Source of the DNA: Blautia sp. An249 | GTDB taxonomy: Bacteria > Bacillota > Clostridia > Lachnospirales > Lachnospiraceae | DNA: 64,000 nucleotides | Direction: 5' to 3' | Assembly (NCBI RefSeq): GCF_002159835.1 | Contig: NZ_NFJL01000020.1 | Span: 1 to 64,000 of the forward strand | Shown: one piece after another, positions 1 through 64,000 of the stretch | Layout: every line of letters begins with the position of its first letter | Numbering within the stretch: the stretch's first letter is position 1 | Notes under the pieces: generated by a model | What the model was told of the DNA's origin: nothing | Seen by the model: only the letters and a program-made list of their open reading frames with translations | The model's database searches: none | Made by a program: the position numbers and the translations under genes

Positions 1-75
1 CTTCGGCTATGTCCTTCCCACTACCGGGCGGATTTGGGACTTGCACCCTTAAGAAACGTGCGCCGCCAGGCGCAC
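1..75 (-). mobile_element. 5' end of a group IIC intron (runs off left edge)
   Basis: Read on the minus strand from position 75, the sequence begins GTGCGCC and has a 7-bp hairpin (58-64 with 69-75). It then has GGGTGCAAGTCCC and an AGCCGAAG run. This order (GUGYGCC.GGC, then GGGUG.NAGUCCC, then AGCC.AA) matches my memory of the domain I start of bacterial class C group II introns such as the Oceanobacillus one. The 5' boundary lies a few bases past a terminator stem (82-127), which is the known insertion preference of class C introns. The rest of the ribozyme and any reverse transcriptase gene would lie left of the window. Confidence 0.75.
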
Positions 76-81
76 TAAAAC

Positions 82-127
82 GAGGGTATCGCTTCATCAT
101 CTGATTCGATGATTCTGCAATACCCTC
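82..127 (-). terminator. Rho-independent terminator of the Na/Pi symporter gene, also the intron target
   Basis: An 8-bp stem GAGGGTAT/ATACCCTC (82-89 with 120-127) encloses a smaller ATCAT/ATGAT stem. On the minus strand it is followed by GTTTTA, after which the intron 5' end starts. The T-tract is short, probably because the intron interrupts it. It lies just after the stop codon of the symporter gene. Confidence 0.65.
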
Positions 128-132
128 TTAAA

Positions 133-1941
133 CTACATGACCTCTTCTGCCTCCATGCTTTTTACATGACTGCTTTCGTTTCCAAGATCATATTTCTGAG
201 CGTACTTTGTAAAATAAGAATAATATGTCATGCCATCCTCTGCGTAGACTTTTGAGTCATGGATATGTATATCTTCATCCCCCTCCTCAGCCTTTCGCAT
301 AGCCGATGTGATACTGGCACAGTGAGCGGCAATACGGGTAAAACTGTTCAGAATATCATTGAAAATAGTTCCCTGCTCGAGTCCGCAGTCGCCGCTGCCA
401 AGACGTGTTACATGGTTGTGCTTCAGTTCATCACACAGGTTGGTAATCACAACGCCCAAAGGCGCCACTTTATCGGCCTCTTCCTGATTCCCGTTCATGA
501 ACGCCCTGGCGGTAATATTTATGATTTCACGCACCGCTTCCATCACCACATTTAATTCGTCCAGCGCCTCCTCAGAAAACCTTATCTTTCTCTCCTGCAT
601 CTCATTGGACATATAAGCAATATCTGCCGCATGGTCTCCAATCCTTTCAAAGTCACTGATAGTGCTCAGATAAAGGGACATCTGCCTGGACTGCGCGGTG
701 GTAATCTCCTTTTTCGTCAGGCGCATCAGATAAGAGCCGAGCCGGGTCTCATACTTGTCGATCAGATCTTCTTTGCGCTTTACCTTTTCGAAGCGTTCCT
801 GCTGGTACTCATTTAAAAGATTCATAGCACGGTTTACATTCTTCCGTACTTTTTTCGCCATTCCGGATATTACCCTCTGACACTGCCCCATGGCAAGCGC
901 CGGATAAGCAACCAGACGATCCTCCAGCAGTTCAAGATCCGCTTCTTCTTCCAGTTCTTCTTTTGTATCCTTCACCAACAGACAGACCAGCTTCTCCAGC
1001 TTGGGAATAAAGGGGAACAGCACGCACACCGTAGCCGCACGGAAAACAGTATTTATAAAGGCTATCGACACCGGTGACATAATCTGATCCATAAAGCCAA
1101 AATGCACAACCGCATTCGCTGCATAAAATACAGTCCCCCAAAAGATCATACCGAACAGATCATTCAGAAGGTAGATCAGCGCCGTTCGTTTTCCGTTTTT
1201 ATTTGCGCCGATAGCAGAAATCAAAACCGGGCAGGCTGCGCCTACTCCAATCCCCAGCACGATGGGAAATGCGCTGGCAAAGGTCAGAAGCCCCGTCACG
1301 GAAAGGGCCTGCAGCACACCGACCGCTGCTGACGCACTCTGTAAAATAGCTGTAAAGGCAATGCCCACCAAAATCCCCATAAGAGGATTTGAAAACATGG
1401 TAAGCATGCTGATGAAAAACTCATTTTCCCGCAGCGGTTCCACCGCCCCGCTCATGGTCTGCATTCCCATCATCAGAATTGCAAATCCCAGCATGATATT
1501 ACCGATGTTTCTATACACAGAGCGCTTGCTGAACATCCGGAACACAATGCCCACAATTGCTACAATCGCTGATATAGTCGTTGTAGACAGGATAGTTGCC
1601 AGACCTCCTGATCCTTCAATATAAGAAAGACACAGGATCCATCCCGTAATACTTGTTCCTATGTTTGCTCCCATGATGATACTGATTGCCTGCCGCAGTT
1701 TCATCATCATAGAATTAACGAAACCAATTACCATGACCGTTGTGGCGGAGGAGGACTGAATCACACAGGTCACTCCCGCCCCCAGCGCAACACCCTTTAA
1801 GGGTGTATTGGTCATCTTATACAAAAATTTTTCCAGCTTGTTGCCGGCCACCATTTTTAATCCGTCGCCCATCATAAGCATGCCGTAAAGAAACATTGCT
1901 ACGCCGCTAAGCAGCGACAGAATCATTGAAAATATTTCCAT
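133..1941 (-). CDS. Na+/phosphate symporter with PhoU-like C-terminal domain
   Basis: A 602-residue membrane protein of the NptA/NptB (PF02690) family, expected to import phosphate with sodium. The two inverted Na/Pi cotransporter repeats carry the family signature QSSSATT (about residues 62-68) and its second copy QSASAA (about 202-207). About nine hydrophobic segments lie before residue 320. Residues about 350-560 are charged and helical, matching the PhoU-like cytosolic domain fused to many bacterial members (EYQQERFEK, DFERIGDHA). The start ATG at 1941 has a weak CGGAAG Shine-Dalgarno. It stands alone between two terminators. Whether it imports phosphate or mainly adjusts phosphate balance cannot be told from sequence. 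Confidence 0.9.
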   Translation of the reverse strand: MEIFSMILSLLSGVAMFLYGMLMMGDGLKMVAGNKLEKFLYKMTNTPLKGVALGAGVTCVIQSSSATTVMVIGFVNSMMMKLRQAISIIMGANIGTSITGWILCLSYIEGSGGLATILSTTTISAIVAIVGIVFRMFSKRSVYRNIGNIMLGFAILMMGMQTMSGAVEPLRENEFFISMLTMFSNPLMGILVGIAFTAILQSASAAVGVLQALSVTGLLTFASAFPIVLGIGVGAACPVLISAIGANKNGKRTALIYLLNDLFGMIFWGTVFYAANAVVHFGFMDQIMSPVSIAFINTVFRAATVCVLFPFIPKLEKLVCLLVKDTKEELEEEADLELLEDRLVAYPALAMGQCQRVISGMAKKVRKNVNRAMNLLNEYQQERFEKVKRKEDLIDKYETRLGSYLMRLTKKEITTAQSRQMSLYLSTISDFERIGDHAADIAYMSNEMQERKIRFSEEALDELNVVMEAVREIINITARAFMNGNQEEADKVAPLGVVITNLCDELKHNHVTRLGSGDCGLEQGTIFNDILNSFTRIAAHCASITSAMRKAEEGDEDIHIHDSKVYAEDGMTYYSYFTKYAQKYDLGNESSHVKSMEAEEVM

Positions 1942-1988
1942 AATGTTTTTCTTCCGTTCTATGTTCCCTTAACCGGGGTGCATACCAA

Positions 1989-2026
1989 AAGAACCTTATC
2001 CACAAAAAGCTGCAGATAAGGTTCTT
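1989..2026 (-). terminator. Terminator after tsf
   Basis: A perfect 12-bp inverted repeat (AAGAACCTTATC with GATAAGGTTCTT) has a 14-nt loop. On the minus strand it is followed by TTTTGG. It lies 126 nt past the tsf stop codon and ends the rpsB-tsf unit. The T-run is short, so efficiency is uncertain. Confidence 0.6.
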
Positions 2027-2151
2027 CCAAAATGCTTAGTTCCATTCATATGACTGTTACTAACCTTGGCCTTCAGCTTTTGCCTCATCAGGCAACGCTG
2101 TATGGGTATTTTCGTAAACTTTGACTTCACTCTTCGGATCCGTCCCGACAA

Positions 2152-3084
2152 TTACATTCCCATCTGTTTTGCTACTTCTTCTGCGAAGTTTTCTTCACGT
2201 TTTTCGATTCCTTCGCCGGTTTCGTAACGAACAAAGCTCTTAACTTTAATATTTGCAGAGTTTTCTTTTGCTACCTGCTCTACATACTTACCAACGGTCT
2301 GTTTTCCGTCTTCTGCTTTTACATATACCTGATCCAACAGACAGATTTCTTTCAGCTCTTTGTTGATACGTCCCATTACCATACCGTTTAAGATCTTTTC
2401 GTTGGCATCAGGTTTTTCGTTCTTAGCCTGAACCATCAGGATTTCTTTCTCATGCTCGATGTAAGCCTGATCTACTTCCTCACGGCTTGTATACTGAGGT
2501 TTCAGAGCTGCACACTGCATAGCAACATTTTTTGCCATCTCTTTTACAGCATCGTTTACAACATCAGATTCCACATCTACTAAAACGCCGATTTTTCCGC
2601 CCATATGTGTATAGGAAGCAATGAAACCATTGTCTTCTTTTACCTGGGAGAATCTTCTGATGTTCATGTTCTCACCGATTACGGCTACCTGTGCTGCAAG
2701 AGCTTCTTTTACAGTTTTGCCTTCTTCGAATTTCCATGGCTCTGCCAGAAAAGCGTCAATGTCTGCCGCAGAGGTTTCCATTGCCTGTTCTGCTACCTGT
2801 GCTACATAAGTCTGGAATTTTTCGTTTTTAGCAACGAAGTCGGTTTCTGCATTTACTTCTACAACAACTGCATTCTTTCCGTCTTCAGATACAACCGTTT
2901 TACAAAGACCTTCTGCTGCCACACGGCTTGCTTTTTTCTGAGCGGTAGCAAGACCTTTTTCACGTAAAAATTCTACTGCTTTATCCATATCGCCTTCTGT
3001 AGCTGTAAGAGCTTTCTTACAGTCCATCATACCAGCGCCGGTCATTTCTCTTAATTCTTTTACCTGTTTAGCTGTAATGGCCAT
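2152..3084 (-). CDS. tsf: Translation elongation factor Ts
   Basis: EF-Ts, the guanine nucleotide exchange factor that recycles EF-Tu-GDP to EF-Tu-GTP in the cytosol. The 310-residue product opens with the UBA-like domain (MAITAKQVKELREMTGAG) and has the ETDFVAKNE signature near residue 80 in the core that contacts EF-Tu. I choose the ATG at 3084 over a TTG two codons upstream because AGGAGG is 9 nt before the ATG but only 3 nt before the TTG, and MAITAKQVK is the usual family start. It follows rpsB by 24 nt in the classic rpsB-tsf operon. Confidence 0.97.
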   Translation of the reverse strand: MAITAKQVKELREMTGAGMMDCKKALTATEGDMDKAVEFLREKGLATAQKKASRVAAEGLCKTVVSEDGKNAVVVEVNAETDFVAKNEKFQTYVAQVAEQAMETSAADIDAFLAEPWKFEEGKTVKEALAAQVAVIGENMNIRRFSQVKEDNGFIASYTHMGGKIGVLVDVESDVVNDAVKEMAKNVAMQCAALKPQYTSREEVDQAYIEHEKEILMVQAKNEKPDANEKILNGMVMGRINKELKEICLLDQVYVKAEDGKQTVGKYVEQVAKENSANIKVKSFVRYETGEGIEKREENFAEEVAKQMGM

Positions 3085-3108
3085 TTCCAAATTCCTCCTG
3101 AGATTGAA

Positions 3109-3864
3109 TTATTCTTCTGTTGCCTGTGCTTCTTCTGCAAACTCTTCAGATTCTGCCTGAATTTCTCCGTCTGCATCTGCTTCGCCCTGGTTTGCTTCGA
3201 TAACAGCGTCTGCCATTTTAGAAACAATCAGTTTTACAGCACGGATTGCATCGTCATTTCCAGGAATTACGTAATCCAGTTCTTCCGGATCACAGTTGGT
3301 ATCGCAGATACCGATCAGCGGGATTCCCAGAGTATGAGCCTCCTGAACACAGATTCTTTCTTTCTTGGGATCTACAACAAAGATTGCATCCGGAAGTCTC
3401 TTCATTTCTTTGATACCGCCCAGGTTTTTCTGAAGTTTTGTCATTTCTTTTCTTAATTCAATAACTTCTTTCTTAGGCAGAACATCGAAAGTTCCGTCTG
3501 CTTCCATAGCTTCAATCTCTTTTAATCTGCCGATTCTGCTCTGAATGGTTTTGAAGTTGGTCAGCATACCACCCAGCCATCTTTCATTTACATAGAACTG
3601 TCCGCAGCGCTCTGCTTCTGTCTTAATTGCATCCTGCGCCTGTTTTTTGGTTCCTACAAACAGAATGTTTCCGCCGTTTGCCACAATATCAGCAATTGCG
3701 TTGTAAGCATCGTCTACCATACCTACAGACTGCTGAAGGTCGATAATATAGATACCATTTCTTTCTGTGTAGATGTAAGGAGCCATTTTAGGGTTCCATC
3801 TTCTTGTCTGATGTCCGAAATGAACACCTGCTTCTAAAAGCTGTTTCATTGAAATAACGCTCAT
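3109..3864 (-). CDS. rpsB: 30S ribosomal protein S2
   Basis: Ribosomal protein S2 of the small subunit, 251 residues, close to the usual length. The start [19 protein letters not shown] and the motifs [23 protein letters not shown] and [12 protein letters not shown] are all family hallmarks. An in-frame extension of 11 residues is possible upstream, but only the ATG at 3864 has a well-placed AGGAGAG. The C-terminal 30 residues are strongly acidic, as in many Clostridia. It is first in the operon with tsf, behind a clear promoter and a leader of about 115 nt. Confidence 0.97.
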
Positions 3865-3985
3865 GTTTTTCTCTCCTTTGGTTATTCTCTTCCGCACAAG
3901 TCATTTTCCGTTAGGACCTGTCATTTCCTGTGAAAACAGGCACCGTCTGCCGGAATCCTTATGCGTGTTTATTTGCAACGTTCAG

Positions 3986-4014
3986 ATTATATCATATCCT
4001 TCCTGCAGGCGCAA
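3986..4014 (-). promoter_or_regulatory. rpsB-tsf promoter and leader
   Basis: On the minus strand TTGCGC (4014-4009), a 17-nt spacer and TATAAT (3991-3986) form a sigma-A promoter, with a start near 3979. The transcript would have a leader of about 115 nt (3865-3979) containing a small CCTGT/ACAGG hairpin near 3925-3940. Such leaders often serve S2 autoregulation in other bacteria; that role here is inference. Confidence 0.75.
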
Positions 4015-4026
4015 GGGAATTTTTCC

Positions 4027-6111
4027 TTATTTTTCAAGAAAATCCGGCGCCTTTCCCCTGTCAATGGAACAATAGATGCCATCGCTTCCATGGTTTGTGT
4101 CTTTAAGTTTAATCAGTGCAGTTTTTGATACATCCATGTTTTTCCAGGGAACAACTCTATACTGCTCTATCAGACTGGGCAGAATCTCTTCCAATTCGTC
4201 CGGATCGGTATAAACCGTTTCTTCCGCCAGTCCTTCCTCATCATAATCATAGACCGTTATGGAAGAAATCTCGCTTACCGTAACCGATTTTGGAATATGG
4301 ACTTCTTTTTCTTCCAGAATAGCCATTATATTTTTAAATCCCGGGTAAATATAATATCCGGTACTCCATTCTGTTGAATAGCCCCGGGTTCCGGACGTGC
4401 TCAGATTCCCTTCCAGTTGTAAGATTCCCACAGGTTCTTCTTCAAAGGTAAAACGGCCGGCCGATGCAATGTCTTTTTCCAGCGCTGAGAATACTTCCTG
4501 AATTTCTTCCTGTTTTTGTTCTGAACCGTTGGTTGCATCTGTAACTTCTTCGTAGTTTTCCCCACTGCTAAAATAAATTCTCTTCGTATAGGGGGCCAGT
4601 ATTTCTTCGTTCATGTACATTTCCTGCCGGAACTGTTCTTCCTCTGTCGCCTGGAGAATTTTTTCTTCTAATTCCGCCTGGCCCACATAGTAGCTGCGGT
4701 AAAGTTTCCTTCCGTTTTCCAGTTCATACTTCAGAGACAGAAAGGAGGCGTTCTCTTTATCCATGGCGCTGCTGTCATACCACTTATCCTTCTTGTTTTC
4801 CTCCACAATCTGTTTCACCCAGTTATAGGTTTCCCGGGTAGCTTTCATAGAAATATAACTATCTCCGTCTGTGGTAACAAGGGAGGTCTCTCCATTGGAA
4901 CTCTTTTCTGCAAAACCTGACGCACTGAGATTGTAATTCAGGGAATGCGCCTCAATTCCAATCCGTTCTATCTGGGTCTCTTCCGGCAGATAGCTGCTGT
5001 AATGAAGAGGATCCACGCCGAAGAAGAAGCTGATGACGGCCACTGCCCCTCCTGCCATCAGCAGAATTTTCCTGTCGCTGAAAAACTTTCTGTAATTGGA
5101 ACGATAAATAGTCTCAATCACACCATGGCTGAGAACCAGTCCGAATACCAGACCGAAAATCCACCAGAGAATGCTCTGCTTTGAGCCGTTGGAAAAGAAT
5201 CCCTCAAAGAACAGACCGCAGCCCATACTGACAGGGAGCACCAGTAAAAACTGAATTGCAACAGCAGCCTTTCGAAAAGCCATTGCCTTTCCGGCGCTTT
5301 CGGAGGAACGCATTTTATAAATCCACATGCAAAGAACCAAAAGCAGAAGAATCGCAATTACGGCTCCCAGTACGGCGATTGCTGTATAACCTCTGCCTCC
5401 GGAACAGGTATTTAGATACCAGGTCACAGGAGAGAGATAGTTTTTCACAAAGTCACAGATTCCCTGAGAAAAGGAATCTCCGTTAAAAGCCGGAAAGAAG
5501 CTCATAAACTGTCCGTAAAGAAGCAGGATAAAAAAGGGCGCATATCCGAGAATCACAATGGTTCCCAGAATTCCCACCAACAGATTTCCCGTCAGTAAAA
5601 CAGCGAGCACTGTGCAGAAATAAACCAGGAAAAAGAGCAGGATATTGATTCCTGCAAATGCGGCCGCAGCTTTTAAAATATCCATGGAAAAATGGCCGTT
5701 GCTCGCTCCGATGCAGACAGCCAGAAAGACGGATACTACATAGGGAATAAACCACAGCAGAAAACTTGCGGCAATCTGACTTCCCATCATGCATTCCCGT
5801 TTTACCGGAAGGCTGTGGTAAAAATCCACCTTCTGTCTGGAATGCAGGTAAGAAAAGGCTGCCACACCTGCCATAACTGCTCCGAGGACGATTACAATAA
5901 GCTGAACATATGACATGTCCTGGGAGAAATAGCGTATCAGCGCTTCTTCTATATCATTATAGCCCATCTTCATCTGTTTCCACTGAGAAAAGCTCATAAG
6001 AATGCCTAAGGGATAACAGAAAAAATAAACCAGACCTAAGATTGCCAGAATCCAGATCTGGCGTTTCATATTGTCTTTAAAAATTTTAACTGAGAAGATT
6101 TTTGATTTCAT
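4027..6111 (-). CDS. ABC transporter permease-like membrane protein (YtrC/D-type) with long extracytoplasmic C-terminus
   Basis: A 694-residue protein, third gene of a GntR-ATPase-permease operon. Residues about 15-370 hold roughly eight hydrophobic segments, including the ABC2-like opening, an HSLPVKRE loop after the second segment, and paired segments near 110-200 and 230-340. Residues about 370-694 are soluble and rich in acidic and aromatic residues, and probably face outside. I recall this layout from Clostridia proteins annotated as DUF6449/ABC permease beside YtrA regulators. The start ATG (6111) overlaps the ATPase end by 26 nt, with GGAGG 9 nt upstream, so translation is coupled. The substrate is unknown; in Bacillus the ytr operon responds to cell-wall antibiotics. 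Confidence 0.75.
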   Translation of the reverse strand: MKSKIFSVKIFKDNMKRQIWILAILGLVYFFCYPLGILMSFSQWKQMKMGYNDIEEALIRYFSQDMSYVQLIVIVLGAVMAGVAAFSYLHSRQKVDFYHSLPVKRECMMGSQIAASFLLWFIPYVVSVFLAVCIGASNGHFSMDILKAAAAFAGINILLFFLVYFCTVLAVLLTGNLLVGILGTIVILGYAPFFILLLYGQFMSFFPAFNGDSFSQGICDFVKNYLSPVTWYLNTCSGGRGYTAIAVLGAVIAILLLLVLCMWIYKMRSSESAGKAMAFRKAAVAIQFLLVLPVSMGCGLFFEGFFSNGSKQSILWWIFGLVFGLVLSHGVIETIYRSNYRKFFSDRKILLMAGGAVAVISFFFGVDPLHYSSYLPEETQIERIGIEAHSLNYNLSASGFAEKSSNGETSLVTTDGDSYISMKATRETYNWVKQIVEENKKDKWYDSSAMDKENASFLSLKYELENGRKLYRSYYVGQAELEEKILQATEEEQFRQEMYMNEEILAPYTKRIYFSSGENYEEVTDATNGSEQKQEEIQEVFSALEKDIASAGRFTFEEEPVGILQLEGNLSTSGTRGYSTEWSTGYYIYPGFKNIMAILEEKEVHIPKSVTVSEISSITVYDYDEEGLAEETVYTDPDELEEILPSLIEQYRVVPWKNMDVSKTALIKLKDTNHGSDGIYCSIDRGKAPDFLEK

Positions 6112-6988
6112 ATCCTGCCACCTCCGTTTCGCTGATAAAGATCTCTTCCAGAGACAGGGGAATAATTTCCGCGAACAGTGGATTTCTGCATTCTACCCTC
6201 TCCATAATTTCCGTCCGTGTCCCTCTGGCTGTTATAATAAGCAGAGACCCCTGCTTCTCATGTTTTAGTACCTCCAGCTCTTTCAGCAGTTGTTTTTCAT
6301 CTTCTTTCTCTCTTAATACGCACTGCACTTTGTGAATATGGAATTTCATATCCTCCAGATCTCTGGACAAGAGGATTCCGCCTTTGTGAAGCAGTCCCAC
6401 ATGATCACAAATGTCTTCCAGTTCCCTTAAATTGTGGGAAGCGATTACCGGTGTAAACTTCCGGTTCATAATTTCTGCTGCAAAAAGGCTCTTTACCGCC
6501 TGGCGCATAACCGGATCCAGACCGTCAAAGGTCTCGTCACAGAGAAGATATTCTGTATTGGCGCTCATTCCCAGAATAACGCTTAACTGTTTGCGCATTC
6601 CTTTGGAAAAGTTCCCGATTTTGCTGTTTTTGTTCAGGCCAAACTGTTCCAGAAAATCACTGAAACGCTGCATATCAAACTTCGGATAATATTTTTTATA
6701 GTAATTTCCCATTTCCCTGGGCGTGGCATTGGCGAAAAAATAAGCTTCATCAGAAATATAGAAAATCTTTCCCTTTACTTTTTCATTCTCATAGACCTCT
6801 TTTTCATCAATCTGAATGCATCCCTGATCCGGCTTCAGGATTCCGCAAAGCATGCGAAGCAGCGTACTTTTTCCGGCGCCGTTGGTCCCCACCAGTCCGA
6901 AGACTTCTCCTTCATGAATGGTCAGCGTCAGGTCTCTGACCGCCATTACGTCTTCAAACTTTTTACATACATTTTTTGTCTGAATCAT
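6086..6988 (-). CDS. ABC transporter ATP-binding protein (YtrB-like)
   Basis: A 300-residue cytosolic ATPase. The Walker A is GTNGAGKST (about 35-43), the signature is FSKGMRKQLSV (about 138-148) and the Walker B region is EYLLCDETFDGLD (about 155-167). The Walker B aspartate is followed by ETF rather than EPF or EPT. The C-terminal 90 residues are a family-typical extension. The start has AGGAGG 7 nt upstream, and its ATG overlaps the GntR stop by 4 nt. It should drive the adjacent permease; together they form an exporter-type ABC system of unknown substrate. Confidence 0.9.
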   Translation of the reverse strand: MIQTKNVCKKFEDVMAVRDLTLTIHEGEVFGLVGTNGAGKSTLLRMLCGILKPDQGCIQIDEKEVYENEKVKGKIFYISDEAYFFANATPREMGNYYKKYYPKFDMQRFSDFLEQFGLNKNSKIGNFSKGMRKQLSVILGMSANTEYLLCDETFDGLDPVMRQAVKSLFAAEIMNRKFTPVIASHNLRELEDICDHVGLLHKGGILLSRDLEDMKFHIHKVQCVLREKEDEKQLLKELEVLKHEKQGSLLIITARGTRTEIMERVECRNPLFAEIIPLSLEEIFISETEVAGYEIKNLLS

Positions 6989-7356
6989 GCCTGTTCCTCC
7001 TTAAAATACTCTTCCGTCTTATTCAGGAATTCGTCTTTTTCAATTCCGATTCCCTTCGCTTTGCGGACCAGTTTCTTTAAGTCCCCATAAAACAGCTCTT
7101 TCCTCTTCGCTACGATTTCGAGATTGGGCGAGATAAAGTTTCCCCGTCCTTTCACTGGATAGATGAAACCCTGCTGTTCTAATTCTGTGTAAGCTCTCTG
7201 GATAGTATTTGGATTAATCGCCAGCTCGACCGCCAGTTTCCGGACCGAAGGCATTTGTTCTTCAGGTTTCAGCACGCCCTGTATGATGAGAAGCCGCATT
7301 TTCTCAGCAATCTGTTCATACAAGGGCCGTCGATCCTGATAATCGAGAATTATCAT
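6985..7356 (-). CDS. GntR-family repressor, YtrA subfamily
   Basis: A 123-residue regulator with an N-terminal winged helix (PLYEQIAEKMR ... PSVRKLAVELAINPNTIQRAYTELEQQGF). The short C-terminal helical tail lacks a ligand domain, as in YtrA-type GntR proteins. A start eight codons upstream (7380) is possible, but it lies at the operator edge without a Shine-Dalgarno. The ATG at 7356 follows AAAGGGG by 8-9 nt, so I use it. It is first in its operon and likely autoregulates through the inverted repeat at 7383-7407. Confidence 0.9.
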   Translation of the reverse strand: MIILDYQDRRPLYEQIAEKMRLLIIQGVLKPEEQMPSVRKLAVELAINPNTIQRAYTELEQQGFIYPVKGRGNFISPNLEIVAKRKELFYGDLKKLVRKAKGIGIEKDEFLNKTEEYFKEEQA

Positions 7357-7382
7357 AAACAGGTCCCCTTTCTTTTCCATTT

Positions 7383-7437
7383 AGTGTACTATTCGTCTTA
7401 GTACACTCATGATACATAGAAACAGGTTTCCTGTCAA
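7383..7437 (-). promoter_or_regulatory. Promoter and YtrA-type operator of the GntR/ABC operon
   Basis: On the minus strand TTGACA (7437-7432), 17 nt and TATCAT (7414-7409) form the promoter. Immediately downstream lies a perfect 8-bp inverted repeat AGTGTACT-N9-AGTACACT (7383-7390 with 7400-7407), covering about -5 to +20. Its position would block initiation when bound. The AGTGTA...TACACT form is what I recall for YtrA-subfamily operators. Confidence 0.8.
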
Positions 7438-7469
7438 TAAAAGAACTCTTTAAAATTCTTAAAAAAATA

Positions 7470-7504
7470 TAAAAAGGAAGGATGTCCTTATTGGAACATC
7501 CTCC
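7470..7504 (-). terminator. Terminator of copA
   Basis: A GGAGGATGT/ACATCCTTCC stem (7496-7504 with 7476-7485, one mismatch) is followed on the minus strand by TTTTTATATTTTTTT. It lies 16 nt after the copA stop codon and closes the csoR-copA operon. Confidence 0.8.
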
Positions 7505-7519
7505 TCTTTGCCTGGCTTT

Positions 7520-7726
7520 TTATTCTTCTATTCTGACCACTTCATAACCGGCATCTGTTACCGCTTTGGCCAGCTCTTCTTTCCCTACTTCCTTCTCTAA
7601 AGTAATGTAGGCTGCTTTCTCTTCCAGGTTTACTTCTGCTTTTACCCCGTCAATGGCATTTAAAGCTTTTGTAACTGCTGCCTGGCAGTGGGGACACATC
7701 ATCCCGTTGATTTTCATTGTCAGCAT
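7520..7726 (-). CDS. Nested in-frame CopZ-like copper chaperone (internal start within copA)
   Basis: A perfect AAGGAGG (7735-7741) lies 8 nt upstream of an in-frame ATG at 7726, inside the copA reading frame. Translation from it would give a 68-residue protein, MLTMKINGMMCPHCQ..., the size and fold of CopZ, with the CxxC metal site at residues 11-14. Family knowledge: CopZ hands Cu(I) to CopA, and E. coli makes a small chaperone from copA by frameshifting. Use of this internal start is inference from the Shine-Dalgarno. The linker codons Lys-Glu-Glu could also produce the motif by chance. Confidence 0.5.
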   Translation of the reverse strand: MLTMKINGMMCPHCQAAVTKALNAIDGVKAEVNLEEKAAYITLEKEVGKEELAKAVTDAGYEVVRIEE

Positions 7727-10093
7727 CTTTTTCTCCTCCTTGTTTTCTTCTATTTTTTCGCTTTGAAGCGCTGCTTCCTGAATCTGTGCCTCTGTTTCTG
7801 CTGCCGGACTTTGGGAAACTTTAAACCGTTTCAGACGCAGGGCGTTAGAAACTACAAAAATACTGCTTAAACTCATGGCTGCGGCTCCGATCATGGGATT
7901 TAATTTTAATCCGAAAGCGCTGTAGAAAATCCCCGCCGCCACCGGAATTCCCAGAGTATTATAGAAAAAGGCCCAGAACAGATTCTCCTTAATGTTCCGG
8001 ATAACGGCCTTGCTGAGTCTTACGGCTGTGACCGCATCCATTAAATCACTTTTCATAAGAACAATATCTGCACTTTCCAAGGCCACGTCTGTTCCTGCTC
8101 CGATTGCCATCCCCACATCGGCTCTGGCCAGAGCCGGGGCATCGTTAATTCCGTCTCCGATCATGGCAACTTGCCTGCCTTTCTTCTGAAGTCTGGCAAT
8201 CTCTCTTTCTTTATCCTGAGGAAGTACTTCAGCAACGACCGTATCAATGTCCATCTGTCTGCGGATGGCTTCTGCCGTTCTCTTATTGTCCCCGGTAAGC
8301 ATAACTACCTGGATGCCCAGTTCTTTAAACTGGCGAACCGCTTCCCGGCTTGAGGGTTTTACCACATCGGCCACAGAAATAATGCCGATTATCTCCCTGC
8401 CCTTTGCAAATAGCATAGGTGTTTTCCCCTCATCTGCCAGAGCCTCCATTCGCTGCCCGAAATTTCCTGTATCAATCTGATTTTCCTCCATCAGTTTCCG
8501 GTTTCCGGCATAGTAAGTAATTCCATCTATGCTCCCTTTTACGCCTCTTCCGGGAATCGACTGAAACTCTTCCACTTGCGCCGGTTTTATTCCCTTTTCT
8601 CTGGCATATTCTAAAATGGCATCTGCCAGAGGATGTTCACTTTTCGCTTCCAGTCCTGCCGCTGCCGCCAGAAATTCACGCTGAGATTCCATGGAAGTTT
8701 CTATATTGGTTACCACTGGCTTTCCCTGAGTAATGGTTCCGGTCTTATCCATAATCACACACTGAATGTTATGGGCAGTCTCCAGAGCGTCTCCTGATTT
8801 AATCAGAATTCCGTTTTCAGCGCCCTTTCCGGTTCCCACCATAATGGCCACCGGGGTGGCAAGGCCTAAGGCACAGGGGCAGGAAATCACCAGAACGCTG
8901 ATGGCACAGGATAAGACAAACTCAAATTCCGCACCCACTGCCAGCCACACAATTGCCGTCACCAGGGCAATTCCCATAACTGCCGGAACGAATACTCCTG
9001 CAATCCGATCCGCAATTTTCGCGATGGGGGCTTTGCTGGCGCTGGCTTCTTCCACCAGGCGCACAATCTGAGAAAAGGTGGTATCTCCTCCCACTCTGGT
9101 GGCCTTAAATTTAATAAATCCCGTCTTATTCATCGTCGCGGCAATTACAGTATCGGAAGGATGCTTCTGTACCGGGATACTTTCTCCGGTAATGGCTGCC
9201 TCGTCGACACTGGTGGTTCCCTCCAGAATAAATCCGTCTACCGGAATACTCTGACCCGGTTTTACAATCACCGTATCCCCCACCTGTACCTGTTCTACTT
9301 CCACTTCCAGCTCTTTTCCGTTCCTCTCCACAATGGCGCGTTTCGGAGCAAGATTCATCAGTTTGGTAATGGCCTCGCTGGTTTTTCCTTTGGATCGAGT
9401 TTCCAGATATTTTCCAACGGTAATTAAAGCCAGTATCATAGCTGCCGATTCAAAATACAGATCATGATAATACCGGTGAACCAGTTCCATATTCTGGCTG
9501 CCCAGTCCGTAACTCATCCGGTAAATGGCAAAAATACCGTAAACTAAGGACGCAGTAGAACCGATAGCTATCAGACTATCCATATTTGGAGCCCCGTGAA
9601 ACAGCGTACTGTACCCTTTTGTATAATATTTTCTGTTCACATAAAGAATCGGAAGACACAGCAGTAACTGAGTAAATGCGAAACTCACTGCATTTTGCTC
9701 CCCTGTAAGAAAATCAAAAAGGGGAAGGCCGATCATATGTCCCATGGACACATACATCAATGGAACCAGAAAAACAAAGGAAACAATCAATCTCATTTTC
9801 ATATTCTGAATCTGTTTCTCTATCAGATTCTCTTTTGGCTCTGCCGCTGATTTCTGATTCACCGCAGTTTTATCTCCGCCTGCCTCCTTGGCTGCGGCTC
9901 CGTATCCCGCTTTTACAACTGCATCAATAATCTGTCTTTGGGACAACTGGCTTTCATCATACTGCACCTGCATACTGTTGGTCAGAAGATTTACCGTCAC
10001 TTCCTGAATTCCCGGCAGCTTGGCCACACACTTTTCCACTCTGGAAGAGCAGGCCGAACAGGTCATTCCCGTAACGTCAAATTTTTCCTTCAT
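7520..10093 (-). CDS. copA: Copper-translocating P1B-type ATPase with N- and C-terminal heavy-metal domains
   Basis: An 857-residue copper exporter. The N-terminal HMA domain has GMTCSAC (about 9-15). Eight membrane segments follow, with the CPC metal site in SCPCALG (about 405) and the phosphorylation motif DKTGT (about 448). The hinge GDGINDAPAL is near 645. The C-terminal 65 residues form a second HMA domain with GMMCPHC, joined by a charged linker; most CopA proteins lack one at this end. It follows csoR by 17 nt and should be induced by copper through CsoR. A strong ribosome binding site inside the linker suggests the last domain is also made separately (see 7520-7726). Confidence 0.95.
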   Translation of the reverse strand: MKEKFDVTGMTCSACSSRVEKCVAKLPGIQEVTVNLLTNSMQVQYDESQLSQRQIIDAVVKAGYGAAAKEAGGDKTAVNQKSAAEPKENLIEKQIQNMKMRLIVSFVFLVPLMYVSMGHMIGLPLFDFLTGEQNAVSFAFTQLLLCLPILYVNRKYYTKGYSTLFHGAPNMDSLIAIGSTASLVYGIFAIYRMSYGLGSQNMELVHRYYHDLYFESAAMILALITVGKYLETRSKGKTSEAITKLMNLAPKRAIVERNGKELEVEVEQVQVGDTVIVKPGQSIPVDGFILEGTTSVDEAAITGESIPVQKHPSDTVIAATMNKTGFIKFKATRVGGDTTFSQIVRLVEEASASKAPIAKIADRIAGVFVPAVMGIALVTAIVWLAVGAEFEFVLSCAISVLVISCPCALGLATPVAIMVGTGKGAENGILIKSGDALETAHNIQCVIMDKTGTITQGKPVVTNIETSMESQREFLAAAAGLEAKSEHPLADAILEYAREKGIKPAQVEEFQSIPGRGVKGSIDGITYYAGNRKLMEENQIDTGNFGQRMEALADEGKTPMLFAKGREIIGIISVADVVKPSSREAVRQFKELGIQVVMLTGDNKRTAEAIRRQMDIDTVVAEVLPQDKEREIARLQKKGRQVAMIGDGINDAPALARADVGMAIGAGTDVALESADIVLMKSDLMDAVTAVRLSKAVIRNIKENLFWAFFYNTLGIPVAAGIFYSAFGLKLNPMIGAAAMSLSSIFVVSNALRLKRFKVSQSPAAETEAQIQEAALQSEKIEENKEEKKMLTMKINGMMCPHCQAAVTKALNAIDGVKAEVNLEEKAAYITLEKEVGKEELAKAVTDAGYEVVRIEE

Positions 10094-10110
10094 TGTCCGA
10101 ATTCCTCCTG

Positions 10111-10374
10111 TTATTTTAAAATTTTCCCAAGCATAGAAACCAGTTCATCAATTTTCTCTTCTTTTTCCTCCTGGGTTTCTGCCTGAGAAACACAATTTTT
10201 CAAATGTGCCGTTAATATTTCTTTGTTGACTTTATTTAAAATCGCTTCTGTCGCCATTAACTGCTGGGAAATGTCAATACAGTACCGATTCTCATCTACC
10301 ATCTTTAAAATTCCGTCAATCTGTCCCCTGGCGGTTTTTAAAAGTCTCCTGATTTTTTTCTCATCTGCCTGCAT
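10111..10374 (-). CDS. csoR: CsoR-family copper-sensing repressor
   Basis: An 87-residue all-helical DUF156 repressor. The Cu(I) ligand set C-H-C is visible as Cys in NRYCIDIS, then His and Cys in AHLKNC. I use the ATG at 10374, which has AAAGGAGG directly upstream; a GTG eight codons earlier lacks one and sits in the operator. It is first in the operon with copA. It binds DNA when copper-free and releases when Cu(I) binds. Confidence 0.93.
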   Translation of the reverse strand: MQADEKKIRRLLKTARGQIDGILKMVDENRYCIDISQQLMATEAILNKVNKEILTAHLKNCVSQAETQEEKEEKIDELVSMLGKILK

Positions 10375-10388
10375 AAGCCCCTCCTTTC

Positions 10389-10440
10389 TACACCCCACCG
10401 GGGTATAGTATTATTATACTTCAAAAAGTTTTTTTGTCAA
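10389..10440 (-). promoter_or_regulatory. csoR-copA promoter with CsoR operator
   Basis: On the minus strand TTGACA (10440-10435), 16 nt and TATAAT (10418-10413) form a near-consensus promoter. The start point near 10406 falls in a GC-rich dyad at 10389-10407 (ACCCC-N3-GGGGT core, flanked by TA-rich ends). This matches the known CsoR operator form (TACCCC...GGGGTA). Binding would occlude the start site. Confidence 0.85.
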
Positions 10441-10452
10441 CAGAATTTTTAA

Positions 10453-10478
10453 AGGCGGCTGCCAAATGACAACCGCCT
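10453..10478 (-). terminator. Terminator after the CPBP gene
   Basis: A 6-bp AGGCGG/CCGCCT stem (10453-10458 with 10473-10478) with a 14-nt loop is followed on the minus strand by TTTAAAAATT. It lies just past the CPBP stop codon and separates that operon from csoR. Confidence 0.65.
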
Positions 10479-10483
10479 GAATC

Positions 10484-11290
10484 TTATTTTAAGCGAATCT
10501 GCTGTTTTTTCGCTTTCTTTCTGTAATAAATACAGCCTGCGACCACGATGATCGTCAGTCCAAACAGGATTTCCAGATAAAATATTCCATTTCCTATTTC
10601 CAGCAAATCCATACCGAAATTCTGCAGTAAAATACTGTAAAGATTTCCACTCATATGCATGAGGATTCCGGCCCGGAGAGTACCCGTATACTCCACAGCC
10701 AACGCAAGAAACATCCCGAAAATAAAGGCATACACAGCCTGAAGTAAGTTCCCATGGTATATTCCGAAAATCACCGAGGAAATGATTATCGCCCAGATGG
10801 GAGAAAGATAATCCCGGATTCTCTGAAACAACAGACCGCGGAAAATCAGTTCCTCAAAGGCCGGCGCAACCAGACAGACGGTAAAGATCTGCAAAAAGAT
10901 ACTCTGACTGGAAATGGAATTTTCCAGCAGTTCTTCATACTCTTTGGAATACTGCGCCAGTCCCAGAAGACTTACAAAAATGTTTGTCAGCTGGCTCAGT
11001 CCCATTCCCATGAAAAATAACAGCAGAAATTCCGGTTTTTGATTTTTGATTTTTTTATTCCAGGGGCTTCTCCGTTTCTGATCCCTTCTGTACATCCGGA
11101 TTCCCAAAGGGAAAAAGAGAAGTTCCACCCCGGCCGTAATCGCCAGAACCCACTGATCCAAAGCTTCTACAGAGACACCCGCTCCCAGCAGCAATACCAG
11201 ATAGAAAACCTGCGCCAAAATAAAAGTAAAAAGGTACGCACTTATTACAGGAAGCAGAATTCTTCCCACCCTTTTTACCGGATGCTGCAT
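10484..11290 (-). CDS. CPBP-family intramembrane metalloprotease
   Basis: A 268-residue membrane protein of the CAAX protease/bacteriocin-processing (Abi) family, with seven or eight hydrophobic segments. The catalytic motifs are EELIFRG (about 142-148, EExxxR), FGIYHGN (about 178-184, FxxxH) and a late HMSGN. Relatives cleave within the membrane or give bacteriocin self-immunity; the substrate here is unknown. No Shine-Dalgarno precedes the ATG, and the gene starts 11 nt after the HAD gene stop, so it is probably translated by coupling. Confidence 0.9.
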   Translation of the reverse strand: MQHPVKRVGRILLPVISAYLFTFILAQVFYLVLLLGAGVSVEALDQWVLAITAGVELLFFPLGIRMYRRDQKRRSPWNKKIKNQKPEFLLLFFMGMGLSQLTNIFVSLLGLAQYSKEYEELLENSISSQSIFLQIFTVCLVAPAFEELIFRGLLFQRIRDYLSPIWAIIISSVIFGIYHGNLLQAVYAFIFGMFLALAVEYTGTLRAGILMHMSGNLYSILLQNFGMDLLEIGNGIFYLEILFGLTIIVVAGCIYYRKKAKKQQIRLK

Positions 11291-11301
11291 ACGAAACGGG
11301 T

Positions 11302-11949
11302 TTACAAGAAAAAATCCTCAAGCTCCCGGACGCTGGAAACGATTTTCAGAGGCTCTGCCTGGGCCAGTTCTTCCTGGGTTCCGTATCCATAGGAGACTGC
11401 CACACAGTCCAGTCCTTCTTCCCTTGCGCCATATACATCGTGTTCCTTATCCCCTACCATAATCACCTGTTTTCTCTTATTGGAGAATCCAAGACGTCTG
11501 AGGGCTTCCGCAATCACTTCGGCTTTTCTGGTCCTGCAGCCGTTCATTTCACTTCCTACAATCACATCAAAATACGAAGTCAGCCGGAAATAATCCAGGA
11601 CCTGATTTACAAAATACTCCGGTTTGGAAGAAGCTACCGCCAGCAAATATCCCCGTTCTTTCAGAGTTCCCAGAAGCTGTTCAATTCCCTCATAGGGGTA
11701 GTTTTCATAGATTCCGACTGTGGCATACCGTTCTCTGTAATACTCCACCGCTCTTCTGGCATCCGCTTCTGAAAAACCGGCATAGCGCTGAAACTGCTCC
11801 ATAAGAGGAGGACCTACAAATCCTTCTAATTTCTGCAAATCTGGTTCTTCAATCCCCATTTTTGACAGGGCATATTGGACAGATTTGGTAATTCCCTCTC
11901 CAGATGCGGTTAATGTTCCGTCTAAATCAAATAAAATTGCTTTATACAT
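11302..11949 (-). CDS. HAD-superfamily hydrolase, phosphoglycolate phosphatase-like
   Basis: A 215-residue cytosolic phosphatase. HAD motif I is DLDGTLTASGEG (about 8-19), motif II is the VASSKPE stretch (about 105-111), and motif III/IV is VIMVGDKEHDVYGA (about 160-173). A helical cap (about 20-85) marks subfamily IA, which includes Gph and PpaX. The substrate cannot be read from sequence. AGGAGAG and AAGGA precede the ATG. It is third in the kinase operon. Confidence 0.9.
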   Translation of the reverse strand: MYKAILFDLDGTLTASGEGITKSVQYALSKMGIEEPDLQKLEGFVGPPLMEQFQRYAGFSEADARRAVEYYRERYATVGIYENYPYEGIEQLLGTLKERGYLLAVASSKPEYFVNQVLDYFRLTSYFDVIVGSEMNGCRTRKAEVIAEALRRLGFSNKRKQVIMVGDKEHDVYGAREEGLDCVAVSYGYGTQEELAQAEPLKIVSSVRELEDFFL

Positions 11950-11996
11950 AAGTCCTTCTCTCCTTATTTTCCTCTGTATCTGGTTTTACCAGTATA

Positions 11997-12704
11997 TCAT
12001 ACCCTGTCTTTTACCGCAATAAACTCCCAGGGAGTCATGGCGATTATCTCCCCTTTCTCTGTAAGCAGAAACAGTTCAATTTTATTTTTCCCTTCTTTTA
12101 ATTTCGGCTGTTCCGGCAAAATGGTATCCTGATCCCATTTTGCAGATACCGGATTCCCATTGACTTCATAGGAATAGATATAGAGGCTTTCTTTTGCAGA
12201 TACACGGATAACCGGAATCCTATCCATTGCCAGAACCGGGCGAAGACTGTGGAAAAAACAGACCGTCTCTTCTTCCTTCAGGGAAGGACTCTGGTTCTTC
12301 GTTTCCGGCCGGGGAGACAAAGAAGGGACTGCCTCTTTTGTTTTTTTCACTTTCGGTTCTTCCTGAGGAATTTCCCGGGTTTCCTGAAAAACCGTTTCCG
12401 GCTGGAGTTGTTCTTCCTCCCCCGTTTCCGGTTCTTCGATTTCCGGAGACTGAAGTTCTTCTGCCGGAAGCTCTGTTTTTTCCTCAGAAACTTCCTCCTC
12501 AGCTTCCGGCGCTTCTGGCTCTTCATTTACCGGCTCCTCTTTTACCGATTCCGGTTCTCCTTCCTCAATCTCAATGTGAAAGCCGCCCAGCTCCATATCT
12601 GAAGCCTGTATGATCTCTTTATTCCCTTCTTCTGCAGAAAGGAAAAACAGTAACCCAGCTAAAACTGCGAAACCGGTTTTTATCCCTTTTTCTCTTTTTC
12701 CCAT
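11997..12704 (-). CDS. Membrane-anchored protein with acidic linker, function unknown
   Basis: A 235-residue protein that I do not recognise. One hydrophobic segment (about residues 10-24) acts as an N-terminal anchor or signal. Residues about 40-150 are a low-complexity Glu/Pro region (EEPE, EEVSEE). The last 80 residues look like a small beta domain (PVIRVSAKESLYIYSYEVNGNPV), resembling a bacterial Ig-like or cell-surface domain. I use the ATG at 12704, seven codons inside the longest frame, because GAGGGTGA precedes it. The gene overlaps the end of the kinase gene by 25 nt, so it is probably a partner or target of that kinase outside the membrane. Confidence 0.65.
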   Translation of the reverse strand: MGKREKGIKTGFAVLAGLLFFLSAEEGNKEIIQASDMELGGFHIEIEEGEPESVKEEPVNEEPEAPEAEEEVSEEKTELPAEELQSPEIEEPETGEEEQLQPETVFQETREIPQEEPKVKKTKEAVPSLSPRPETKNQSPSLKEEETVCFFHSLRPVLAMDRIPVIRVSAKESLYIYSYEVNGNPVSAKWDQDTILPEQPKLKEGKNKIELFLLTEKGEIIAMTPWEFIAVKDRV

Positions 12705-13918
12705 TCTCTCACCCTCTCTTTCCATATCCGGGTATTATGTGCTTTCGCCTGTGGGAGCCGCAGCTCCATTCTATCCAGAAGCCGTTTCGATTCTTCCTTT
12801 TTCCCTGTCAGAAATAACAGATTTCCCAAATCACTGTATGCCTCTTCTCTTTGGGGAAACTTTTTTAAAAGGATTCTGGCATAATGCTCCGCCTGGGTTT
12901 CCTCTCCCAATGCATATTCCAGCCACAGCAGCCGTTCCAGCATCCAGATTTGACTGCTGCTGTCCTGGCAGATATAGAGACAGGGCTTCAGTCTGTCCCT
13001 TTCCCTCTGCAGTTCCTCCCATCCCGCATTTTCCCGGATTTCATCGTCTATCTGAAGGTTTCCCGTTTTTAAGTACTCCAGACTGAGATCCCGCTTTCTG
13101 GGATTTCCTTTCTTTTCTTCCTCCCGGATAACCACCGGATCCTGTCTGTTTTTTACTCCTGCTCCAAAGGCACACAAAAGACACGCCGCAAAAAGAAGCA
13201 GAAGTCTTCCTTCTTTTTTCGTTTTTCTCCTTTTCAGACACTCTAATTTTTGTTTCACGATCTTGCAGGAGGAATACCGTTTCTGGGGATTTTTTCTGGT
13301 ACACCGTCTTATAATTCTATTCAGCCCCCAGTTCCTTCCCTTTCTCCCTTTGGATAATTCTTTCAGTAAAACTCCCAGACTGTAAATATCGGACTGAAGG
13401 AAGGGCGTACCTTTTTGTATTTCCGGAGCCGCATAACCAAGAGTCCCCCGGAAAGTAACCATCTGTTTCAGGGGCACGGTCAGACTTCCGAAATCAACCA
13501 GGCGCAGTTTTCCCTGTTTGTCGATCATCAGATTTGACGGCTTTAAATCTCCGTAAATAATGGGAGGACTCTGACTGTGAAAATACTCCAGAACATCACA
13601 CAGCTCCATTCCCCATTCCAATAGCTGAAGATATGTAATTTTATTCTTTTTTCTGTATTTTTCCAGTGTGGTTCCGGAAATATACTCCATAATCAGATAA
13701 TATCCTGTTCCATCCCTGTGACTGTCTGCGATCTGAGGAAGCATGGGATGCTGCAGATTCTTTATAACAGAAAGATCTTTTGCTCTGGGAACCGAAATCT
13801 GCTTCACTGCCCAGTATTTTCCCAGCTGCAGATCCCGGGCCAGGTAAACCACGCCCTCTCCTCCGCCGCCCAGCTTCTCTAAAAGGACATACCTGTTTTT
13901 TACTATTTCGCCAAGCAT
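12680..13918 (-). CDS. Membrane-bound serine/threonine protein kinase without PASTA domains
   Basis: A 412-residue Hanks-type kinase. It has the glycine loop LGGGGEGVVYLA (about 16-27), the lysine in AVKQI, the catalytic loop YGDLKPSNLM (about 140), DFG (about 158) and APE (about 181). The usual HRD is YGD, so His is replaced, but the catalytic Asp and the Lys/Asn remain. One membrane segment (LLLLFAACLLCAFGAG, about 243-258) follows a basic stretch. The outer 150 residues have a TPR-like helical pattern (AEHYARILLKKF, DLGNLLFLTGKKEESKRLLDRM) instead of PASTA repeats. It is first in its operon and divergent from the O-antigen-ligase-like gene. A TATAAT lies at 14007-14002 with only a weak -35. 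Confidence 0.88.
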   Translation of the reverse strand: MLGEIVKNRYVLLEKLGGGGEGVVYLARDLQLGKYWAVKQISVPRAKDLSVIKNLQHPMLPQIADSHRDGTGYYLIMEYISGTTLEKYRKKNKITYLQLLEWGMELCDVLEYFHSQSPPIIYGDLKPSNLMIDKQGKLRLVDFGSLTVPLKQMVTFRGTLGYAAPEIQKGTPFLQSDIYSLGVLLKELSKGRKGRNWGLNRIIRRCTRKNPQKRYSSCKIVKQKLECLKRRKTKKEGRLLLLFAACLLCAFGAGVKNRQDPVVIREEEKKGNPRKRDLSLEYLKTGNLQIDDEIRENAGWEELQRERDRLKPCLYICQDSSSQIWMLERLLWLEYALGEETQAEHYARILLKKFPQREEAYSDLGNLLFLTGKKEESKRLLDRMELRLPQAKAHNTRIWKERVREWEKEKKG

Positions 13919-14046
13919 ACAAATTCCTCTCGTATTCTGTTTTCTTCTAATTGGAAAATTCAGCGATCTGCCGTTTCAGAATTGTTGTTTCGATAGGCAT
14001 TATTATACTCTTTTTGATAAAAAAAATCTACCCTCTCACTCAAATC

Positions 14047-14075
14047 TTGCTTTTTTTTAATATTCTGATTACAAT
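14047..14075 (+). promoter_or_regulatory. Promoter of the O-antigen-ligase-like gene
   Basis: TTGCTT (14047-14052), a 17-nt T-rich spacer and TACAAT (14070-14075), with a start near 14083. The coding start is 30 nt further, behind AAGGAAAGG. Confidence 0.65.
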
Positions 14076-14113
14076 AAAAAACAACGCTAAGATTTAAGGA
14101 AAGGATTTCCCCC

Positions 14114-15859
14114 ATGAGACAAATTTTTCGGAAAGCTGCAACATTAACGCCCATTTTTCTTTTATTTACCTTACTTCCCCTCACTGCGAGAATGAAATTT
14201 GTTCCTGCCAGGCTGTCCTCTTATCCCTGGTATCCCTCTTCTTCTGAGACTGCCGATTTCTTTCTTTATTACCGGAGCTTTTTCTTTCTCTTTTTATGCG
14301 CATGGATGCTGATTCTGTTATTCTTCCGTTTCCGGGCACGTCCCCGGTTTTCGGTAAAATTCTGGCTCCCCCTCATCCTCTACTGCATTCTTTCCTTTTT
14401 CTCCTTTCTCTGTTCCGATTATCCGTCGGCCGGTATGTACGGGATGGCGGAACAGATGGAATCCATCTGGGTTCTTCTGGGGTACGCCGTCTGCGTTTTT
14501 TCCTGCGCCCTGCTTCCCCAAACCAGACAGGATTTAAAGCTTATAGGAACCGCCATGGGAATTGGTGTTTTTCTCCAGTGCCTTCTGGGACTTTCCCAAC
14601 TGGCGGGAAAAGATTTTTTCAATACTTCCCTGGGGAAACTGCTGCTGGTCCCTGACAGTCTCTCCCAATACCGGGACACCCTGCGTTTCACTTTTGGGGA
14701 GGATCCTCTGCGAAGCGTCTATATGGCCTTATATAATCCCAATTATGTAGGTTCTTATGCCGCTTTATTTCTTCCATTAAGTATCTGCGGAGTTTTTCTG
14801 TTTTCCTCCCGGAAATGGAAAATTTCCTCCGGGATGTTATCCTGTTTATTACTTTTATGCCTGTTTTTCTCCGGCTCCAAAGCCGGGCTGATTACCCTTT
14901 TTCTTATGGCCGTATTGGTTCTTCTCTGGAGTTTCCGGCGGTACCCGCAAATCCGGTTCTGGGTTTTCAGCGGATTTTTCTGCCTTCTGGTTCTTTTGGC
15001 CGTTTATAACTTTGCCAATGATCAGAGACTGGTAAAAGGCGTTACTTCTGTTTTCTCCCAGGAGACAGAAGCGTCCCTTACCAGAGTGTCTCCTAAAAAA
15101 GACCAGATTGCAATCACGTATCGTGGAGAAGACTACTCCCTGTCCCTGACCGAAGAAGAAACTCTGCACATTGAGACCTCCGGTGGGAAAAGACTGGACT
15201 CCATAGAAGGACTGGAATTTCAGACTTATAAAGAGGGGCAGGCCTGTCATCTGGTATTTACCTGTGAGAATATTCCATGGGATTTTCTAAAGACAGAAGA
15301 CGGATATATCTATTATACGATTTACGGAAAACCGGATCAGATGGAAAACGCAGAAAGTGTATTCCCTTCCCGCCTGGATAAGGCCTTTACCAACCGGGGC
15401 TATATCTGGGGAAGAACCATTCCCCTTCTGAAAAACACCCTGCTTCTCGGTACCGGACCAGATTCCTTCCCTATGGTATTTCCCCAGGATGATTATCTGG
15501 CCCGCTCCTGGCTGGGTAAGAAATTTTTCAGCCAGATTCTTACAAAGCCTCACAGCCTGTACCTGCAGACGGCTCTCCAGACCGGCGTGCTCTCCCTTCT
15601 CTGTCTTCTCGTTTTCTGGAAAAGCTGCCTTGCACGCCTGTATCGCTCCTTTGTAAGACCACAGACAGACGGTCCTTCTTCCCTCTTTCTGGGAGGCCTC
15701 TTTCTGGGGATCCTGGGGTATTTGATTACAGGCATCATCAATGATTCCTCCCTCTGTGTGGCCCCTCTCTTCTGGGGAACTTTAGGACTTTCTCTGTCTG
15801 CCTGCCGAATCCTGGCTCCTTCGGCCATACAGCCAAAAACCGCGCAGTGGAAAACTTAA
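14114..15859 (+). CDS. O-antigen ligase/Wzy-like polymerase family membrane protein
   Basis: A 581-residue polytopic protein with about ten hydrophobic segments. A soluble extracytoplasmic domain of about 100 residues (about 300-410) is rich in beta-strand patterns. After it comes the Wzy_C-type block TNRGYIWGRTIPLLKNTLLLGTGPDSF with TKPHSLYLQTALQTG (about 425-490). In this family that region holds the catalytic loop which joins or polymerises lipid-linked glycans. No other polysaccharide gene is nearby, so the glycan is unknown. It is the only gene of its unit, divergent from the kinase operon. Confidence 0.85.
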   Translation: MRQIFRKAATLTPIFLLFTLLPLTARMKFVPARLSSYPWYPSSSETADFFLYYRSFFFLFLCAWMLILLFFRFRARPRFSVKFWLPLILYCILSFFSFLCSDYPSAGMYGMAEQMESIWVLLGYAVCVFSCALLPQTRQDLKLIGTAMGIGVFLQCLLGLSQLAGKDFFNTSLGKLLLVPDSLSQYRDTLRFTFGEDPLRSVYMALYNPNYVGSYAALFLPLSICGVFLFSSRKWKISSGMLSCLLLLCLFFSGSKAGLITLFLMAVLVLLWSFRRYPQIRFWVFSGFFCLLVLLAVYNFANDQRLVKGVTSVFSQETEASLTRVSPKKDQIAITYRGEDYSLSLTEEETLHIETSGGKRLDSIEGLEFQTYKEGQACHLVFTCENIPWDFLKTEDGYIYYTIYGKPDQMENAESVFPSRLDKAFTNRGYIWGRTIPLLKNTLLLGTGPDSFPMVFPQDDYLARSWLGKKFFSQILTKPHSLYLQTALQTGVLSLLCLLVFWKSCLARLYRSFVRPQTDGPSSLFLGGLFLGILGYLITGIINDSSLCVAPLFWGTLGLSLSACRILAPSAIQPKTAQWKT

Positions 15860-15868
15860 TTTACACTA

Positions 15869-15913
15869 AAAAAGCAGTGGAAAATAACCCCAGGAGGTTC
15901 CCCACTGCTTTTT
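15869..15913. terminator. Bidirectional terminator between the ligase-like gene and argS
   Basis: A perfect 12-bp stem AAAAAGCAGTGG/CCACTGCTTTTT (15869-15880 with 15902-15913) has A-runs and T-runs at both ends. It serves the convergent plus-strand and minus-strand genes. Confidence 0.9.
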
Positions 15914-15933
15914 CATTCCTTATTTCCTGTTTT

Positions 15934-17700
15934 TTACATACGCTCCGGCGCGGAGAATCCCAGCATATCGATACAGGATTCCAGCACCTGTCTGGTTAAA
16001 TCCAGAAGAATCAGCCAGGAGCTTTTCTGGCTCTCATTTTCTTCACTTAAAATCTTTGTTTCATGATAAAAACGATTAAATGCATTGGAAATCTCATAAA
16101 TGTAAGCGCAGATTTTATGAGGCGCTTTTTCCTCAAAAGCGTTTTCAATCACTTCCCGGTAACGGGTCAATTCCAACATCAGAGCTTTCTCACTGTCGTT
16201 GGCGGCTGCCAGCAGCTCTTTGCCTCCCAAAGTTCCGCCTTCTTCCTGGTAACGGGACAGAATAGACTTAATCCGCACAATGGTATACAAAATATAAGGG
16301 CCCGTATTTCCCTCAAAGGAAGTAAACCGATCCACATCGAAGATATAGTCTTTGGTTGCCTGATTGGAAAGATCTCCGTATTTTATAGCGGATAATCCCA
16401 CGATTTCTGCTGTCTTCTCCGCCTCTTTATCCCTTACACTGCGGTTTTCCACAATCTTTTTGAACATTTCTTCATCAATCTCTGAAATCAGGTTTTCCAG
16501 ACGCATCACCCCGCCCTCCCGGGTTTTAAAAGGTTTTCCGTCTTTTCCGTTCATGGTTCCGAATCCCAGGAAAGACAAAGCTGTATCCGGCTCTACAATT
16601 TTCGTTTTCCTTGCACAGCGGAATACCTGGATAAAGTGAAGCTCCTGACGCTTATCCACCACATAGAGGATTTCATCCGGATGGAATAATTTCATACGTT
16701 CCACAATGGTCGCCAGGTCTGTAGTGGTATATAAGGAAGCGCCGTCCGATTTCAGGAGAATACACGGAGGAACTTCTTTCGTATCCTGTTCTTCCTTTAC
16801 ATCCACCACCAAAGCTCCCTGATCTTCGTACGCATAGCCTTCCTGTTTCATCTTCTCTACCATATCCGGGATATAAGGCTGGGCATCAGATTCTTTTTTC
16901 CAGAGATCAAATTCCACATTCAGCTTTTCATAGTTTCTCTTCAGATCCCGAATAGAAACATTCATAATATGTTCCCATAAGGCCATATATCCCCTGTGTC
17001 CCTGCTGAAGCAGATGCGTCGCCTCCAGGGCCTCCTGACGATACTGCTCGTCTTCCTTTGATCTGGCACTGGCAGAGGGATAAATCTCTTCCAGTTCGGA
17101 AATGGTAAAGGGAGCTTCTTTGGGATATTCTCCCTGGTAATCTTCCTGGAAATAAACCAGATCCGGCTGGCGATGACGCACTTCTGTGATAATCAGACCC
17201 ATCTGAAGTCCCCAGTCTCCCAGATGCACATCTCCAATCATCTTATGGCCCAGTTTCCTTCCGATTCTCTTGATACTCTCTCCGATGATCGCCGAGCGCA
17301 GATGTCCCACATGAAGTGGTTTCGCCACATTGGGGCCGCCGTAATCAATGATAATCGTTTTGGGACTGGAAGTTTTCTGAAGGGACAGATTCTCGTCCTG
17401 ATACATTTCCTGAAGATAAGATTTCAGAAACTCTTTGGACAGTTTCAGGTTAATAAAGCCCGGATTCACGGCTTCCACACTTTCAAAAACCGGGGAATCT
17501 TTCAACTGTTCTGTCACATCGCCGGCAATCATAATCGGCGCTTTTCTGTATGTCTTAGCTCCTGCCATTGCTCCGTTGCACTGAAATTCACACAGATCCG
17601 GACGGTTTGACAGGGTCACCTTTCCATAGGAAGGATCGTATCCGGCTTTTTCAAACGCCGCATGCATCTCCTTTTCCAACTGTTTCATCCATTTTTCCAT
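15934..17700 (-). CDS. argS: Arginyl-tRNA synthetase
   Basis: A class I aminoacyl-tRNA synthetase that charges tRNA-Arg, 588 residues. It has the N-terminal additional domain (about 1-105), the HIGH motif as HVGH in KPLHVGHLRSA (about 125-135), and the C-terminal DALR anticodon-binding domain. A canonical KMSK is absent, as in many ArgRS; the loop reads GKPFKTREGG. I use the ATG at 17700, with GAGGAG upstream, instead of a 14-codon longer frame. It follows degV by 63 nt on the same strand. Confidence 0.96.
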   Translation of the reverse strand: MEKWMKQLEKEMHAAFEKAGYDPSYGKVTLSNRPDLCEFQCNGAMAGAKTYRKAPIMIAGDVTEQLKDSPVFESVEAVNPGFINLKLSKEFLKSYLQEMYQDENLSLQKTSSPKTIIIDYGGPNVAKPLHVGHLRSAIIGESIKRIGRKLGHKMIGDVHLGDWGLQMGLIITEVRHRQPDLVYFQEDYQGEYPKEAPFTISELEEIYPSASARSKEDEQYRQEALEATHLLQQGHRGYMALWEHIMNVSIRDLKRNYEKLNVEFDLWKKESDAQPYIPDMVEKMKQEGYAYEDQGALVVDVKEEQDTKEVPPCILLKSDGASLYTTTDLATIVERMKLFHPDEILYVVDKRQELHFIQVFRCARKTKIVEPDTALSFLGFGTMNGKDGKPFKTREGGVMRLENLISEIDEEMFKKIVENRSVRDKEAEKTAEIVGLSAIKYGDLSNQATKDYIFDVDRFTSFEGNTGPYILYTIVRIKSILSRYQEEGGTLGGKELLAAANDSEKALMLELTRYREVIENAFEEKAPHKICAYIYEISNAFNRFYHETKILSEENESQKSSWLILLDLTRQVLESCIDMLGFSAPERM

Positions 17701-17763
17701 AAATTTTCCAACTCCTCTTTTACAGACGGGAATGCGAAGCACAGCCGTCTGGATTTCATAATT

Positions 17764-18633
17764 TTATAATACAACTTTTTTCGCACAGGCCACTGCCAGA
17801 GCCCCATGACCAATATGACAGGCCACGCTTAATGAGAGGGGATCCATGTGTATTTCATATCCCGGAAAAGCCTGCTCCAGTTCTTTTTTCCACTCTTGTG
17901 CCTCTTCTGGATTTCCTGCGTACGCCGCCTCCAGACACATCTCTCCCCGGTCTGCATACTCTTTGAAACGATTCTCAAAGTCCTCTTTCATGGCTTTTAT
18001 CATCACTCGTTTCGCCTGTTTCTTTCCTCTGACTTTTGCATAAGCATCCAGCTTATCCCCCTGTATCTGAAGCACCGGCTTTAGATTCAGAACCGTTCCG
18101 ATGGCGGCTGCCGCCGGAGTGATCCTTCCGCCTTTCTTCAGATATTTCAGAGTTTCCAGCGTAATATAAATGCTGGATTCTCTCTTTTCTTTCTCTAAAA
18201 TCTCTTTTATTTCTGCCGCGCTTTTTCCCTGTTCTGCCAGGTATAAGGCATCCAGCACAGACTGTCTCTGCGTTACCGAAATTCTCTGGTTGTCCACCAC
18301 CTGAACTTTTCCTTTATACTCTTTTGCCAGCATTGTAGCCGTCCCACAGGAAGCGCTTAACCCGCTGGACATGGGGATATGCACAATCTCTTCCCAGTCT
18401 TTTAACAACCCATCCCAAAGCTTCTGAAGATCTGCCGGGGCAGGCTGTGAAGTGGAAATAGGCTCATCTCTCTTAAGACTTTCATAAAACTCTTCCTGTG
18501 TAAGTGTAATCCCTTCCAGATAAAGATTTTCATTTAAATAAAAAGGCATCGGAAGTACAGTAATTCCCAACTTATCTGCCTCTTTTTGAGTAATTCCGCT
18601 GTTACTGTCTGTCACGACTGCAGTTTTTCCCAT
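17764..18633 (-). CDS. DegV-family fatty-acid-binding protein
   Basis: A 289-residue cytosolic protein of the DegV/FakB family, which binds a fatty acid and in FakB presents it to the FakA kinase. It has the N-terminal VTDSNSGI signature (about 7-14), the STSQPAP loop (about 59-65) and the SSGLSASCGTA motif (about 88-98), whose Ser/Thr residues hold the carboxylate. The C-terminal HIGHG motif is present. GGGAG precedes the ATG by 6 nt. Its promoter abuts that of the divergent LUD gene. Confidence 0.92.
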   Translation of the reverse strand: MGKTAVVTDSNSGITQKEADKLGITVLPMPFYLNENLYLEGITLTQEEFYESLKRDEPISTSQPAPADLQKLWDGLLKDWEEIVHIPMSSGLSASCGTATMLAKEYKGKVQVVDNQRISVTQRQSVLDALYLAEQGKSAAEIKEILEKEKRESSIYITLETLKYLKKGGRITPAAAAIGTVLNLKPVLQIQGDKLDAYAKVRGKKQAKRVMIKAMKEDFENRFKEYADRGEMCLEAAYAGNPEEAQEWKKELEQAFPGYEIHMDPLSLSVACHIGHGALAVACAKKVVL

Positions 18634-18688
18634 ATGGTTCTCCCTTTCTCCTTTAACTGACCAAGCAGACTAATATTTGCATTTCTAT

Positions 18689-18746
18689 ATTCTATCACAG
18701 ATTGCAGGATACCTCAATTGAAAATATGCCGTTAAAATGCTATACT
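18689..18746. promoter_or_regulatory. Back-to-back promoters of degV (-) and the LUD gene (+)
   Basis: Minus strand: TTGAGG (18717-18712), 17 nt, TAGAAT (18694-18689). Plus strand: TTGAAA (18718-18723), 17 nt, TATACT (18741-18746). The two -35 boxes touch without a single base between them, so only one polymerase can easily bind at a time. Confidence 0.75.
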
Positions 18747-18780
18747 GAAAAAAATCTGAAAATTAAAGGAGGATATGAAT

Positions 18781-19416
18781 ATGTCGTGGAAAACAGACGC
18801 CTGCGCCTCTTCTGCAGAGGTTCTGGCGAAAAAGTTTCAAAAAAGAGGAATGAATTTCTATCATGTACAGACAAAAGAAGAAGCGAAAGAGAAGATTCTC
18901 TCTTTGATTCCGGAAGGTTCTTCCGTTACCTGGGGAGGTTCCGTTTCCATGGAAGAAGCCGGCGTGACCGAGGCCATTATAAATGGAAATTATGAATTTA
19001 TCGATCGCGGCAATTTCTCCTCTCCGGAAGAAAAACGCGCCTTATACGGGAAGATTGTCTGTTCCGATTATTTTCTCATGAGTACAAATGCCTTTACCGC
19101 AGACGGAGAATTGGTAAACATTGACGGAGCCAGCAACCGCGTTGCCTGTCTGGCTCATGGCCCGCAGCATGTGATTGTTCTGGCAAGTATGAACAAGCTC
19201 TGTCAGAACACAGACGATGCCATCCGCCGAATCCGGCTTCACGCCTGTCCTCCTAACGCGCTGCGAGTTCATGCCGATACTCCCTGCGCCAGGACCGGTT
19301 TCTGCGCGGACTGCACCAGCGACGACTGCATCTGCTGTCAGATTATGATTACCCGTTTTTCCAGAATCAAGGGACGCATTACTGTCATTCTGACCGATGA
19401 AGAATTAGGTTTCTAA
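18781..19416 (+). CDS. LUD-domain protein (LutC/YkgG family)
   Basis: A 211-residue LUD (DUF162) protein, related to lactate-utilisation subunits. Motifs are VTWGGSVSMEEAG (about 50-62), STNAFTADGELVNIDGASNRVACLAHGP (about 99-126) and a C-terminal cysteine cluster in ARTGFCADCTSDDCICC (about 180-197). The cysteines suggest metal or iron-sulfur binding. I prefer the ATG at 18781 because AGGAGG sits 8 nt before it; the ATG at 18775 is only 2 nt from the Shine-Dalgarno. It is monocistronic, without lutA/lutB partners here, as is common in Clostridia. Confidence 0.9.
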   Translation: MSWKTDACASSAEVLAKKFQKRGMNFYHVQTKEEAKEKILSLIPEGSSVTWGGSVSMEEAGVTEAIINGNYEFIDRGNFSSPEEKRALYGKIVCSDYFLMSTNAFTADGELVNIDGASNRVACLAHGPQHVIVLASMNKLCQNTDDAIRRIRLHACPPNALRVHADTPCARTGFCADCTSDDCICCQIMITRFSRIKGRITVILTDEELGF

Positions 19417-19420
19417 CAAT

Positions 19421-19461
19421 AAAAGGAATGGGGAAGTCGTTTGGACTTTCCCATTCCTTTT
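19421..19461. terminator. Bidirectional terminator between the LUD gene and ptsI
   Basis: An 18-bp stem with one internal mismatch (19421-19438 with 19444-19461) starts AAAAGGAATGGG and ends with CCCATTCCTTTT. It serves the LUD gene on plus and ptsI on minus. Confidence 0.88.
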
Positions 19462-19469
19462 ATTAATAA

Positions 19470-21086
19470 TTAATCCATGTCACGAATGATCTTTCGGATT
19501 GGAAGGATGAAGGTCGGGGATACAGATAATTCGTCAACACCCATTTGTACGAATTTCTCTGTCAGACTTGTGTCTGCTCCCAATTCTCCGCAGATACCTG
19601 CCCAGATTCCTTCTTTATGTGCGTTATCAACTACCATCTGAATCATACGCAGGATAGCTTCATGATGAGAATCATAAATATTATCCAGTTTCGCATTCTG
19701 ACGGTCAATTGCCAGTGTATACTGAGTCAGATCATTGGTTCCGATACTGAAGAAATCCACTTCTTTCGCCAGGAGATCACTGATAATTACAGATGCCGGA
19801 GTCTCAATCATAACTCCCTGCTCAATGTCTGCCTTGAAAGGAATTCCCTGCTCGGTCAGCTCTGCCTGTACTTCCTTAACAATTTCTTTGATCTGAAGTA
19901 CTTCTTTTACAGAAATAATCATCGGATACATAATGGCAATATTGCCATACATACTTGCACGGAAGAGTGCGCGAAGCTGAGTTTTAAATATTTCCGGCCT
20001 GTCCAGACAGATACGGATTGCACGATAACCCATCGCCGGATTTTCTTCGTGATCCATATTGAAATAATCAATCTGTTTATCTGCGCCGATGTCCAGAGTA
20101 CGGATAATCACCTTCTTGCCCGCCATATTCTGAGCTACGGTCTTATAAATCTGGAACTGCTCTTCTTCTGTAGGATAATTGTCCTTTTCCAGATAAATAA
20201 ATTCACTTCGGAAAAGACCGATTCCTCCTGCATCATTCTGAAGAACTGACGCTACGTCCGACATACCGCCAATGTTCGCATAAAGCTTAATAGGACGGCC
20301 GCCTTTTGTGACGGTTTCCTTTCCTTTCATGCTTCTTAACATTTCAGCCTGATGAAGCTCTTCCTCTTTGAGTTTTTTATATTTTTCCAGAGTTTCTTCA
20401 TCCGGTTCCACAAGGAATGTGCCGTTTTTTCCGTCTACAATGGCTGTCTTTCCGTTCATGCTGTTGGTAAATTCAATATTAATCAGCGCCGGAATGTTCA
20501 TAGTTCTTGCCAAAATGGCAGTATGGGAATTGGAAGAACCCAGACGTGTTACAAAAGCAAGGACTTTACTCTTATCCATCTGCACCGTTTCACTTGGTGC
20601 CAGGTCTTCTGCAACCACAATTACCGGATCATCAGAGTCCATATCCTCATTATCTGTTCCGGAAAGTATACGTACCAGCCGATCGGAAATGTCTTTTACA
20701 TCGGCTGCCCTTGCTTTCATATAATCGTCATCCATGCTGGAAAACATAGCAGCAAAGTTATCTCCTGTGGTAGCAACTGCATATTCTGCATTGACTGCCT
20801 CTGTCTCAATGATATTTTTTATGGAATCCATATAATCATCGTCATCCATCATCATCTGATGAACTTCAAAAATTGCCGCTCCTGATTCTCCGACTTCCTG
20901 TACCGCTTTATCATACAGTTTCTGAAGCTGAGCGATTCCTTTTGTTTTCGCATTTTCCAATCTGGCAATCTCTGTCGCCGTATTTTCTACATGCTTTCTT
21001 TTAATATCAGATTCTTCTTTTTTCAGGATAGAAATTTTACCAATGGCGATTCCTGAAAAAACTGCTTTACCCTGTAATACTTCCAT
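19470..21086 (-). CDS. ptsI: Phosphoenolpyruvate-protein phosphotransferase (PTS enzyme I)
   Basis: Enzyme I of the phosphotransferase system, 538 residues. It takes phosphate from PEP and passes it to HPr in the cytosol. The phosphorylated His lies in SSNSHTAILARTM (about residue 186). The PEP-binding barrel shows GIGLFRSEFIY (about 292-302) and EQGVMIETPASV (about 425-436), and the catalytic-Cys region is GICGE. It lies 14 nt after ptsH, so ptsH-ptsI form an operon. Confidence 0.95.
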   Translation of the reverse strand: MEVLQGKAVFSGIAIGKISILKKEESDIKRKHVENTATEIARLENAKTKGIAQLQKLYDKAVQEVGESGAAIFEVHQMMMDDDDYMDSIKNIIETEAVNAEYAVATTGDNFAAMFSSMDDDYMKARAADVKDISDRLVRILSGTDNEDMDSDDPVIVVAEDLAPSETVQMDKSKVLAFVTRLGSSNSHTAILARTMNIPALINIEFTNSMNGKTAIVDGKNGTFLVEPDEETLEKYKKLKEEELHQAEMLRSMKGKETVTKGGRPIKLYANIGGMSDVASVLQNDAGGIGLFRSEFIYLEKDNYPTEEEQFQIYKTVAQNMAGKKVIIRTLDIGADKQIDYFNMDHEENPAMGYRAIRICLDRPEIFKTQLRALFRASMYGNIAIMYPMIISVKEVLQIKEIVKEVQAELTEQGIPFKADIEQGVMIETPASVIISDLLAKEVDFFSIGTNDLTQYTLAIDRQNAKLDNIYDSHHEAILRMIQMVVDNAHKEGIWAGICGELGADTSLTEKFVQMGVDELSVSPTFILPIRKIIRDMD

Positions 21087-21100
21087 TTCTCTCCCGCCTT

Positions 21101-21358
21101 TTACAGATTGTTCTCAAGGAATGTTTTGATAACGTCGGCGTCAGCCTCTTCTGTATCACCTTCTACGGTAACGGTGATTTCATCGTTCTGTTTTACTCCA
21201 AGTCCCATCAGACCGAAGATTTTTTTAGCGTCGCCTTTCTTTCCGCCTTTTTCAATTGTAATCTTGCTGCCCAGTTTTCCTGCTTCTTTCACCAGCAAAC
21301 CTGCCGGTCTTGCATGAATTCCAAGTTCATCCTTAATCACGTATTTGAATGTTACCAT
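21101..21358 (-). CDS. ptsH: HPr-like phosphocarrier protein lacking the regulatory Ser46
   Basis: An 85-residue HPr that carries phosphate from enzyme I to PTS permeases. The active His15 sits in GIHARPAG. In low-GC Gram-positive bacteria Ser46 is phosphorylated by HPr kinase to control CcpA; here position 46 is Lys and position 48 is Phe (AKKIFGLMGLG). This copy therefore probably works in transport or as a partner of the adjacent ptsI but not in Ser46 signalling. AGGAGGG precedes the ATG. Confidence 0.93.
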   Translation of the reverse strand: MVTFKYVIKDELGIHARPAGLLVKEAGKLGSKITIEKGGKKGDAKKIFGLMGLGVKQNDEITVTVEGDTEEADADVIKTFLENNL

Positions 21359-21392
21359 TTTAAATCCCTCCTAAAATATTTTGCGTGTTCCT

Positions 21393-21422
21393 ATTATATC
21401 ATAATCCACAATGGATTTCCAA
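21393..21422 (-). promoter_or_regulatory. ptsH-ptsI promoter
   Basis: On the minus strand TTGGAA (21422-21417), 18 nt and TATAAT (21398-21393). It lies between the membrane-protein operon end and ptsH, so the pts genes are transcribed separately. Confidence 0.6.
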
Positions 21423-21430
21423 AAAATTAT

Positions 21431-22447
21431 TTATTTTTTTGATAAAATCACGGACTTTTTTAAAGAAAACAGGGCCAATCCGCTGTAAATTATCATCTGA
21501 ATGCTGCAAATTCCTCTCTGAAGCGCCCCGGGTTCTGAAGAAATGCCCAAAGACAGTTCAAAACTTCTCCTCCACTGGGCGATTTTTTCTTCAAAAAATG
21601 AGAAATCCGACCACCTGGTGGGAATCCAGTCAGCGGGCAAAGACAGCGTGTCGGTAAGAACCCAGATACAAATTGCGGCCATTACAGCCAAAGCCGCCGT
21701 ATATCCCCATTTCCAGTATACCAAAATTTCCTTCTTTCCTTTGGCATACGCTGCTGCCTGAATGATCAGGAAAGCAGGGAAGAGTAAAAGGCCGAGAGCT
21801 CCTGCCAATTGCTTCCACCCGTTGTTTATGGATCTTACAGAAAATCCGTAAGTGATAAAAAACTGCTGTGCATAGGTATCCGCCGATTCTGATTCGGGAA
21901 TCCGCAGATTGATCATGGTAAAGGGAAACGTCTCCTCTTCCTCCTGAAAAAGTACTGTCTGTTCCTCTATATCCAGTACTTTACGGATTATATATGTTTT
22001 TGTCTCTGATTTTCCTTCCTTTGTGAATTCCCTGGTAATCTCCTGACCGGCCGCCTCTCTGGTTCCAAACAGAGCAAGAGCCGTCTGCGCGTCAATGAGA
22101 CAGCCTTTTCTGTCTGTTATATCCAGTCCGGAAGCCTGCCAGTAATAACAGGTCATATTTCCAAAGCAGGCAATGGTTTTCGCTTCTGTGCTTCTACCAT
22201 TATTTTCATTCTGATAACTTTCTATTCCCACACTGCTCCAAAAGCAGAAATCTCTTGGTTCTTCCTCCTCTTTTTCCGTTTCCCAGACAGAGGCAGCCTC
22301 TTTTCGGAGGGGAAAACGGGAAGTCAGCGTCCCCCGGTAAATAGCATTCCCCTCATCTGCCAGAGGATACAAAAGAACAGCAAAAAAGTAAAACAACAGA
22401 GATGCCAGAAGCCACAGGAAAGAAATTCCATATCTTTTTTTATTCAT
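21431..22447 (-). CDS. Membrane protein of unknown function, MacB-core-like
   Basis: A 338-residue protein that I do not recognise with confidence. One N-terminal membrane segment (about 8-27) is followed by about 180 residues outside the membrane (GCLIDAQTALALFGT, GQEITREFT). This part resembles the periplasmic core of MacB/FtsX permeases. Three or four more segments follow (about 215-235, 247-268, 310-330). It is the last gene of the permease-permease-adaptor operon and overlaps the adaptor gene by 8 nt. It could be a permease-like partner of the adaptor. Confidence 0.55.
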   Translation of the reverse strand: MNKKRYGISFLWLLASLLFYFFAVLLYPLADEGNAIYRGTLTSRFPLRKEAASVWETEKEEEEPRDFCFWSSVGIESYQNENNGRSTEAKTIACFGNMTCYYWQASGLDITDRKGCLIDAQTALALFGTREAAGQEITREFTKEGKSETKTYIIRKVLDIEEQTVLFQEEEETFPFTMINLRIPESESADTYAQQFFITYGFSVRSINNGWKQLAGALGLLLFPAFLIIQAAAYAKGKKEILVYWKWGYTAALAVMAAICIWVLTDTLSLPADWIPTRWSDFSFFEEKIAQWRRSFELSLGISSEPGALQRGICSIQMIIYSGLALFSLKKSVILSKK

Positions 22448-23810
22448 TTTCCTGTATCCTCACCCTGCTTCCTTCCTGTATCTCTTTATTGGAATTCACA
22501 ATTATCTTCTGATCCGAAGTCAGCGCGCCCTCTGTGAGGGCTGCATAGGACTCGTTTTTTTCAATTACAGTTACATTCACTTTTCTAACCACCATCTCTT
22601 TTCCCATTACAGATTCTTCCTCTTCTGCCACATAGACAAAATACCTTCCCTGTTCTTCATTTAAGGCTGAAAGAGGAATACAGGTCTGGTACGCCTGGGA
22701 TTCTTTTTGTATCACTGCCTCTCCTGTCTCGGAAATCTCCATTTCTTTTGCCGGGACCTCCAGATAAACGTCAAATAAAGCAGGATCCTCTTTATTTTCC
22801 CGGATCTGTTTCACTTTACATCCTGCCACTTCCCGCTCACCGTTATCCGCCTCAATCACCGCCTCCTGACCCGGCTCCACATATTTTCTGTCCTCTTCCT
22901 TTATCTGCATTATAAACTGAACGCCTCCTTCTGAAACAGCCAGAGACACTGCCGCTTCCAAAGCAGTGACGCCTCCTGTCTTTACATTCAGCCCACAGAT
23001 TACTCCCTCTGCCGGAGAAGTGATCTTTCCTTTTTTCTGTTTGAGAACCTGCAGCTTTTCCAGTTTCTCTTCCACCTGCTGCAAGTCCTGCCGGCTGGTT
23101 TCTATGGTACTGTCCCGGGTTATGGGAAGCTGGGCGTCTTCCATGGCTCTCTGGGCCTCCTGTACCTCCTGATTTCTTTTTTCCACTGCCTGATTATAGG
23201 CCTCTTCTTTCGTTCTTATCTCTTCCAGCAGAGCATCCTCCTGGGTCTGGGGATCCTGTCCCTCCTGTTCTTCCAGTGCCGCCTCTTCCTCTGCATAAAA
23301 GTTATTCAGTTTTTCATAGGCAAGATCCACTTCCTGCTGTGCATTTGCCAGATCGATTTCTCCGTTTTCCACCGCCTGTTGGTAGTCTTCCTGCGCTCTT
23401 TCGTAGGCCAGTTCCTGCTTTTTTTTCTCGGTTTCCGCATTTTCTGCGGCCGCCTCTATGGCTGCCTGCAGTTTCTTTTTTTCTCTTTCCTGCCTGGAAA
23501 TGGTCTCCTCTAAGGTATTCAAATCCAATTGGATCAGCAGTTCTCCCTTCGTCACCTTCTGCCCTTCCCGGACCCATACCTTTTCCACCTTCTGTTCTTC
23601 CTCCACGAAAATCGCTTCTTCTTTTAGTCCTTCCGTTTTTCCGGTTCCCTTTACCTGGTGGGTAATCACCTGATTTTCCATAGTCTTTACCGATACCCGG
23701 GCAATACCGAAGGAATCGGCAGCATGGGACAGAACAGTAAATCCTGCCATAAAAAGAAAAAAGATTCCTAATAATCCAGTCATTTTTTTCCGCTCCATAA
23801 GTTCCTCCAT
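22440..23810 (-). CDS. HlyD-type efflux adaptor (membrane fusion protein)
   Basis: A 456-residue protein with an N-terminal membrane anchor (about 12-30). It has a split biotinyl-lipoyl domain (KVEKVWVREGQKVTKGELLIQLD near 75-97 and GKITSPAEGVICGLNV near 262-277). A long coiled coil lies between them (about 100-255). Beta-barrel and membrane-proximal domains follow. Such adaptors normally serve ABC or RND exporters, yet it sits after two import-type sugar permeases. The start at 23810 is 3 nt after the upstream stop; an ATG four codons later has GGAGG before it and is an alternative. Confidence 0.85.
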   Translation of the reverse strand: MEELMERKKMTGLLGIFFLFMAGFTVLSHAADSFGIARVSVKTMENQVITHQVKGTGKTEGLKEEAIFVEEEQKVEKVWVREGQKVTKGELLIQLDLNTLEETISRQEREKKKLQAAIEAAAENAETEKKKQELAYERAQEDYQQAVENGEIDLANAQQEVDLAYEKLNNFYAEEEAALEEQEGQDPQTQEDALLEEIRTKEEAYNQAVEKRNQEVQEAQRAMEDAQLPITRDSTIETSRQDLQQVEEKLEKLQVLKQKKGKITSPAEGVICGLNVKTGGVTALEAAVSLAVSEGGVQFIMQIKEEDRKYVEPGQEAVIEADNGEREVAGCKVKQIRENKEDPALFDVYLEVPAKEMEISETGEAVIQKESQAYQTCIPLSALNEEQGRYFVYVAEEEESVMGKEMVVRKVNVTVIEKNESYAALTEGALTSDQKIIVNSNKEIQEGSRVRIQENE

Positions 23811-23812
23811 AT

Positions 23813-24667
23813 CTATTCCTTAATTCCCATAGAAACGATCCCCTGCTCCAGATAATTCTGTCCGGCTGCAAAAACGAAAAGAGCCGGTATCATAACAACC
23901 ACGGAGGCCGCAAAGGCCAGCCCCGCATTATCAAATCCGATCTGAGGAAGAAACAGGGAAAACGGCCACAGAGATTTGGTTTTCAGGAAAGCCATGGGCT
24001 GCTCAATGAAATTCCAGTATTCCAGAAACCCCAGTACCACAGCGGATAAAATCCCCGGGGAACCAAGGGGAAGCGCAATTTTAAAAAATATCTCCAGATG
24101 CCCTGCCCCGTCCAGTCTGGCAGCCTCTATCAGTGCTTTTGGTATGCCGGTGAAAAAGCGGTACATGATAAAAACCGGAAATGTGGAAAACACTGCAGGC
24201 AAAATCAGCCCCAGATGGGTATCCAGAAGGTTCAGATAATCCAGTAAAAGATAATCGGAAAGCATCAGAACCTGAAAAGGCATCATCATCAGCGCCACAT
24301 ACATCAGGAACAAAACCCTTTTTCCCCAAAAACGGTATTGGGAAAATCCCCAGGCGGCCGGCACACCCACCAGAAGCTGACCGATGATAATTGCACCTGT
24401 TAATTTTACAGAGTTCCAGAACATAGTAAAAAAAGACGGAGAATCTACCAGAAGCTCAACATATTGTTTCAGTGTGGGATAAAGGGGTACCAGCCGCCAC
24501 TGCACAAACCCTTCCTGCCCCTCCTGCAGAACCGGCCGCAGCATTTCCCCTAATTCCCCATCGCCGGTAAAGGAGCCGATAAACAGTAATGCTGCCGGTA
24601 AAACAGTCAAAAACGCTAAAAATCCCAGAATGCTTCCTGTAACTGCGGAAACTCTTTTTTTCTTCAT
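23813..24667 (-). CDS. Carbohydrate ABC transporter permease, MalG type
   Basis: A 284-residue inner-membrane permease with six segments. The EAA loop EAARLDGAGHLEIFFKIALP (about 192-211) contacts the ATPase. It pairs with the MalF-type permease just upstream (7 nt gap). No ATPase gene lies in this locus, so it probably borrows a shared MsmK/MsiK-like ATPase. The sugar is unknown. Confidence 0.9.
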   Translation of the reverse strand: MKKKRVSAVTGSILGFLAFLTVLPAALLFIGSFTGDGELGEMLRPVLQEGQEGFVQWRLVPLYPTLKQYVELLVDSPSFFTMFWNSVKLTGAIIIGQLLVGVPAAWGFSQYRFWGKRVLFLMYVALMMMPFQVLMLSDYLLLDYLNLLDTHLGLILPAVFSTFPVFIMYRFFTGIPKALIEAARLDGAGHLEIFFKIALPLGSPGILSAVVLGFLEYWNFIEQPMAFLKTKSLWPFSLFLPQIGFDNAGLAFAASVVVMIPALFVFAAGQNYLEQGIVSMGIKE

Positions 24668-24673
24668 CTGTCC

Positions 24674-25519
24674 TTATTCCTCCTTTGTATCCCAGATCCG
24701 TTTTAAAAACAGAATTAAAATGAAGATAATTACGGAATTTACCACGGCCGCAGCGGCCATCTTGTCCACGGATAAATCCCGGTACCAGTTATTAAATAAA
24801 TGCTGCAGCAGATACATGCTTTCATGGGGATAGTCCCCTGCCACCAGATAGGCTTCCCGGAATACTTTAAAAGCATTTAAAACGGACAGCACTACAATGG
24901 TAAACACCGAAGGCAGCAGATTAGGTACTGTTATTTTCCAGAAGCACTGCCAGCTGCCGGCTCCGTCAACCTTAGCCGCCTCATACAGGGTTTCAGGAAT
25001 TGAAGCCAGTCCGGCAGTCCACAAAACCACATCATAACCTAAGTTTCTCCAGATATAGCTGATAACCAGAACCCAGAAAGCAGCTTTCGTATTCATCCAG
25101 TTTACCTGGGAGATTCCCAGCAGATGCAGCATACCATTTATCAGTCCCTGGGACTGAAAGAAAATTTTCCACAGCAGTACCACCGATGCAACCGGTATGG
25201 CCATCGGAAGCAAAAAGATGCTTTTTATCCCTTGTCCCCGGGTTCCTTTCCGGTGTAAAAGCAGCGCCAGAAAGAGAGATAACAGAAGGAGCAGAGGGAT
25301 ACACAGCCCCAGAAAGCGCAGGGTATTGAATGCCGCAAGCCGGAATGCCGTATTGTGAAATATATCTGCATAATTCTTCAGTCCGATAAATTTTCCGCTG
25401 AATGTTTCTGTAAAAGAGCGCCGTACTACATCCAGAAAAGGAAGCAGTACAAAAATAAAGACCCCCAGAAAACTTGGAAGTATAAAGAGAATTCCCGGCG
25501 CCTGTTTTCGCATATTCAT
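24674..25519 (-). CDS. Carbohydrate ABC transporter permease, MalF/UgpA type
   Basis: A 281-residue permease with six membrane segments and the EAA loop EAAKVDGAGSWQCFWKITVP (about 182-201). It is first in a four-gene operon whose promoter carries the AGAGR repeats of the nearby two-component system. AGGAGG lies 11 nt before the ATG at 25519; a second ATG two codons inside is possible. Confidence 0.9.
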   Translation of the reverse strand: MNMRKQAPGILFILPSFLGVFIFVLLPFLDVVRRSFTETFSGKFIGLKNYADIFHNTAFRLAAFNTLRFLGLCIPLLLLLSLFLALLLHRKGTRGQGIKSIFLLPMAIPVASVVLLWKIFFQSQGLINGMLHLLGISQVNWMNTKAAFWVLVISYIWRNLGYDVVLWTAGLASIPETLYEAAKVDGAGSWQCFWKITVPNLLPSVFTIVVLSVLNAFKVFREAYLVAGDYPHESMYLLQHLFNNWYRDLSVDKMAAAAVVNSVIIFILILFLKRIWDTKEE

Positions 25520-25548
25520 ATTCCTGTTATCCTCCTCTTTTGCTTTTC

Positions 25549-25635
25549 AGCATAGCACGGGAACCTCTAAATTTTCTCTAAGTATTCCCTCGTTCTTTTA
25601 GAGGTTTTTTAGAGATAGACAGGATATGCTATAAT
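25549..25635. promoter_or_regulatory. Divergent promoter region with mirrored 11-bp AGAGR repeats (permease operon / response regulator)
   Basis: Plus strand, toward the regulator: AGAGG (25600-25604) and AGAGA (25611-25615), 11 bp apart, then 9 nt and TATGCT (25625-25630). A TATAAT overlaps at 25630-25635. Minus strand, toward the permeases: AGAGA (25579-25575) and AGAGG (25568-25564), 11 bp apart, then 9 nt and TATGCT (25554-25549). Each repeat is preceded by a T-rich TTTTA or similar. Direct repeats of 11 bp are typical of OmpR/PhoB-type sites. The replaced -35 region suggests activation. Confidence 0.75.
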
Positions 25636-25663
25636 AGATATTATTTTGAGGAGCGAACAGACA

Positions 25664-26344
25664 ATGAAAATATTAATTATTGAAGATGACGTGAATTTAT
25701 GTGCTTCTTTAAAGTTTCAGCTGGAAGCGGAAGACTTTTCAGTGGAAGTGTGCCATGACGGAGAAGAAGGGCTGTATCTGGCATCCCAGCAGCTTTGCGA
25801 TCTGATTTTACTGGATCGGATGCTGCCCCATATGGATGGGATGACCGTTCTGGAAAAACTCAGAAAGTCCGGGAATGCCATTCCGGTCATTCTTCTGACG
25901 GCCCTTGGAGAACTTCAGGACAGGGTACAGGGTCTGGACTGCGGAGCCGATGATTATATTGTTAAGCCCTTTGCCTTTGAAGAGCTGTTGGCAAGAATCC
26001 GCTGTATTTTCCGCCGTCCCCCTTCTATTACCACAAGCAGGATACTGCGCCTTGGAAACGTAGCTTACGATCCCCTTCAGAAAAAACTGCAGGGTCCTAA
26101 AAAGCAATGCACTCTCTCTAAGCGAGAAGGGGCTCTGCTGGAATTCTTTCTTCACAATCCCGGTCAGACCCTCCCCCGCTCCACTCTTCTTTTAAGAGTG
26201 TGGGGTCCTGATACCGACGTGGAAGACGGAAACCTGGATAATTATATTCATTTTTTAAGAAAGCGGCTGCTTTACACGGAGAGCACCCTCTCCCTGAAAA
26301 CCGTCCGCGGGGTAGGATATGTACTGGAAGTTTATCAGAATTAA
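25664..26344 (+). CDS. OmpR/PhoB-family response regulator
   Basis: A 226-residue two-component regulator. The receiver domain (1-120) has acidic residues in IIEDDVN, the phospho-Asp in LILLDRMLPHMDG (about residue 51), Thr in LLTAL and Lys in IVKPFAFEEL. A winged-helix DNA-binding domain follows (about 130-224, ending KTVRGVGYVLE). GAGGAG lies 10 nt before the ATG at 25664. Its kinase is not adjacent but lies 2.5 kb away (28846-30138), across the solute-binding gene. It probably binds the AGAGR repeats at both promoters. Confidence 0.93.
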   Translation: MKILIIEDDVNLCASLKFQLEAEDFSVEVCHDGEEGLYLASQQLCDLILLDRMLPHMDGMTVLEKLRKSGNAIPVILLTALGELQDRVQGLDCGADDYIVKPFAFEELLARIRCIFRRPPSITTSRILRLGNVAYDPLQKKLQGPKKQCTLSKREGALLEFFLHNPGQTLPRSTLLLRVWGPDTDVEDGNLDNYIHFLRKRLLYTESTLSLKTVRGVGYVLEVYQN

Positions 26345-26383
26345 AAAGGGGCAATGATCCGGAAAAGATCATTGCCTCTTTTT
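26343..26383. terminator. Bidirectional terminator between the response regulator and the solute-binding gene
   Basis: A perfect 10-bp stem GGCAATGATC/GATCATTGCC (26350-26359 with 26367-26376) is flanked by an A-run and a T-run. It serves the two convergent genes. Confidence 0.88.
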
Positions 26384-26396
26384 CTTCTGCGGCAGA

Positions 26397-28694
26397 TTAC
26401 TCTGCCAGGTATAAGTTCACTTTCTGCAGAACTGCCTTCGCGCCTTCTTCCGGCGTCTGTTTTCCTTCTGCACATTTTTGCGCCTCATCCGATACTGCTT
26501 CAGTAATTACCGGATCCAGTTCTGACGGCTGTTTCAGAGACTCTCCCAGTTCCTGAATCTTACGGATGTCATCCTGAGACAGATTGTTTACATCTAAGTA
26601 AATGTTCATGCTTCCATCTGAGCTGCTGGTTCCGATAGTTAAGCCTTCCTCTCCTTCCGGCTGCCAGTAGGCGGTATCTTCATAGACTTCCCTGTTCACC
26701 GGAAGTCCTCCTCCCTGGCTGATCCTCTGGGCTTCGTCAGAAAACAGATATTTTACAAAGCTTACGCAGGCGTCCTTTTCCTTTGATTTGCTGTTTACGG
26801 CTGTGAGCATACAGGGAACAAAGGAATCCTGAGTCTGCCCCTTCCACTGTCCGTATGCCTGCCCTTCTTTTTGATCGATCGCAGATACCAGTTCCCGGAA
26901 TACATCTGCAGAATATAAGGTTCCCATATTAAAGAGGGTCTCTCCTCCATAAACCAGAAGAATGTCTCCGCCGATTCCCATCAGATACCGATCCATCGAC
27001 CCGCCGAATCCGGAAACCTCCTGCTCCTCTTCTTCCATCACCTGGTAAATCCGGGTAATCTGGGTAAGAAATTCTGTAATGGCTTCTTCTTTCACAGTCC
27101 CGTCCTCTTTCTTCCAGGCAGGTTCACATACATCTGCCATTTTATCCACCAGTGTCTCCATAGGCAGATAGCCGATAACTTTCTGACCGGGGCTTTCGCT
27201 TTTCAGTTTTTCCAGTAAATCTGCCAGACTTTTCAGATCGGCAGCCGCCTTTACATCTTCTTCTGCTCCCTGTACCAGCCCAATTCCAAACCGGGCCGGC
27301 ATGGTATAAATACTTCCATCCTCCCGGGTGTAAGCATCTTTGATATTCGGCAGCAATCCTTCCGATTCATCCACTTCTTTCATAATATCTCCCAGATCCT
27401 CTAACATCCCTTTACTAATATAGGATTCGCTGGAAATCCCGTCCATAAAGAGAATATCCGGTCCCTTTTCTGCCATAATTTCTGTATTTAAATTCTTCAG
27501 AGCATCTGTCACTGTAACGGAAGAATTTTCCTCAATTCCCACCTCTAACTCTACATAAATATCCGGGTGTGCTTTCTGGAAAAGGGCGATAACCTGCTGA
27601 ATTTCCGGATTTTCATAAAGAGCGTAGGCTTTTAACTGGGTTTCCGGAACTGAAGGGGTATCTTCCGACCACACATATTTTAACAGTTTACCCGTTCCGC
27701 TGCTTTCATCTCCCACTCCCAGGTAAAATTCCCCATCCGGGGTTCTGTCCATACACAAAAACGTAACGGACGGTGAACTGATGGAATTCAGTTTTCCATC
27801 CACAATCTGCTCCATCATATTTCCGCCCATGCTATGATAATAAATTCCGCCGTCATCCAGGTAGAAAATTTCTTCTTCCTGTTCTCCGGGAAGCATCAGA
27901 GTCGGCTTTCCGGTGAAACTGGTCATCTGATAATTGCTTTCCTTTTCTCTGATTTTATTTTTTAATGTCTCATCTGACGTTTCCGGTTTTCCGGTCTCCC
28001 AGTTATAAAACAGCACGTCCTCCGCTGTAGTAATAATCAAAGTCCTGCCCGCAACGGCGAATGTAACAGCCTTCAGAGACTCAAAAGTCTGCAGAACCTC
28101 TTCTTTTTGTAAATCCCACAGATACAGACTCTCTATATCGCTTAATATAATTTTTCCTTCGTCTGCAAACTGCGCTCCGGTCAATTGTCCCTGGGTATCT
28201 TCTGCAATTCCCATTTTACTTAAATCTATTTCCCTGATGTTCCCTCCCGGATCCTTATAATAATTTTTCATCAGGACTTCACCGTTTCCCTGAGCATCCA
28301 CCTTGGAATAGTCCATCACCTGTGCGTAGAATTCTCCCCTGGATGATATTTTTAACATGGATACCGTCATGTTTTCCGTCAACGAAAAAGCATCGCTTAA
28401 TTCCTCCTCTTTTTCCCAGCTTTCTCCCCCGTCTGCGGAACGAAACAGCGCCATCTGGTAACTGCTGTCTGAGAAACAGGCCAGCAGACTGCCGTCTTCC
28501 TGGACCGCCATAGTCACAAAATCAGTATATCCCTCCGGCATGGCTGTTTCTTCCTCTAAATACCGGCCCATAACCGTCTGACTGTCCTGATTTTTGCTTT
28601 CTTCTTCCTTTTTACATCCATTGAAGCAGGATGCAATCAGAAATACACACAGAAACACTGCTGTGATTTTACTTCCTCTGCCTTTTTTCAGCAA
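26397..28694 (-). CDS. Lipoprotein: N-terminal Asp-box/propeller-like region fused to an ABC solute-binding domain
   Basis: A 765-residue lipoprotein. The signal segment ends in LIASC (Cys23). Residues about 50-340 show beta-propeller features, with a sialidase-type Asp-box SADGGESW at 86-93 and repeated short beta stretches. From about residue 350 the protein looks like an extracellular solute-binding protein of the sugar type (NPEIQQVIALFQKAHPDIYVELEVG, then GPDILFMDG and a late FVKYLFSDEAQRISQGGGLPVNREV). The fusion is unusual for binding proteins. It starts at a TTG with AGGAGG 8 nt upstream. It probably delivers a ligand to the permeases at 23813-25519. Confidence 0.8.
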   Translation of the reverse strand: MLKKGRGSKITAVFLCVFLIASCFNGCKKEEESKNQDSQTVMGRYLEEETAMPEGYTDFVTMAVQEDGSLLACFSDSSYQMALFRSADGGESWEKEEELSDAFSLTENMTVSMLKISSRGEFYAQVMDYSKVDAQGNGEVLMKNYYKDPGGNIREIDLSKMGIAEDTQGQLTGAQFADEGKIILSDIESLYLWDLQKEEVLQTFESLKAVTFAVAGRTLIITTAEDVLFYNWETGKPETSDETLKNKIREKESNYQMTSFTGKPTLMLPGEQEEEIFYLDDGGIYYHSMGGNMMEQIVDGKLNSISSPSVTFLCMDRTPDGEFYLGVGDESSGTGKLLKYVWSEDTPSVPETQLKAYALYENPEIQQVIALFQKAHPDIYVELEVGIEENSSVTVTDALKNLNTEIMAEKGPDILFMDGISSESYISKGMLEDLGDIMKEVDESEGLLPNIKDAYTREDGSIYTMPARFGIGLVQGAEEDVKAAADLKSLADLLEKLKSESPGQKVIGYLPMETLVDKMADVCEPAWKKEDGTVKEEAITEFLTQITRIYQVMEEEEQEVSGFGGSMDRYLMGIGGDILLVYGGETLFNMGTLYSADVFRELVSAIDQKEGQAYGQWKGQTQDSFVPCMLTAVNSKSKEKDACVSFVKYLFSDEAQRISQGGGLPVNREVYEDTAYWQPEGEEGLTIGTSSSDGSMNIYLDVNNLSQDDIRKIQELGESLKQPSELDPVITEAVSDEAQKCAEGKQTPEEGAKAVLQKVNLYLAE

Positions 28695-28732
28695 TTTGTA
28701 GTCCTCCTTTTATATCAGTTTCGATAAAAAAG

Positions 28733-28814
28733 ACCTTATCACGGTTTTCTCTAATTTGCCTCTAAAATTTCCAGAGATTTTTTAGAGATTTTTTAGAGAA
28801 ATCAATGTTATAAT
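28733..28814. promoter_or_regulatory. Divergent promoter region with mirrored 11-bp AGAGR repeats (solute-binding gene / histidine kinase)
   Basis: Plus strand, toward the kinase: AGAGA at 28773-28777, 28784-28788 and 28795-28799, exactly 11 bp apart, then 9 nt and TATAAT (28809-28814). Minus strand, toward the lipoprotein: AGAGG (28763-28759) and AGAGA (28752-28748), then 9 nt and TAAGGT (28738-28733). The geometry is the same as in the region 25549-25635. Confidence 0.75.
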
Positions 28815-28845
28815 AAAGCGATATTACATTTACAGAGGTATTCTT

Positions 28846-30138
28846 ATGTTTCATAAATTACATATACGGTTCACATTCTTTTTTGCTTCTATTGCAAGTC
28901 TGATTCTTATATTTATGAGTATCATCTGTCTGCTGATTTCCGAAAAGGGCATGAAGCAGAATCACTACATCGCCTTTTTGAATAATATGAATGCGGCTAT
29001 TACACACATCGAAAGTCAGAATGTCCTTACTTACCAGTGGTTTCTGGAAACAGAACAAAACGCCCGCCTTTTCATACGGATTAAAGACAATAACCGGGAG
29101 CTCTTTTACCAGAGACAAAATACTTCTCTGCAGGACCTCTTTGAAAAAACAGCGCAGACAGCCAGGGATACTTACGGTCTGGATATTGACAGTGAAGGAA
29201 CTTCTTCGATTATGCAGAAAACCGACTTTCAAATCAAAGATGACGAAGGAACATCCTATTACGCATGTGCTGCCCGGATTCCCAAAGACCATGGTTTTTT
29301 AAGCGTTGTTGCCCTGGAACCCATGACCGGCTTAAAGCAGCAAATCCTCGTTCAGAGAATCGGATTTGTGGGCGCTGATCTTCTGGGGATTTTTCTGCTG
29401 ACTGTTTTTTCCTGGTTCTTTACCAAAAAGCTGCTTTCTCCCATTGAGAAAAACCGGAGGCAGCAGGCGGCATTCATTTCCTCCGCTTCCCATGAGCTGC
29501 GCTCTCCTCTGACAGTTATCCTCTCGGATCTTTCTGCGCTGAAAAAGGCGGATAATAAGGAAAAACAGCAGGCCTTTCTCTCTTCCATAGAACAGGAAGG
29601 GCTCAGGATGTCCCGGCTGATTGAGGACATGCTGGCGCTGGCCAATGCCGACAGCCATTCCTGGAGCATCCACCTGGAAGAAACGGAAGTAGACACTCTT
29701 CTTTTAGACACTTACGAAAAGTATGAACCTTTAATGAGGGAAAAGAAACTTCATTTTTCCATCCGTCTGCCCGACGAGATTCTACCGCCCTGCAGTATGG
29801 ATTCTGTACGGATTCTGCAGGTTTTATCCATTCTTCTGGATAATGCCCTCTCCTATGTGCCTGCAGGCGGTCATGTGCAGATAGGCCTTATTTATCAGGC
29901 TCCTGCTTATCTTATTTCCGTCTCTGACGATGGACCCGGCATTTCTGCCGAACACAGGGAACACGTCTTCCGGCGTTTTTACCGGGGAGATTCCTCCCGC
30001 CATGAAAAATCTCATTTCGGTCTGGGACTTAGTATTGCCAGTGAGATTATGAAACTTCACAAAGGTGAAATTACACTTACTGACTCTCCCGAAGGCGGCG
30101 CCTGTTTCCTGCTGAAATTAAACTCCCGTTATGAATAA
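28846..30138 (+). CDS. Membrane sensor histidine kinase
   Basis: A 430-residue kinase. Two membrane segments (about 10-32 and 172-192) enclose an extracytoplasmic sensor of about 140 residues. The H-box is SSASHELRSPLTVI (about 213-226). The ATP-binding domain shows the N-box as LLDNALSYV, the G1 box DDGPGIS and the G2 box HFGLGLSIA. It is the likely partner of the regulator at 25664-26344. The two are separated by the convergent solute-binding gene but share promoter repeats. The start ATG at 28846 has an AGAGG about 8 nt upstream. Confidence 0.92.
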   Translation: MFHKLHIRFTFFFASIASLILIFMSIICLLISEKGMKQNHYIAFLNNMNAAITHIESQNVLTYQWFLETEQNARLFIRIKDNNRELFYQRQNTSLQDLFEKTAQTARDTYGLDIDSEGTSSIMQKTDFQIKDDEGTSYYACAARIPKDHGFLSVVALEPMTGLKQQILVQRIGFVGADLLGIFLLTVFSWFFTKKLLSPIEKNRRQQAAFISSASHELRSPLTVILSDLSALKKADNKEKQQAFLSSIEQEGLRMSRLIEDMLALANADSHSWSIHLEETEVDTLLLDTYEKYEPLMREKKLHFSIRLPDEILPPCSMDSVRILQVLSILLDNALSYVPAGGHVQIGLIYQAPAYLISVSDDGPGISAEHREHVFRRFYRGDSSRHEKSHFGLGLSIASEIMKLHKGEITLTDSPEGGACFLLKLNSRYE

Positions 30139-30140
30139 AA

Positions 30141-30180
30141 AAACGCTGCTGTTTTCCAAAGGGAAAACTATGCAGCGTTT
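30141..30180. terminator. Bidirectional terminator between the histidine kinase and the MacB-like permease
   Basis: AAACGCTGC/GCAGCGTTT (30141-30149 with 30172-30180) encloses a second stem GTTTTCC/GGGAAAAC. It is followed by CCTTTT on plus and an A-rich stretch on the other side. Confidence 0.8.
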
Positions 30181-30198
30181 CCTTTTACCTAAGTTTCT

Positions 30199-31452
30199 TT
30201 ATTCGCTTCGCAGTGCGTCTATGGGGTTTAGGTTTGCTGCTTTAATGGAAGGAAGCAGTCCGAAGACAATTCCGATCCCCATAGAAAATAACACTGCCGC
30301 CACAATAGCCGGAATGCTGATGGCCGTGGGTGTCTCCGAAACCCGGGATACGATCTGGGATAATACGATTCCGGATACCACGCCCAGGATACCGCCAATG
30401 CTGGTTAATACTGCCGCCTCAGTAAGAAATTGAATCAGAATCGATTTCTTTCTGGCTCCAATCGCTTTTTTCAGACCGATTTCACTGGTTCTTTCTGTTA
30501 CAGATACCAGCATAATGTTCATTACTCCAATACCTCCAACTAACAGAGAGATGCTTGCAATCCAGATTAACTGGCGGCTGGTACTTTCACTGAGCTCCTG
30601 AAGGTTTTTGGCTTTCTCCAGAATGTCTTCTGCCTTGTATTTCATCTTGGAATCCGAATCCGTAATCGCTTCGTTTAAAATATCGGCCGTCTGTTTGCCC
30701 ACCGTGCTCATAGCCTCTGTGGATGATGCTTTAACGGCCGCATTTTGCGGCTCGTCATATTTATAGACGATCGGCCAGTCTGCACTTGGTATTAACACCT
30801 TTCCCGTAGACTGCTGAAAATATGTATAATAATCATCAATGGTGTTAATCGTCGGCACGAATGTTTCCGTCTGAGTAATAACCCCAACAACCACAAAGGG
30901 TTCTCCTTTTATTTCAATGGTCTTCCCCACAGGGCTGGCTTTTTTAAATAAAGTTTCGCCGGCGCTTTCATCCAGAATGGCCACCTTCCTGTATTCTTCA
31001 TAGTCCTTGTCTACAAAGGCCCGTCCCTCTTTCATCTGATAACCGCAGGTATCCAGATAATTCTCGTCAATCCCGTATACCTGACCGCCGTCCAGACCGG
31101 CTTCTCCGTAGTAAATACTTTCCGCATAGGTTCTGCTGTAATAAAACGAGGCGTTTTCCACCTGTTCCATTTCTCTTATTTCTTCTTTTTGTTGGGTGGT
31201 CAGAATCGGTGCCTGAGACTGGCTGCCTGAATACTCTGCGTCATAGGCCGAGTCTCCGTCGTACAGGCTGACGGTAATCGTGTTATTTCCGGCTCCGATC
31301 AGGTTCTCTTTAATCTGTTCGCTGGTTCCTTTAATGGTAGAAACGATGGAGATAATGGAAGCGATTCCTATAATGATTCCCAGCATGGTCAGAAAGGAGC
31401 GCATTTTATGGGACCAAATCCCCTGAAAAGAAAGCCTAATATTTTCTAACAT
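30199..31452 (-). CDS. MacB/FtsX-family ABC transporter permease
   Basis: A 417-residue permease with four membrane segments. One lies at about 18-40, after the signature LSFQGIWSHKMRSFLTMLGIIIG. A periplasmic-core-type domain (about 45-290) follows, then three C-terminal segments (about 300-410) with the SVTERTSEIGLKKAIGARK cytosolic loop. Family members act as mechanotransmission exporters for peptides, antibiotics or lipoproteins. It is last in the four-gene operon. Confidence 0.92.
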   Translation of the reverse strand: MLENIRLSFQGIWSHKMRSFLTMLGIIIGIASIISIVSTIKGTSEQIKENLIGAGNNTITVSLYDGDSAYDAEYSGSQSQAPILTTQQKEEIREMEQVENASFYYSRTYAESIYYGEAGLDGGQVYGIDENYLDTCGYQMKEGRAFVDKDYEEYRKVAILDESAGETLFKKASPVGKTIEIKGEPFVVVGVITQTETFVPTINTIDDYYTYFQQSTGKVLIPSADWPIVYKYDEPQNAAVKASSTEAMSTVGKQTADILNEAITDSDSKMKYKAEDILEKAKNLQELSESTSRQLIWIASISLLVGGIGVMNIMLVSVTERTSEIGLKKAIGARKKSILIQFLTEAAVLTSIGGILGVVSGIVLSQIVSRVSETPTAISIPAIVAAVLFSMGIGIVFGLLPSIKAANLNPIDALRSE

Positions 31453-31463
31453 GTTTTTCCCTC

Positions 31464-33335
31464 CTAGTAAATTCCATACAGATCATCAATACTTCCTTCT
31501 TTCGTCTTTGCCCCCTCTTTTACACCTTTTCCATAAGGAAATGCCAGCTTATCTTCCAATGTCAAATCTCCGCTGACCGATACGCTGTAGCCCCCGTCCT
31601 GACTGGTCCCCACCGTCACCGGCACTTTCTTCAGGACTCCGTCTGCGTCTTTATAAACATAATCCTGTCCGTCTTCTGTTATCACAAACGCTTTAGCGAT
31701 TTGAATGCTGCCGTCTGCGTTTTCCATAGCAGCGTCCACCGTCAGATTTACATATTCCTGTACTTTTAACTGCACGCTGGTATCCGGAATTTCCGCCAGG
31801 AAGGAATAATAGGATACATTGGTATTTCCCGTATTATAGTATGACTGAGATGCCACCGGATAGTCGGATACTTCATCAATCACTGCGGCAAAAACGTTTC
31901 CGCTTTCATATGCAATTCCGCTTATGGTCTGTCCCGGCTGCAGCAGATCCCGCTGCAGCTCGCTGACGGTTCCCTGCACGTAATAGCCTTCGTCACTGTC
32001 AATGGTAATGAATCCGTTTCCGGAATAACTTCCGGTATCCGGATCGCCCACGTTTTTTACTGTGCCGTCAATGGTGCTGGTAATTGTTTTTTTCGCCACT
32101 TCTTTTTCCAGTTTGGAAATCTTAATTTCACTTTCCTTTATATCCAGCTTTAGTCCGTCTATGGTGGTCTGCTGCTGCTCGATGGCTTCTTCCCTGGAGA
32201 CGGAGGAACCTGTATCCGTCTCTTCCTGCGGTTCTTCCTCATCTACATAACCATCTTCTGAGTCTATATCGGGATCCACGGTTAATGTATCGTCCTCTTG
32301 TGAATCTTCCTCCTCGTCTTCCTGCTTCTCAAACTGCATCCCTTCAATGGAGAAACGGTTTACTTTTTCCGGATCCTGCAGTGGGAAAGAACTGCCTTTA
32401 AATGTTTCTGACAAAAGCATATCTTCTTCTTCTCCCACCTGATCCCGGTCAAAAAATCCGAGACAGAACCAGTATCCTCCCTGGTTTTCCACGGTCTGCC
32501 CCTGGGCGTCAAATCCTGCCATTTTATTGAAAAAAGATCCTTTTATAATCACTTCTTTTTCTTTCCGGCTGCATAAAAACACAAAGGGATCTTCTCTGGT
32601 CCCTTCTCCCGAATAAGGCTGACTGTCATAATCCAGAGCAGAGTAAAAAACTATATCTTCCGGAATTTCTTCTATCTGGGAAGAATCCTCATCTTCTGGT
32701 TCCAAAGCCGTTTCCTCTTCGCCGATACTTTCCCCGTCTTCCTCCACCAGATTCTGTCCGGAAAGGAAGATCATACTCCTTTTGGTTCCCTGATAGCTCA
32801 TAGAGACTGCCCTCTGAGCTTTTGTTCTCTGAGCCGTCGCAGACATTTCTCCGTCTGTCTTCTCCTCCTGATCGGTTCCGGAAGACGTATTTTCCGTGGG
32901 ATCCGGCGTAATCTGAATATTGGTCTCCTCCTCAATGGATCCTCCGTTTTTCAGGCTTTCCAGTCTGTCTTCTGCTTTTTTCAACTGCAGCTCCTGACTT
33001 TCTTTGGTCAGTTTTGCAATGTCCAGTTCCAGCTCTTTTAAGGTCATATCCAAAGTCAGAAGCTTGTCTCCCTTTTTCACCCGATCGCCTTTTTTTACAT
33101 AAACTTCCTGTATAATTGCCTCATCATCCAGTTTTACGTTCTGGGATACACTGGTGGTAATTGTTCCGCTCAGGGAAGATGTGGCCTGATAACTTTCCGA
33201 ATAGATACTCTCAACAGGCACCACCAGAATTTCCTGTACATTTGCCTTTTTTGCAAATATAAGCGCTCCTGCGCTTCCTGCGCAGATAAGTACTGCCGCA
33301 ATCCCCCCTGCCAGAATTTTCTTTCCTTTTGTCAT
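31464..33335 (-). CDS. HlyD/MacA-type efflux adaptor with a large acidic insert (second adaptor)
   Basis: A 623-residue adaptor with an N-terminal anchor (about 8-27). The lipoyl half-motif VYVKKGDRVKKGDKLLTLDM (about 77-96) is followed by a short coil. A long acidic, low-complexity insert with a small folded part lies at about 125-380. A second coil and the closing lipoyl half follow (SEIKISKLEKEVAKKTITSTIDGTVKNVG), then the beta barrel. The insert roughly doubles the usual adaptor length. The start overlaps the ATPase stop by 4 nt. Confidence 0.85.
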   Translation of the reverse strand: MTKGKKILAGGIAAVLICAGSAGALIFAKKANVQEILVVPVESIYSESYQATSSLSGTITTSVSQNVKLDDEAIIQEVYVKKGDRVKKGDKLLTLDMTLKELELDIAKLTKESQELQLKKAEDRLESLKNGGSIEEETNIQITPDPTENTSSGTDQEEKTDGEMSATAQRTKAQRAVSMSYQGTKRSMIFLSGQNLVEEDGESIGEEETALEPEDEDSSQIEEIPEDIVFYSALDYDSQPYSGEGTREDPFVFLCSRKEKEVIIKGSFFNKMAGFDAQGQTVENQGGYWFCLGFFDRDQVGEEEDMLLSETFKGSSFPLQDPEKVNRFSIEGMQFEKQEDEEEDSQEDDTLTVDPDIDSEDGYVDEEEPQEETDTGSSVSREEAIEQQQTTIDGLKLDIKESEIKISKLEKEVAKKTITSTIDGTVKNVGDPDTGSYSGNGFITIDSDEGYYVQGTVSELQRDLLQPGQTISGIAYESGNVFAAVIDEVSDYPVASQSYYNTGNTNVSYYSFLAEIPDTSVQLKVQEYVNLTVDAAMENADGSIQIAKAFVITEDGQDYVYKDADGVLKKVPVTVGTSQDGGYSVSVSGDLTLEDKLAFPYGKGVKEGAKTKEGSIDDLYGIY

Positions 33336-34015
33336 ACACGGCTCACCTCTTTCTCACTTAGCCGTCCGTCCCGGATTGTCACGGTTCTTTTTGCAAAGGA
33401 CGCAATTTCCGGATCGTGGGTAATCATCAGCACGGAAACTCCTTCTTCGTTTAATTTCTGAAACAGTTCCATTACCTGATGTCCGGATTTCGTATCCAAA
33501 GCCCCTGTAGGTTCGTCTGCCAGAAGCAGCTTCGGATTATTGACCATAGCTCTGGCAATCGCTACTCTCTGCATCTGTCCTCCGGAGAGCTGATTGGGTC
33601 TGAAATCCACACGCTCCGCAAGCCCTACCCGCTCTAAGGCACGAAACGCCCTCTCCCGTCTCTCTCTTCTGGGAATTTTCGCATAGTTTAAAGGCATTTC
33701 CACATTCTGAAGCGCGGTCTGCCGGGGAAGCAGATGAAAGCTCTGAAATACAAAGCCTATCTTCTTTAAACGAATGTCTGACATTTCATTTTCTGTACAT
33801 TTGGAAATATCCTGACCGTCCAGGAAGAATTCGCCCCGGGTGGGTTTATCCAGACAGCCGATAAGATTCATCAGCGTAGTTTTCCCTGAGCCGGAAGGCC
33901 CCATAACTGCCACATATTCTCCCTCTTCCATGGAAAAGTTCACATTCTGAAGAGCCGGAACGGTTATCTTTCCCTGATTGTATTCTTTACAGATTCCATT
34001 TAATTCCAATATCAC
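33332..34015 (-). CDS. MacB/LolD-type ABC transporter ATP-binding protein
   Basis: A 227-residue ATPase with Walker [10 protein letters not shown] (about 39-47), Q-loop [10 protein letters not shown], signature [14 protein letters not shown] (about 143-156), Walker [13 protein letters not shown] and the H-loop MITHD. This is the LolD/MacB class that pairs with FtsX-type permeases, here the one at 30199-31452. It overlaps both adaptor genes by 4 nt, so the four genes are translationally coupled. Confidence 0.95.
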
Positions 34016-35559
34016 GGCGACACCTCCACATTACTGTCCGGAGCCTCCATATCCTGCATCTGGGGATCCACAATCACATCCTGTGGAATATCCTCCAGCA
34101 TCTCGTCATCCATAATCACAGAGCCGCCGGAAGAGTCACTGACATCTCCCCCGCCGGTACTGCTGTTCCTGCTGTCAGGTGAACCCATTTCCTCATCCAC
34201 AACTGCATCCTGTGTTTCATCAGTTTCTCCCTCTGCAGGATCCGGAGCAACCGTTTCTTCCTGAGTCTCGTCCTGAATCTCTTCTGAGACGGTTCCTGCA
34301 TCTTCCTGTGGATCTTCTTCCGGAATCACTTCCTTATCACTTTTTGTAACTTCCATTCCCTCTTTCAGATCCTGTGTGGGAAAGGCAATCCAGTCTTTCT
34401 TATCCAGCCCTTCCTGTACCTGATATTTGCCTAATTGTTCATCATATTCTCCTACGGCAATCTCTCTTTTCTCCAGGCTGCCATCTTCAGCGGCCGCCCA
34501 GACATAGGGCTCTTCCTGAGGATTTACAATATAATATTCATCCAGCCATACGCCTTCTCTGGCTGCAGTCTGGCCATTGTCCATCTCAATATAAACATGC
34601 TGTCCCAGCATCAGCCCTTCGGAATTTTTCAGTTCTACATAGAAGGGATAGCTGGTAGAAGTCTGCTGTGCCTCTGAGGAAGAAGCATCAAACCCTGCAT
34701 AAGCAGCAGACCCGGAGCCATCCTGGGTGCTTTCCATATCTACCGTCCCCATGGTTCCGTTCCAGATCTGGCTTTCATCTACTCTGGAACGAATCAGCAC
34801 CGGTTCTCCCTGTACAATGGAGCGGATATTCTGCTCATTTACCATTCCTTTTACCTGGTAGGCGCCAGTACTTAGTATGGTCATAAAAGCGCCTCCGGAG
34901 CTGCTTCCCGATGCCGTGTCGTCTACCACAGGTTCTCCGTCCACAGCCACTGCGGTATTATCGGAGAGTTTACTGCTGTCAATACTTTTTACCACGCCGT
35001 CAATTTCACTGGTTACTGTGGTATTTACCGCTGCTTTTTCCAGTTTCTCGATTTCTGCTTTCTTACTCTTCTGATCATATTCATTTTTCTTCAGGTTCAT
35101 CTTTGCTGTCTGAATCTGAATGGTATAGGAAAGCTGCTGCTCCTCTGAAGCCTCTTCTTTTTCTTTTTCATAGGTATTCATCTGCTCCTGCAGACTTAAA
35201 GCTTCATTTTCCAGTCTTTCCAGGGCCAGTTTTGCCTCATCCAAAGAATCCTGGCTGGTACTGGCGTCATATTCAAAAAGTACGTCTCCGGCCTTGACTT
35301 CCTGGCCTTCTTTTACCTTAACTTCTTTCACTGTCCGGTTGCTTTCCAGTTTTATCTCTACCGTTTTCTGGGGCTCTACAACACCTGCAAAACGGTTGGA
35401 TGTGCCTGACAGATCTTCCCCCATTAACGTGCTTATCTGTGTCACATAGACAGTTTCTTCCTGGGAGTCTCCTCTTCCTCTCAAAAAGAACCACCCCAGG
35501 CCTGCCAGCAGACAAACGCCTGCCACAATCCCCCCTGCGATTGCATTACGTTTTTTCAT
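34012..35559 (-). CDS. HlyD/MacA-type efflux adaptor with acidic C-terminal tail (first adaptor)
   Basis: A 515-residue adaptor with an N-terminal anchor (about 5-25). Lipoyl halves are near VKEVKVKEGQEVKAGDVLFEYD and TVTSEIDGVVKSID, with a short coiled coil between. A beta barrel and membrane-proximal domain run to about residue 400. The last 110 residues are a Glu/Asp-rich, probably unstructured tail. AGGAGGG precedes the ATG at 35559; a longer frame starts nine codons upstream without such a site. It is first in the adaptor-ATPase-adaptor-permease operon. Confidence 0.88.
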   Translation of the reverse strand: MKKRNAIAGGIVAGVCLLAGLGWFFLRGRGDSQEETVYVTQISTLMGEDLSGTSNRFAGVVEPQKTVEIKLESNRTVKEVKVKEGQEVKAGDVLFEYDASTSQDSLDEAKLALERLENEALSLQEQMNTYEKEKEEASEEQQLSYTIQIQTAKMNLKKNEYDQKSKKAEIEKLEKAAVNTTVTSEIDGVVKSIDSSKLSDNTAVAVDGEPVVDDTASGSSSGGAFMTILSTGAYQVKGMVNEQNIRSIVQGEPVLIRSRVDESQIWNGTMGTVDMESTQDGSGSAAYAGFDASSSEAQQTSTSYPFYVELKNSEGLMLGQHVYIEMDNGQTAAREGVWLDEYYIVNPQEEPYVWAAAEDGSLEKREIAVGEYDEQLGKYQVQEGLDKKDWIAFPTQDLKEGMEVTKSDKEVIPEEDPQEDAGTVSEEIQDETQEETVAPDPAEGETDETQDAVVDEEMGSPDSRNSSTGGGDVSDSSGGSVIMDDEMLEDIPQDVIVDPQMQDMEAPDSNVEVSP

Positions 35560-35731
35560 ACTGCCCTCCTGTATGTAAAAATACATCTATAAGTTCTTAT
35601 TCTGTATATCATATCAGATTTTCCCCGAAAAAGGAACCCTGTCCATTTGTAGGTTTTTCCTTTCTATTTTTACATAAAAACTACAATTTTCGACAAAAAA
35701 TAGGGCTCATCTCCCACTTTATTAGGAATTT

Positions 35732-35760
35732 TTGACATTTGTAATCTTATCTGATAAAAT
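35732..35760 (+). promoter_or_regulatory. Promoter of the lipoprotein gene at 35791
   Basis: TTGACA (35732-35737), exactly 17 nt, TAAAAT (35755-35760), with a start near 35767. The gene starts 24 nt later behind AAGGAAG. The rest of the 204-bp divergent region (35587-35790) is AT-rich; I see no clear -35 for the adaptor operon on the minus strand. Confidence 0.8.
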
Positions 35761-35790
35761 AAGTGCAAGATTGCGGAAAGGAAGAACAGT

Positions 35791-36915
35791 ATGCAGATCG
35801 TAAAACATATGCTGCCGGTTATGCTGGCTTTCACTCTTTTACTTGCCGGATGCAGCAGCCCGGAAGAAAAAGCAATTAAAGAAGTTATTATAAACGAATT
35901 GGATCTTCTGAAAGATTTGGATTCCGGCGCATTTGAGGAATATATCTCTTATGAGGAACTGTTTTCTCAATCCGGAGAGGACGCTGCACTTTCCTCGGAA
36001 ATGAAAGATGTGTTTGATCTATTTTTCAAAGATTTTAATTACAAAATTATGGAGGTAACGGTAGATAAAAAGGCGCGTACTGCTGACGCGGTTATCCGGC
36101 TTACCACCATTGACGCCCGTTCCCTTGCTGCGGACTTTGCAAAAGTTTATTTAAAAGAAGAGATGATGAGTACCGCCCACGGTGAAGATACGGATTCCGT
36201 TTCTTCTCTGGATAACCGTTATCAGTTACTGCGTGATCTTTTAACGTCCAATTCTTATGAGAAGGTGGAAACTACCTGTTCCATGCATCTGAGCAAAACA
36301 GAAGATAAAACCTGGATCATCCGGAAGGATTCTGCCCTGGAAAATAATCTGGTGGGGAATCTGATCAGCTGCCTGGCCGATCCTGATATTTTAAGCCCGA
36401 AGGACACAGTCACCGTTTATTTCGATACCATTAAAGGAATGTCTGAAGAGGAAATGAGCCGTTATTTTAAAATGCAGAACCTGCTGAATACGGAAGATAC
36501 GCAGAAAAACCAGATTGCCTCTGCTTTAGTGAAACAACTGCACAAACATTTCGATTATAAAATAAAGGATGTTTCCGATGATGGTTATCAGGCTTCTGTC
36601 ACCGTTGAAATTACCACTTTTGACAGCGATTCTATCATGGACAGCTATAACCGGCAGTTTGAGGAATACCTGGCCACAGCAGACGCAGTTATTGACGGGG
36701 AAGAGGGCCGGCTGGATAAATCTCACCAGCTGCTGCTGACCTGCATCGAAGAGAATACCGCCTCCAGCACCTCAACGATTACGATCCCTATGAACAATGA
36801 CGGCGTTTCCTGGAAAATGGAAATGGGCAAAAATTTAGAAGAAGCTTTATTCGGAAAATTATCTTCTTCCGCTGCTTCTGCAGAAACGGATTCGGAAGAA
36901 GAATCAGAAGAATAA
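35791..36915 (+). CDS. Lipoprotein of unknown function with two similar halves
   Basis: A 374-residue lipoprotein; the signal segment ends in LLAGC (Cys21). The mature part seems to hold two related units of about 150 residues. Both contain FNYKIMEVTVDKKARTADAVIRLTTIDARSL-like and FDYKIKDVSDDGYQASVTVEITTFDSDSI-like stretches, each followed by a cysteine-containing segment near a tryptophan (DKTWIIR, GVSWKME). The pattern recalls DUF5105-type lipoproteins of Firmicutes, but I am not certain. The end is Glu/Ser-rich. It is monocistronic. Confidence 0.75.
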   Translation: MQIVKHMLPVMLAFTLLLAGCSSPEEKAIKEVIINELDLLKDLDSGAFEEYISYEELFSQSGEDAALSSEMKDVFDLFFKDFNYKIMEVTVDKKARTADAVIRLTTIDARSLAADFAKVYLKEEMMSTAHGEDTDSVSSLDNRYQLLRDLLTSNSYEKVETTCSMHLSKTEDKTWIIRKDSALENNLVGNLISCLADPDILSPKDTVTVYFDTIKGMSEEEMSRYFKMQNLLNTEDTQKNQIASALVKQLHKHFDYKIKDVSDDGYQASVTVEITTFDSDSIMDSYNRQFEEYLATADAVIDGEEGRLDKSHQLLLTCIEENTASSTSTITIPMNNDGVSWKMEMGKNLEEALFGKLSSSAASAETDSEEESEE

Positions 36916-36920
36916 AAGAG

Positions 36921-36960
36921 AAAGCGGCCGCTCTCAGAAATTGTGAGATTTGGCCGCTTT
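36921..36960. terminator. Bidirectional terminator between the lipoprotein gene and aspS
   Basis: A 9-bp AAAGCGGCC/GGCCGCTTT stem (36921-36929 with 36952-36960) is flanked by an A-rich run and TTTTCT. It serves both convergent units. Confidence 0.85.
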
Positions 36961-36973
36961 TCTATGTCCTTTT

Positions 36974-38767
36974 TTAGTTTTCCTGTTTCGGTTTTATCTG
37001 AAGTCCCAGTTCTTCCAGCTGTGCTTCACTTACAGGTCCTGGTGTTTCTGTCATCAGACAGGAGGCGTCTTTTACTTTCGGGAAAGCAATCACTTCACGG
37101 ATACTGTCCGCCTTTGCCATAAGCATTACCAGACGATCCAGTCCATAGGCCAGTCCTGCATGAGGCGGAACTCCGTATTTAAATGCATTCAGCAGGAATC
37201 CGAACTGTTCATAGGCAGCTTCTTTTGTAAAGCCAAGAGCCTCAAACATTTTCTCCTGAATGTCATTCTGATGGATTCTCACACTTCCTCCGCCAATCTC
37301 GTTTCCATTTAAAACGATGTCATAGGCTTTGGCACGGACTTTTCCCGGCTCTGTATCCAGAAGCGGTAAGTCTTCTTCCATCAGCATAGTAAACGGATGG
37401 TGCATGGCCGTATATCTGTTCTCTTCTTCGCTCCACTCTAATAGAGGGAATTCTGTTATCCAGACAAACTTAAATTCATCTTTATCAAACAGTTCCAGCT
37501 GTTTAGCCAGTTCCACACGCAGAGCGCCCAGTACATCATAAACCACTTTGTTTTTATCTGCCGCAAATAAAAGGAGATCTCCCGGCTTTCCATCCATTCC
37601 CTGAATCAGAGACTGCATTTCTTCTTCGCTCATAAATTTGGCAAAAGAGGACTTCACCTTTCCGTCTTCGGACAGAGCAATATAAGCAAGACCTTTGGCG
37701 CCGTATCCTTTGGCAAATTCCACTAATTTATCGATTTTCTTTCGGGGCATGCTTCCCTGTCCGGAAACATTAATTCCCCTTACACTTCCTCCGTTTTCCA
37801 AAGCCGTGGTGAAGACGCCGAAGCCGCAGTCTTTCACAAGATCGCTGACGTTTTTCAGTTCCATGCCAAACCGAAGATCCGGCTTGTCTGAACCAAAGCG
37901 ATCCATGGCTTCCTGCCAGCTCATTCTCTGGATAGGAAGGGGCACTTCAATGTCCATAACTTCTTTAAATAAGAAGGCCAGATACCTTTCATTTACATCA
38001 ATAACATCATCCACGTCAACAAATGACAGCTCCATGTCGATCTGGGTAAATTCCGGCTGGCGGTCTGCCCTTAAATCCTCGTCACGGAAACATTTGGCGA
38101 TCTGGATATAACGATCGTATCCGGAGCACATCAGTAACTGCTTTAAAATCTGAGGAGACTGGGGCAGTCCGTAGAATTCTCCGGGATGTACACGGCTGGG
38201 TACCAGATAATCTCTTGCTCCCTCCGGTGTACTCTTGGTAAGGATCGGTGTTTCAATCTCCAGAAATCCCTCTTTCTCAAAGAACTGACGGGTCAGCATC
38301 GCTACCTTGCTTCGAAGCATTAAGTTTCTCTGCAGATCCGGTCTTCTCAAATCCAGGTACCGGTATTTTAAACGTACTTCATCTTTAGTTTTGGAATTTT
38401 CCTCAATGGGGAAAGGAGGAACATCCGCCTCAGATAAAATTCTCAGAGACTCTGCACGGATTTCGATTTCCCCTGTTGCCAGATTTTTATTCACGGCTCC
38501 CTGTCTTTTCTCCACAGTTCCGGTGACTGCAATGACAAATTCACTTCTCAGTTTCCCGGCCTTTTCAAATCCTTCCGGATCAATGGTTCCGTTTTCAAAA
38601 ATCAACTGAATGATACCGGAACGGTCCCTTAAATCCACGAACACAATTCCGCCTTTATTTCTCGCTTTCTGTACCCAGCCCATCAGTGTCACCCGGGCGC
38701 CGGCCATCTCTGTTGTTACTTCTGCACACCGGTGTGAGCGGTGCAGTCCCTGCATACTTTCAGCCAT
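36974..38767 (-). CDS. aspS: Aspartyl-tRNA synthetase (bacterial type)
   Basis: A class II synthetase of 597 residues. It has the OB-fold anticodon domain (VTLMGWVQKARNKGGIVFVDLRDRSG), motif 2 around CFRDEDLRADRQPEFTQIDMEL, the bacterial GAD insert (about 290-410) and motif 3 GLAYGLDRLVMLM. The true start is the ATG at 38767 (MAESMQGLHRSHRCAEV) with GAGGG 8 nt upstream, not a frame 22 codons longer that runs into hisS. It is last in the apt-to-aspS run, 25 nt after hisS. Confidence 0.96.
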   Translation of the reverse strand: MAESMQGLHRSHRCAEVTTEMAGARVTLMGWVQKARNKGGIVFVDLRDRSGIIQLIFENGTIDPEGFEKAGKLRSEFVIAVTGTVEKRQGAVNKNLATGEIEIRAESLRILSEADVPPFPIEENSKTKDEVRLKYRYLDLRRPDLQRNLMLRSKVAMLTRQFFEKEGFLEIETPILTKSTPEGARDYLVPSRVHPGEFYGLPQSPQILKQLLMCSGYDRYIQIAKCFRDEDLRADRQPEFTQIDMELSFVDVDDVIDVNERYLAFLFKEVMDIEVPLPIQRMSWQEAMDRFGSDKPDLRFGMELKNVSDLVKDCGFGVFTTALENGGSVRGINVSGQGSMPRKKIDKLVEFAKGYGAKGLAYIALSEDGKVKSSFAKFMSEEEMQSLIQGMDGKPGDLLLFAADKNKVVYDVLGALRVELAKQLELFDKDEFKFVWITEFPLLEWSEEENRYTAMHHPFTMLMEEDLPLLDTEPGKVRAKAYDIVLNGNEIGGGSVRIHQNDIQEKMFEALGFTKEAAYEQFGFLLNAFKYGVPPHAGLAYGLDRLVMLMAKADSIREVIAFPKVKDASCLMTETPGPVSEAQLEELGLQIKPKQEN

Positions 38768-38792
38768 ATCATTTTCCCTCTGCTTTCTCTGT

Positions 38793-40052
38793 TTATTCCA
38801 TTCTGTCTTTAAAAAATTCCGTAATCTCTTCATAGCCCTCTTTCACAAGCTGTTCTTTCTGGAATTTTTTATTCTTTTTCATAATTGAAAGATTCACCTG
38901 AATCCCCTGTTTTCTCTCTTCTTCTGCCTGGTTCAGGATGGTGAGAAGTTTCTCTTTCGGCATGTTTTTCTCGATTAAATATGCCTTCTTTCCTGCCTGG
39001 GAAGGTACGGTGTAGCCTCTCTCCAGAAGCAGCATAACAATTCTCTCAAATCCGATGGAAAAACCGCAGGCGCAGGTGTCGTTGCCTGTGAATTTACCGA
39101 TCATTTCATCGTAGCGTCCGCCTCCGCCGACGCTTCCTCCGAATTCATCCATAGAGATTTCAAAAATCGGACCTGTATAATAAGACATTCCCCGAACCAG
39201 CGTAGGATCAAATTCAATCTTAAAATCTGCCGTTTTGGCCGTGTTTACACATTCCATAATGGTGCATAAATCCTCGGCTGTATTTCCATCCAGGACTTCC
39301 TGTAAAATTTCTTTACAGGTTCTGACGCCTTCCACATCGTGGGTAATTTTCTGGAATAAATCCAGATATTTCTTAATGGATTCCTGGGCAAATCCTTCTT
39401 TTTCCAGTTCCTGAGCCACTCCGTCCATTCCGATTTTATCCATCTTGTCCAGAATAATAAAGACAGTATCAAAAGTCTCCGGTGCAAATCCGCTGTACTG
39501 GGCCATAGCCTTTAAAATTTTCCTGTCATTGACACGGATAGTAAAATCATGGAAATCCAGTTTTCCCAATAATGTAGTAGTCGCCAGAATCAGTTCGATC
39601 TCGGCCAGATAGGTAGGTTCTCCCAGAATATCTATATCACACTGCATAAACTGACGGAAACGGCCTCTCTGGGGACGATCCGCTCTCCATACATTGCCCA
39701 TCTGCAGAGCTTTAAAGGGAACCGGAAGTTCATTGGCATGGTTGGCGTAATATCTGGAAAGAGGCACTGTTAAATCGTAACGAAGCCCTCCGTCTACCAG
39801 ATCCATTTCTTCTCTGGCTGTTTCCAGCTTCAGCTTTTCTCCCCTTTTTAAAATTTTAAAAATCAGTTTCTCATTTTCGCCGCCCTGTTTGCTGCACAGA
39901 TTCTCTATATGTTCCACACATGGCGTCTCAATGGATGAAAAGCCAAAGGTTCCATAGGTTTCCCGAATCATGTTCATCACATAATTACGGATTTCCATTT
40001 CCTTCGGTAAAATATCTTTCATGCCTGTTGTTGGTTTTTTCTTTAATGCCAT
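38793..40052 (-). CDS. hisS: Histidyl-tRNA synthetase
   Basis: A class II synthetase of 419 residues. It starts KKPTTGMKDILPKE and has motif 2 (FKALQMGNVWRADRPQRGRFRQFMQCDIDILG) and the HisA signature region LVRGMSYYTGPIFE. The anticodon domain is at the C-terminus. AAGGAGG precedes the ATG. The closing stretch MKKNKKFQKEQLVKEGYEEI differs from longer relatives but the length is normal. It is 11 nt after the HD-GYP gene. Confidence 0.95.
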   Translation of the reverse strand: MALKKKPTTGMKDILPKEMEIRNYVMNMIRETYGTFGFSSIETPCVEHIENLCSKQGGENEKLIFKILKRGEKLKLETAREEMDLVDGGLRYDLTVPLSRYYANHANELPVPFKALQMGNVWRADRPQRGRFRQFMQCDIDILGEPTYLAEIELILATTTLLGKLDFHDFTIRVNDRKILKAMAQYSGFAPETFDTVFIILDKMDKIGMDGVAQELEKEGFAQESIKKYLDLFQKITHDVEGVRTCKEILQEVLDGNTAEDLCTIMECVNTAKTADFKIEFDPTLVRGMSYYTGPIFEISMDEFGGSVGGGGRYDEMIGKFTGNDTCACGFSIGFERIVMLLLERGYTVPSQAGKKAYLIEKNMPKEKLLTILNQAEEERKQGIQVNLSIMKKNKKFQKEQLVKEGYEEITEFFKDRME

Positions 40053-40063
40053 AGTGACCTCCT

Positions 40064-40612
40064 TTATTTATGTACTGCTCTTTGAAAGGCTATAAATACT
40101 TTCATATCAAAGTTTTTCACTTCTTCTATCATTAATTCTATCGCTGTTTCTGTCTCAAATGCTTTTCGGTACGGCCGGTCGGAAGTCAATGCACAAAACA
40201 CATCACATACCCGAAGGACTCTGGCACCGATGGGAATCTCTTCTCCTGCCAGATTCGTCGGATAACCGCTGCCGTCATAATTTTCATGATGATACAAAAC
40301 ACTGTCCAAAACAAACTGCGAATATCCCTGTTCCTTTAATTCCTCATATCCCAGGGTGGAATGCATACGGACATATTTTAATTCTTCAATTAAAAGGGGA
40401 TCCTGTTCATCTCCGTTTATATAGCCGGTCAGCCTTAGCTTTCCTATATCGTGAAGCATTCCGGCGATAGCAAGCTGATAACATTCTTCCTGCGACAGCT
40501 TCAATTCCTGTCCCACATCATAGGCCAGATTACTGACACAGATCCCATGGTTCAGTTCCGTAGATAAATCAAACTCCAGAATCCGCATCCCTTGTCTGTC
40601 CCTTACTGCCAT
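40064..40612 (-). CDS. Stand-alone HD-GYP domain protein
   Basis: A 182-residue cytosolic metal-dependent phosphohydrolase. The metal motifs are HDIGK (about 54-58), HSTLGYEEL (about 85), HHENYDGSGYP (about 109-119) and DVFCALTSDRPYR. The GYP motif is GSGYP. HD-GYP proteins degrade cyclic di-GMP or related nucleotides. No receiver or sensor domain is attached. The start overlaps the hemZ stop by 10 nt, with AAGGAGG 10 nt upstream. Confidence 0.88.
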   Translation of the reverse strand: MAVRDRQGMRILEFDLSTELNHGICVSNLAYDVGQELKLSQEECYQLAIAGMLHDIGKLRLTGYINGDEQDPLLIEELKYVRMHSTLGYEELKEQGYSQFVLDSVLYHHENYDGSGYPTNLAGEEIPIGARVLRVCDVFCALTSDRPYRKAFETETAIELMIEEVKNFDMKVFIAFQRAVHK

Positions 40613-42102
40613 TGAATTCCTGCCTCCTTGCGCGCAATCATCTCATCAATGCGTTCCATGTAATTTTTTATATCTTTTACATTTTCCACCCGCTCAATCC
40701 TCTGCCCTCCGTCGTATACCAGTTTACTGGAACCGCCGGCTCCCAGAGCGATGATGGGCTGTTTTTCTTCCATAATTAGTATATTGTAAATTCCGGCTTT
40801 GTCAACTGCCGCGTACCCTACATTTTCAAAATTCCCCTTCATATTTTTCTGACGGTACAGATAATAGGGGCCCATGCCCATTTCATAGGCATATTCCATA
40901 GTCATATCCATGATTTCCTGGGTATTCTCAAAGGTCAGTTCCTGATACTGCTCCCGGAACATGTTTAAACGGGCAGCCCTCTTAACTGCCAGGGAATGAA
41001 CCGTTAAGCTGTCCGGTCCCAGTAAGCGGATTTCATCCAGAGTATGTTTTACCATTTCTTTATCTTCTCCGGGCAGTCCCACAATCAAGTCCATGTTGAT
41101 ATTATCAAATCCACACTTTCTGGCTAACCAGTACGCCTCTTTCGTCTGTTCTACTGTATGCTTTCTTCCGATCAGATCCAGAGTACTCTGGTTCATAGTC
41201 TGAGGATTTACGGAAATCCGGGTAACCGGAAATTCTTTCAGCGCCTTTAACTTTTCCTCCGTGATACTGTCCGGTCTTCCGGCCTCCACCGTATATTCCC
41301 TGACCGTCTCTGTGGGGAAGTTCTCTTCGATGCAGGAGAGCAGCCGGCGAATCTGGCGGGGATTTAACGTGGTAGGTGTTCCCCCTCCAATATAAATGGT
41401 ATCCAGAGTTTTTCTCTTTGTCATCTTCGAAACTTCTCTGATTTCTTTTGTCAGAGCGTCCAGATATTCGTCCACCCGCTTTTCCCATCTGCTTAAAGGA
41501 TTAGAGCTGAACGAACAGTACAGGCAGATGCTGGGGCAGAAGGGAATTCCCACATAGAGACTGTAGCCGTTCTCATAATTAATCTCTTTTAAAATTTCTT
41601 TTTCCCGGTTGGCAATGGTAATGCTTAGAGCCGTTTTCTTCGGGCTGACCAGATAATGCTCCCTCATATGAGCTGCAATCTCTGTGTTTTTCATACCTTT
41701 TTCCAGCATTCCCATAACCAGCTTTGCAGGACGGATGCCCGTCAGAGTTCCCCAGGGCAGCTCTCTGTTTTCTTTCTCTTTCAGGATCTGATATAAAAGG
41801 GTTTTGATCTGATCTTTTCTCTGTTTTCTCTGTTCTCTTATATCCTGGCAAGAAATAAGGGCAATCTCTTCTCCATGATTGGATTGCCCTGCACTTTTTC
41901 GGTATCCGTCTTCTCCTGCCTCTTTCAGGCAGAGAGAAAATCCGGTATCCGACTGCATTACGTATAGAAGTAATGTTTCTCCTTCCGGGTTCTGATTTTC
42001 CTCCATACACCGTATTTCCGCCTGGGGATAAAACGCTTTTACCAGTGCATAAATATCATGTTCAAAATCCCGGTTATTTAATACAATTCCTATTTTACAC
42101 AA
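40603..42102 (-). CDS. hemZ: Coproporphyrinogen III dehydrogenase-like radical SAM enzyme HemZ
   Basis: A 499-residue radical SAM protein. The N-terminal 155 residues are HemZ-specific. The cluster motif CPSICLYCSFSS (CxxxCxxC) is near 193-204. GGGTPTTL and the PDSITEEKL region follow, as in HemN/HemW proteins. Family members oxidise coproporphyrinogen III, or act as heme chaperones in some cases; no other heme gene is nearby. The best start is a TTG at 42102 with GAGGT 9 nt upstream, overlapping the stop of the metallo-hydrolase gene. Confidence 0.88.
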   Translation of the reverse strand: MCKIGIVLNNRDFEHDIYALVKAFYPQAEIRCMEENQNPEGETLLLYVMQSDTGFSLCLKEAGEDGYRKSAGQSNHGEEIALISCQDIREQRKQRKDQIKTLLYQILKEKENRELPWGTLTGIRPAKLVMGMLEKGMKNTEIAAHMREHYLVSPKKTALSITIANREKEILKEINYENGYSLYVGIPFCPSICLYCSFSSNPLSRWEKRVDEYLDALTKEIREVSKMTKRKTLDTIYIGGGTPTTLNPRQIRRLLSCIEENFPTETVREYTVEAGRPDSITEEKLKALKEFPVTRISVNPQTMNQSTLDLIGRKHTVEQTKEAYWLARKCGFDNINMDLIVGLPGEDKEMVKHTLDEIRLLGPDSLTVHSLAVKRAARLNMFREQYQELTFENTQEIMDMTMEYAYEMGMGPYYLYRQKNMKGNFENVGYAAVDKAGIYNILIMEEKQPIIALGAGGSSKLVYDGGQRIERVENVKDIKNYMERIDEMIARKEAGIQWQ

Positions 42103-42727
42103 AGGGATTATACCTCTTTTCGTATCCTATTGTAGTCATGGATTCATGTCCCGGATACACCTGGGTATCCTCAGGCAGGGACTCCAGCAGACGATGCAGA
42201 CTCCGAATAATCTGAGACGTACTTCCCGTAGGAAGATCTGTTCTTCCCACAGAGCCGCAAAACAGGGTGTCCCCGCTGATTAAAATGTTTTCCTCTTTTA
42301 AATAATAGCAGCAGCTCCCCTGGGTGTGCCCCGGGGTATGAAGCATCTGGATAGAAAAACCGGCCGCTTCAAACACTTCCAGGTCCTCTAGCCAACGGTC
42401 AGCTTTCAGGGAAAGCCGGCCTCCCGGATGAAATCCGGTGAGATTCTTCATGGGATCTGCCAGAACCTCTTCCTCCTTCTGACAGGCATAGACGGTAACC
42501 TGATATTTTTCTTTCAGTGGGACAACTGCCTCAATGTGATCGTAATGGCCATGAGTCAGAAGAATTCCCACCGGTTTTCCTCCCATTTTCTGAATGACTG
42601 CTTCAATCTTATCCGGCTGGTCGGCAGGATCTGCGATGAGCAGTTCCTTTGTTTCTTTATTCATTAAAAAATAACAGTTTGTATATACCGGTCCCAGCAC
42701 ACATTGCTGCATTTCCAGTTTATTCAT
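42095..42727 (-). CDS. Metallo-beta-lactamase-fold hydrolase (glyoxalase II-like)
   Basis: A 210-residue metallo-hydrolase. Zinc motifs are THGHYDHIE (HxHxDH, about 63-71), HTPGHTQGS (about 130-138), SGDTLF and a late PGHE. The short form without a C-terminal domain is widespread in Firmicutes and is annotated as hydroxyacylglutathione hydrolase-like; the substrate is uncertain. I use the ATG at 42727 with AAGGAGG upstream. It is 13 nt after relA. Confidence 0.9.
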   Translation of the reverse strand: MNKLEMQQCVLGPVYTNCYFLMNKETKELLIADPADQPDKIEAVIQKMGGKPVGILLTHGHYDHIEAVVPLKEKYQVTVYACQKEEEVLADPMKNLTGFHPGGRLSLKADRWLEDLEVFEAAGFSIQMLHTPGHTQGSCCYYLKEENILISGDTLFCGSVGRTDLPTGSTSQIIRSLHRLLESLPEDTQVYPGHESMTTIGYEKRYNPFV

Positions 42728-42740
42728 GCTCTCCTCCTTG

Positions 42741-45056
42741 TCAGCCTGTGGTTCGTTCCACATCTATTACACTTTCCACCTGCAGAATCTTCTCTACCAG
42801 ACTCCGCAGCTCCTCTTTGCTTCCGATTTCAAAGCTCAGAGAAATGGTTCCTTTGTCCTGCTTGTTAGTTCTGCTGTTGATGGATTTCACATCGATCTTT
42901 CTCTCGGTGAAAATTTTGGAAATATCCACAAGCAGGCCGGTCCGGTTGTTCACAAAGACCTTGATCTCTGCTTCGTATTTTTCCTGTTCTTTTCCGGAAC
43001 CCTGCTGCCATTCCGCTTCAATTAACCGACTTCGGTCCATTTCCGACATGCTCAGTACATTGACGCAGTCTGTACGGTGTATGGAGATGCCTCTTCCTCT
43101 TGTAATAAATCCTACAATTTCATCTCCCGGTATGGGGTTGCAGCATCTGGAGAAACGAACCGCCACATCGTGAATGCCTTTTACCACAATACCGCCTTTT
43201 TTCTTAACGATATGCAGCTTCTCTTTCTGATCGTTGGTGGCCTCCAGAACCTGCTCGTCTGTAATCTTCTTCTTGTTTTCTTTGTCATAAGCCTCCATCA
43301 GCTTATTTAAGACCTGGCCCTCTTTCAGGCCGCCGTGTCCGATTGCGGCCAGAACAGAATCCCAGTCCCGGAATCCGTATTTGTGCATGACAGATTCCAT
43401 ATATTTGGATTTTAAATACTGAGACAATTTAATGCCTTTTAGTTTTCCATACTGGTTCAGCATCTCCTTGCCTTTTAAAATATTGTCTTCTTTTAATTCT
43501 TTCTTAAACCACTGGTTAATCTTGTTTTTTGCCTGTGTGCTTTTTACCAGTTTCAGCCAGTCACGGCTGGGACCCTGAGAGTTCTGAGAGGTGATAATCT
43601 CAATTCTGTCTCCGTTTTTGATTTCGTACTCAATGGGAACCAGCTTCCCGTTTACTCTTGCTCCTACCATTTTATTGCCTACCGCGCTATGTACACTGTA
43701 CGCAAAGTCGATGGGTGTCGAACCGTTTGGCAGGGTTTTTACATCTCCCTGAGGAGTAAAACAATACACGTTATCTGCAAATAAATCCAGGTCATTTTTC
43801 AGAAGGCTCATGAATTCCTTATTATCGGACATGTCCCTCTGCCATTCCAGAATCTGGCGCAGCCAGTTTAATTTTTCTTCTTCGCTCTTTCCTACAGACT
43901 TCTTGCCGTCTGAAGATTCCTTGTATTTCCAGTGCGCCGCAATACCGAATTCGGCCGTTTTATGCATTTCAAAAGTCCGAATCTGTATTTCAAAGGGCTG
44001 TCCTTTGGGACCAATCAGGGTTGTGTGAAGGGACTGATACATGTTCGGCTTCGGCATTGCGATGTAGTCTTTGAACCTTCCCGGGATAGGTTTATACATC
44101 TCATGGATGACGCCCAGGGCTGCGTAACAGTCTTTTACTGAGTCTACCAGTATCCTCACTGCAAACAAATCGTAAATCTGATCAATGGTTTTATCCTGAT
44201 TGACCATTTTTTTATAGATACTGAAAAAGTGCTTTACACGGCCGTCTACCTGAGCCTTTATATTTGCGTCTTTCATATGACGCTGTACCTGAGCCACAAT
44301 TTCATTGACGAACTGTTCTCTGACGCTTTTTCTCAGAGCCACTTTCTCTACCAGGTCATAATACACATCCGGTTTTAGGTATTTCAGAGCCAGGTCGTCC
44401 AGTTCCACTTTGATTTTGGAAATACCCAGACGCATGGCGATGGGTGCGTATATATCCATGGTTTCTCTTGCTTTTTCCTGCTGCTTTTCCGGCTTCATAT
44501 ACTGAAGAGTCCGCATATTATGGAGGCGGTCCGCCAGCTTAATCAAAATAACCCTTATATCCTTGGCCATTGCCAGAAACATCTTTCGCAGATTTTCCGC
44601 CTGTACCTCTATCTTATCTTTGGAATAAGACAACTGCCCCAGTTTCGTGACTCCGTCCACCAGAAGTGCAACTTCTGATCCGAATTCTTTTTCCACTTCT
44701 TCATATGTCATCCAGGTATCTTCCACGGCGTCGTGAAGAAGTCCTGCCACAATGGTTTCTTTATCCAGTTCCAGATCCGCCAGAATAATGGCCACACACA
44801 GGGGATGTATAATATAAGGCTCTCCGGACTTTCGTTTCTGACCTTCATGTGCTGTTTTCGCAGTGCGATAAGCTTTTTCAATCATGGTGAGGTCCGTAGA
44901 CGGATGATACTTTTTCACGCAGTGTATCAATTCCTGATACAGTTCTTCCGGACTTGTAAATTCGTTCATTGCTTTCACACTGGCATCTGCCTTTTTTACA
45001 ATTGCCAAATCTTTTTCATCAATTTCCAGATTTCTTTCTCTCTCATCCACTCTCAT
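42741..45056 (-). CDS. relA: Bifunctional (p)ppGpp synthetase/hydrolase
   Basis: A 771-residue long RelA/SpoT homologue of the Firmicutes Rel type. The HD hydrolase domain has LLHDAVEDTWMTYEEV (intact HD, about 82-97). The synthetase domain contains RVKHFFSIYKKM and YQSLHTTLIGP. The TGS domain starts VYCFTPQGDVKTLPNGSTPIDFAYSVHSAVG, and a C-terminal ACT domain (INSRTNKQDKGTISLSFEI) closes it. It makes and degrades the stringent-response alarmone. The start is uncertain: the ATG at 45056 follows GGTGG closely, and GTG codons at 45062, 45059 and 45050 are in frame. It follows apt by 23 nt. Confidence 0.95.
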   Translation of the reverse strand: MRVDERERNLEIDEKDLAIVKKADASVKAMNEFTSPEELYQELIHCVKKYHPSTDLTMIEKAYRTAKTAHEGQKRKSGEPYIIHPLCVAIILADLELDKETIVAGLLHDAVEDTWMTYEEVEKEFGSEVALLVDGVTKLGQLSYSKDKIEVQAENLRKMFLAMAKDIRVILIKLADRLHNMRTLQYMKPEKQQEKARETMDIYAPIAMRLGISKIKVELDDLALKYLKPDVYYDLVEKVALRKSVREQFVNEIVAQVQRHMKDANIKAQVDGRVKHFFSIYKKMVNQDKTIDQIYDLFAVRILVDSVKDCYAALGVIHEMYKPIPGRFKDYIAMPKPNMYQSLHTTLIGPKGQPFEIQIRTFEMHKTAEFGIAAHWKYKESSDGKKSVGKSEEEKLNWLRQILEWQRDMSDNKEFMSLLKNDLDLFADNVYCFTPQGDVKTLPNGSTPIDFAYSVHSAVGNKMVGARVNGKLVPIEYEIKNGDRIEIITSQNSQGPSRDWLKLVKSTQAKNKINQWFKKELKEDNILKGKEMLNQYGKLKGIKLSQYLKSKYMESVMHKYGFRDWDSVLAAIGHGGLKEGQVLNKLMEAYDKENKKKITDEQVLEATNDQKEKLHIVKKKGGIVVKGIHDVAVRFSRCCNPIPGDEIVGFITRGRGISIHRTDCVNVLSMSEMDRSRLIEAEWQQGSGKEQEKYEAEIKVFVNNRTGLLVDISKIFTERKIDVKSINSRTNKQDKGTISLSFEIGSKEELRSLVEKILQVESVIDVERTTG

Positions 45057-45079
45057 CACCACCTATCCGCTAATTTCCC

Positions 45080-45604
45080 TTATTTACCCTCATAGCAAAT
45101 GACGGATTCCACATCGTATCCTTTTAATTTTTCCCGGCCTTTTAAGCCTGCAAGTTCCATTAAAAATACAACTTTTACCACTTCTCCGCCTAAATCTTCA
45201 ATCATTTCAATGGCCGCTTTGATTGTGCCCCCGGTTGCAATCAGATCGTCCACAACGGCCACTTTCTGTCCGGGACGGATAGAATCTCTGTGCATCTCAA
45301 CAGTTGCCTGGCCGTATTCCAGTTCATAGCTCTTTTCAATGGTTTCACAGGGAAGTTTGCCTTTCTTCCTGACTGGTACAAATGGTTTATGAAGATTATA
45401 TGCGATGGGAACTCCGAAAATAAATCCCCTGGACTCTGTCCCTACAATAACATCTACGTCTTTTTCTTTTAAACATTCCTGCATAGAGTCAATTGCCAGC
45501 TTCAACCCGTCTGCATCCTGTAAAATACTGGTCACATCCCGGAAAATAACTCCCTCTTCCGGAAAATCCGGAATACTTCTCACATATTCTTCAATTTTTT
45601 TCAT
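45080..45604 (-). CDS. apt: Adenine phosphoribosyltransferase
   Basis: A 174-residue purine-salvage enzyme that makes AMP from adenine and PRPP. Motifs are RSIPDFPEEGVIFRDVT (about 8-24), ESRGFIFG (about 57-64), VRKKGKLPC and the PRPP loop VAVVDDLIATGGT (about 116-128). The ATG at 45604 has GGAGG 8 nt upstream; a start five codons earlier is less likely. It has its own promoter and leads into relA. Confidence 0.96.
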   Translation of the reverse strand: MKKIEEYVRSIPDFPEEGVIFRDVTSILQDADGLKLAIDSMQECLKEKDVDVIVGTESRGFIFGVPIAYNLHKPFVPVRKKGKLPCETIEKSYELEYGQATVEMHRDSIRPGQKVAVVDDLIATGGTIKAAIEMIEDLGGEVVKVVFLMELAGLKGREKLKGYDVESVICYEGK

Positions 45605-45672
45605 ATTCTCATCCTCCATTTGTCCTTCCCAAATTTAAAGAGATTTGTCGTATTATAGTATATTATTGATAT

Positions 45673-45701
45673 AGTATAGCATTTTTTTATTTTCGGATCA
45701 A
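45673..45701 (-). promoter_or_regulatory. Promoter of the apt-relA run
   Basis: On the minus strand TTGATC (45701-45696), 17 nt and TATACT (45678-45673), with a start near 45666. A second TATAAT (45657-45652) lies closer to apt but has no clear -35. Confidence 0.6.
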
Positions 45702-45715
45702 TGAAAAGGTCACTG

Positions 45716-47434
45716 CTATTGATAGCTTAAAATGGTAATCTGCAGGTTTTCCCGGCCATTATAAGAGTTTATTCCGGGATAATAGACAATGGAAAGCTGC
45801 CTTTTTTCCTTTATCTTTTCTAAAAATGCTTCTCCTTCGCCGAAATAAACCGCCTCTATGGAAAACCCGTTTTCATCCGCCACCTGCATCTTCACCACAT
45901 TTCGATTCTTCCCAAAAATTCTGGGGTTTAGTACATAAATCCCTTTTTGGGCAAATACAGGCTTGGTATTTCCTTTTCCGAACGGCTCCAGAAGTTCCAG
46001 TTGTTCAATTAATTCCCGTGTAATATAAGAAATGGGCATAGGTACATCAATGACCACTTTGGGCTGTAAATCTTCCTCTGTAAGCCTGCAGAGACGGTTT
46101 ATTTTCTCCCGGAACGGCTCCACATTTTTCTCCTCCAGTGAAAGCCCCGCCGCCATTGGATGTCCTCCGAACTTGGTCAGAAGCTCTTTGCACTCATTTA
46201 AAGCCTCAAACATCGAATAGGTTTCTATGGAGCGGCCGCTTCCCTTTACCCCCTGTTCTCCTTTAGTTAAAACAATGGTGGGTTTATGATATTTCTCCCG
46301 GATTCTGCCTGCAATAATCCCTGCCAGACTTTCATGGCACTCAGGCAGATAAACCACCAGTACCCTGTCCTTGCTCAGCGAAGTAGTATCAATCTGGCGA
46401 ATTGCCTCTTCTACCCCTTCCAGGGTCAGAGCCTTGCGGCTCTGGTTCATGGCCATTAAATCTCCGGCCAGCTTTGCCGCTTTTCGGGGGTCTTCTTCCT
46501 GCAGAAGTTCCAGGGATCTTCTGGCGGTATCCAGCCTTCCGCTGGCATTGATGCAGGGACCTAAGACAAAGCCGATATGGTATGCGCTTATTTTTTTATC
46601 TTCCAGTCCGTTGGCGCGTATCAGAGCCTGCAGGCCTGTGTTTTTCGTATTTCTTAAATATTTCAGACCTTCTTTTACCAGGATCCGGTTTTCCTCTTTT
46701 AAATCCATTACATCGCCTACGGTAGCTACGGCCACCAGATCCAGATAATCATACGTTTTCTCCCTGGCAATTCCTCTTTTTTCATAAAGAGCGCATATCA
46801 GTTTAAAAGCCACCCCTGCACCGCACAGCAGTTTACAGGGATAGGGGCAGGCCTTCTGTTTCGGATTAATTACTGCGTCTGCCGGAGGAAGTATCTCACG
46901 GATTTCTCCGTTTACTTCTTCATAGGGAACCTCGTGATGATCGGTAACAATCACAGTCAGACCTGCATCCTTTGCCATCTGAATTTCCTTTGCCGCTGCA
47001 ATCCCATTATCGCAGGTTACTATGGTATCTACCCCGTCTGCAATTGCATTTTGAATTAATCCTTCGTGGATTCCGTATCCGTCTGTAATTCTGTCTGGAA
47101 GGTAGGTATCCACATCCGCCCCTAATTCTCTCAGCCCTTTCCGCAATATGTACGCAGAGGTAACTCCGTCAATGTCGTAATCTCCTATAATTCTTATTCT
47201 GGCATTTTGCTCTATCTTAGCCAAAATCAGTTCTACTGCCTTTTCCATATCTTTCATCAGAAAAGGATTGTTCAGTTGTTCCAGATTTCCATTTAAATAT
47301 CCGTTAATGTCCTCCTCTGTGATTACATCCCGGTTCCGTATCAGCCTTGCGATAACCGGATCAATAGAAAATTTCTCTCCTATCCCCTGAAAATCTGCTC
47401 TTTTCGCCGCTACGACCCATCGTTCTTCTGTCAT
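45716..47434 (-). CDS. recJ: Single-stranded-DNA-specific exonuclease RecJ
   Basis: A 572-residue DHH-family 5'-3' exonuclease used in recombination and repair. The DHH core has IGDYDIDGVTSAYIL (about 77-91), TCDNGIAA and VTDHHEV (about 159-165). The DHHA1 part has GGHPMAAG (about 400-407). The C-terminal OB fold is present. I use the ATG at 47434 with GAGGAG 6 nt upstream, not a frame 11 codons longer. It is separated from secDF by a stem-loop. Confidence 0.95.
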   Translation of the reverse strand: MTEERWVVAAKRADFQGIGEKFSIDPVIARLIRNRDVITEEDINGYLNGNLEQLNNPFLMKDMEKAVELILAKIEQNARIRIIGDYDIDGVTSAYILRKGLRELGADVDTYLPDRITDGYGIHEGLIQNAIADGVDTIVTCDNGIAAAKEIQMAKDAGLTVIVTDHHEVPYEEVNGEIREILPPADAVINPKQKACPYPCKLLCGAGVAFKLICALYEKRGIAREKTYDYLDLVAVATVGDVMDLKEENRILVKEGLKYLRNTKNTGLQALIRANGLEDKKISAYHIGFVLGPCINASGRLDTARRSLELLQEEDPRKAAKLAGDLMAMNQSRKALTLEGVEEAIRQIDTTSLSKDRVLVVYLPECHESLAGIIAGRIREKYHKPTIVLTKGEQGVKGSGRSIETYSMFEALNECKELLTKFGGHPMAAGLSLEEKNVEPFREKINRLCRLTEEDLQPKVVIDVPMPISYITRELIEQLELLEPFGKGNTKPVFAQKGIYVLNPRIFGKNRNVVKMQVADENGFSIEAVYFGEGEAFLEKIKEKRQLSIVYYPGINSYNGRENLQITILSYQ

Positions 47435-47477
47435 GATCTGCTCCTCTTCTCTTATTCTAAGATCCAAAAAGAAGACA

Positions 47478-47506
47478 GGGGCAACTGCCAGACACGCAAT
47501 TGCCCC
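47478..47506 (-). terminator. Stem-loop between secDF and recJ
   Basis: GGGGCAA/TTGCCCC (47478-47484 with 47500-47506) has a 15-nt loop, 10 nt past the secDF stop. On the minus strand the following tract TGTCTTCTTTTT is weak; on the plus strand it is TTTTTCTTTTC. It probably only reduces read-through into recJ. Confidence 0.6.
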
Positions 47507-47516
47507 TTTTTCTTTT

Positions 47517-49814
47517 CTATGACTCTTTTTTCACTTCTGCATTTTCTGCCTTCATGGCATTTCTTTTTCTGTTTTTCTTCTTAGGCTGTTTCTGTCCGCT
47601 TTTTGCCGGTGCGGCAGCTTTTTCTGTTTTTACGGCAGCGTTTCCTGCGGTAACTGCTGCAGGAGCTCCGTTCTTTTTACGTCCAAGGCCATTTCTCATT
47701 ACCATCCACAAAGCGCCTGTAATACATACAGATGAGTAAGCGCCGCAGACGATACCTACCATCAGAGGAAGCGCAAATTCCTGAATGGAGGATACACCCA
47801 GGAAATACAGAACAAATACCATTACAAAGGTAGTAAAGGATGTATAAATACTCCGTGTAAGGGTCTGTGTAATAGATAAGTTTACAACATTTGCCAAATC
47901 TTCCACTTTTCTCTGTCCGTGCAGATTTTCACGGATTCGGTCAAAGATAACAATCGTAGCATTGATAGAATATCCCACGATGGTCAGCATACACGCAATG
48001 AATGTATTACCCACAGAAATCCGGGCAATGGCATAAAAGGCCAGTACAACCAATACGTCGTGAAGCAGGGCCAGTACTGCGCTGCTTGCAAAACGAATGT
48101 CCTTAAACCGGAGCCAGATATATAACAGCATACAAATGGTTGCCACAATCACGGCTACCACTGCATCCCGTCTCATTTCTGAACTTACGGTAGCGGAAAT
48201 ATTTTCTGAAGAAATCAGACTTTCATCCACATCAAAGTTTTCCACCAACGCCTGGTTTAAAGCGTCTCTCTGCTCTACCGTCAGAGTTTTTGTCTTAATA
48301 GCCACCTGGTTGGTGCCTACCACTTTTGTAGGCTGTACATTCTTGTCACCGGTTACTTCTTCTACTACAGGGGTTACCTCGGAGTCAATCTCCTTGATAC
48401 TCATATCCTTGTTAAAGGTTACATTGGTTGTGGTTCCCCCTGAAAACTCCAGACTGTAATTTAATGCTTTATTATCTCCGGTATTGGCATGAATCAGCAT
48501 AGCTGCCGGAGCGCATAAAATCAGAATCAGAGAAACTGTAAAGAAAATTTTACGTTTTCCTACAAAGTCAATGCATTTACCTGTTTTCGCACGTCCGTAA
48601 AACTTCTCATCTCTTACTCCTACTGCGTAAAGGGCATTGACTACTAATCTGGAAACAACCAAGGCGGTAAACATAGAAATCACAATACCCATTGCCAGGG
48701 TATAAGCGAAACCTTTTACCGTACCGGATCCCATCCACATCAGTACAAAAGATGCAATTAAAGTCGTAATATTTCCGTCAAAAATCGCGCTGAAAGCTTT
48801 CTGGAATCCTGCTTTAATAGCAGAACGGACAGAGATACCCGCTGCGATTTCTTCTTTAATACGGGCATAGATAATTACATTGGCATCTACGGCCATACCA
48901 ATACCCAGAACGATACCGGCAATTCCGGGAAGGGTCAGGGTAATATCAAAGGCATTCAGAGAAATCAGCATGATACAGGTATACAAAAGCAGCGCAATGC
49001 CGGCTACCACACCGGGAACGCGGTATACAATAATCATGAATACAATAACAATTACCAGTCCGATGGCTGCTGCCAGAAGGCTGGTGGAAATCGCTTCTTC
49101 TCCAAGCTGTGCTGCCACAACGCTGGAACGGATTTCTTCCAGTTCCAGGCCCAGAGAGCCGATTCGGATATAGGAAGCCAGCTCCTTTGCTTCTTCCACA
49201 GAACCCATTCCGTTGATCTCTGCTTTTCCGCCTGTAATTTCCGCCTGTACAACGGGAGAGCTGATTACTTCCCCGTCATAAATAATAGAAATAGACTGGC
49301 CGATATTTTCTTTTGTAGCTTCTGCAAATTTAGTCTTTCCGCTGTCTGTTAAAGTCAGATTTACAACGTATTCTGTATTTCCTGACTGGTTCTGAACAGC
49401 TCCTCCCTCAGCGTCGGCTACATCGCTTCCTTCCAGAACCACATTTCCCGCACTGTCCTGGAATTCCAGAGAACCGGGTTTACCCAGGTCTTCCAGAATC
49501 TGGTTTGCATCCGTTACCCCGGGAATTTCCACGTTAATGCGGTTATCTCCTTCCTGGTAAACCTGTGCTTCTGTACTGTACTGTTCCACACGTTTCTGCA
49601 GTTTATAGATGGTATCAGATACCTCTTCGCTGCTTGGATTTTCTTCCTTGGCCTGGTAAGTAATACTTACACCGCCGGACAAATCCAATCCCGTCTTAAT
49701 ATTTTTTGCCGCCCCGGTTCCTGTGGGGCCGATTCCTACCGCTGCCGTATATCCCAGAAATGCCAGTATCAGCACAGTCAGAACCAGGATGGCAACTCCT
49801 CTGTTTTTCTTCAT
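47517..49814 (-). CDS. secDF: Fused protein translocase subunit SecDF
   Basis: A 765-residue fusion of SecD and SecF, which uses the proton gradient to help proteins leave the Sec channel. The SecD half starts with one segment and NIKTGLDLSGGVSITYQ (about 38-54). It has an external domain, then a segment block with the LPGIAGIVLGIGMAVDANVIIYARIKEE motif (D1/D4 type). The SecF half begins near 410 with NYSLEFSGGTT and holds VGYSINATIVIFDRIREN near 640-657. The C-terminus is a Lys/Ala-rich tail. It is 21 nt after scfB, the usual order in this group. Confidence 0.96.
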   Translation of the reverse strand: MKKNRGVAILVLTVLILAFLGYTAAVGIGPTGTGAAKNIKTGLDLSGGVSITYQAKEENPSSEEVSDTIYKLQKRVEQYSTEAQVYQEGDNRINVEIPGVTDANQILEDLGKPGSLEFQDSAGNVVLEGSDVADAEGGAVQNQSGNTEYVVNLTLTDSGKTKFAEATKENIGQSISIIYDGEVISSPVVQAEITGGKAEINGMGSVEEAKELASYIRIGSLGLELEEIRSSVVAAQLGEEAISTSLLAAAIGLVIVIVFMIIVYRVPGVVAGIALLLYTCIMLISLNAFDITLTLPGIAGIVLGIGMAVDANVIIYARIKEEIAAGISVRSAIKAGFQKAFSAIFDGNITTLIASFVLMWMGSGTVKGFAYTLAMGIVISMFTALVVSRLVVNALYAVGVRDEKFYGRAKTGKCIDFVGKRKIFFTVSLILILCAPAAMLIHANTGDNKALNYSLEFSGGTTTNVTFNKDMSIKEIDSEVTPVVEEVTGDKNVQPTKVVGTNQVAIKTKTLTVEQRDALNQALVENFDVDESLISSENISATVSSEMRRDAVVAVIVATICMLLYIWLRFKDIRFASSAVLALLHDVLVVLAFYAIARISVGNTFIACMLTIVGYSINATIVIFDRIRENLHGQRKVEDLANVVNLSITQTLTRSIYTSFTTFVMVFVLYFLGVSSIQEFALPLMVGIVCGAYSSVCITGALWMVMRNGLGRKKNGAPAAVTAGNAAVKTEKAAAPAKSGQKQPKKKNRKRNAMKAENAEVKKES

Positions 49815-49835
49815 TGTCTTTTCCTTCCCATATCT

Positions 49836-51197
49836 TTATTCTGCCAATGCGGCTTTTATCATAATCGCGCATTCCACGCGCTTTCTCTGCAGTTTGCAGC
49901 CGATTTCATAAGTATCCTGAATCGTTCCATGGAACTTATAAGAGTTCGCCGCACAGCCGCCGCTGCAGTAGAACCGGGCGAAGCAATCTTTGCACGCTTC
50001 TTTCGTGTAAACATTACAGCCCTTGAATTCTTCCTGAATCTGAGGTTTTTTTATCCCCTCAAAAACATTTCCCATCAGATACTTCTCTTCCCCTACAAAC
50101 TGATGGCAGGGATATAAGTCTCCCCAGGGAGTCACTGCCAGATACTCCGTACCGGATCCGCATCCGGAAAGCCGTTTATAAACGCAGGGGCCTCCTGTTA
50201 AGTCAATCATAAAATGGAAGAAATTAAAGCCCTCTCCTGCCTTCTCCCGGCGAATCATCTCTTTCGCAAGACGATCATACTCCTCATAAATCACCGGCAG
50301 ATCTTCTTCCCGCAGAGCGTACTCCTCATTCTCACCGGCAACTACCGGCTCCACGGAAATCTGTTTAAATCCCAAATCGGCCAGATGCAGGACATCCTTT
50401 GAAAAATCCAGATTATGTCTTGTGAAAGTGCCTCTGACATAATACTTGTCCTGATTGCGAAGTTCCGCAAATTTCTGAAATTTGGGGATTACCAGATCGT
50501 AACTTCCCGCCCCTTTGGGGAATGGACGCATCAAATCGTGGATTTCTTTTCTTCCGTCTACGCTTAAGACCACATTGGCCATTTCTTTATTGGCAAATTC
50601 CATGATTTCATCATTTAGCTGTACCCCATTGGTCGTGAGGGTAAAGCGGAACTTTTTGTCATGAATCTTTTCCTGCTCTCTTCCGTATTCTACCAGTTTT
50701 TTCACAACTTCCCAGTTCATTAAAGGCTCTCCGCCAAAGAAATCCACCTCCAGATTTCTCCTGTTTCCGGAATTGGCAATCAGAAAGTCCAGAGCCTGAC
50801 GTCCCACCTCATAGGACATCAGATCCCGTTTTCCGTGGTATTCTCCCTCCTCCGCAAAGCAATAGCGGCATGCCAGATTACAGTCATGGGCAATGTGCAG
50901 GCACAGAGCTTTAACAACGGTCTCACGTTTCGCAAATGTCTCTATGGCATTTTCGTAAATGTCTTCTGTGAACAGCATTCCCTGATCGATGAGACACTGG
51001 CATTCTTCCAGAGCGCTTCCCACCGCCTCCGAAGAATAGTGTTCCTTTAATTTCCCGGCCGCTTCTTCTTTTGACATACCTTTATCCAGAAGAGCTACCG
51101 CATCGTATACCAGATCATCTACTACATGAACGCTTCCGCTGTTTATGTCCAGGACAATGTTATAGCCGTTGTTCTTATACTGATGTATCAGACTCAT
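49836..51197 (-). CDS. scfB: SCIFF peptide maturase, radical SAM/SPASM enzyme
   Basis: A 453-residue enzyme that forms a thioether cross-link in the six-cysteine peptide encoded just upstream. The N-terminal region (about 1-95) is the peptide-recognition domain. The radical SAM cluster motif is CNLACRYCFAEEG (about 105-117). The SPASM part has PCHQF and CKDCFARFYCSGGC (about 400-415), which hold the extra iron-sulfur clusters. I use the ATG at 51197 (MSLIHQYKNNGYNIVLD), the usual family start; its Shine-Dalgarno is weak and distant. A stem-loop separates it from scfA. Confidence 0.95.
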   Translation of the reverse strand: MSLIHQYKNNGYNIVLDINSGSVHVVDDLVYDAVALLDKGMSKEEAAGKLKEHYSSEAVGSALEECQCLIDQGMLFTEDIYENAIETFAKRETVVKALCLHIAHDCNLACRYCFAEEGEYHGKRDLMSYEVGRQALDFLIANSGNRRNLEVDFFGGEPLMNWEVVKKLVEYGREQEKIHDKKFRFTLTTNGVQLNDEIMEFANKEMANVVLSVDGRKEIHDLMRPFPKGAGSYDLVIPKFQKFAELRNQDKYYVRGTFTRHNLDFSKDVLHLADLGFKQISVEPVVAGENEEYALREEDLPVIYEEYDRLAKEMIRREKAGEGFNFFHFMIDLTGGPCVYKRLSGCGSGTEYLAVTPWGDLYPCHQFVGEEKYLMGNVFEGIKKPQIQEEFKGCNVYTKEACKDCFARFYCSGGCAANSYKFHGTIQDTYEIGCKLQRKRVECAIMIKAALAE

Positions 51198-51266
51198 AAT
51201 TCTATGTACAGTCCTTTCTGTATTTCTTAACCTAAAATCCAACGGATTTTCCTATTACACAAGAAT

Positions 51267-51292
51267 AAGCAGCGGATTTGACCCCGCTGCTT
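51267..51292 (-). terminator. Stem-loop (attenuator) between scfA and scfB
   Basis: A perfect 9-bp stem AAGCAGCGG/CCGCTGCTT (51267-51275 with 51284-51292) with an 8-nt loop lies 25 nt past the scfA stop. The T-tract is weak (ATTCTTG on minus), so part of the transcription should continue into scfB. This would give more peptide than enzyme message. Confidence 0.7.
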
Positions 51293-51317
51293 TGCATTTT
51301 TACAGCTACCCTTACTT

Positions 51318-51458
51318 TTACTTATTCTCGCAGCTCTGATTACCTACTGTACAAGATGTCTTGCACGCAGACTGGCAGGATGTCTGACATTCTCCGCATC
51401 CGCCTTTTTTAATAGTATTCTGCAGGTTCTTTGTATTTAATGTTTTAATATGTTCCAT
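51318..51458 (-). CDS. scfA: Six-cysteine peptide SCIFF (ranthipeptide precursor)
   Basis: A 46-residue precursor of the SCIFF family (six cysteines in forty-five residues). The leader MEHIKTLNTKNLQNTIKK precedes a core with Cys at 21, 24, 28, 32, 36 and 43 (spacings 3, 4, 4, 4 and 7). ScfB/CteB-type enzymes link a Cys to a Thr; as I recall, Cys32 to Thr37 in CteA, and both residues sit at these numbers here. AAGGAGG precedes the ATG. Its cellular role is not settled; the family is near-universal in Clostridia and has been linked to quorum-type control of metabolism. Confidence 0.96.
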   Translation of the reverse strand: MEHIKTLNTKNLQNTIKKGGCGECQTSCQSACKTSCTVGNQSCENK

Positions 51459-51492
51459 AATGGTTCCTCCTTGTATTATCTGTCTATTGTGC

Positions 51493-51521
51493 ATTATACC
51501 ATAACAGTATGTATTTTTCAA
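51493..51521 (-). promoter_or_regulatory. scfA promoter
   Basis: On the minus strand TTGAAA (51521-51516), exactly 17 nt, and TATAAT (51498-51493), with a start near 51486. The precursor gene begins 28 nt later. Confidence 0.82.
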
Positions 51522-51529
51522 AGTTTTTT

Positions 51530-51880
51530 TTAGGACAGCATCCCGCCCAGAGTTCCCCCCGCAATACATAAAAACAGCGTGGTAACTGCATGCCTGATTC
51601 CCATATCCCACCGGTGTTCCACCAGCCAGGAAACTCCGATAAGCAGGAGAAAATAACAAAGTCCCAGAAGAAGCCCCCACAGGAATTTTTGCTTTTGTAC
51701 GCTTTTTCCAATTACAAATCCTCCTGTAAAACTGGACAGCACATAAACAATTACAATTCCCGCAGTTACTATCTTTTCTCCCAAATCAAACTGATACAGA
51801 AGAAAAGCCAGTAAAAGCAATGCCAGCCCTGTCACAGCATAGGAACATAGTAAAGACTTCAGTGTCGCTTTTAATTTCAT
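51530..51880 (-). CDS. Small membrane protein, TIGR04086 family
   Basis: A 116-residue protein with four hydrophobic segments (about 10-28, 36-55, 67-84 and 93-113). I recall the TIGR04086 family in this genomic position next to scfA in Clostridia. Its function is unknown; context suggests a link to the SCIFF system or to Sec. GGGAGGG lies 8 nt before the ATG at 51880 but is buried in a perfect hairpin (51889-51915). Confidence 0.8.
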   Translation of the reverse strand: MKLKATLKSLLCSYAVTGLALLLLAFLLYQFDLGEKIVTAGIVIVYVLSSFTGGFVIGKSVQKQKFLWGLLLGLCYFLLLIGVSWLVEHRWDMGIRHAVTTLFLCIAGGTLGGMLS

Positions 51881-51888
51881 ACAAAAAT

Positions 51889-51915
51889 CCCTCCCATACA
51901 CAATATATGGGAGGG
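51889..51915 (-). terminator. Terminator-like hairpin that contains the Shine-Dalgarno of the TIGR04086 gene
   Basis: A perfect 10-bp stem CCCTCCCATA/TATGGGAGGG (51889-51898 with 51906-51915) with a 7-nt loop is followed on the minus strand by ATTTTTG. It lies 15 nt after the surface-protein stop. Its 3' arm is the GGGAGGG ribosome binding site of the next gene. Confidence 0.75.
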
Positions 51916-51930
51916 TTGTACGTTGTATGC

Positions 51931-53736
51931 TTACCGTATTCTCTTATTTCTTCTTTGAATCAGAATTCCGGAATACAGAATCACCGGAATCGGAATCAGA
52001 CAAAGCAGGATGAGCGGAAGTACTGCTGTATTATCTCCCGTTTTAACTGCCGCTGTTTTATTTCCCCCATAGCCGGAAGAGGAGGCGTAGGTTCCGCTTC
52101 CGCTGGAATAGGAGTTTCCGGAAGATCCCGAAGCGCCTCCGGAAGAATAAGTATTGGTATAGGAAGAACTGTTTCCTCCTGAACTGCTGTAGTTATTTCC
52201 GGAACTCTGGCTGCTCTGTCCGGATGAGCTGCTTCCTGTACCGGAAGAACTCTGTCCCGTCTGAGAAGAAGAAGGTTTCTGGGTAGGAGAGTATCCGTCT
52301 TCTGCAATTTCACCGCCTACCAGAGATGTGCTTCCTGCAATTCCAAAGGGACTGAAGGAACTGGTATTAAAAATCATCGTATTCCCGTAAACAGTAGGAA
52401 TAATCGTCTCAATACTTCCATCGTCCAGTATATGTTCAATGGTGTAATTATAACCTTCTTTTACCGGAACTGTAATACATACAGAATGTCCTTCCGGAAT
52501 TTCGTATTCTGTGTCATTTAACAAATCCCACAGCTGGAATTCATAAGACTGGAAAACAGATGCATTAGATGCATTGGTAAAGTTATAACCGGAGCCGCTG
52601 GAAACACGAAACTGTACATACCAGGGCAGGAAATCACCAGAAACGGTAATTCCGTTGCACGTATGGTTTTCTGCTGCAGCTGACGCCTGATCCTGCAGTT
52701 CTGCCTCCGGATCTGCCTCCTGGGAACGGGTGTCTTTTTCAAAGGCCTCCGCAGGAATTTCATTGATTCCCTCCGGCTCTTTCTCAGAGTCTTCTTTCTT
52801 GTCAGAAGTTTTATCCTCATCTTTGGAAGATTCTTTCTTTTCTTCTTCCGTATCTTTTATTTCTTCTTTTTCAGTACTGTCCTTATCCTGGCTGTCTTTA
52901 TCCTCGTTATTTTTATCCTCGCTGTCTGAATCTTTATCTGCGTCCTCTTCCTGTTTGTCCCCTGTTTCAGACTTGTCGGAAGTGGAAGAATCCTCTTTGT
53001 AATTATCAGAACTGTCCTCTTTATCCTGGGATTCTCCTTTTGACTCTTCTTTATCCGAATCTTCTGTCTTCTCTTCGCTGTCCTCCTGCTCCGTTTTACC
53101 GGAATCCTCGTCTTCTGACTGGCTTTCATCTTTCGAAGAATCCGAACTTTCTTCTGAGTCTGTAGTTTCTTCCTTATTATAATCGTTGTCTTTATCTACA
53201 TCTGTACTATCGTTCTGCTCATTTTTCTGGCTTTCGTCTCCACTGTCTGTGGGATTATCTGATTCCTGAGGAGGCTGTGTAGGCGCCGCCGTAGGATCAG
53301 GAGACACTGGTACCGGCGTTACGCTTACAGAAGGAACCGGTGTCTGACTGGGAACGGTTCCTGCCAGACTTTTTACTGTCACCAATACGGTCCCCGTTAC
53401 CGTACCCGATGAGCTGTCCCAACCGCTTACCTGTGAGAAATCCGCACTTGCGCCTGCTGTAAATACTACGCTGCAGGCTTCCTGATATTTACTCGGAACA
53501 TACGTGGGGCTCGCCCAGGAAAGAGTTCCGTAGCTGCTCTGGGGAAGCTGTATATTAGAAAGAGCGGTTGGAGAATTAACGGTCACTCCTGACGGAATCA
53601 GAGTCTCTCTGGTAATAACACCCGTCTGATCTGCATGTATCGTCCTGGGCGCCATCCCACCAATCACGCAGAAGGTTAAAACAACTGCTAAAAGTTTCGC
53701 CGCTCTTTTACATGATTTTTTCTTTTTTCTTATCAT
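51931..53736 (-). CDS. Cell-surface protein with acidic Ser/Asp/Glu/Lys stalk and VKTGD sorting-like C-terminus
   Basis: A 601-residue secreted protein. It has a signal peptide (about 10-36) and an N-terminal domain of about 90 residues. A Pro/Val linker and a strongly acidic low-complexity stalk follow (about 155-345, many DSE, KED and SED runs). A folded region (about 355-475) contains CNGITVSGDFLPWYVQF and FSPFGIAG. A Ser/Gly/Tyr-rich segment (about 485-560) precedes VKTGDNT, a hydrophobic helix and RRNKR. That ending is like a sortase signal in which the LPxTG is replaced by VKTGD, common in this group. GAGGTG precedes the ATG. Confidence 0.85.
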   Translation of the reverse strand: MIRKKKKSCKRAAKLLAVVLTFCVIGGMAPRTIHADQTGVITRETLIPSGVTVNSPTALSNIQLPQSSYGTLSWASPTYVPSKYQEACSVVFTAGASADFSQVSGWDSSSGTVTGTVLVTVKSLAGTVPSQTPVPSVSVTPVPVSPDPTAAPTQPPQESDNPTDSGDESQKNEQNDSTDVDKDNDYNKEETTDSEESSDSSKDESQSEDEDSGKTEQEDSEEKTEDSDKEESKGESQDKEDSSDNYKEDSSTSDKSETGDKQEEDADKDSDSEDKNNEDKDSQDKDSTEKEEIKDTEEEKKESSKDEDKTSDKKEDSEKEPEGINEIPAEAFEKDTRSQEADPEAELQDQASAAAENHTCNGITVSGDFLPWYVQFRVSSGSGYNFTNASNASVFQSYEFQLWDLLNDTEYEIPEGHSVCITVPVKEGYNYTIEHILDDGSIETIIPTVYGNTMIFNTSSFSPFGIAGSTSLVGGEIAEDGYSPTQKPSSSQTGQSSSGTGSSSSGQSSQSSGNNYSSSGGNSSSYTNTYSSGGASGSSGNSYSSGSGTYASSSGYGGNKTAAVKTGDNTAVLPLILLCLIPIPVILYSGILIQRRNKRIR

Positions 53737-54004
53737 TTAGACTGCACCTCTATATAAAATAAATCAATTGTTGTCTTTTATTCGTCTCTTGTTTCTGAGA
53801 ACAACTCAAAAAATTTTTGTTTAATTATCTGACTAATATTACGATAATGTATTATAGCACAAATTTCTTTTTTTCGACACCCCCTATTCCATTTTTTTTC
53901 ATTCTTGTATTCTTCTCCTATTTCCCTTGCTTTTTTTCATAAAATCATGTATATTTTTTTCTGATAACACGAAAAGGAACAAAATTTTAAAGGAGTGAAT
54001 TTTT
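53737..54004. promoter_or_regulatory. Divergent intergenic region, surface protein (-) and CNNM/CorC protein (+)
   Basis: This 268-bp AT-rich region has no ORF that I would call. Plus strand: TTGCTT (53927-53932), 17 nt and TATATT (53950-53955) serve the CorC-like gene. Minus strand: a TATAAT (53856-53851) has only a weak -35 and would give a leader of about 107 nt for the surface protein. Confidence 0.6.
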
Positions 54005-55288
54005 TTGGATTCTAGCGTCGCGATTCAGACGTTTGTATTAATTTTATTAATTCTTGGTTCCGCCTATTTTTCATCGGCTGAAACCGCTCTTACCACCACA
54101 AGTAAGATTCGCATTCAGGCGCTCATTGAAATGGGGGACAAACGCGCTGTAATATTGGATAAGGTAACTTCCAATTCCGGAAGGATGTTAAGTACCATAT
54201 TAATTGGTAATAACATTGTCAATATGACCATCTCGTCTCTGGCCACTACGCTGACGATTCGTCTGTTTGGAAATATGTATGTTGGAATTGCTACAGGTAT
54301 CGCTACCATTCTGGTTCTCATCTTCGGTGAAATCACCCCGAAGACCATGGCGACCGTTCAGGCAGAAAAGATTGCTTTGTCCTATGCCAGAAGCATTTAT
54401 GCGCTCATGATTGTTCTGACTCCTGTCGCTTTCGTGATTAATAAACTTTCTCAGCTCGTTTTCCGGCTTCTGCGAATTGATTCCAACGCCAAGCCTGCTG
54501 CTATGACCGAACATGAGCTGCGTACCATCGTAAATGTCAGCCAGGAAGACGGTGTTATTGAAAACGAAGAAAAACAGATGATTTACAATGTATTTGATTT
54601 TGGGAATTCTGAAGCCAAAGATGTTATGATTCCCCGGATTGACATGTGCTTTATCGACATCGACAGTACCTACGACCAGTTAATGGCTGTTTTTAAGGAA
54701 GAAATGCACACCCGTTTTCCCGTTTATGAGGGGGATACCGACAACGTAGTTGGTATTATTAATATGAAGGATCTGCTTTTGCTTCCGAAAGACACCAGCT
54801 TCTCTATCCGCAATATCCTGAGGGAGCCCTATTTCACATATGAGCATAAAGACACTGCCACTTTAATGGTAGATATGCGGAAAGCCTCTGTGAATCTGGC
54901 CATCGTCCTGGATGAATACGGCTCCACGGCCGGACTGATTACCCTGGAAGATCTTCTGGAAGAGATTGTCGGAGAAATCCGGGATGAGTACGACGAAGAG
55001 GAAGAAGAAGAACTTCATGAAGTAATTCCAAATGAAGAATATATTTCCCTTGGTTCCACCAAACTGGACGATGTAAACGAAGCCCTAAATATCCATCTGG
55101 AATCGGAAGATTACGACTCTATCGGCGGATATATCATCGATCAGTTAGACAGTCTTCCCATTCAGGGACAGTCTGTAACTCTGGAAAACGGAATCCGCCT
55201 GGTGGTGGATCAGTTGGAGAAAAACCGGATAGCAAAGGTTCATATCTATCTTCCGAAACCTTCAGAAGAAACGGAAACAGAAGAATAA
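54005..55288 (+). CDS. CNNM/CorC-family transporter-associated protein (HlyC/CorC, CBS pair)
   Basis: A 427-residue membrane protein. The DUF21/CNNM domain (about 1-180, three to four segments) contains SSAETALTT and VLIFGEITPKTMAT. A CBS pair follows (about 200-330; MIPRIDM, FPVYEGDTDNVVGIINMKDLL, VDEYGSTAGLITLEDLLEEIVGEI). The CorC_HlyC domain ends it. Relatives export Mg2+ or Na+. Translation starts at a TTG at 54005 with AGGAG 9 nt upstream. Confidence 0.92.
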   Translation: MDSSVAIQTFVLILLILGSAYFSSAETALTTTSKIRIQALIEMGDKRAVILDKVTSNSGRMLSTILIGNNIVNMTISSLATTLTIRLFGNMYVGIATGIATILVLIFGEITPKTMATVQAEKIALSYARSIYALMIVLTPVAFVINKLSQLVFRLLRIDSNAKPAAMTEHELRTIVNVSQEDGVIENEEKQMIYNVFDFGNSEAKDVMIPRIDMCFIDIDSTYDQLMAVFKEEMHTRFPVYEGDTDNVVGIINMKDLLLLPKDTSFSIRNILREPYFTYEHKDTATLMVDMRKASVNLAIVLDEYGSTAGLITLEDLLEEIVGEIRDEYDEEEEEELHEVIPNEEYISLGSTKLDDVNEALNIHLESEDYDSIGGYIIDQLDSLPIQGQSVTLENGIRLVVDQLEKNRIAKVHIYLPKPSEETETEE

Positions 55289-55325
55289 CATCCTTCGCGG
55301 AGCGATTTCTATTACCTTAAATAAT

Positions 55326-55366
55326 AAAAGGACGAGTAAAACCTCAACTGGTTTGCCCGTCCTTTT
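55326..55366. terminator. Bidirectional terminator between the CorC-like gene and ydcF-like gene
   Basis: AAAAGGACG/CGTCCTTTT (55326-55334 with 55358-55366) encloses AAACC/GGTTT. It is followed by TTTTTG on plus and has an A-rich side for minus. Confidence 0.85.
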
Positions 55367-55380
55367 TGTTCTCCTCCCAA

Positions 55381-55977
55381 TCATTTCTCTTTCATCCAAA
55401 TAGAAAACTGCTGAACTAACCGCCTGATTTCCCCGGCTACCTGTCCGACTCCCGCTTCTGTTTCCATCCAGTTTTCTGAAGTTATTCCATCCGGAAAAAC
55501 AGGCCGCACTATGATTTCTGTCTCCGGATACGCTTTCTGATAATACATCAGCGCCCTTCTCGTATGATAACTTTTACAGCATAGAATGGCTTTATTTATA
55601 ACCAGTCTGTTATCGTCAGTCACCTTTCTGGAGAAACAGGCGTTTTCCATCGTATAGGAAGCTTTGTCTTCTCTTAAGATAGCTTCTTCGGGAACCTGAT
55701 TTTTCACCAGCACATCTTTCAGAAACTCCCATTCTGTCTGATAATCGCCGTCATACTGTTCCCGTTTATCTATCGGTCCCCGGAAAGCTTCTTCGGTAAT
55801 ACTGTGACATCCGCTCGGCAATATGTACGGAGCAGCTCCCCGCTGATACAATCTGGCCGCTTCCTCCGCCATCTGAGGATAACGGTTGCCGGGAACAAAA
55901 ATTATATCCGCTTTTTCAATGGGATCTTCTACAAAAATAAATTCTGAAATCTGCTGTAAAAATTTCTCGTATTCCAT
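55381..55977 (-). CDS. YdcF-family (DUF218) protein
   Basis: A 198-residue cytosolic protein of the YdcF/SanA DUF218 fold. It has FVPGNRYPQMAEEAARLY (about 27-44), ASYTMENACF (about 106-115) and AILCCKSYHTRRALMYYQKAYP (about 131-152). YdcF binds S-adenosylmethionine in E. coli, but the cellular role is not known. GGAG precedes the ATG. It is the gene downstream of the split amidase, 50 nt away with a stem-loop between. Confidence 0.85.
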   Translation of the reverse strand: MEYEKFLQQISEFIFVEDPIEKADIIFVPGNRYPQMAEEAARLYQRGAAPYILPSGCHSITEEAFRGPIDKREQYDGDYQTEWEFLKDVLVKNQVPEEAILREDKASYTMENACFSRKVTDDNRLVINKAILCCKSYHTRRALMYYQKAYPETEIIVRPVFPDGITSENWMETEAGVGQVAGEIRRLVQQFSIWMKEK

Positions 55978-55996
55978 GGCTTACTCCTTCTATTGA

Positions 55997-56021
55997 GGGC
56001 CGCAGTTTCCTGATGCGGCCC
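55997..56021. terminator. Stem-loop after the amidase fragment
   Basis: A perfect 8-bp GGGCCGCA/TGCGGCCC stem (55997-56004 with 56014-56021) with a 9-nt loop. The T-run (eight T) is on the plus side; on minus only TCAATAG follows, so it would only weakly stop minus transcription. Confidence 0.65.
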
Positions 56022-56027
56022 TTTTTT

Positions 56028-56762
56028 TTAAGTGGTAATCAGTGTGGTATAACCCGCGTTTCTTAATTTCTGCTCCATGGCAATGGCATTTCCCAATTGC
56101 ATAAAAGCTCCTACCTGTACTCTATAAAGTCCGTTATCGTGAAGCAAAAAGGCCGGATAATCCTGATCCAACAGCTCATACAAAAGTTTATCCGCATTTT
56201 CTCTGGAACGGAAAGCGCCCACCTGTACCCGGTAATACATGGGCTCCTCCTCTACCGTCTCCATATCTAATGTGCCTAATATTGCATTGGCAATGCCATC
56301 CACTATCATATTAAAATTGTTATCAAAAATCTCATTATCTCCTTCTGTATTCAAAAAACCGGCTTCCACTAAAATTGCGGGCATCTTGGTTCTCCGAAGT
56401 ACGACCAGGCCCGGTCGCTCTTTCACGCCCAGTTCATCAAAACCTGCCTCCCCCAGCGCTCCCAGTATATTCTGAGCCATCTCGTACTTTATTCCGCTTT
56501 TATCATATACCAGTACTTCCGCACCTGCATACTGGTTTGCATCCGGGCTGGAATTTCTGTGAAAGGAGATAAAGTAATCCGGCTTTGCCTCATTGGCAAT
56601 CTGTGCTTTTTCAAAGGGTGTCTGATACACATCTTCTGTTCTGGTGTAAAGCACATCTACGCCGTTGTCCTGGAGCTTTTCCCCAACCGCCAGCGTCAGT
56701 TTCAGATTATCATCCTTTTCCTGACGGCCCTGAAAAACAGCACCTGGATCTTCTCCGCCATG
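56028..56762 (-). pseudogene. CwlC-like N-acetylmuramoyl-L-alanine amidase with SPOR repeats, C-terminal part (split gene)
   Basis: This is the 3' part (244 codons plus stop) of an amidase_3/SPOR gene. Reading from 56762 gives HGGEDPGAV, then GRQEKDDN, SFHRNSS and LVEAGF, the metal and catalytic motifs of the family. Two SPOR repeats follow (YYRVQVGAFRSRENADKL and LYRVQVGAFMQLGNAIAM). An in-frame TAA lies just upstream of the HGG codons, because the sequence beyond is the end of a mobile element. The missing first ten residues lie at 59568-59597. The joined protein of 254 residues matches the size and layout of Bacillus CwlC. An internal GTG at 56654 could start a 208-residue product, but it would lack two zinc ligands. 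Confidence 0.9.
56754..56762. repeat. Left attachment-site core (direct repeat copy 1)
   Basis: TCCGCCATG; on the minus strand CATGGCGGA encodes His-Gly-Gly of the amidase. The inner flank has the palindrome TTGCGCAA at 56776-56783. Confidence 0.85.
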
Positions 56763-56888
56763 TGCCGGGTGTTAATTGCGCAAATTTTTTGCCTTATCGC
56801 GCGGAACGCGTTCACGCGTAGCATTAAATTACGATCCCTTTCAGACTGATTAGGGGATATAGAAATATGTGAGATTCGATAACCTTTC

Positions 56889-58499
56889 CTAAGATTCTAC
56901 ACTGGAAACACTGGAAAATAAAAGCTCTGATTCATTGCCGAAATTATAGGTGATTTTGATCTTGCAGTTTTCGTAGACTGTTATTTCACTTATCATTTCT
57001 GCCACAATATCTCTATCCAGTGATTCAATGTCTTTTAATTCCAACAGCCTTTTCAACCACGGTATTTCAAAAACATCTTCTGTCACATTTTCTTTCTTCT
57101 GTTCCAGTGTTTCAATCTGTTTAGAGTAAAGTTCTTCTTTTTTTAGATAATCCTCTCGGTAAGAAAGAAATTCTTCTTTGGAAATCAGTCCATCTTTATA
57201 ATCTTCATATATGGATTTTTTGAGCTTTTTTACACGTTCCAGCTCTGCTTTGATTTTGCCAAGTTCTGTATCGGTAATCTTTTTCACCTTTGGACTTGTG
57301 AAACTCTGTGACTGTACCAGTTCTTTCAAATCATCTACACTGTGGACGATTGCTTTTAAATCATTTAATACAATGTCCTCCAAAACAGCCAGCGGTAACG
57401 TATGCGGCATACAATACTGTTTGCCATTTCTTTTATATGTTCCGCAATAAAAACTATATGTTTTACTTCCATCTGCACGACGCCACATATTTTTTGCCAT
57501 TGCTTTGCCACAATCACCGCATTTTACATAACCGGCAAAGATATTTTTATTCGTTTCCAAATCCAGCTTTCTTGTTCTTTTTGACAAGAGGGATTGCGTT
57601 TTTTCCCATGTTTCTTTATCTATGATTGGTTCATGGGTATTTTCTACGATTATCCAATCCTCTTTCGGCATTCTCTTCTGCTTACTTCTCATACGCTGGC
57701 GCTTTGTTCCCTGTACCATATTCCCCACATACATTTCTCTATGAAGAATACTGTTGATTGTAGAGTAAGACCAATACGCTGTACTCTCCAAACGGTTACA
57801 GTTCTTGTATTTTTCACCATTTACCCTTTTGTATTCTGCCGGACAAAGAATACCCTCTGCATTTAACAGTTTTGCAATCTTTTGTTTGCCATAACCTTGT
57901 ACATATAAGGAAAAGATTCTACGGACAACATCAGCAGCGTACTCATCGATCACTAGCTTATTTTTATTCACAGGAGATTTCTTATAACCATAACTTGTAA
58001 ATGCCCCTATAAACTCACCAGCCTTTTGTTTTGATTTTACGGTTGCCTGTATTTTTTTTGAAATATCTCTTGCATATTGTTCATTGAAAATGTTTTTAAT
58101 CGGGAGCAGCATATCATATGCCTGTTTCATACTATCAATACTGTCTGTTACCGAGATAAAACGTACTCCCATTTCTGGAAAGTATCGCTCTAAATATCGT
58201 CCAGTATCAATGTAATCTCGCCCGAATCTGGATAAATCCTTTACAACGACACAATTTACCTTCCCATCTTCAATGTCTGCAATCATTCTCTGGAAACTAG
58301 GGCGGTTGAAATTCGTTCCTGAATAACCGTCGTCAATGTAAGTATCAAACAATATAAAATCTTCTTTTTCAGCAATATACTCCGTTAAAAGTTTTCTCTG
58401 ATTTCCAACACTGTCGCTTTCTTCCTTATCACCATCTTCTTTTGATAATCTAATATAGATTGCAACATGAAATAAGCTTAATACCTTTTGAAGTTTCAT
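56889..58499 (-). CDS. Large serine recombinase (TndX/Tn4451-type)
   Basis: A 536-residue site-specific recombinase. The resolvase-type catalytic domain (about 10-160) has the nucleophile Ser19 in YIRLSKEDG, then DDGYSGTNFNRPSFQRM and VVVKDLSRFGRDYIDTGRY. The recombinase domain (about 185-300) follows. A zinc ribbon has CGDCGKAM near 337-344 and YCGTYKRNGKQYC further on, and a coiled coil lies near 395-490. Such enzymes cut both att sites at a central dinucleotide without host factors, and need a directionality factor to excise. Its gene ends 126 nt from the left repeat. The ATG at 58499 has only a poor AGGCG upstream. Confidence 0.95.
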   Translation of the reverse strand: MKLQKVLSLFHVAIYIRLSKEDGDKEESDSVGNQRKLLTEYIAEKEDFILFDTYIDDGYSGTNFNRPSFQRMIADIEDGKVNCVVVKDLSRFGRDYIDTGRYLERYFPEMGVRFISVTDSIDSMKQAYDMLLPIKNIFNEQYARDISKKIQATVKSKQKAGEFIGAFTSYGYKKSPVNKNKLVIDEYAADVVRRIFSLYVQGYGKQKIAKLLNAEGILCPAEYKRVNGEKYKNCNRLESTAYWSYSTINSILHREMYVGNMVQGTKRQRMRSKQKRMPKEDWIIVENTHEPIIDKETWEKTQSLLSKRTRKLDLETNKNIFAGYVKCGDCGKAMAKNMWRRADGSKTYSFYCGTYKRNGKQYCMPHTLPLAVLEDIVLNDLKAIVHSVDDLKELVQSQSFTSPKVKKITDTELGKIKAELERVKKLKKSIYEDYKDGLISKEEFLSYREDYLKKEELYSKQIETLEQKKENVTEDVFEIPWLKRLLELKDIESLDRDIVAEMISEITVYENCKIKITYNFGNESELLFSSVSSVES

Positions 58500-58570
58500 A
58501 TATTCGCCTATTCAATTGTTGCCCTATTAAAAATATTATACCACAAAATACGGTACTTTCCCATATCAGA

Positions 58571-58690
58571 CTACCTGTTTTGAACCTCTTTAAGATGAAT
58601 TCTGATGATACGGATAAGCAATTCTTTCGCTGAAAACTTCGATAAAAATTCTCTTTCCACAGTGTATTGGATTGGCTGTTTCTTTTCCAA
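58571..58690 (-). CDS. 39-residue conserved-looking small protein upstream of the recombinase
   Basis: A TTG at 58690 with a strong AAGGAGG 9 nt upstream opens a 39-codon frame starting MEKKQPIQYTVEREFLSKFS and ending RIIRIHLKEVQNR, stop at 58571. The TVEREFL...KELLIRIIR pattern recalls short proteins encoded before serine recombinases in clostridial elements. It could be the recombination directionality factor or a regulator; neither is shown. Upstream lies a 7-bp inverted repeat AATAGGC/GCCTATT (58737-58743 with 58755-58761). The rest of 58500-58858 is AT-rich and I see no other gene. Confidence 0.65.
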   Translation of the reverse strand: MEKKQPIQYTVEREFLSKFSAKELLIRIIRIHLKEVQNR

Positions 58691-58858
58691 ACTTTATCGT
58701 CCTCCTTGTTTCAGCTATCCATTCTCAACATACGCAAATAGGCTTATCCAATATGCCTATTCTCACTTCATTTTTATCAATCTGACATATAAAAGTCTTC
58801 TTTCCGCGAAAAAGCAGCAAACCTTTTAGATTTACTGCTCTCGTATCGTTCTATTCGA

Positions 58859-59173
58859 TTATAAATGTCTGTCCGTATCTCTTGCACCATACATCAATCT
58901 TCGTACTTCCATCACATCATCAATGACTACATAATAAATCACATAGTTTCTTACATAAATCCGATAGTAGGGATAGTCCCGCCTTTTTGCAGAGCGATAC
59001 GGCTCAAAAGCAACAGGATTATTCAATCTTTCCAAAATGGCAGTTTCAACATCATCAATCAGGCGTAAAGCTGCGTCCTCATTTTTCAAAACATTGGTAA
59101 TGTAATTTGCTGTACTGATTAAATCCTGTTCAAAAAGTGGTAAATACCTAAGCTGATAGGATTTATTTTCCAT
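58859..59173 (-). CDS. ParE/RelE-superfamily toxin
   Basis: A 104-residue type II toxin of the RelE/ParE fold. It has YLPLFEQDLISTANYI (about 10-25), the ERLNNPVAFEPY loop and YRIYVRNYVIYYVVIDDVMEVRRLMYGARD (about 70-99). Members poison gyrase (ParE) or cleave mRNA (RelE); the target is not evident. It overlaps the antitoxin gene by 11 nt. It likely kills or stalls cells that lose the element. Confidence 0.9.
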   Translation of the reverse strand: MENKSYQLRYLPLFEQDLISTANYITNVLKNEDAALRLIDDVETAILERLNNPVAFEPYRSAKRRDYPYYRIYVRNYVIYYVVIDDVMEVRRLMYGARDTDRHL

Positions 59174-59423
59174 GTACCGCGCTCCTTACATGACTGAAAA
59201 CTGTTTCATGGGAAAGTCTTTCTTCTGTTGCTGCTGCCTGTCTGTCAGCTTCGTCAAGTTTCATTTCAACATTATCCGTCAGACTGGCATATTCTTCCAG
59301 ACTTAGTACGACCATTGCACCATATCCGTTTTTTGTAAGATATACAGGACTTCCGCTGTTGACAATGGATTCAATCTCTGGAAATTTATTTCTGAGGTCA
59401 GAAACAGGGCGAATTTGTATCAT
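59163..59423 (-). CDS. Phd/YefM-family antitoxin
   Basis: An 86-residue antitoxin with the N-terminal Phd/YefM DNA-binding fold (RPVSDLRNKFPEIESIV ... PVYLTKNGYGAMVVLSLEEYASL). A C-terminal helical tail wraps the toxin. I use the ATG at 59423, with GGAG 9 nt upstream; a TTG two codons earlier is too close to it. It is first in the pair and normally represses the operon. Confidence 0.92.
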   Translation of the reverse strand: MIQIRPVSDLRNKFPEIESIVNSGSPVYLTKNGYGAMVVLSLEEYASLTDNVEMKLDEADRQAAATEERLSHETVFSHVRSAVHGK

Positions 59424-59558
59424 ATTCAAGCACTCCTTTTATATCGTTTATTCTATCTTAATTTTATCAAAATATTATCATAAAGGCAATGCTTTTCAGA
59501 TTTTCTAATTTCCTTTCTTTCTGTAATATCGTTGCCAGTCTTCCTTGCGCAACTGTGT

Positions 59559-59567
59559 TCCGCCATG
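59559..59567. repeat. Right attachment-site core (direct repeat copy 2)
   Basis: TCCGCCATG, identical to 56754-56762. The element-side flank has TTGCGCAA at 59545-59552; the gene-side flank encodes DAG of the amidase. Confidence 0.85.
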
Positions 59568-59597
59568 ACCTGCATCCAGCATTATTGTATATGGCAT
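59559..59597 (-). pseudogene. CwlC-like amidase, N-terminal 13 codons (split gene)
   Basis: An ATG at 59597, with GAGGTG 6 nt upstream, opens MPYTIMLDAGHGG. This is the canonical start of amidase_3 proteins up to the first zinc ligand. In the present arrangement the frame then runs into the element and stops at 59505, giving a 30-residue product without function. The gene-side sequence joins in frame to 56753 when the element is removed. Confidence 0.88.
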
Positions 59598-59625
59598 GGT
59601 TTTCACCTCAGATACTCTTTCTCTC

Positions 59626-59653
59626 TAGCATATGCAGAAATTTTCTGATTGGT
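59626..59653 (-). promoter_or_regulatory. Possible sigma-K-type promoter of the split amidase
   Basis: On the minus strand AC (59653-59652), 17 nt and CATATGCTA (59634-59626) match the Bacillus sigma-K form (AC, 16-17 nt, CATANNNTA). The start would fall near 59619, giving a 22-nt leader with the Shine-Dalgarno. B. subtilis cwlC is under sigma-K. The motif is short and could be chance; sigma-E, with CATACANT, is also conceivable. Confidence 0.45.
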
Positions 59654-59674
59654 TCTATGCCCATTTAAATGCTG

Positions 59675-60142
59675 TTAATTAAGAATGCCGTTTTCTTTTA
59701 AATACTTCAGAAAAGCTCTGCATCCTTCCTGAACATCCTGATAGGTTGTCTCAAATTCTCCCGTATACCAGGGATCTGCAATATCACGGGAATGTCCCGT
59801 AAAGTCCAGAAGTTTGTACACTTTATTTTCCTTATCCCCACCTACCATACGGGTGATATTCTTTATATTGTAACGATCCATTCCTATTAAATAGTCATAG
59901 TTCTTATAATCCGCTTTTCGAAGCTGAACTGCCCTGTGATCCCCAAAGGGAATCCCTTTTTCTATTAGTTTTGAACGGGTTCCACGATGAATGGGGTTCC
60001 CGATTTCTTCTGTGCTGGTAGCAGCAGAGTCAATGTAGAACGCTTCTGCCTTTCCTTCCTTCGCTACCATATCTTCAAAAACATATTGGGCCATGGGTGA
60101 ACGACAAATATTCCCATGACACAAAAACAGCACTCGTATCAT
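59675..60142 (-). CDS. Low-molecular-weight protein-tyrosine phosphatase
   Basis: A 155-residue cytosolic phosphatase. The P-loop CHGNICRSP (C-x5-R-S, about 8-16) is at the N-terminus, and the general-acid Asp lies in ADPWYTGEFETTY (about 121). Relatives reverse tyrosine phosphorylation of polysaccharide or stress proteins. AGGAGG precedes the ATG at 60142. It lies upstream of the split amidase, with 77 nt between. Confidence 0.93.
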   Translation of the reverse strand: MIRVLFLCHGNICRSPMAQYVFEDMVAKEGKAEAFYIDSAATSTEEIGNPIHRGTRSKLIEKGIPFGDHRAVQLRKADYKNYDYLIGMDRYNIKNITRMVGGDKENKVYKLLDFTGHSRDIADPWYTGEFETTYQDVQEGCRAFLKYLKENGILN

Positions 60143-60171
60143 ATTTAAATTCCTCCTAAAATGCCTTATTT

Positions 60172-60253
60172 CAGTAGTAAAACGTAGTAGAAATGGGGGT
60201 GTGTTACTACTGCGACCATTCTATCATAAATCCGACCGTTTGGGGAGTAGTAA
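60172..60253. promoter_or_regulatory. Three AGTAGTAA repeats before the phosphatase gene
   Basis: CAGTAGTAA (60172-60180) and TTACTACTG (60204-60212) form a perfect 9-bp inverted repeat. A third AGTAGTAA lies at 60246-60253. Two copies flank a possible minus-strand -10 (TATGAT 60228-60223 or TAGAAT 60223-60218). The arrangement looks like an operator for an unknown repressor. Confidence 0.4.
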
Positions 60254-60281
60254 GAAAAAGCGCTCCGCCGAAGCAAAGCGC
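60254..60281 (-). terminator. Terminator of the MMPL/DG-repeat operon
   Basis: A 9-bp GC-rich stem closed by a TTCG-type loop (60260-60268 with 60273-60281) is followed on the minus strand by TTTTTCTT. Confidence 0.88.
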
Positions 60282-60321
60282 CTTGTGTTTTTTTCATTTT
60301 ACGTGCCTGTCGTTCATAAAA

Positions 60322-62292
60322 TCATTGAAACAAATCCAAAAACTTCTGCCAAAGGGAGGATTCTTCTTCTGTTGTGTCTTGTACTGTTTCAATCTCTTCC
60401 ATTTCAATGGCATCCGTCTGAATTACAAATTGAACGGAATCTACGTTTGTATTCTTTTCAGAAACAAAGGATACCGGATCATCCATGTTTCCTCCAATAG
60501 ATTCCAGAAGATTGTCGATTTCTTCATCCATCTGCTCGTTCATATTGGATGTTTCTGTACGGAATTCACCTGTTCCTTCAGACATTTCCTGTGCCCCATC
60601 ACACAGGGATACAACTCCATCATACAGTTCTACTGTTCCGCCATATAAGTCATCGGAGCCGGAAACAAGTTCTTTACTTCCCTGGGCGAGAGAGGACACA
60701 CCATCCAATACCTGGCTGTATCCTGCTGCAATTTGTGCTACTCCATCCGTATAGTTCCCAATGCCAGAATCCAGTTCCTCATAACTATCTACAAGCTGAT
60801 TAATCCCACCTGCCAGTGCAGAAAGGTTTCCGGTCATATTGCTAAGGTTATCTACAAGCGTACTGATTTCAGTATCAAATGTTTCATATTGTGCGGATAA
60901 TTCAGAAAGCCCATTTGTCAGAGTCGGCAATTCGGCAGAAATCCCGTTCAGATAACTTTCTGTTCCGCCGATGGCCGCATTATTCGCATTCAGAAGAGCG
61001 ATCATCTGTTCTGCCGATGCAGTTAGCTGTGATTCATACTGACTCACGATTCCTTCAAGTCCCGGAACACTCCCCAGCTGTCCCAGAAGAGCTTCATATT
61101 CTTGAATCATTTCCACCGCACTGGAATTTCCGGCAATCAAGTCATCAATATTCAAACCATTCTGCGCCATCAAGGCCTTATACTGACTATATCCCAGATT
61201 TGCCTGCAAAGCGGCTGCACCCTCATTCAAATCACAAATTGCCTGTTTGATTTTTCCAGATGAGGATGCCAGTTCCGTCAAATCTTTATTGGTCACAGAA
61301 ACAGAATTCACTGCCTTTTGAATCGTTGCTAATGCAGATTTGAATTCTGCAGATCCATTTACCAATGCATCAGACTGAGAATTCAGGCTGTTTACTCCTG
61401 ACTGTACAGTATTCAATCCATTCTGAAGGGTAAGAACCCCTTCATCCAATGAAGCAATCCCACTATGCAATGATAAAGAGCCGTCTTTCAGACTGGAAGT
61501 ACCGTCCAACAGTTCCTCTGATCCATCGGAAAGTTCCCTGGCGCCGTCATCCAACTGCTCTACCGCATCAATCAGTTCGCCCACCTTATCTTTTAGTTCT
61601 TCATCATCAATATCTACATTTAAGTTAAGGTGGATACCATTGATGGAAACTGCACCCATTTCAAAATCAGTTACATCCGCTGTAATAGCAGTATCAATCC
61701 CTTTACCGGGAAGAACCGTGTATGTTAGCTGCTTGCTGCCTCCTACATTGGCAATCGTAGCATCCGGCGCTTCTATATTCCGGCATTGCTCCGTATCCAG
61801 TGTAAAAGAAGCCTGTAATGCGCAATCATCAAAAAATGTGCCGGAGCAATCCGGATTTTCTGTAATTTGAAACTGGATTTCCAGTTTGCCATCCTTTCCT
61901 GCGATTTCTTCCGGAGAATATTCCGTTCCATCTAAATAATAACGCAGGGAGATATTCCATGGAATTTCTCCTCCCGCCAAATACCCTTGGTAATAAACCT
62001 TATCCGCAGAGGAGGAAAGCGTAACAAGGTCTCTCCCCTGCTGAATCGGGTCACTGGTATTCAGTACCTTGACAGAGGTGTAATCCCCATAATCTGTAAT
62101 CTCACCTCCGGCAAAACTGTTGACTACATATGTGTTTTTCTGTGTACCGTCTGCGCCAAGGGTAATATAGATGACCTCTTCCTTTTCAGAAGGAGAGGAG
62201 GCCGCTGTTTCCGCAGCAAAAGCCGGAATAGCAGAACTCATTACAACCACTGCCGCAAGACTTATGGGCCCAACATGTTTTAAAATCTTCAT
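60322..62292 (-). CDS. Secreted protein with DG heptad repeats, partner of an MMPL exporter (YhgE/Pip-like)
   Basis: A 656-residue protein with a signal peptide ending near AFAAE (about 25). An N-terminal beta-rich domain (about 35-220) is followed by two blocks of heptads of the form LxDGxxxL. The first covers about 245-320 (LDDGARELSDG, LLDGTSSLKDG) and the second about 500-590 (YTDGVAQIAAG, LSSLAQGSKELV-type, LYDGVVSLCDG). This X-heptad coil is known from YhgE/Pip proteins, but here the usual C-terminal membrane segments are missing; it ends SLWQKFLDLFQ. It starts 1 nt after the MMPL stop, with GGAGG inside that gene. Confidence 0.8.
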   Translation of the reverse strand: MKILKHVGPISLAAVVVMSSAIPAFAAETAASSPSEKEEVIYITLGADGTQKNTYVVNSFAGGEITDYGDYTSVKVLNTSDPIQQGRDLVTLSSSADKVYYQGYLAGGEIPWNISLRYYLDGTEYSPEEIAGKDGKLEIQFQITENPDCSGTFFDDCALQASFTLDTEQCRNIEAPDATIANVGGSKQLTYTVLPGKGIDTAITADVTDFEMGAVSINGIHLNLNVDIDDEELKDKVGELIDAVEQLDDGARELSDGSEELLDGTSSLKDGSLSLHSGIASLDEGVLTLQNGLNTVQSGVNSLNSQSDALVNGSAEFKSALATIQKAVNSVSVTNKDLTELASSSGKIKQAICDLNEGAAALQANLGYSQYKALMAQNGLNIDDLIAGNSSAVEMIQEYEALLGQLGSVPGLEGIVSQYESQLTASAEQMIALLNANNAAIGGTESYLNGISAELPTLTNGLSELSAQYETFDTEISTLVDNLSNMTGNLSALAGGINQLVDSYEELDSGIGNYTDGVAQIAAGYSQVLDGVSSLAQGSKELVSGSDDLYGGTVELYDGVVSLCDGAQEMSEGTGEFRTETSNMNEQMDEEIDNLLESIGGNMDDPVSFVSEKNTNVDSVQFVIQTDAIEMEEIETVQDTTEEESSLWQKFLDLFQ

Positions 62293-62293
62293 T

Positions 62294-64000
62294 TCATGAT
62301 TCCTCCTTTGGCTGTTTATAAAATCTCGTTTTTAAAGTTGTATGCTGGATGACGCTATCCAACAGATATAGCAGACCTGGCAAAACAAACAGGACAATTG
62401 CCAAAGACAGCAGACTTCCAATTCCTAAAAACATGCCAAGCTGTACCAAAATCCCGTGATCAGAGATAAAGCCCAGCAAAAATCCAACCACTGCCAGAAC
62501 TGCTCCCGATGTCATTACAGATGACGTTACGGCAGCGACTGTTTCAGAAATTGCCTTTCTCTTTGGCATGGTATTTCGGAATTCACAGTATCGCTCTGTA
62601 AATAAAATAGCATAATCCACGGTAGCTCCTAACTGAATAGAACTAATGAGCAAATAAGAAATATAAAACACCGTAGCGCCTTCAAAATAAGGCAATGCCA
62701 AATTGATCCAAACCGCCGTTTCAATGGCCAACACCAAAATCACTGGCAGAGAAATGGATTTCATCGTCAGTAGTAATACCAGAAATACTGCCCCGATTGC
62801 GATTAAATTCACTTTTACCGTGTCAGCAGTGATGGTATCCATCAGATCATAAGAGCTGACGCCGCTTCCCGCCAAATAACCAGAATCCGGGTAATAGGTA
62901 TTCAGCGTATCCCGGATGGTTTCTACCAATTGAAAGGTTTCCTCCCCTTCGTATGCCGCTTCTACCGTGATGACAAACCGACTGTAATTCGGAGAAACAA
63001 GCTGCGAAACTGTATCCTCATCTAAATACTCTATAGGAATTTCTGCTCCAACGGTATCCACATAAGAAAGAATACTTTTTACCTGTGGAATGTTATGCAG
63101 CGCATCTGACAATTCCTGCTCTGTTGCCAAGTCTCCCCGTGGAACCATAGCTACATAAGTATCGCTTTTTCCATAAAGGTCTTCAATAGCCGCAGTGTCC
63201 TGTCCAACTTGAGTTTCCTCCCCATATATATGGGATGATCCATAATAAAACGAGTTCGAATTGGATGCCAGATAACTTGGTACAATCAAAATCAGAAATA
63301 CCGCTGCGAGTGGGAGCATCGTTCGGTAAATCACTCTTCCCAGCCCCCGGAAACTTGGAAGAAAGCTGCGGTGTTTTGTTTTTTCCATCCACTTATAGGT
63401 AAGCAGAAGCAACGCTGGCATAAAGATAAATACAGTGATCAAACTGATTGCCACCCCTTTTGCCAATGCCCTTCCCAGATCTGGTCCAATCTGAAATTGC
63501 ATAAACATAAGAGCCAGAAATCCAATCACCGTGGTCAGCCCACTGGACAGTATGGAGCTGGTAGATTTACACAAGGCTTCTACCATCGCTTCTTTTGGAT
63601 CAGAATATTCTTTCCGGCATTCTTCAAATCGATGGATCAGAAATACAGAATAATCCAGTGACACAGCCACCTGCAAAATCATTCCCGCAGCATTGGTTAC
63701 AAAAGAAATTTCTCCAAAAATCAGATTGCTGCCTGAATTTATAAGTACTGCCACTCCCAGTCCAATCAAAACCAATACTGGCTCGCTCCATGAAGTAGTC
63801 GTAAGAATCAGCATAAAAAATACAAACAGTATGGCGATCAAACTGATTTTACGGACCTCGTTTACAGTGCCTGTTGTCGCTGCTGCTGTGGAAACCCCTT
63901 CCCCGGTAAGAGCGTTCTCATCTCCTACAATCGCCCTGATTGCATCTACCGCTTCCACATCTTTTCCATCCTCAATCGTAACGGTAAAAAGCGCTGCCTG
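62294..64000 (-). CDS. MMPL-family (RND-like) transporter, 5' part beyond the window
   Basis: The reading frame is open to the last base of the window (569 codons visible, including the stop), so the N-terminus is missing. Two transport blocks are seen. The first has VSLDYSVFLIHRFEECRKEY and SGLTTVIGFLALM; the second has GATVDYAILFTERYCEFRN and SGAVLAVVGFLLG. Both are typical MMPL repeats with the intramembrane Asp-Tyr pair. An external domain lies between them (about 235-400 of the visible part). Substrates of relatives are lipids or antimicrobials. A TetR-type regulator is often nearby but none is in view. Confidence 0.9.
   Translation of the reverse strand, partial: QAALFTVTIEDGKDVEAVDAIRAIVGDENALTGEGVSTAAATTGTVNEVRKISLIAILFVFFMLILTTTSWSEPVLVLIGLGVAVLINSGSNLIFGEISFVTNAAGMILQVAVSLDYSVFLIHRFEECRKEYSDPKEAMVEALCKSTSSILSSGLTTVIGFLALMFMQFQIGPDLGRALAKGVAISLITVFIFMPALLLLTYKWMEKTKHRSFLPSFRGLGRVIYRTMLPLAAVFLILIVPSYLASNSNSFYYGSSHIYGEETQVGQDTAAIEDLYGKSDTYVAMVPRGDLATEQELSDALHNIPQVKSILSYVDTVGAEIPIEYLDEDTVSQLVSPNYSRFVITVEAAYEGEETFQLVETIRDTLNTYYPDSGYLAGSGVSSYDLMDTITADTVKVNLIAIGAVFLVLLLTMKSISLPVILVLAIETAVWINLALPYFEGATVFYISYLLISSIQLGATVDYAILFTERYCEFRNTMPKRKAISETVAAVTSSVMTSGAVLAVVGFLLGFISDHGILVQLGMFLGIGSLLSLAIVLFVLPGLLYLLDSVIQHTTLKTRFYKQPKEES

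What the first reader, a model, noticed from the sequence alone, without database searches (positions are those of the whole stretch)
56028..59597. A CwlC-like amidase gene is precisely split by a 2.8-kb serine-recombinase element
The sequence shows the first 13 codons of an amidase at 59559-59597 and the rest at 56028-56762, both on the minus strand. Both pieces share the nine bases that encode His-Gly-Gly. Removal of one repeat and the interior restores a 254-residue amidase with two SPOR repeats, the layout and size of the sporulation hydrolase CwlC. The interior carries its own recombinase. This is the arrangement of skin in sigK and SP-beta in spsM, which are excised only in the mother cell. 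If the same holds here, excision controls a cell-wall lysis enzyme. It could also be a plain insertion that disabled the gene.
Basis: partly seen in the sequence, partly recalled or inferred. Interest (0 to 1): 0.93.

Follow-up and report, generated by a model that had tools for sequence, protein, structure and literature searches.

The report
Spore amidase gene split by ICE remnant
A gut bacterium carries a cell-wall-cutting sporulation gene that is interrupted inside its catalytic motif by a small piece of mobile DNA with its own recombinase, and related bacteria show that such interrupted genes stay under selection, which suggests that the gene is restored by DNA excision when spores form.

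Summary
Observation confirmed. The reconstructed attP is a dyad centred on the CA of that His codon. The element is an internally deleted relative of Tn916-like ICEs found at the same motif elsewhere. Of 28 named loci whose recombinase is at least 60% identical, 26 lie in this amidase, cwlD-like or pdaB-like genes. In the genus 9 of 43 orthologues are split and 34 whole. The gene co-occurs with spoIVA and has a sigma-K-like promoter. In two relatives sharing a recombinase-only element the split amidase has dN/dS 0.02, so it is not dead there. Best reading: a skin/gin-like switch in which excision, probably in the mother cell, restores the amidase. Excision was not observed, and this copy belongs to the mobile, possibly young, clade, so a plain recent insertion remains possible. 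In the same genome spoIIID is also split, by a different serine-recombinase element of about 10.4 kb.

The parts
59559..59597 (-). 5' part of the amidase gene (13 codons, ends at HGG)
56028..56762 (-). 3' part of the amidase gene (HGG to TAA; rest of Amidase_3 and the SPOR domain)
   Evidence: no in-frame start before HGG
56763..59567 (-). the 2,805-bp integrated element, taking the crossover at the CA of the His codon
59559..59567 (-). CATGGCGGA, left junction (attL core)
56754..56762 (-). CATGGCGGA, right junction (attR core)
59545..59552 (.). TTGCGCAA arm of attP at the left end of the element
56776..56783 (.). TTGCGCAA arm of attP at the right end of the element
56889..58499 (-). large serine recombinase, 536 aa
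   Evidence: Pfam; nearest solved chains TnpX and SprA/YokA
58571..58690 (-). 39-aa ORF, TTG start with a ribosome site, candidate recombination directionality factor
   Evidence: no Pfam or PHROG match; function inferred
58726..58756 (-). conserved box GCATATT-GGATAAGC... upstream of the small ORF, possible promoter or operator
   Evidence: core pattern in 28 of 33 leaders
58859..59173 (-). ParE-family toxin
59163..59429 (-). Phd/YefM-family antitoxin
59626..59634 (-). CATATGCTA, sigma-K-like -10 of the amidase, with AC 17 nt upstream
59675..60142 (-). flanking low-molecular-weight tyrosine phosphatase
55381..55977 (-). flanking YdcF-like (DUF218) gene

Best explanation
A late mother-cell (CwlC-like) amidase gene is interrupted at its catalytic HGG codons by a site-specific integrative element, a 2.8-kb internally deleted derivative of a Tn916-like ICE. 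The element's large serine recombinase, helped by the 39-aa protein encoded just upstream (candidate directionality factor), recombines attL with attR at the CA of the His codon, which removes the element as a circle and restores the 254-residue amidase. Excision most likely happens in the mother cell, which lyses anyway, so the spore chromosome keeps the element; the toxin-antitoxin pair would punish loss from growing cells. Shown: anatomy, precise restoration on paper, dyad attP, recurrence at this and two other spore cell-wall genes, sporulation linkage of the gene, selection on split copies in relatives. Inferred: that excision occurs, that the small protein drives it, and that it is limited to sporulation.
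For: Precise in-frame join; attP dyad centred on the core in 11 of 12 elements, one of them a tie and one after a corrected index. 26 of 28 loci with recombinases at least 60% identical lie in this amidase, cwlD-like or pdaB-like genes. Orthologue co-occurs with spoIVA, 40 of 43 against 1 of 21. CATANNNTA upstream of 34 of 44 leaders against 3.4% of random 100-mers. Split copies in G181 and G176, which share a recombinase-only element in synteny, have dN 0.012, dS 0.62. 9 split-split pairs median dN/dS 0.053, 73 whole-whole pairs 0.086. The window copy departs at 0 of 85 columns invariant in the whole copies and its relative rate is ordinary. The host has spoIVA and sigK-like genes and a second gene, spoIIID, split by another serine-recombinase element.
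Against: No excised form was seen: the own assembly has no joined junction and no reads were available. The window recombinase is 93% identical to that of an ICE in Emergencia and sits in the mobile clade, so this insertion may be young, and its intact amidase may reflect youth. Selection evidence comes from another clade of elements. The sigma-E-like pattern before the small ORF is incomplete in the window (-10 CGTATGTT), and the box does not fit the C. difficile SpoIIID consensus given in PMC5025042. No directionality function of the small ORF was tested, and it was not seen in L025, L026, L047 and G105. The dN/dS values rest on few, non-independent pairs, several near saturation.
Confidence: 0.62

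Rival explanations
1. Plain insertion: a mini-ICE recently landed in its usual attB site and disabled a gene that matters only in sporulation; it persists because the toxin-antitoxin pair holds it and this lineage pays little for a missing mother-cell amidase.
For: The window recombinase is in the mobile clade with close relatives in other families; ICEs use the same site; no joined junction in the assembly.
Against: Amidase, recombinase, small ORF and att sites are all intact; in the genus split copies are kept under strong selection.
Confidence: 0.22
2. Unregulated excision: the element leaves at low frequency in any cell, as an ICE does, and the gene is restored only in that minority; sporulation gives no special signal.
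For: Ends and recombinase derive from an ICE.
Against: Targets are nearly confined to spore cell-wall genes in 26 of 28 loci; a conserved box precedes the small ORF in 28 of 33 leaders. Neither excludes it.
Confidence: 0.12
3. The split gene works without excision: the 3' part is translated from an internal start as a shorter protein.
For: The 3' part has an open frame from an internal GTG at 56654 (208 aa).
Against: No start lies before HGG in the window, G176, G210, L016, L017, L018, L024, L025, L027 and L030; a product from the GTG would lack the catalytic His and the first strand. In several others a TTG or GTG does lie before HGG, so this is not excluded for them.
Confidence: 0.03

Closest known systems
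gin in gerE of Bacillus cereus ATCC10987 (PMC5595907; passages and part 1 of 6 read)
   Same: non-phage element with serine recombinase inside a mother-cell sporulation gene, 9-bp shared sequence, extra factor needed besides the recombinase
   Different: gin is 28.6 kb with three recombinases and no ICE ends are reported in what I read; here 2.8 kb, one recombinase, target a cell-wall amidase, host a Lachnospiraceae
skin of Clostridioides difficile in sigK (PMC5025042; passages read)
   Same: large serine recombinase plus a small directionality protein; the gene is restored by excision in the mother cell
   Different: prophage-like 'skin', different target; there excision was shown by PCR, here not
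SP-beta in spsM of Bacillus subtilis (PMC4191935; passages read)
   Same: element interrupts a spore gene and is excised precisely in sporulation; its recombinase SprA/YokA is among the nearest solved chains
   Different: active phage; here no phage genes
Tn916-like ICEs with serine recombinase (L016, L017 here)
   Same: same ends, same site type, recombinase 91-93% identical, small ORF
   Different: the window element has lost the conjugation module and carries a toxin-antitoxin pair instead
Site-specific large serine recombinases of Durrant et al. (PMC10083194; passages read)
   Same: diverse recombinases converging on one conserved coding site
   Different: that paper's text as searched names a prolyl isomerase and competence genes, has no hit for amidase and one for sporulation

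Membership tests
sporulation-gene intervening element (skin, SP-beta, gin kind) | insertion inside the coding sequence of a mother-cell sporulation gene | tested here: met
   expression itself not measured
sporulation-gene intervening element (skin, SP-beta, gin kind) | short shared sequence and precise restoration of the frame | tested here: met
sporulation-gene intervening element (skin, SP-beta, gin kind) | site-specific recombinase encoded in the element | tested here: met
sporulation-gene intervening element (skin, SP-beta, gin kind) | directionality factor or recombinase made in the mother cell | tested here: inconclusive
   candidate 39-aa ORF with a conserved box
sporulation-gene intervening element (skin, SP-beta, gin kind) | excision observed in sporulation | not testable with these tools
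   no reads; joined junction absent from the assembly
Tn916-like ICE | ends and recombinase of the family | tested here: met
Tn916-like ICE | conjugation module | tested here: not met
   absent from the 2.8 kb; present in L016 and L017
CwlC-type mother-cell amidase | Amidase_3 plus C-terminal SPOR domain, about 255 aa | tested here: met
CwlC-type mother-cell amidase | sigma-K control and a role in mother-cell lysis | tested here: inconclusive
   promoter motif only
CwlD | over the TIGR02883 cut-off | tested here: not met
   joined protein 84 bits against 221.55
prophage | phage genes, or a recombinase close to known phages | tested here: not met
   no structural phage gene among the ORFs examined; best phage record 39.8% and best viral contig 40% identity

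The most novel reading that the evidence does not exclude
A lineage of Tn916-like ICEs has specialised on the catalytic codons of mother-cell peptidoglycan genes (cwlC-like, cwlD, pdaB) and has repeatedly been pared down, in the extreme to a recombinase and a tiny new-family directionality factor, into resident excision switches. In this genus the mother-cell programme (spoIIID, sigK, lysis amidase) then runs through several DNA excisions.
Probability: 0.42. Interest if true: 0.92.

Novelty: new variant of a known kind. Interest (0 to 1): 0.82.

Why it matters
Programmed excision in sporulation is best known for sigK, spsM and a few Bacillus genes, mostly with prophage-like elements. This case adds cell-wall enzymes of gut Lachnospiraceae, ICE-derived elements down to 1.6-2 kb, and a candidate new family of about 40-aa directionality factors. 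It offers a natural series from mobile ICE to resident switch, so the domestication of a mobile element can be followed step by step. It also warns that split spore genes in gut genomes should not be written off as pseudogenes.

Tried and rejected
Phage origin: rejected; no recombinase closer than 39.8% in phage records or 40% in viral contigs. Chance or assembly artefact: rejected, since the same junction appears in independent assemblies. Relaxed selection on the window amidase: its tip is long in the amidase tree (0.52), but sigK and spoIVA of this genome are divergent too and the amidase/sigK and amidase/spoIVA ratios are ordinary (1.08 and 0.83). Mother-cell promoter of the small ORF: the sigma-E pattern is met only in part and differs by clade, so I report a box, not a promoter; the sigma-70 scan found no strong site directly before the recombinase and fewer sites in the region than in shuffles (5 against a mean of 10.2). 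Joined junction in the own assembly: none. Homologues of the window ParE/Phd pair in the 80 recombinase loci: none by tblastn. A reading of L033 as a pdaB junction was withdrawn: its pdaB half abuts a second, neighbouring recombinase; the tree (47 rows) still carries L033 with the pdaB label and leaves L042 out.

Rows dropped: of 53 loci given to, 44 had a recognised start and were counted. Of 150 family genomes only the four hits that began near the His codon were followed: G105 and G123 have both ends and a recombinase, G141 the right end and a recombinase at a contig end, G032 a broken N-terminus but no recombinase or left end found. One search looked at 39 rows (L045 and G154 are the same contig); the 33 counted are those in which I saw the small ORF, so '33 of 33' for its motif describes that set. 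L046 has one that fits by eye and is not counted; L025, L026, L047 and G105 have none that I saw. Of the nine split genus copies, G199 and G161 lie at contig edges and lack a left end, and G161 showed no recombinase in 5.2 kb. Literature: ten searches ran; listings only, plus the passages named.
Full report
WHAT IS THERE. The first 13 codons (MPYTIMLDAGHGG) are at 59559-59597(-) and the rest, from HGG to a TAA stop, at 56028-56762(-); both share CATGGCGGA and the join reads 254 residues. Pfam finds Amidase_3 and one SPOR domain in the joined protein, and Resolvase + Recombinase + Zn ribbon, ParE and Phd/YefM in the interior. Solved chains matched by the joined protein include 1x60, 'sporulation-specific amidase' (that it is the CwlC domain is recalled). 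The downstream part cannot be translated from before HGG on its own: a stop lies three codons upstream with no start between.

THE RECOMBINATION SITE. Taking the crossover at the CA of the His codon, the element is 2,805 bp. In attP rebuilt from the ends, TTGCGCAA arms face each other and the best dyad centre falls exactly between C and A of that codon. Across 12 elements with both ends this centre was the single best in nine and tied best in one (G105); L017 joined them after I corrected a one-base indexing slip; G181 is offset by 1.5. Rebuilt attB has its best centre there only in G123, with L022 tied. This is the expected geometry of a large serine recombinase (general knowledge). Nearest solved recombinases are TnpX and SprA/YokA.

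Directly upstream of the recombinase lies a 39-aa ORF with a ribosome site (58571-58690). Counterparts with [YW]x[IV]xRx[FY] were seen in 33 elements, not in L025, L026, L047 and G105. In 12 pairs dN was below dS (ratio 0.08 to 0.49). The three to seven members tested match no Pfam or PHROG family except one weak chance hit at E 0.18. By position and size I take it as a candidate directionality factor; this is inference. Upstream, G[ACT]ATANNGGA[TC]A occurs in 28 of 33 leaders and in 0 to 0.4% of shuffles. It resembles a sigma-E -35 (consensus table in PMC3416734, passage) and, from recall, the B. subtilis SpoIIID box, but it does not fit the C. difficile SpoIIID consensus (PMC5025042, passage) and the window's -10 is weak. 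In pdaB-type elements the site is a near-perfect inverted repeat (by eye), so an operator is possible.

WHERE RELATIVES SIT. A scan of one genome per species kept the best 80 loci of 100. Reading the junctions beyond the recombinase of the 28 loci with at least 60% identity, 26 lie in spore cell-wall genes: 14 in amidases (L016-L027, L030, L035) and 12 in pdaB-like deacetylase genes. Six are SPOR amidases like the window's (L017-L020, L025, L026). Seven match CwlD (TIGR02883, 160-199 bits, cut-off 221.55, with the first eight model positions missing): L016, L021, L023, L024, L027, L030, L035; L022 scores only 73 bits. For pdaB, TIGR02764 (194-206 bits, cut-off 237.4, first 15 positions missing) was met by L032, L037, L038, L040 and L041. 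The other seven rest on the shared N-terminal ...FDAAWG/FDAACG... half alone; the short N-terminal halves tested (L029, L036, L040, L041) gave no family hit. L033 and L043 are unassigned.

MOBILE AND RESIDENT FORMS. In the recombinase tree (47 rows, quick method, several long branches flagged) the window sits with L016-L018, to which it is 89-93% identical although L016 is from Emergencia. L016 and L017 are ICEs of about 23 and 28 kb; of eight proteins tested (seven of L016, one of L017) seven matched TcpC, FtsK-like, Rep_trans, ArdA, DUF961, AAA_10 or lysozyme-NlpC/P60 and one nothing. 'Tn916-like' is my label from that set. The window element equals the ICE's first 59 bp plus about its last 2 kb, 85-88% identical, with the toxin-antitoxin pair between. 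A second clade, with 100% support, holds among these rows only genomes of the window's genus and only this amidase (G153, G154, G156, G176, G181). G181 and G176 carry just small ORF and recombinase (1,987 and 1,937 bp); G153, G154 and G156 (about 6.3 kb) also hold cation and phosphate transport genes (the Pfam test was on G154). G210 keeps the left site but shows a chemotaxis-receptor-like gene (named by eye) and no recombinase.

IS IT A SPORULATION GENE? In 64 genus genomes a clear orthologue (66-75% identity) occurs in 43. 40 of the 43 have spoIVA, against 1 of the other 21 (Fisher p=1.8e-12, not corrected for kinship or incomplete bins). Exact CATANNNTA lies within 100 nt upstream in 34 of 44 leaders (genus and family), 35-47 nt before the start, against 3.4% of random 100-mers and 4.4% of shuffles; AC lies 15-17 nt before it in 20 of the 34. 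The window has AC-N17-CATATGCTA. This fits the sigma-K consensus GCATANNNTA (PMC3416734). In B. subtilis cwlC acts in mother-cell lysis under GerE (PMC517825, passage) and in C. difficile cwlD is sigma-E controlled (PMC3789822, passage). sigK assignments rest on strongest hits to TIGR02846, over its cut-off in only 1 of 64 genomes.

ARE SPLIT COPIES DEAD? Of 43 orthologues 9 are split and 34 whole; the least number of changes on the amidase tree is 4. G181 and G176 are syntenic: flanking genes dS 0.67 to 1.54, recombinase 1.33, amidase 0.62-0.67 with dN 0.012, dN/dS 0.02. Nine split-split pairs have median dN/dS 0.053 and 73 whole-whole pairs 0.086 (dS under 2; pairs not independent). At 85 columns invariant in the 34 whole copies the nine split copies depart three times in all, the window copy never. 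So split genes seem to stay functional over long times in the resident clade, which points to reconstitution. For the window copy an intact gene fits either upkeep or youth.

MECHANISM AND LIMITS. Best reading: excision by the recombinase plus the small protein, in the mother cell, as for skin, SP-beta and gin (PMC5025042 and PMC4191935, passages; PMC5595907, passages and part 1 of 6). I saw no excised form in the assembly and had no reads. The listings of PMC searches showed no paper on intervening elements in these amidase, cwlD, pdaB or spoIIID genes; subscription papers and preprints are not held.

A SECOND SPLIT GENE. spoIIID of the same genome is split at TVH|K by an element of about 10.4 kb with a different serine recombinase and a macro-domain protein. 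In the genus 13 genomes, the own one included, show only half matches to the model, nine of them with both halves on one contig 5 to 16 kb apart. In eight relatives read, the 5' half ends at the same codon in all eight; my script recognised the 3' half in two. sigK matches are split on one contig in G174 and G186 and lie on two contigs in G192.

Noticed in passing
L182 (own genome, G000:C2:43800-56200), halves near 873-1001 and 11317-11475: spoIIID is split at TVH|K by an element of about 10.4 kb with a different serine recombinase, a macro-domain protein and a kinase-like protein; 13 of 64 genus genomes show only half matches to spoIIID, nine with both halves on one contig.
   Followed up: partly
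same-genus genomes G186:C51, G174:C65, G192:C96/C11: sigK-like matches are split (8.4 and 14.4 kb apart, or on two contigs), as by a skin element.
   Followed up: no
L040:4010-4612 (+) and L040:6629-6931 (-): The two halves of a pdaB gene lie on opposite strands around the recombinase, so inversion rather than excision would join them; an invertible form or an assembly fault.
   Followed up: partly
L134:15106-18907, L133 and L137: The 6.3-kb amidase elements of three genus genomes carry TrkH/TrkA and phosphate-transporter/PhoU-like genes as cargo.
   Followed up: partly
own genome, 22 places: The genome has 22 matches to the serine recombinase; which genes the other 21 interrupt was checked only for C2 (spoIIID).
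   Followed up: no
L035 and L043, just downstream of the recombinase: RelE-like toxin reading frames (named by eye) lie beside the recombinase here too, not matched by tblastn to the window's ParE/Phd pair.
   Followed up: no
L140:6804-8936 (G210): The amidase is split at the same codon, but the insert holds a chemotaxis-receptor-like gene (by eye) and no recombinase was found.
   Followed up: partly
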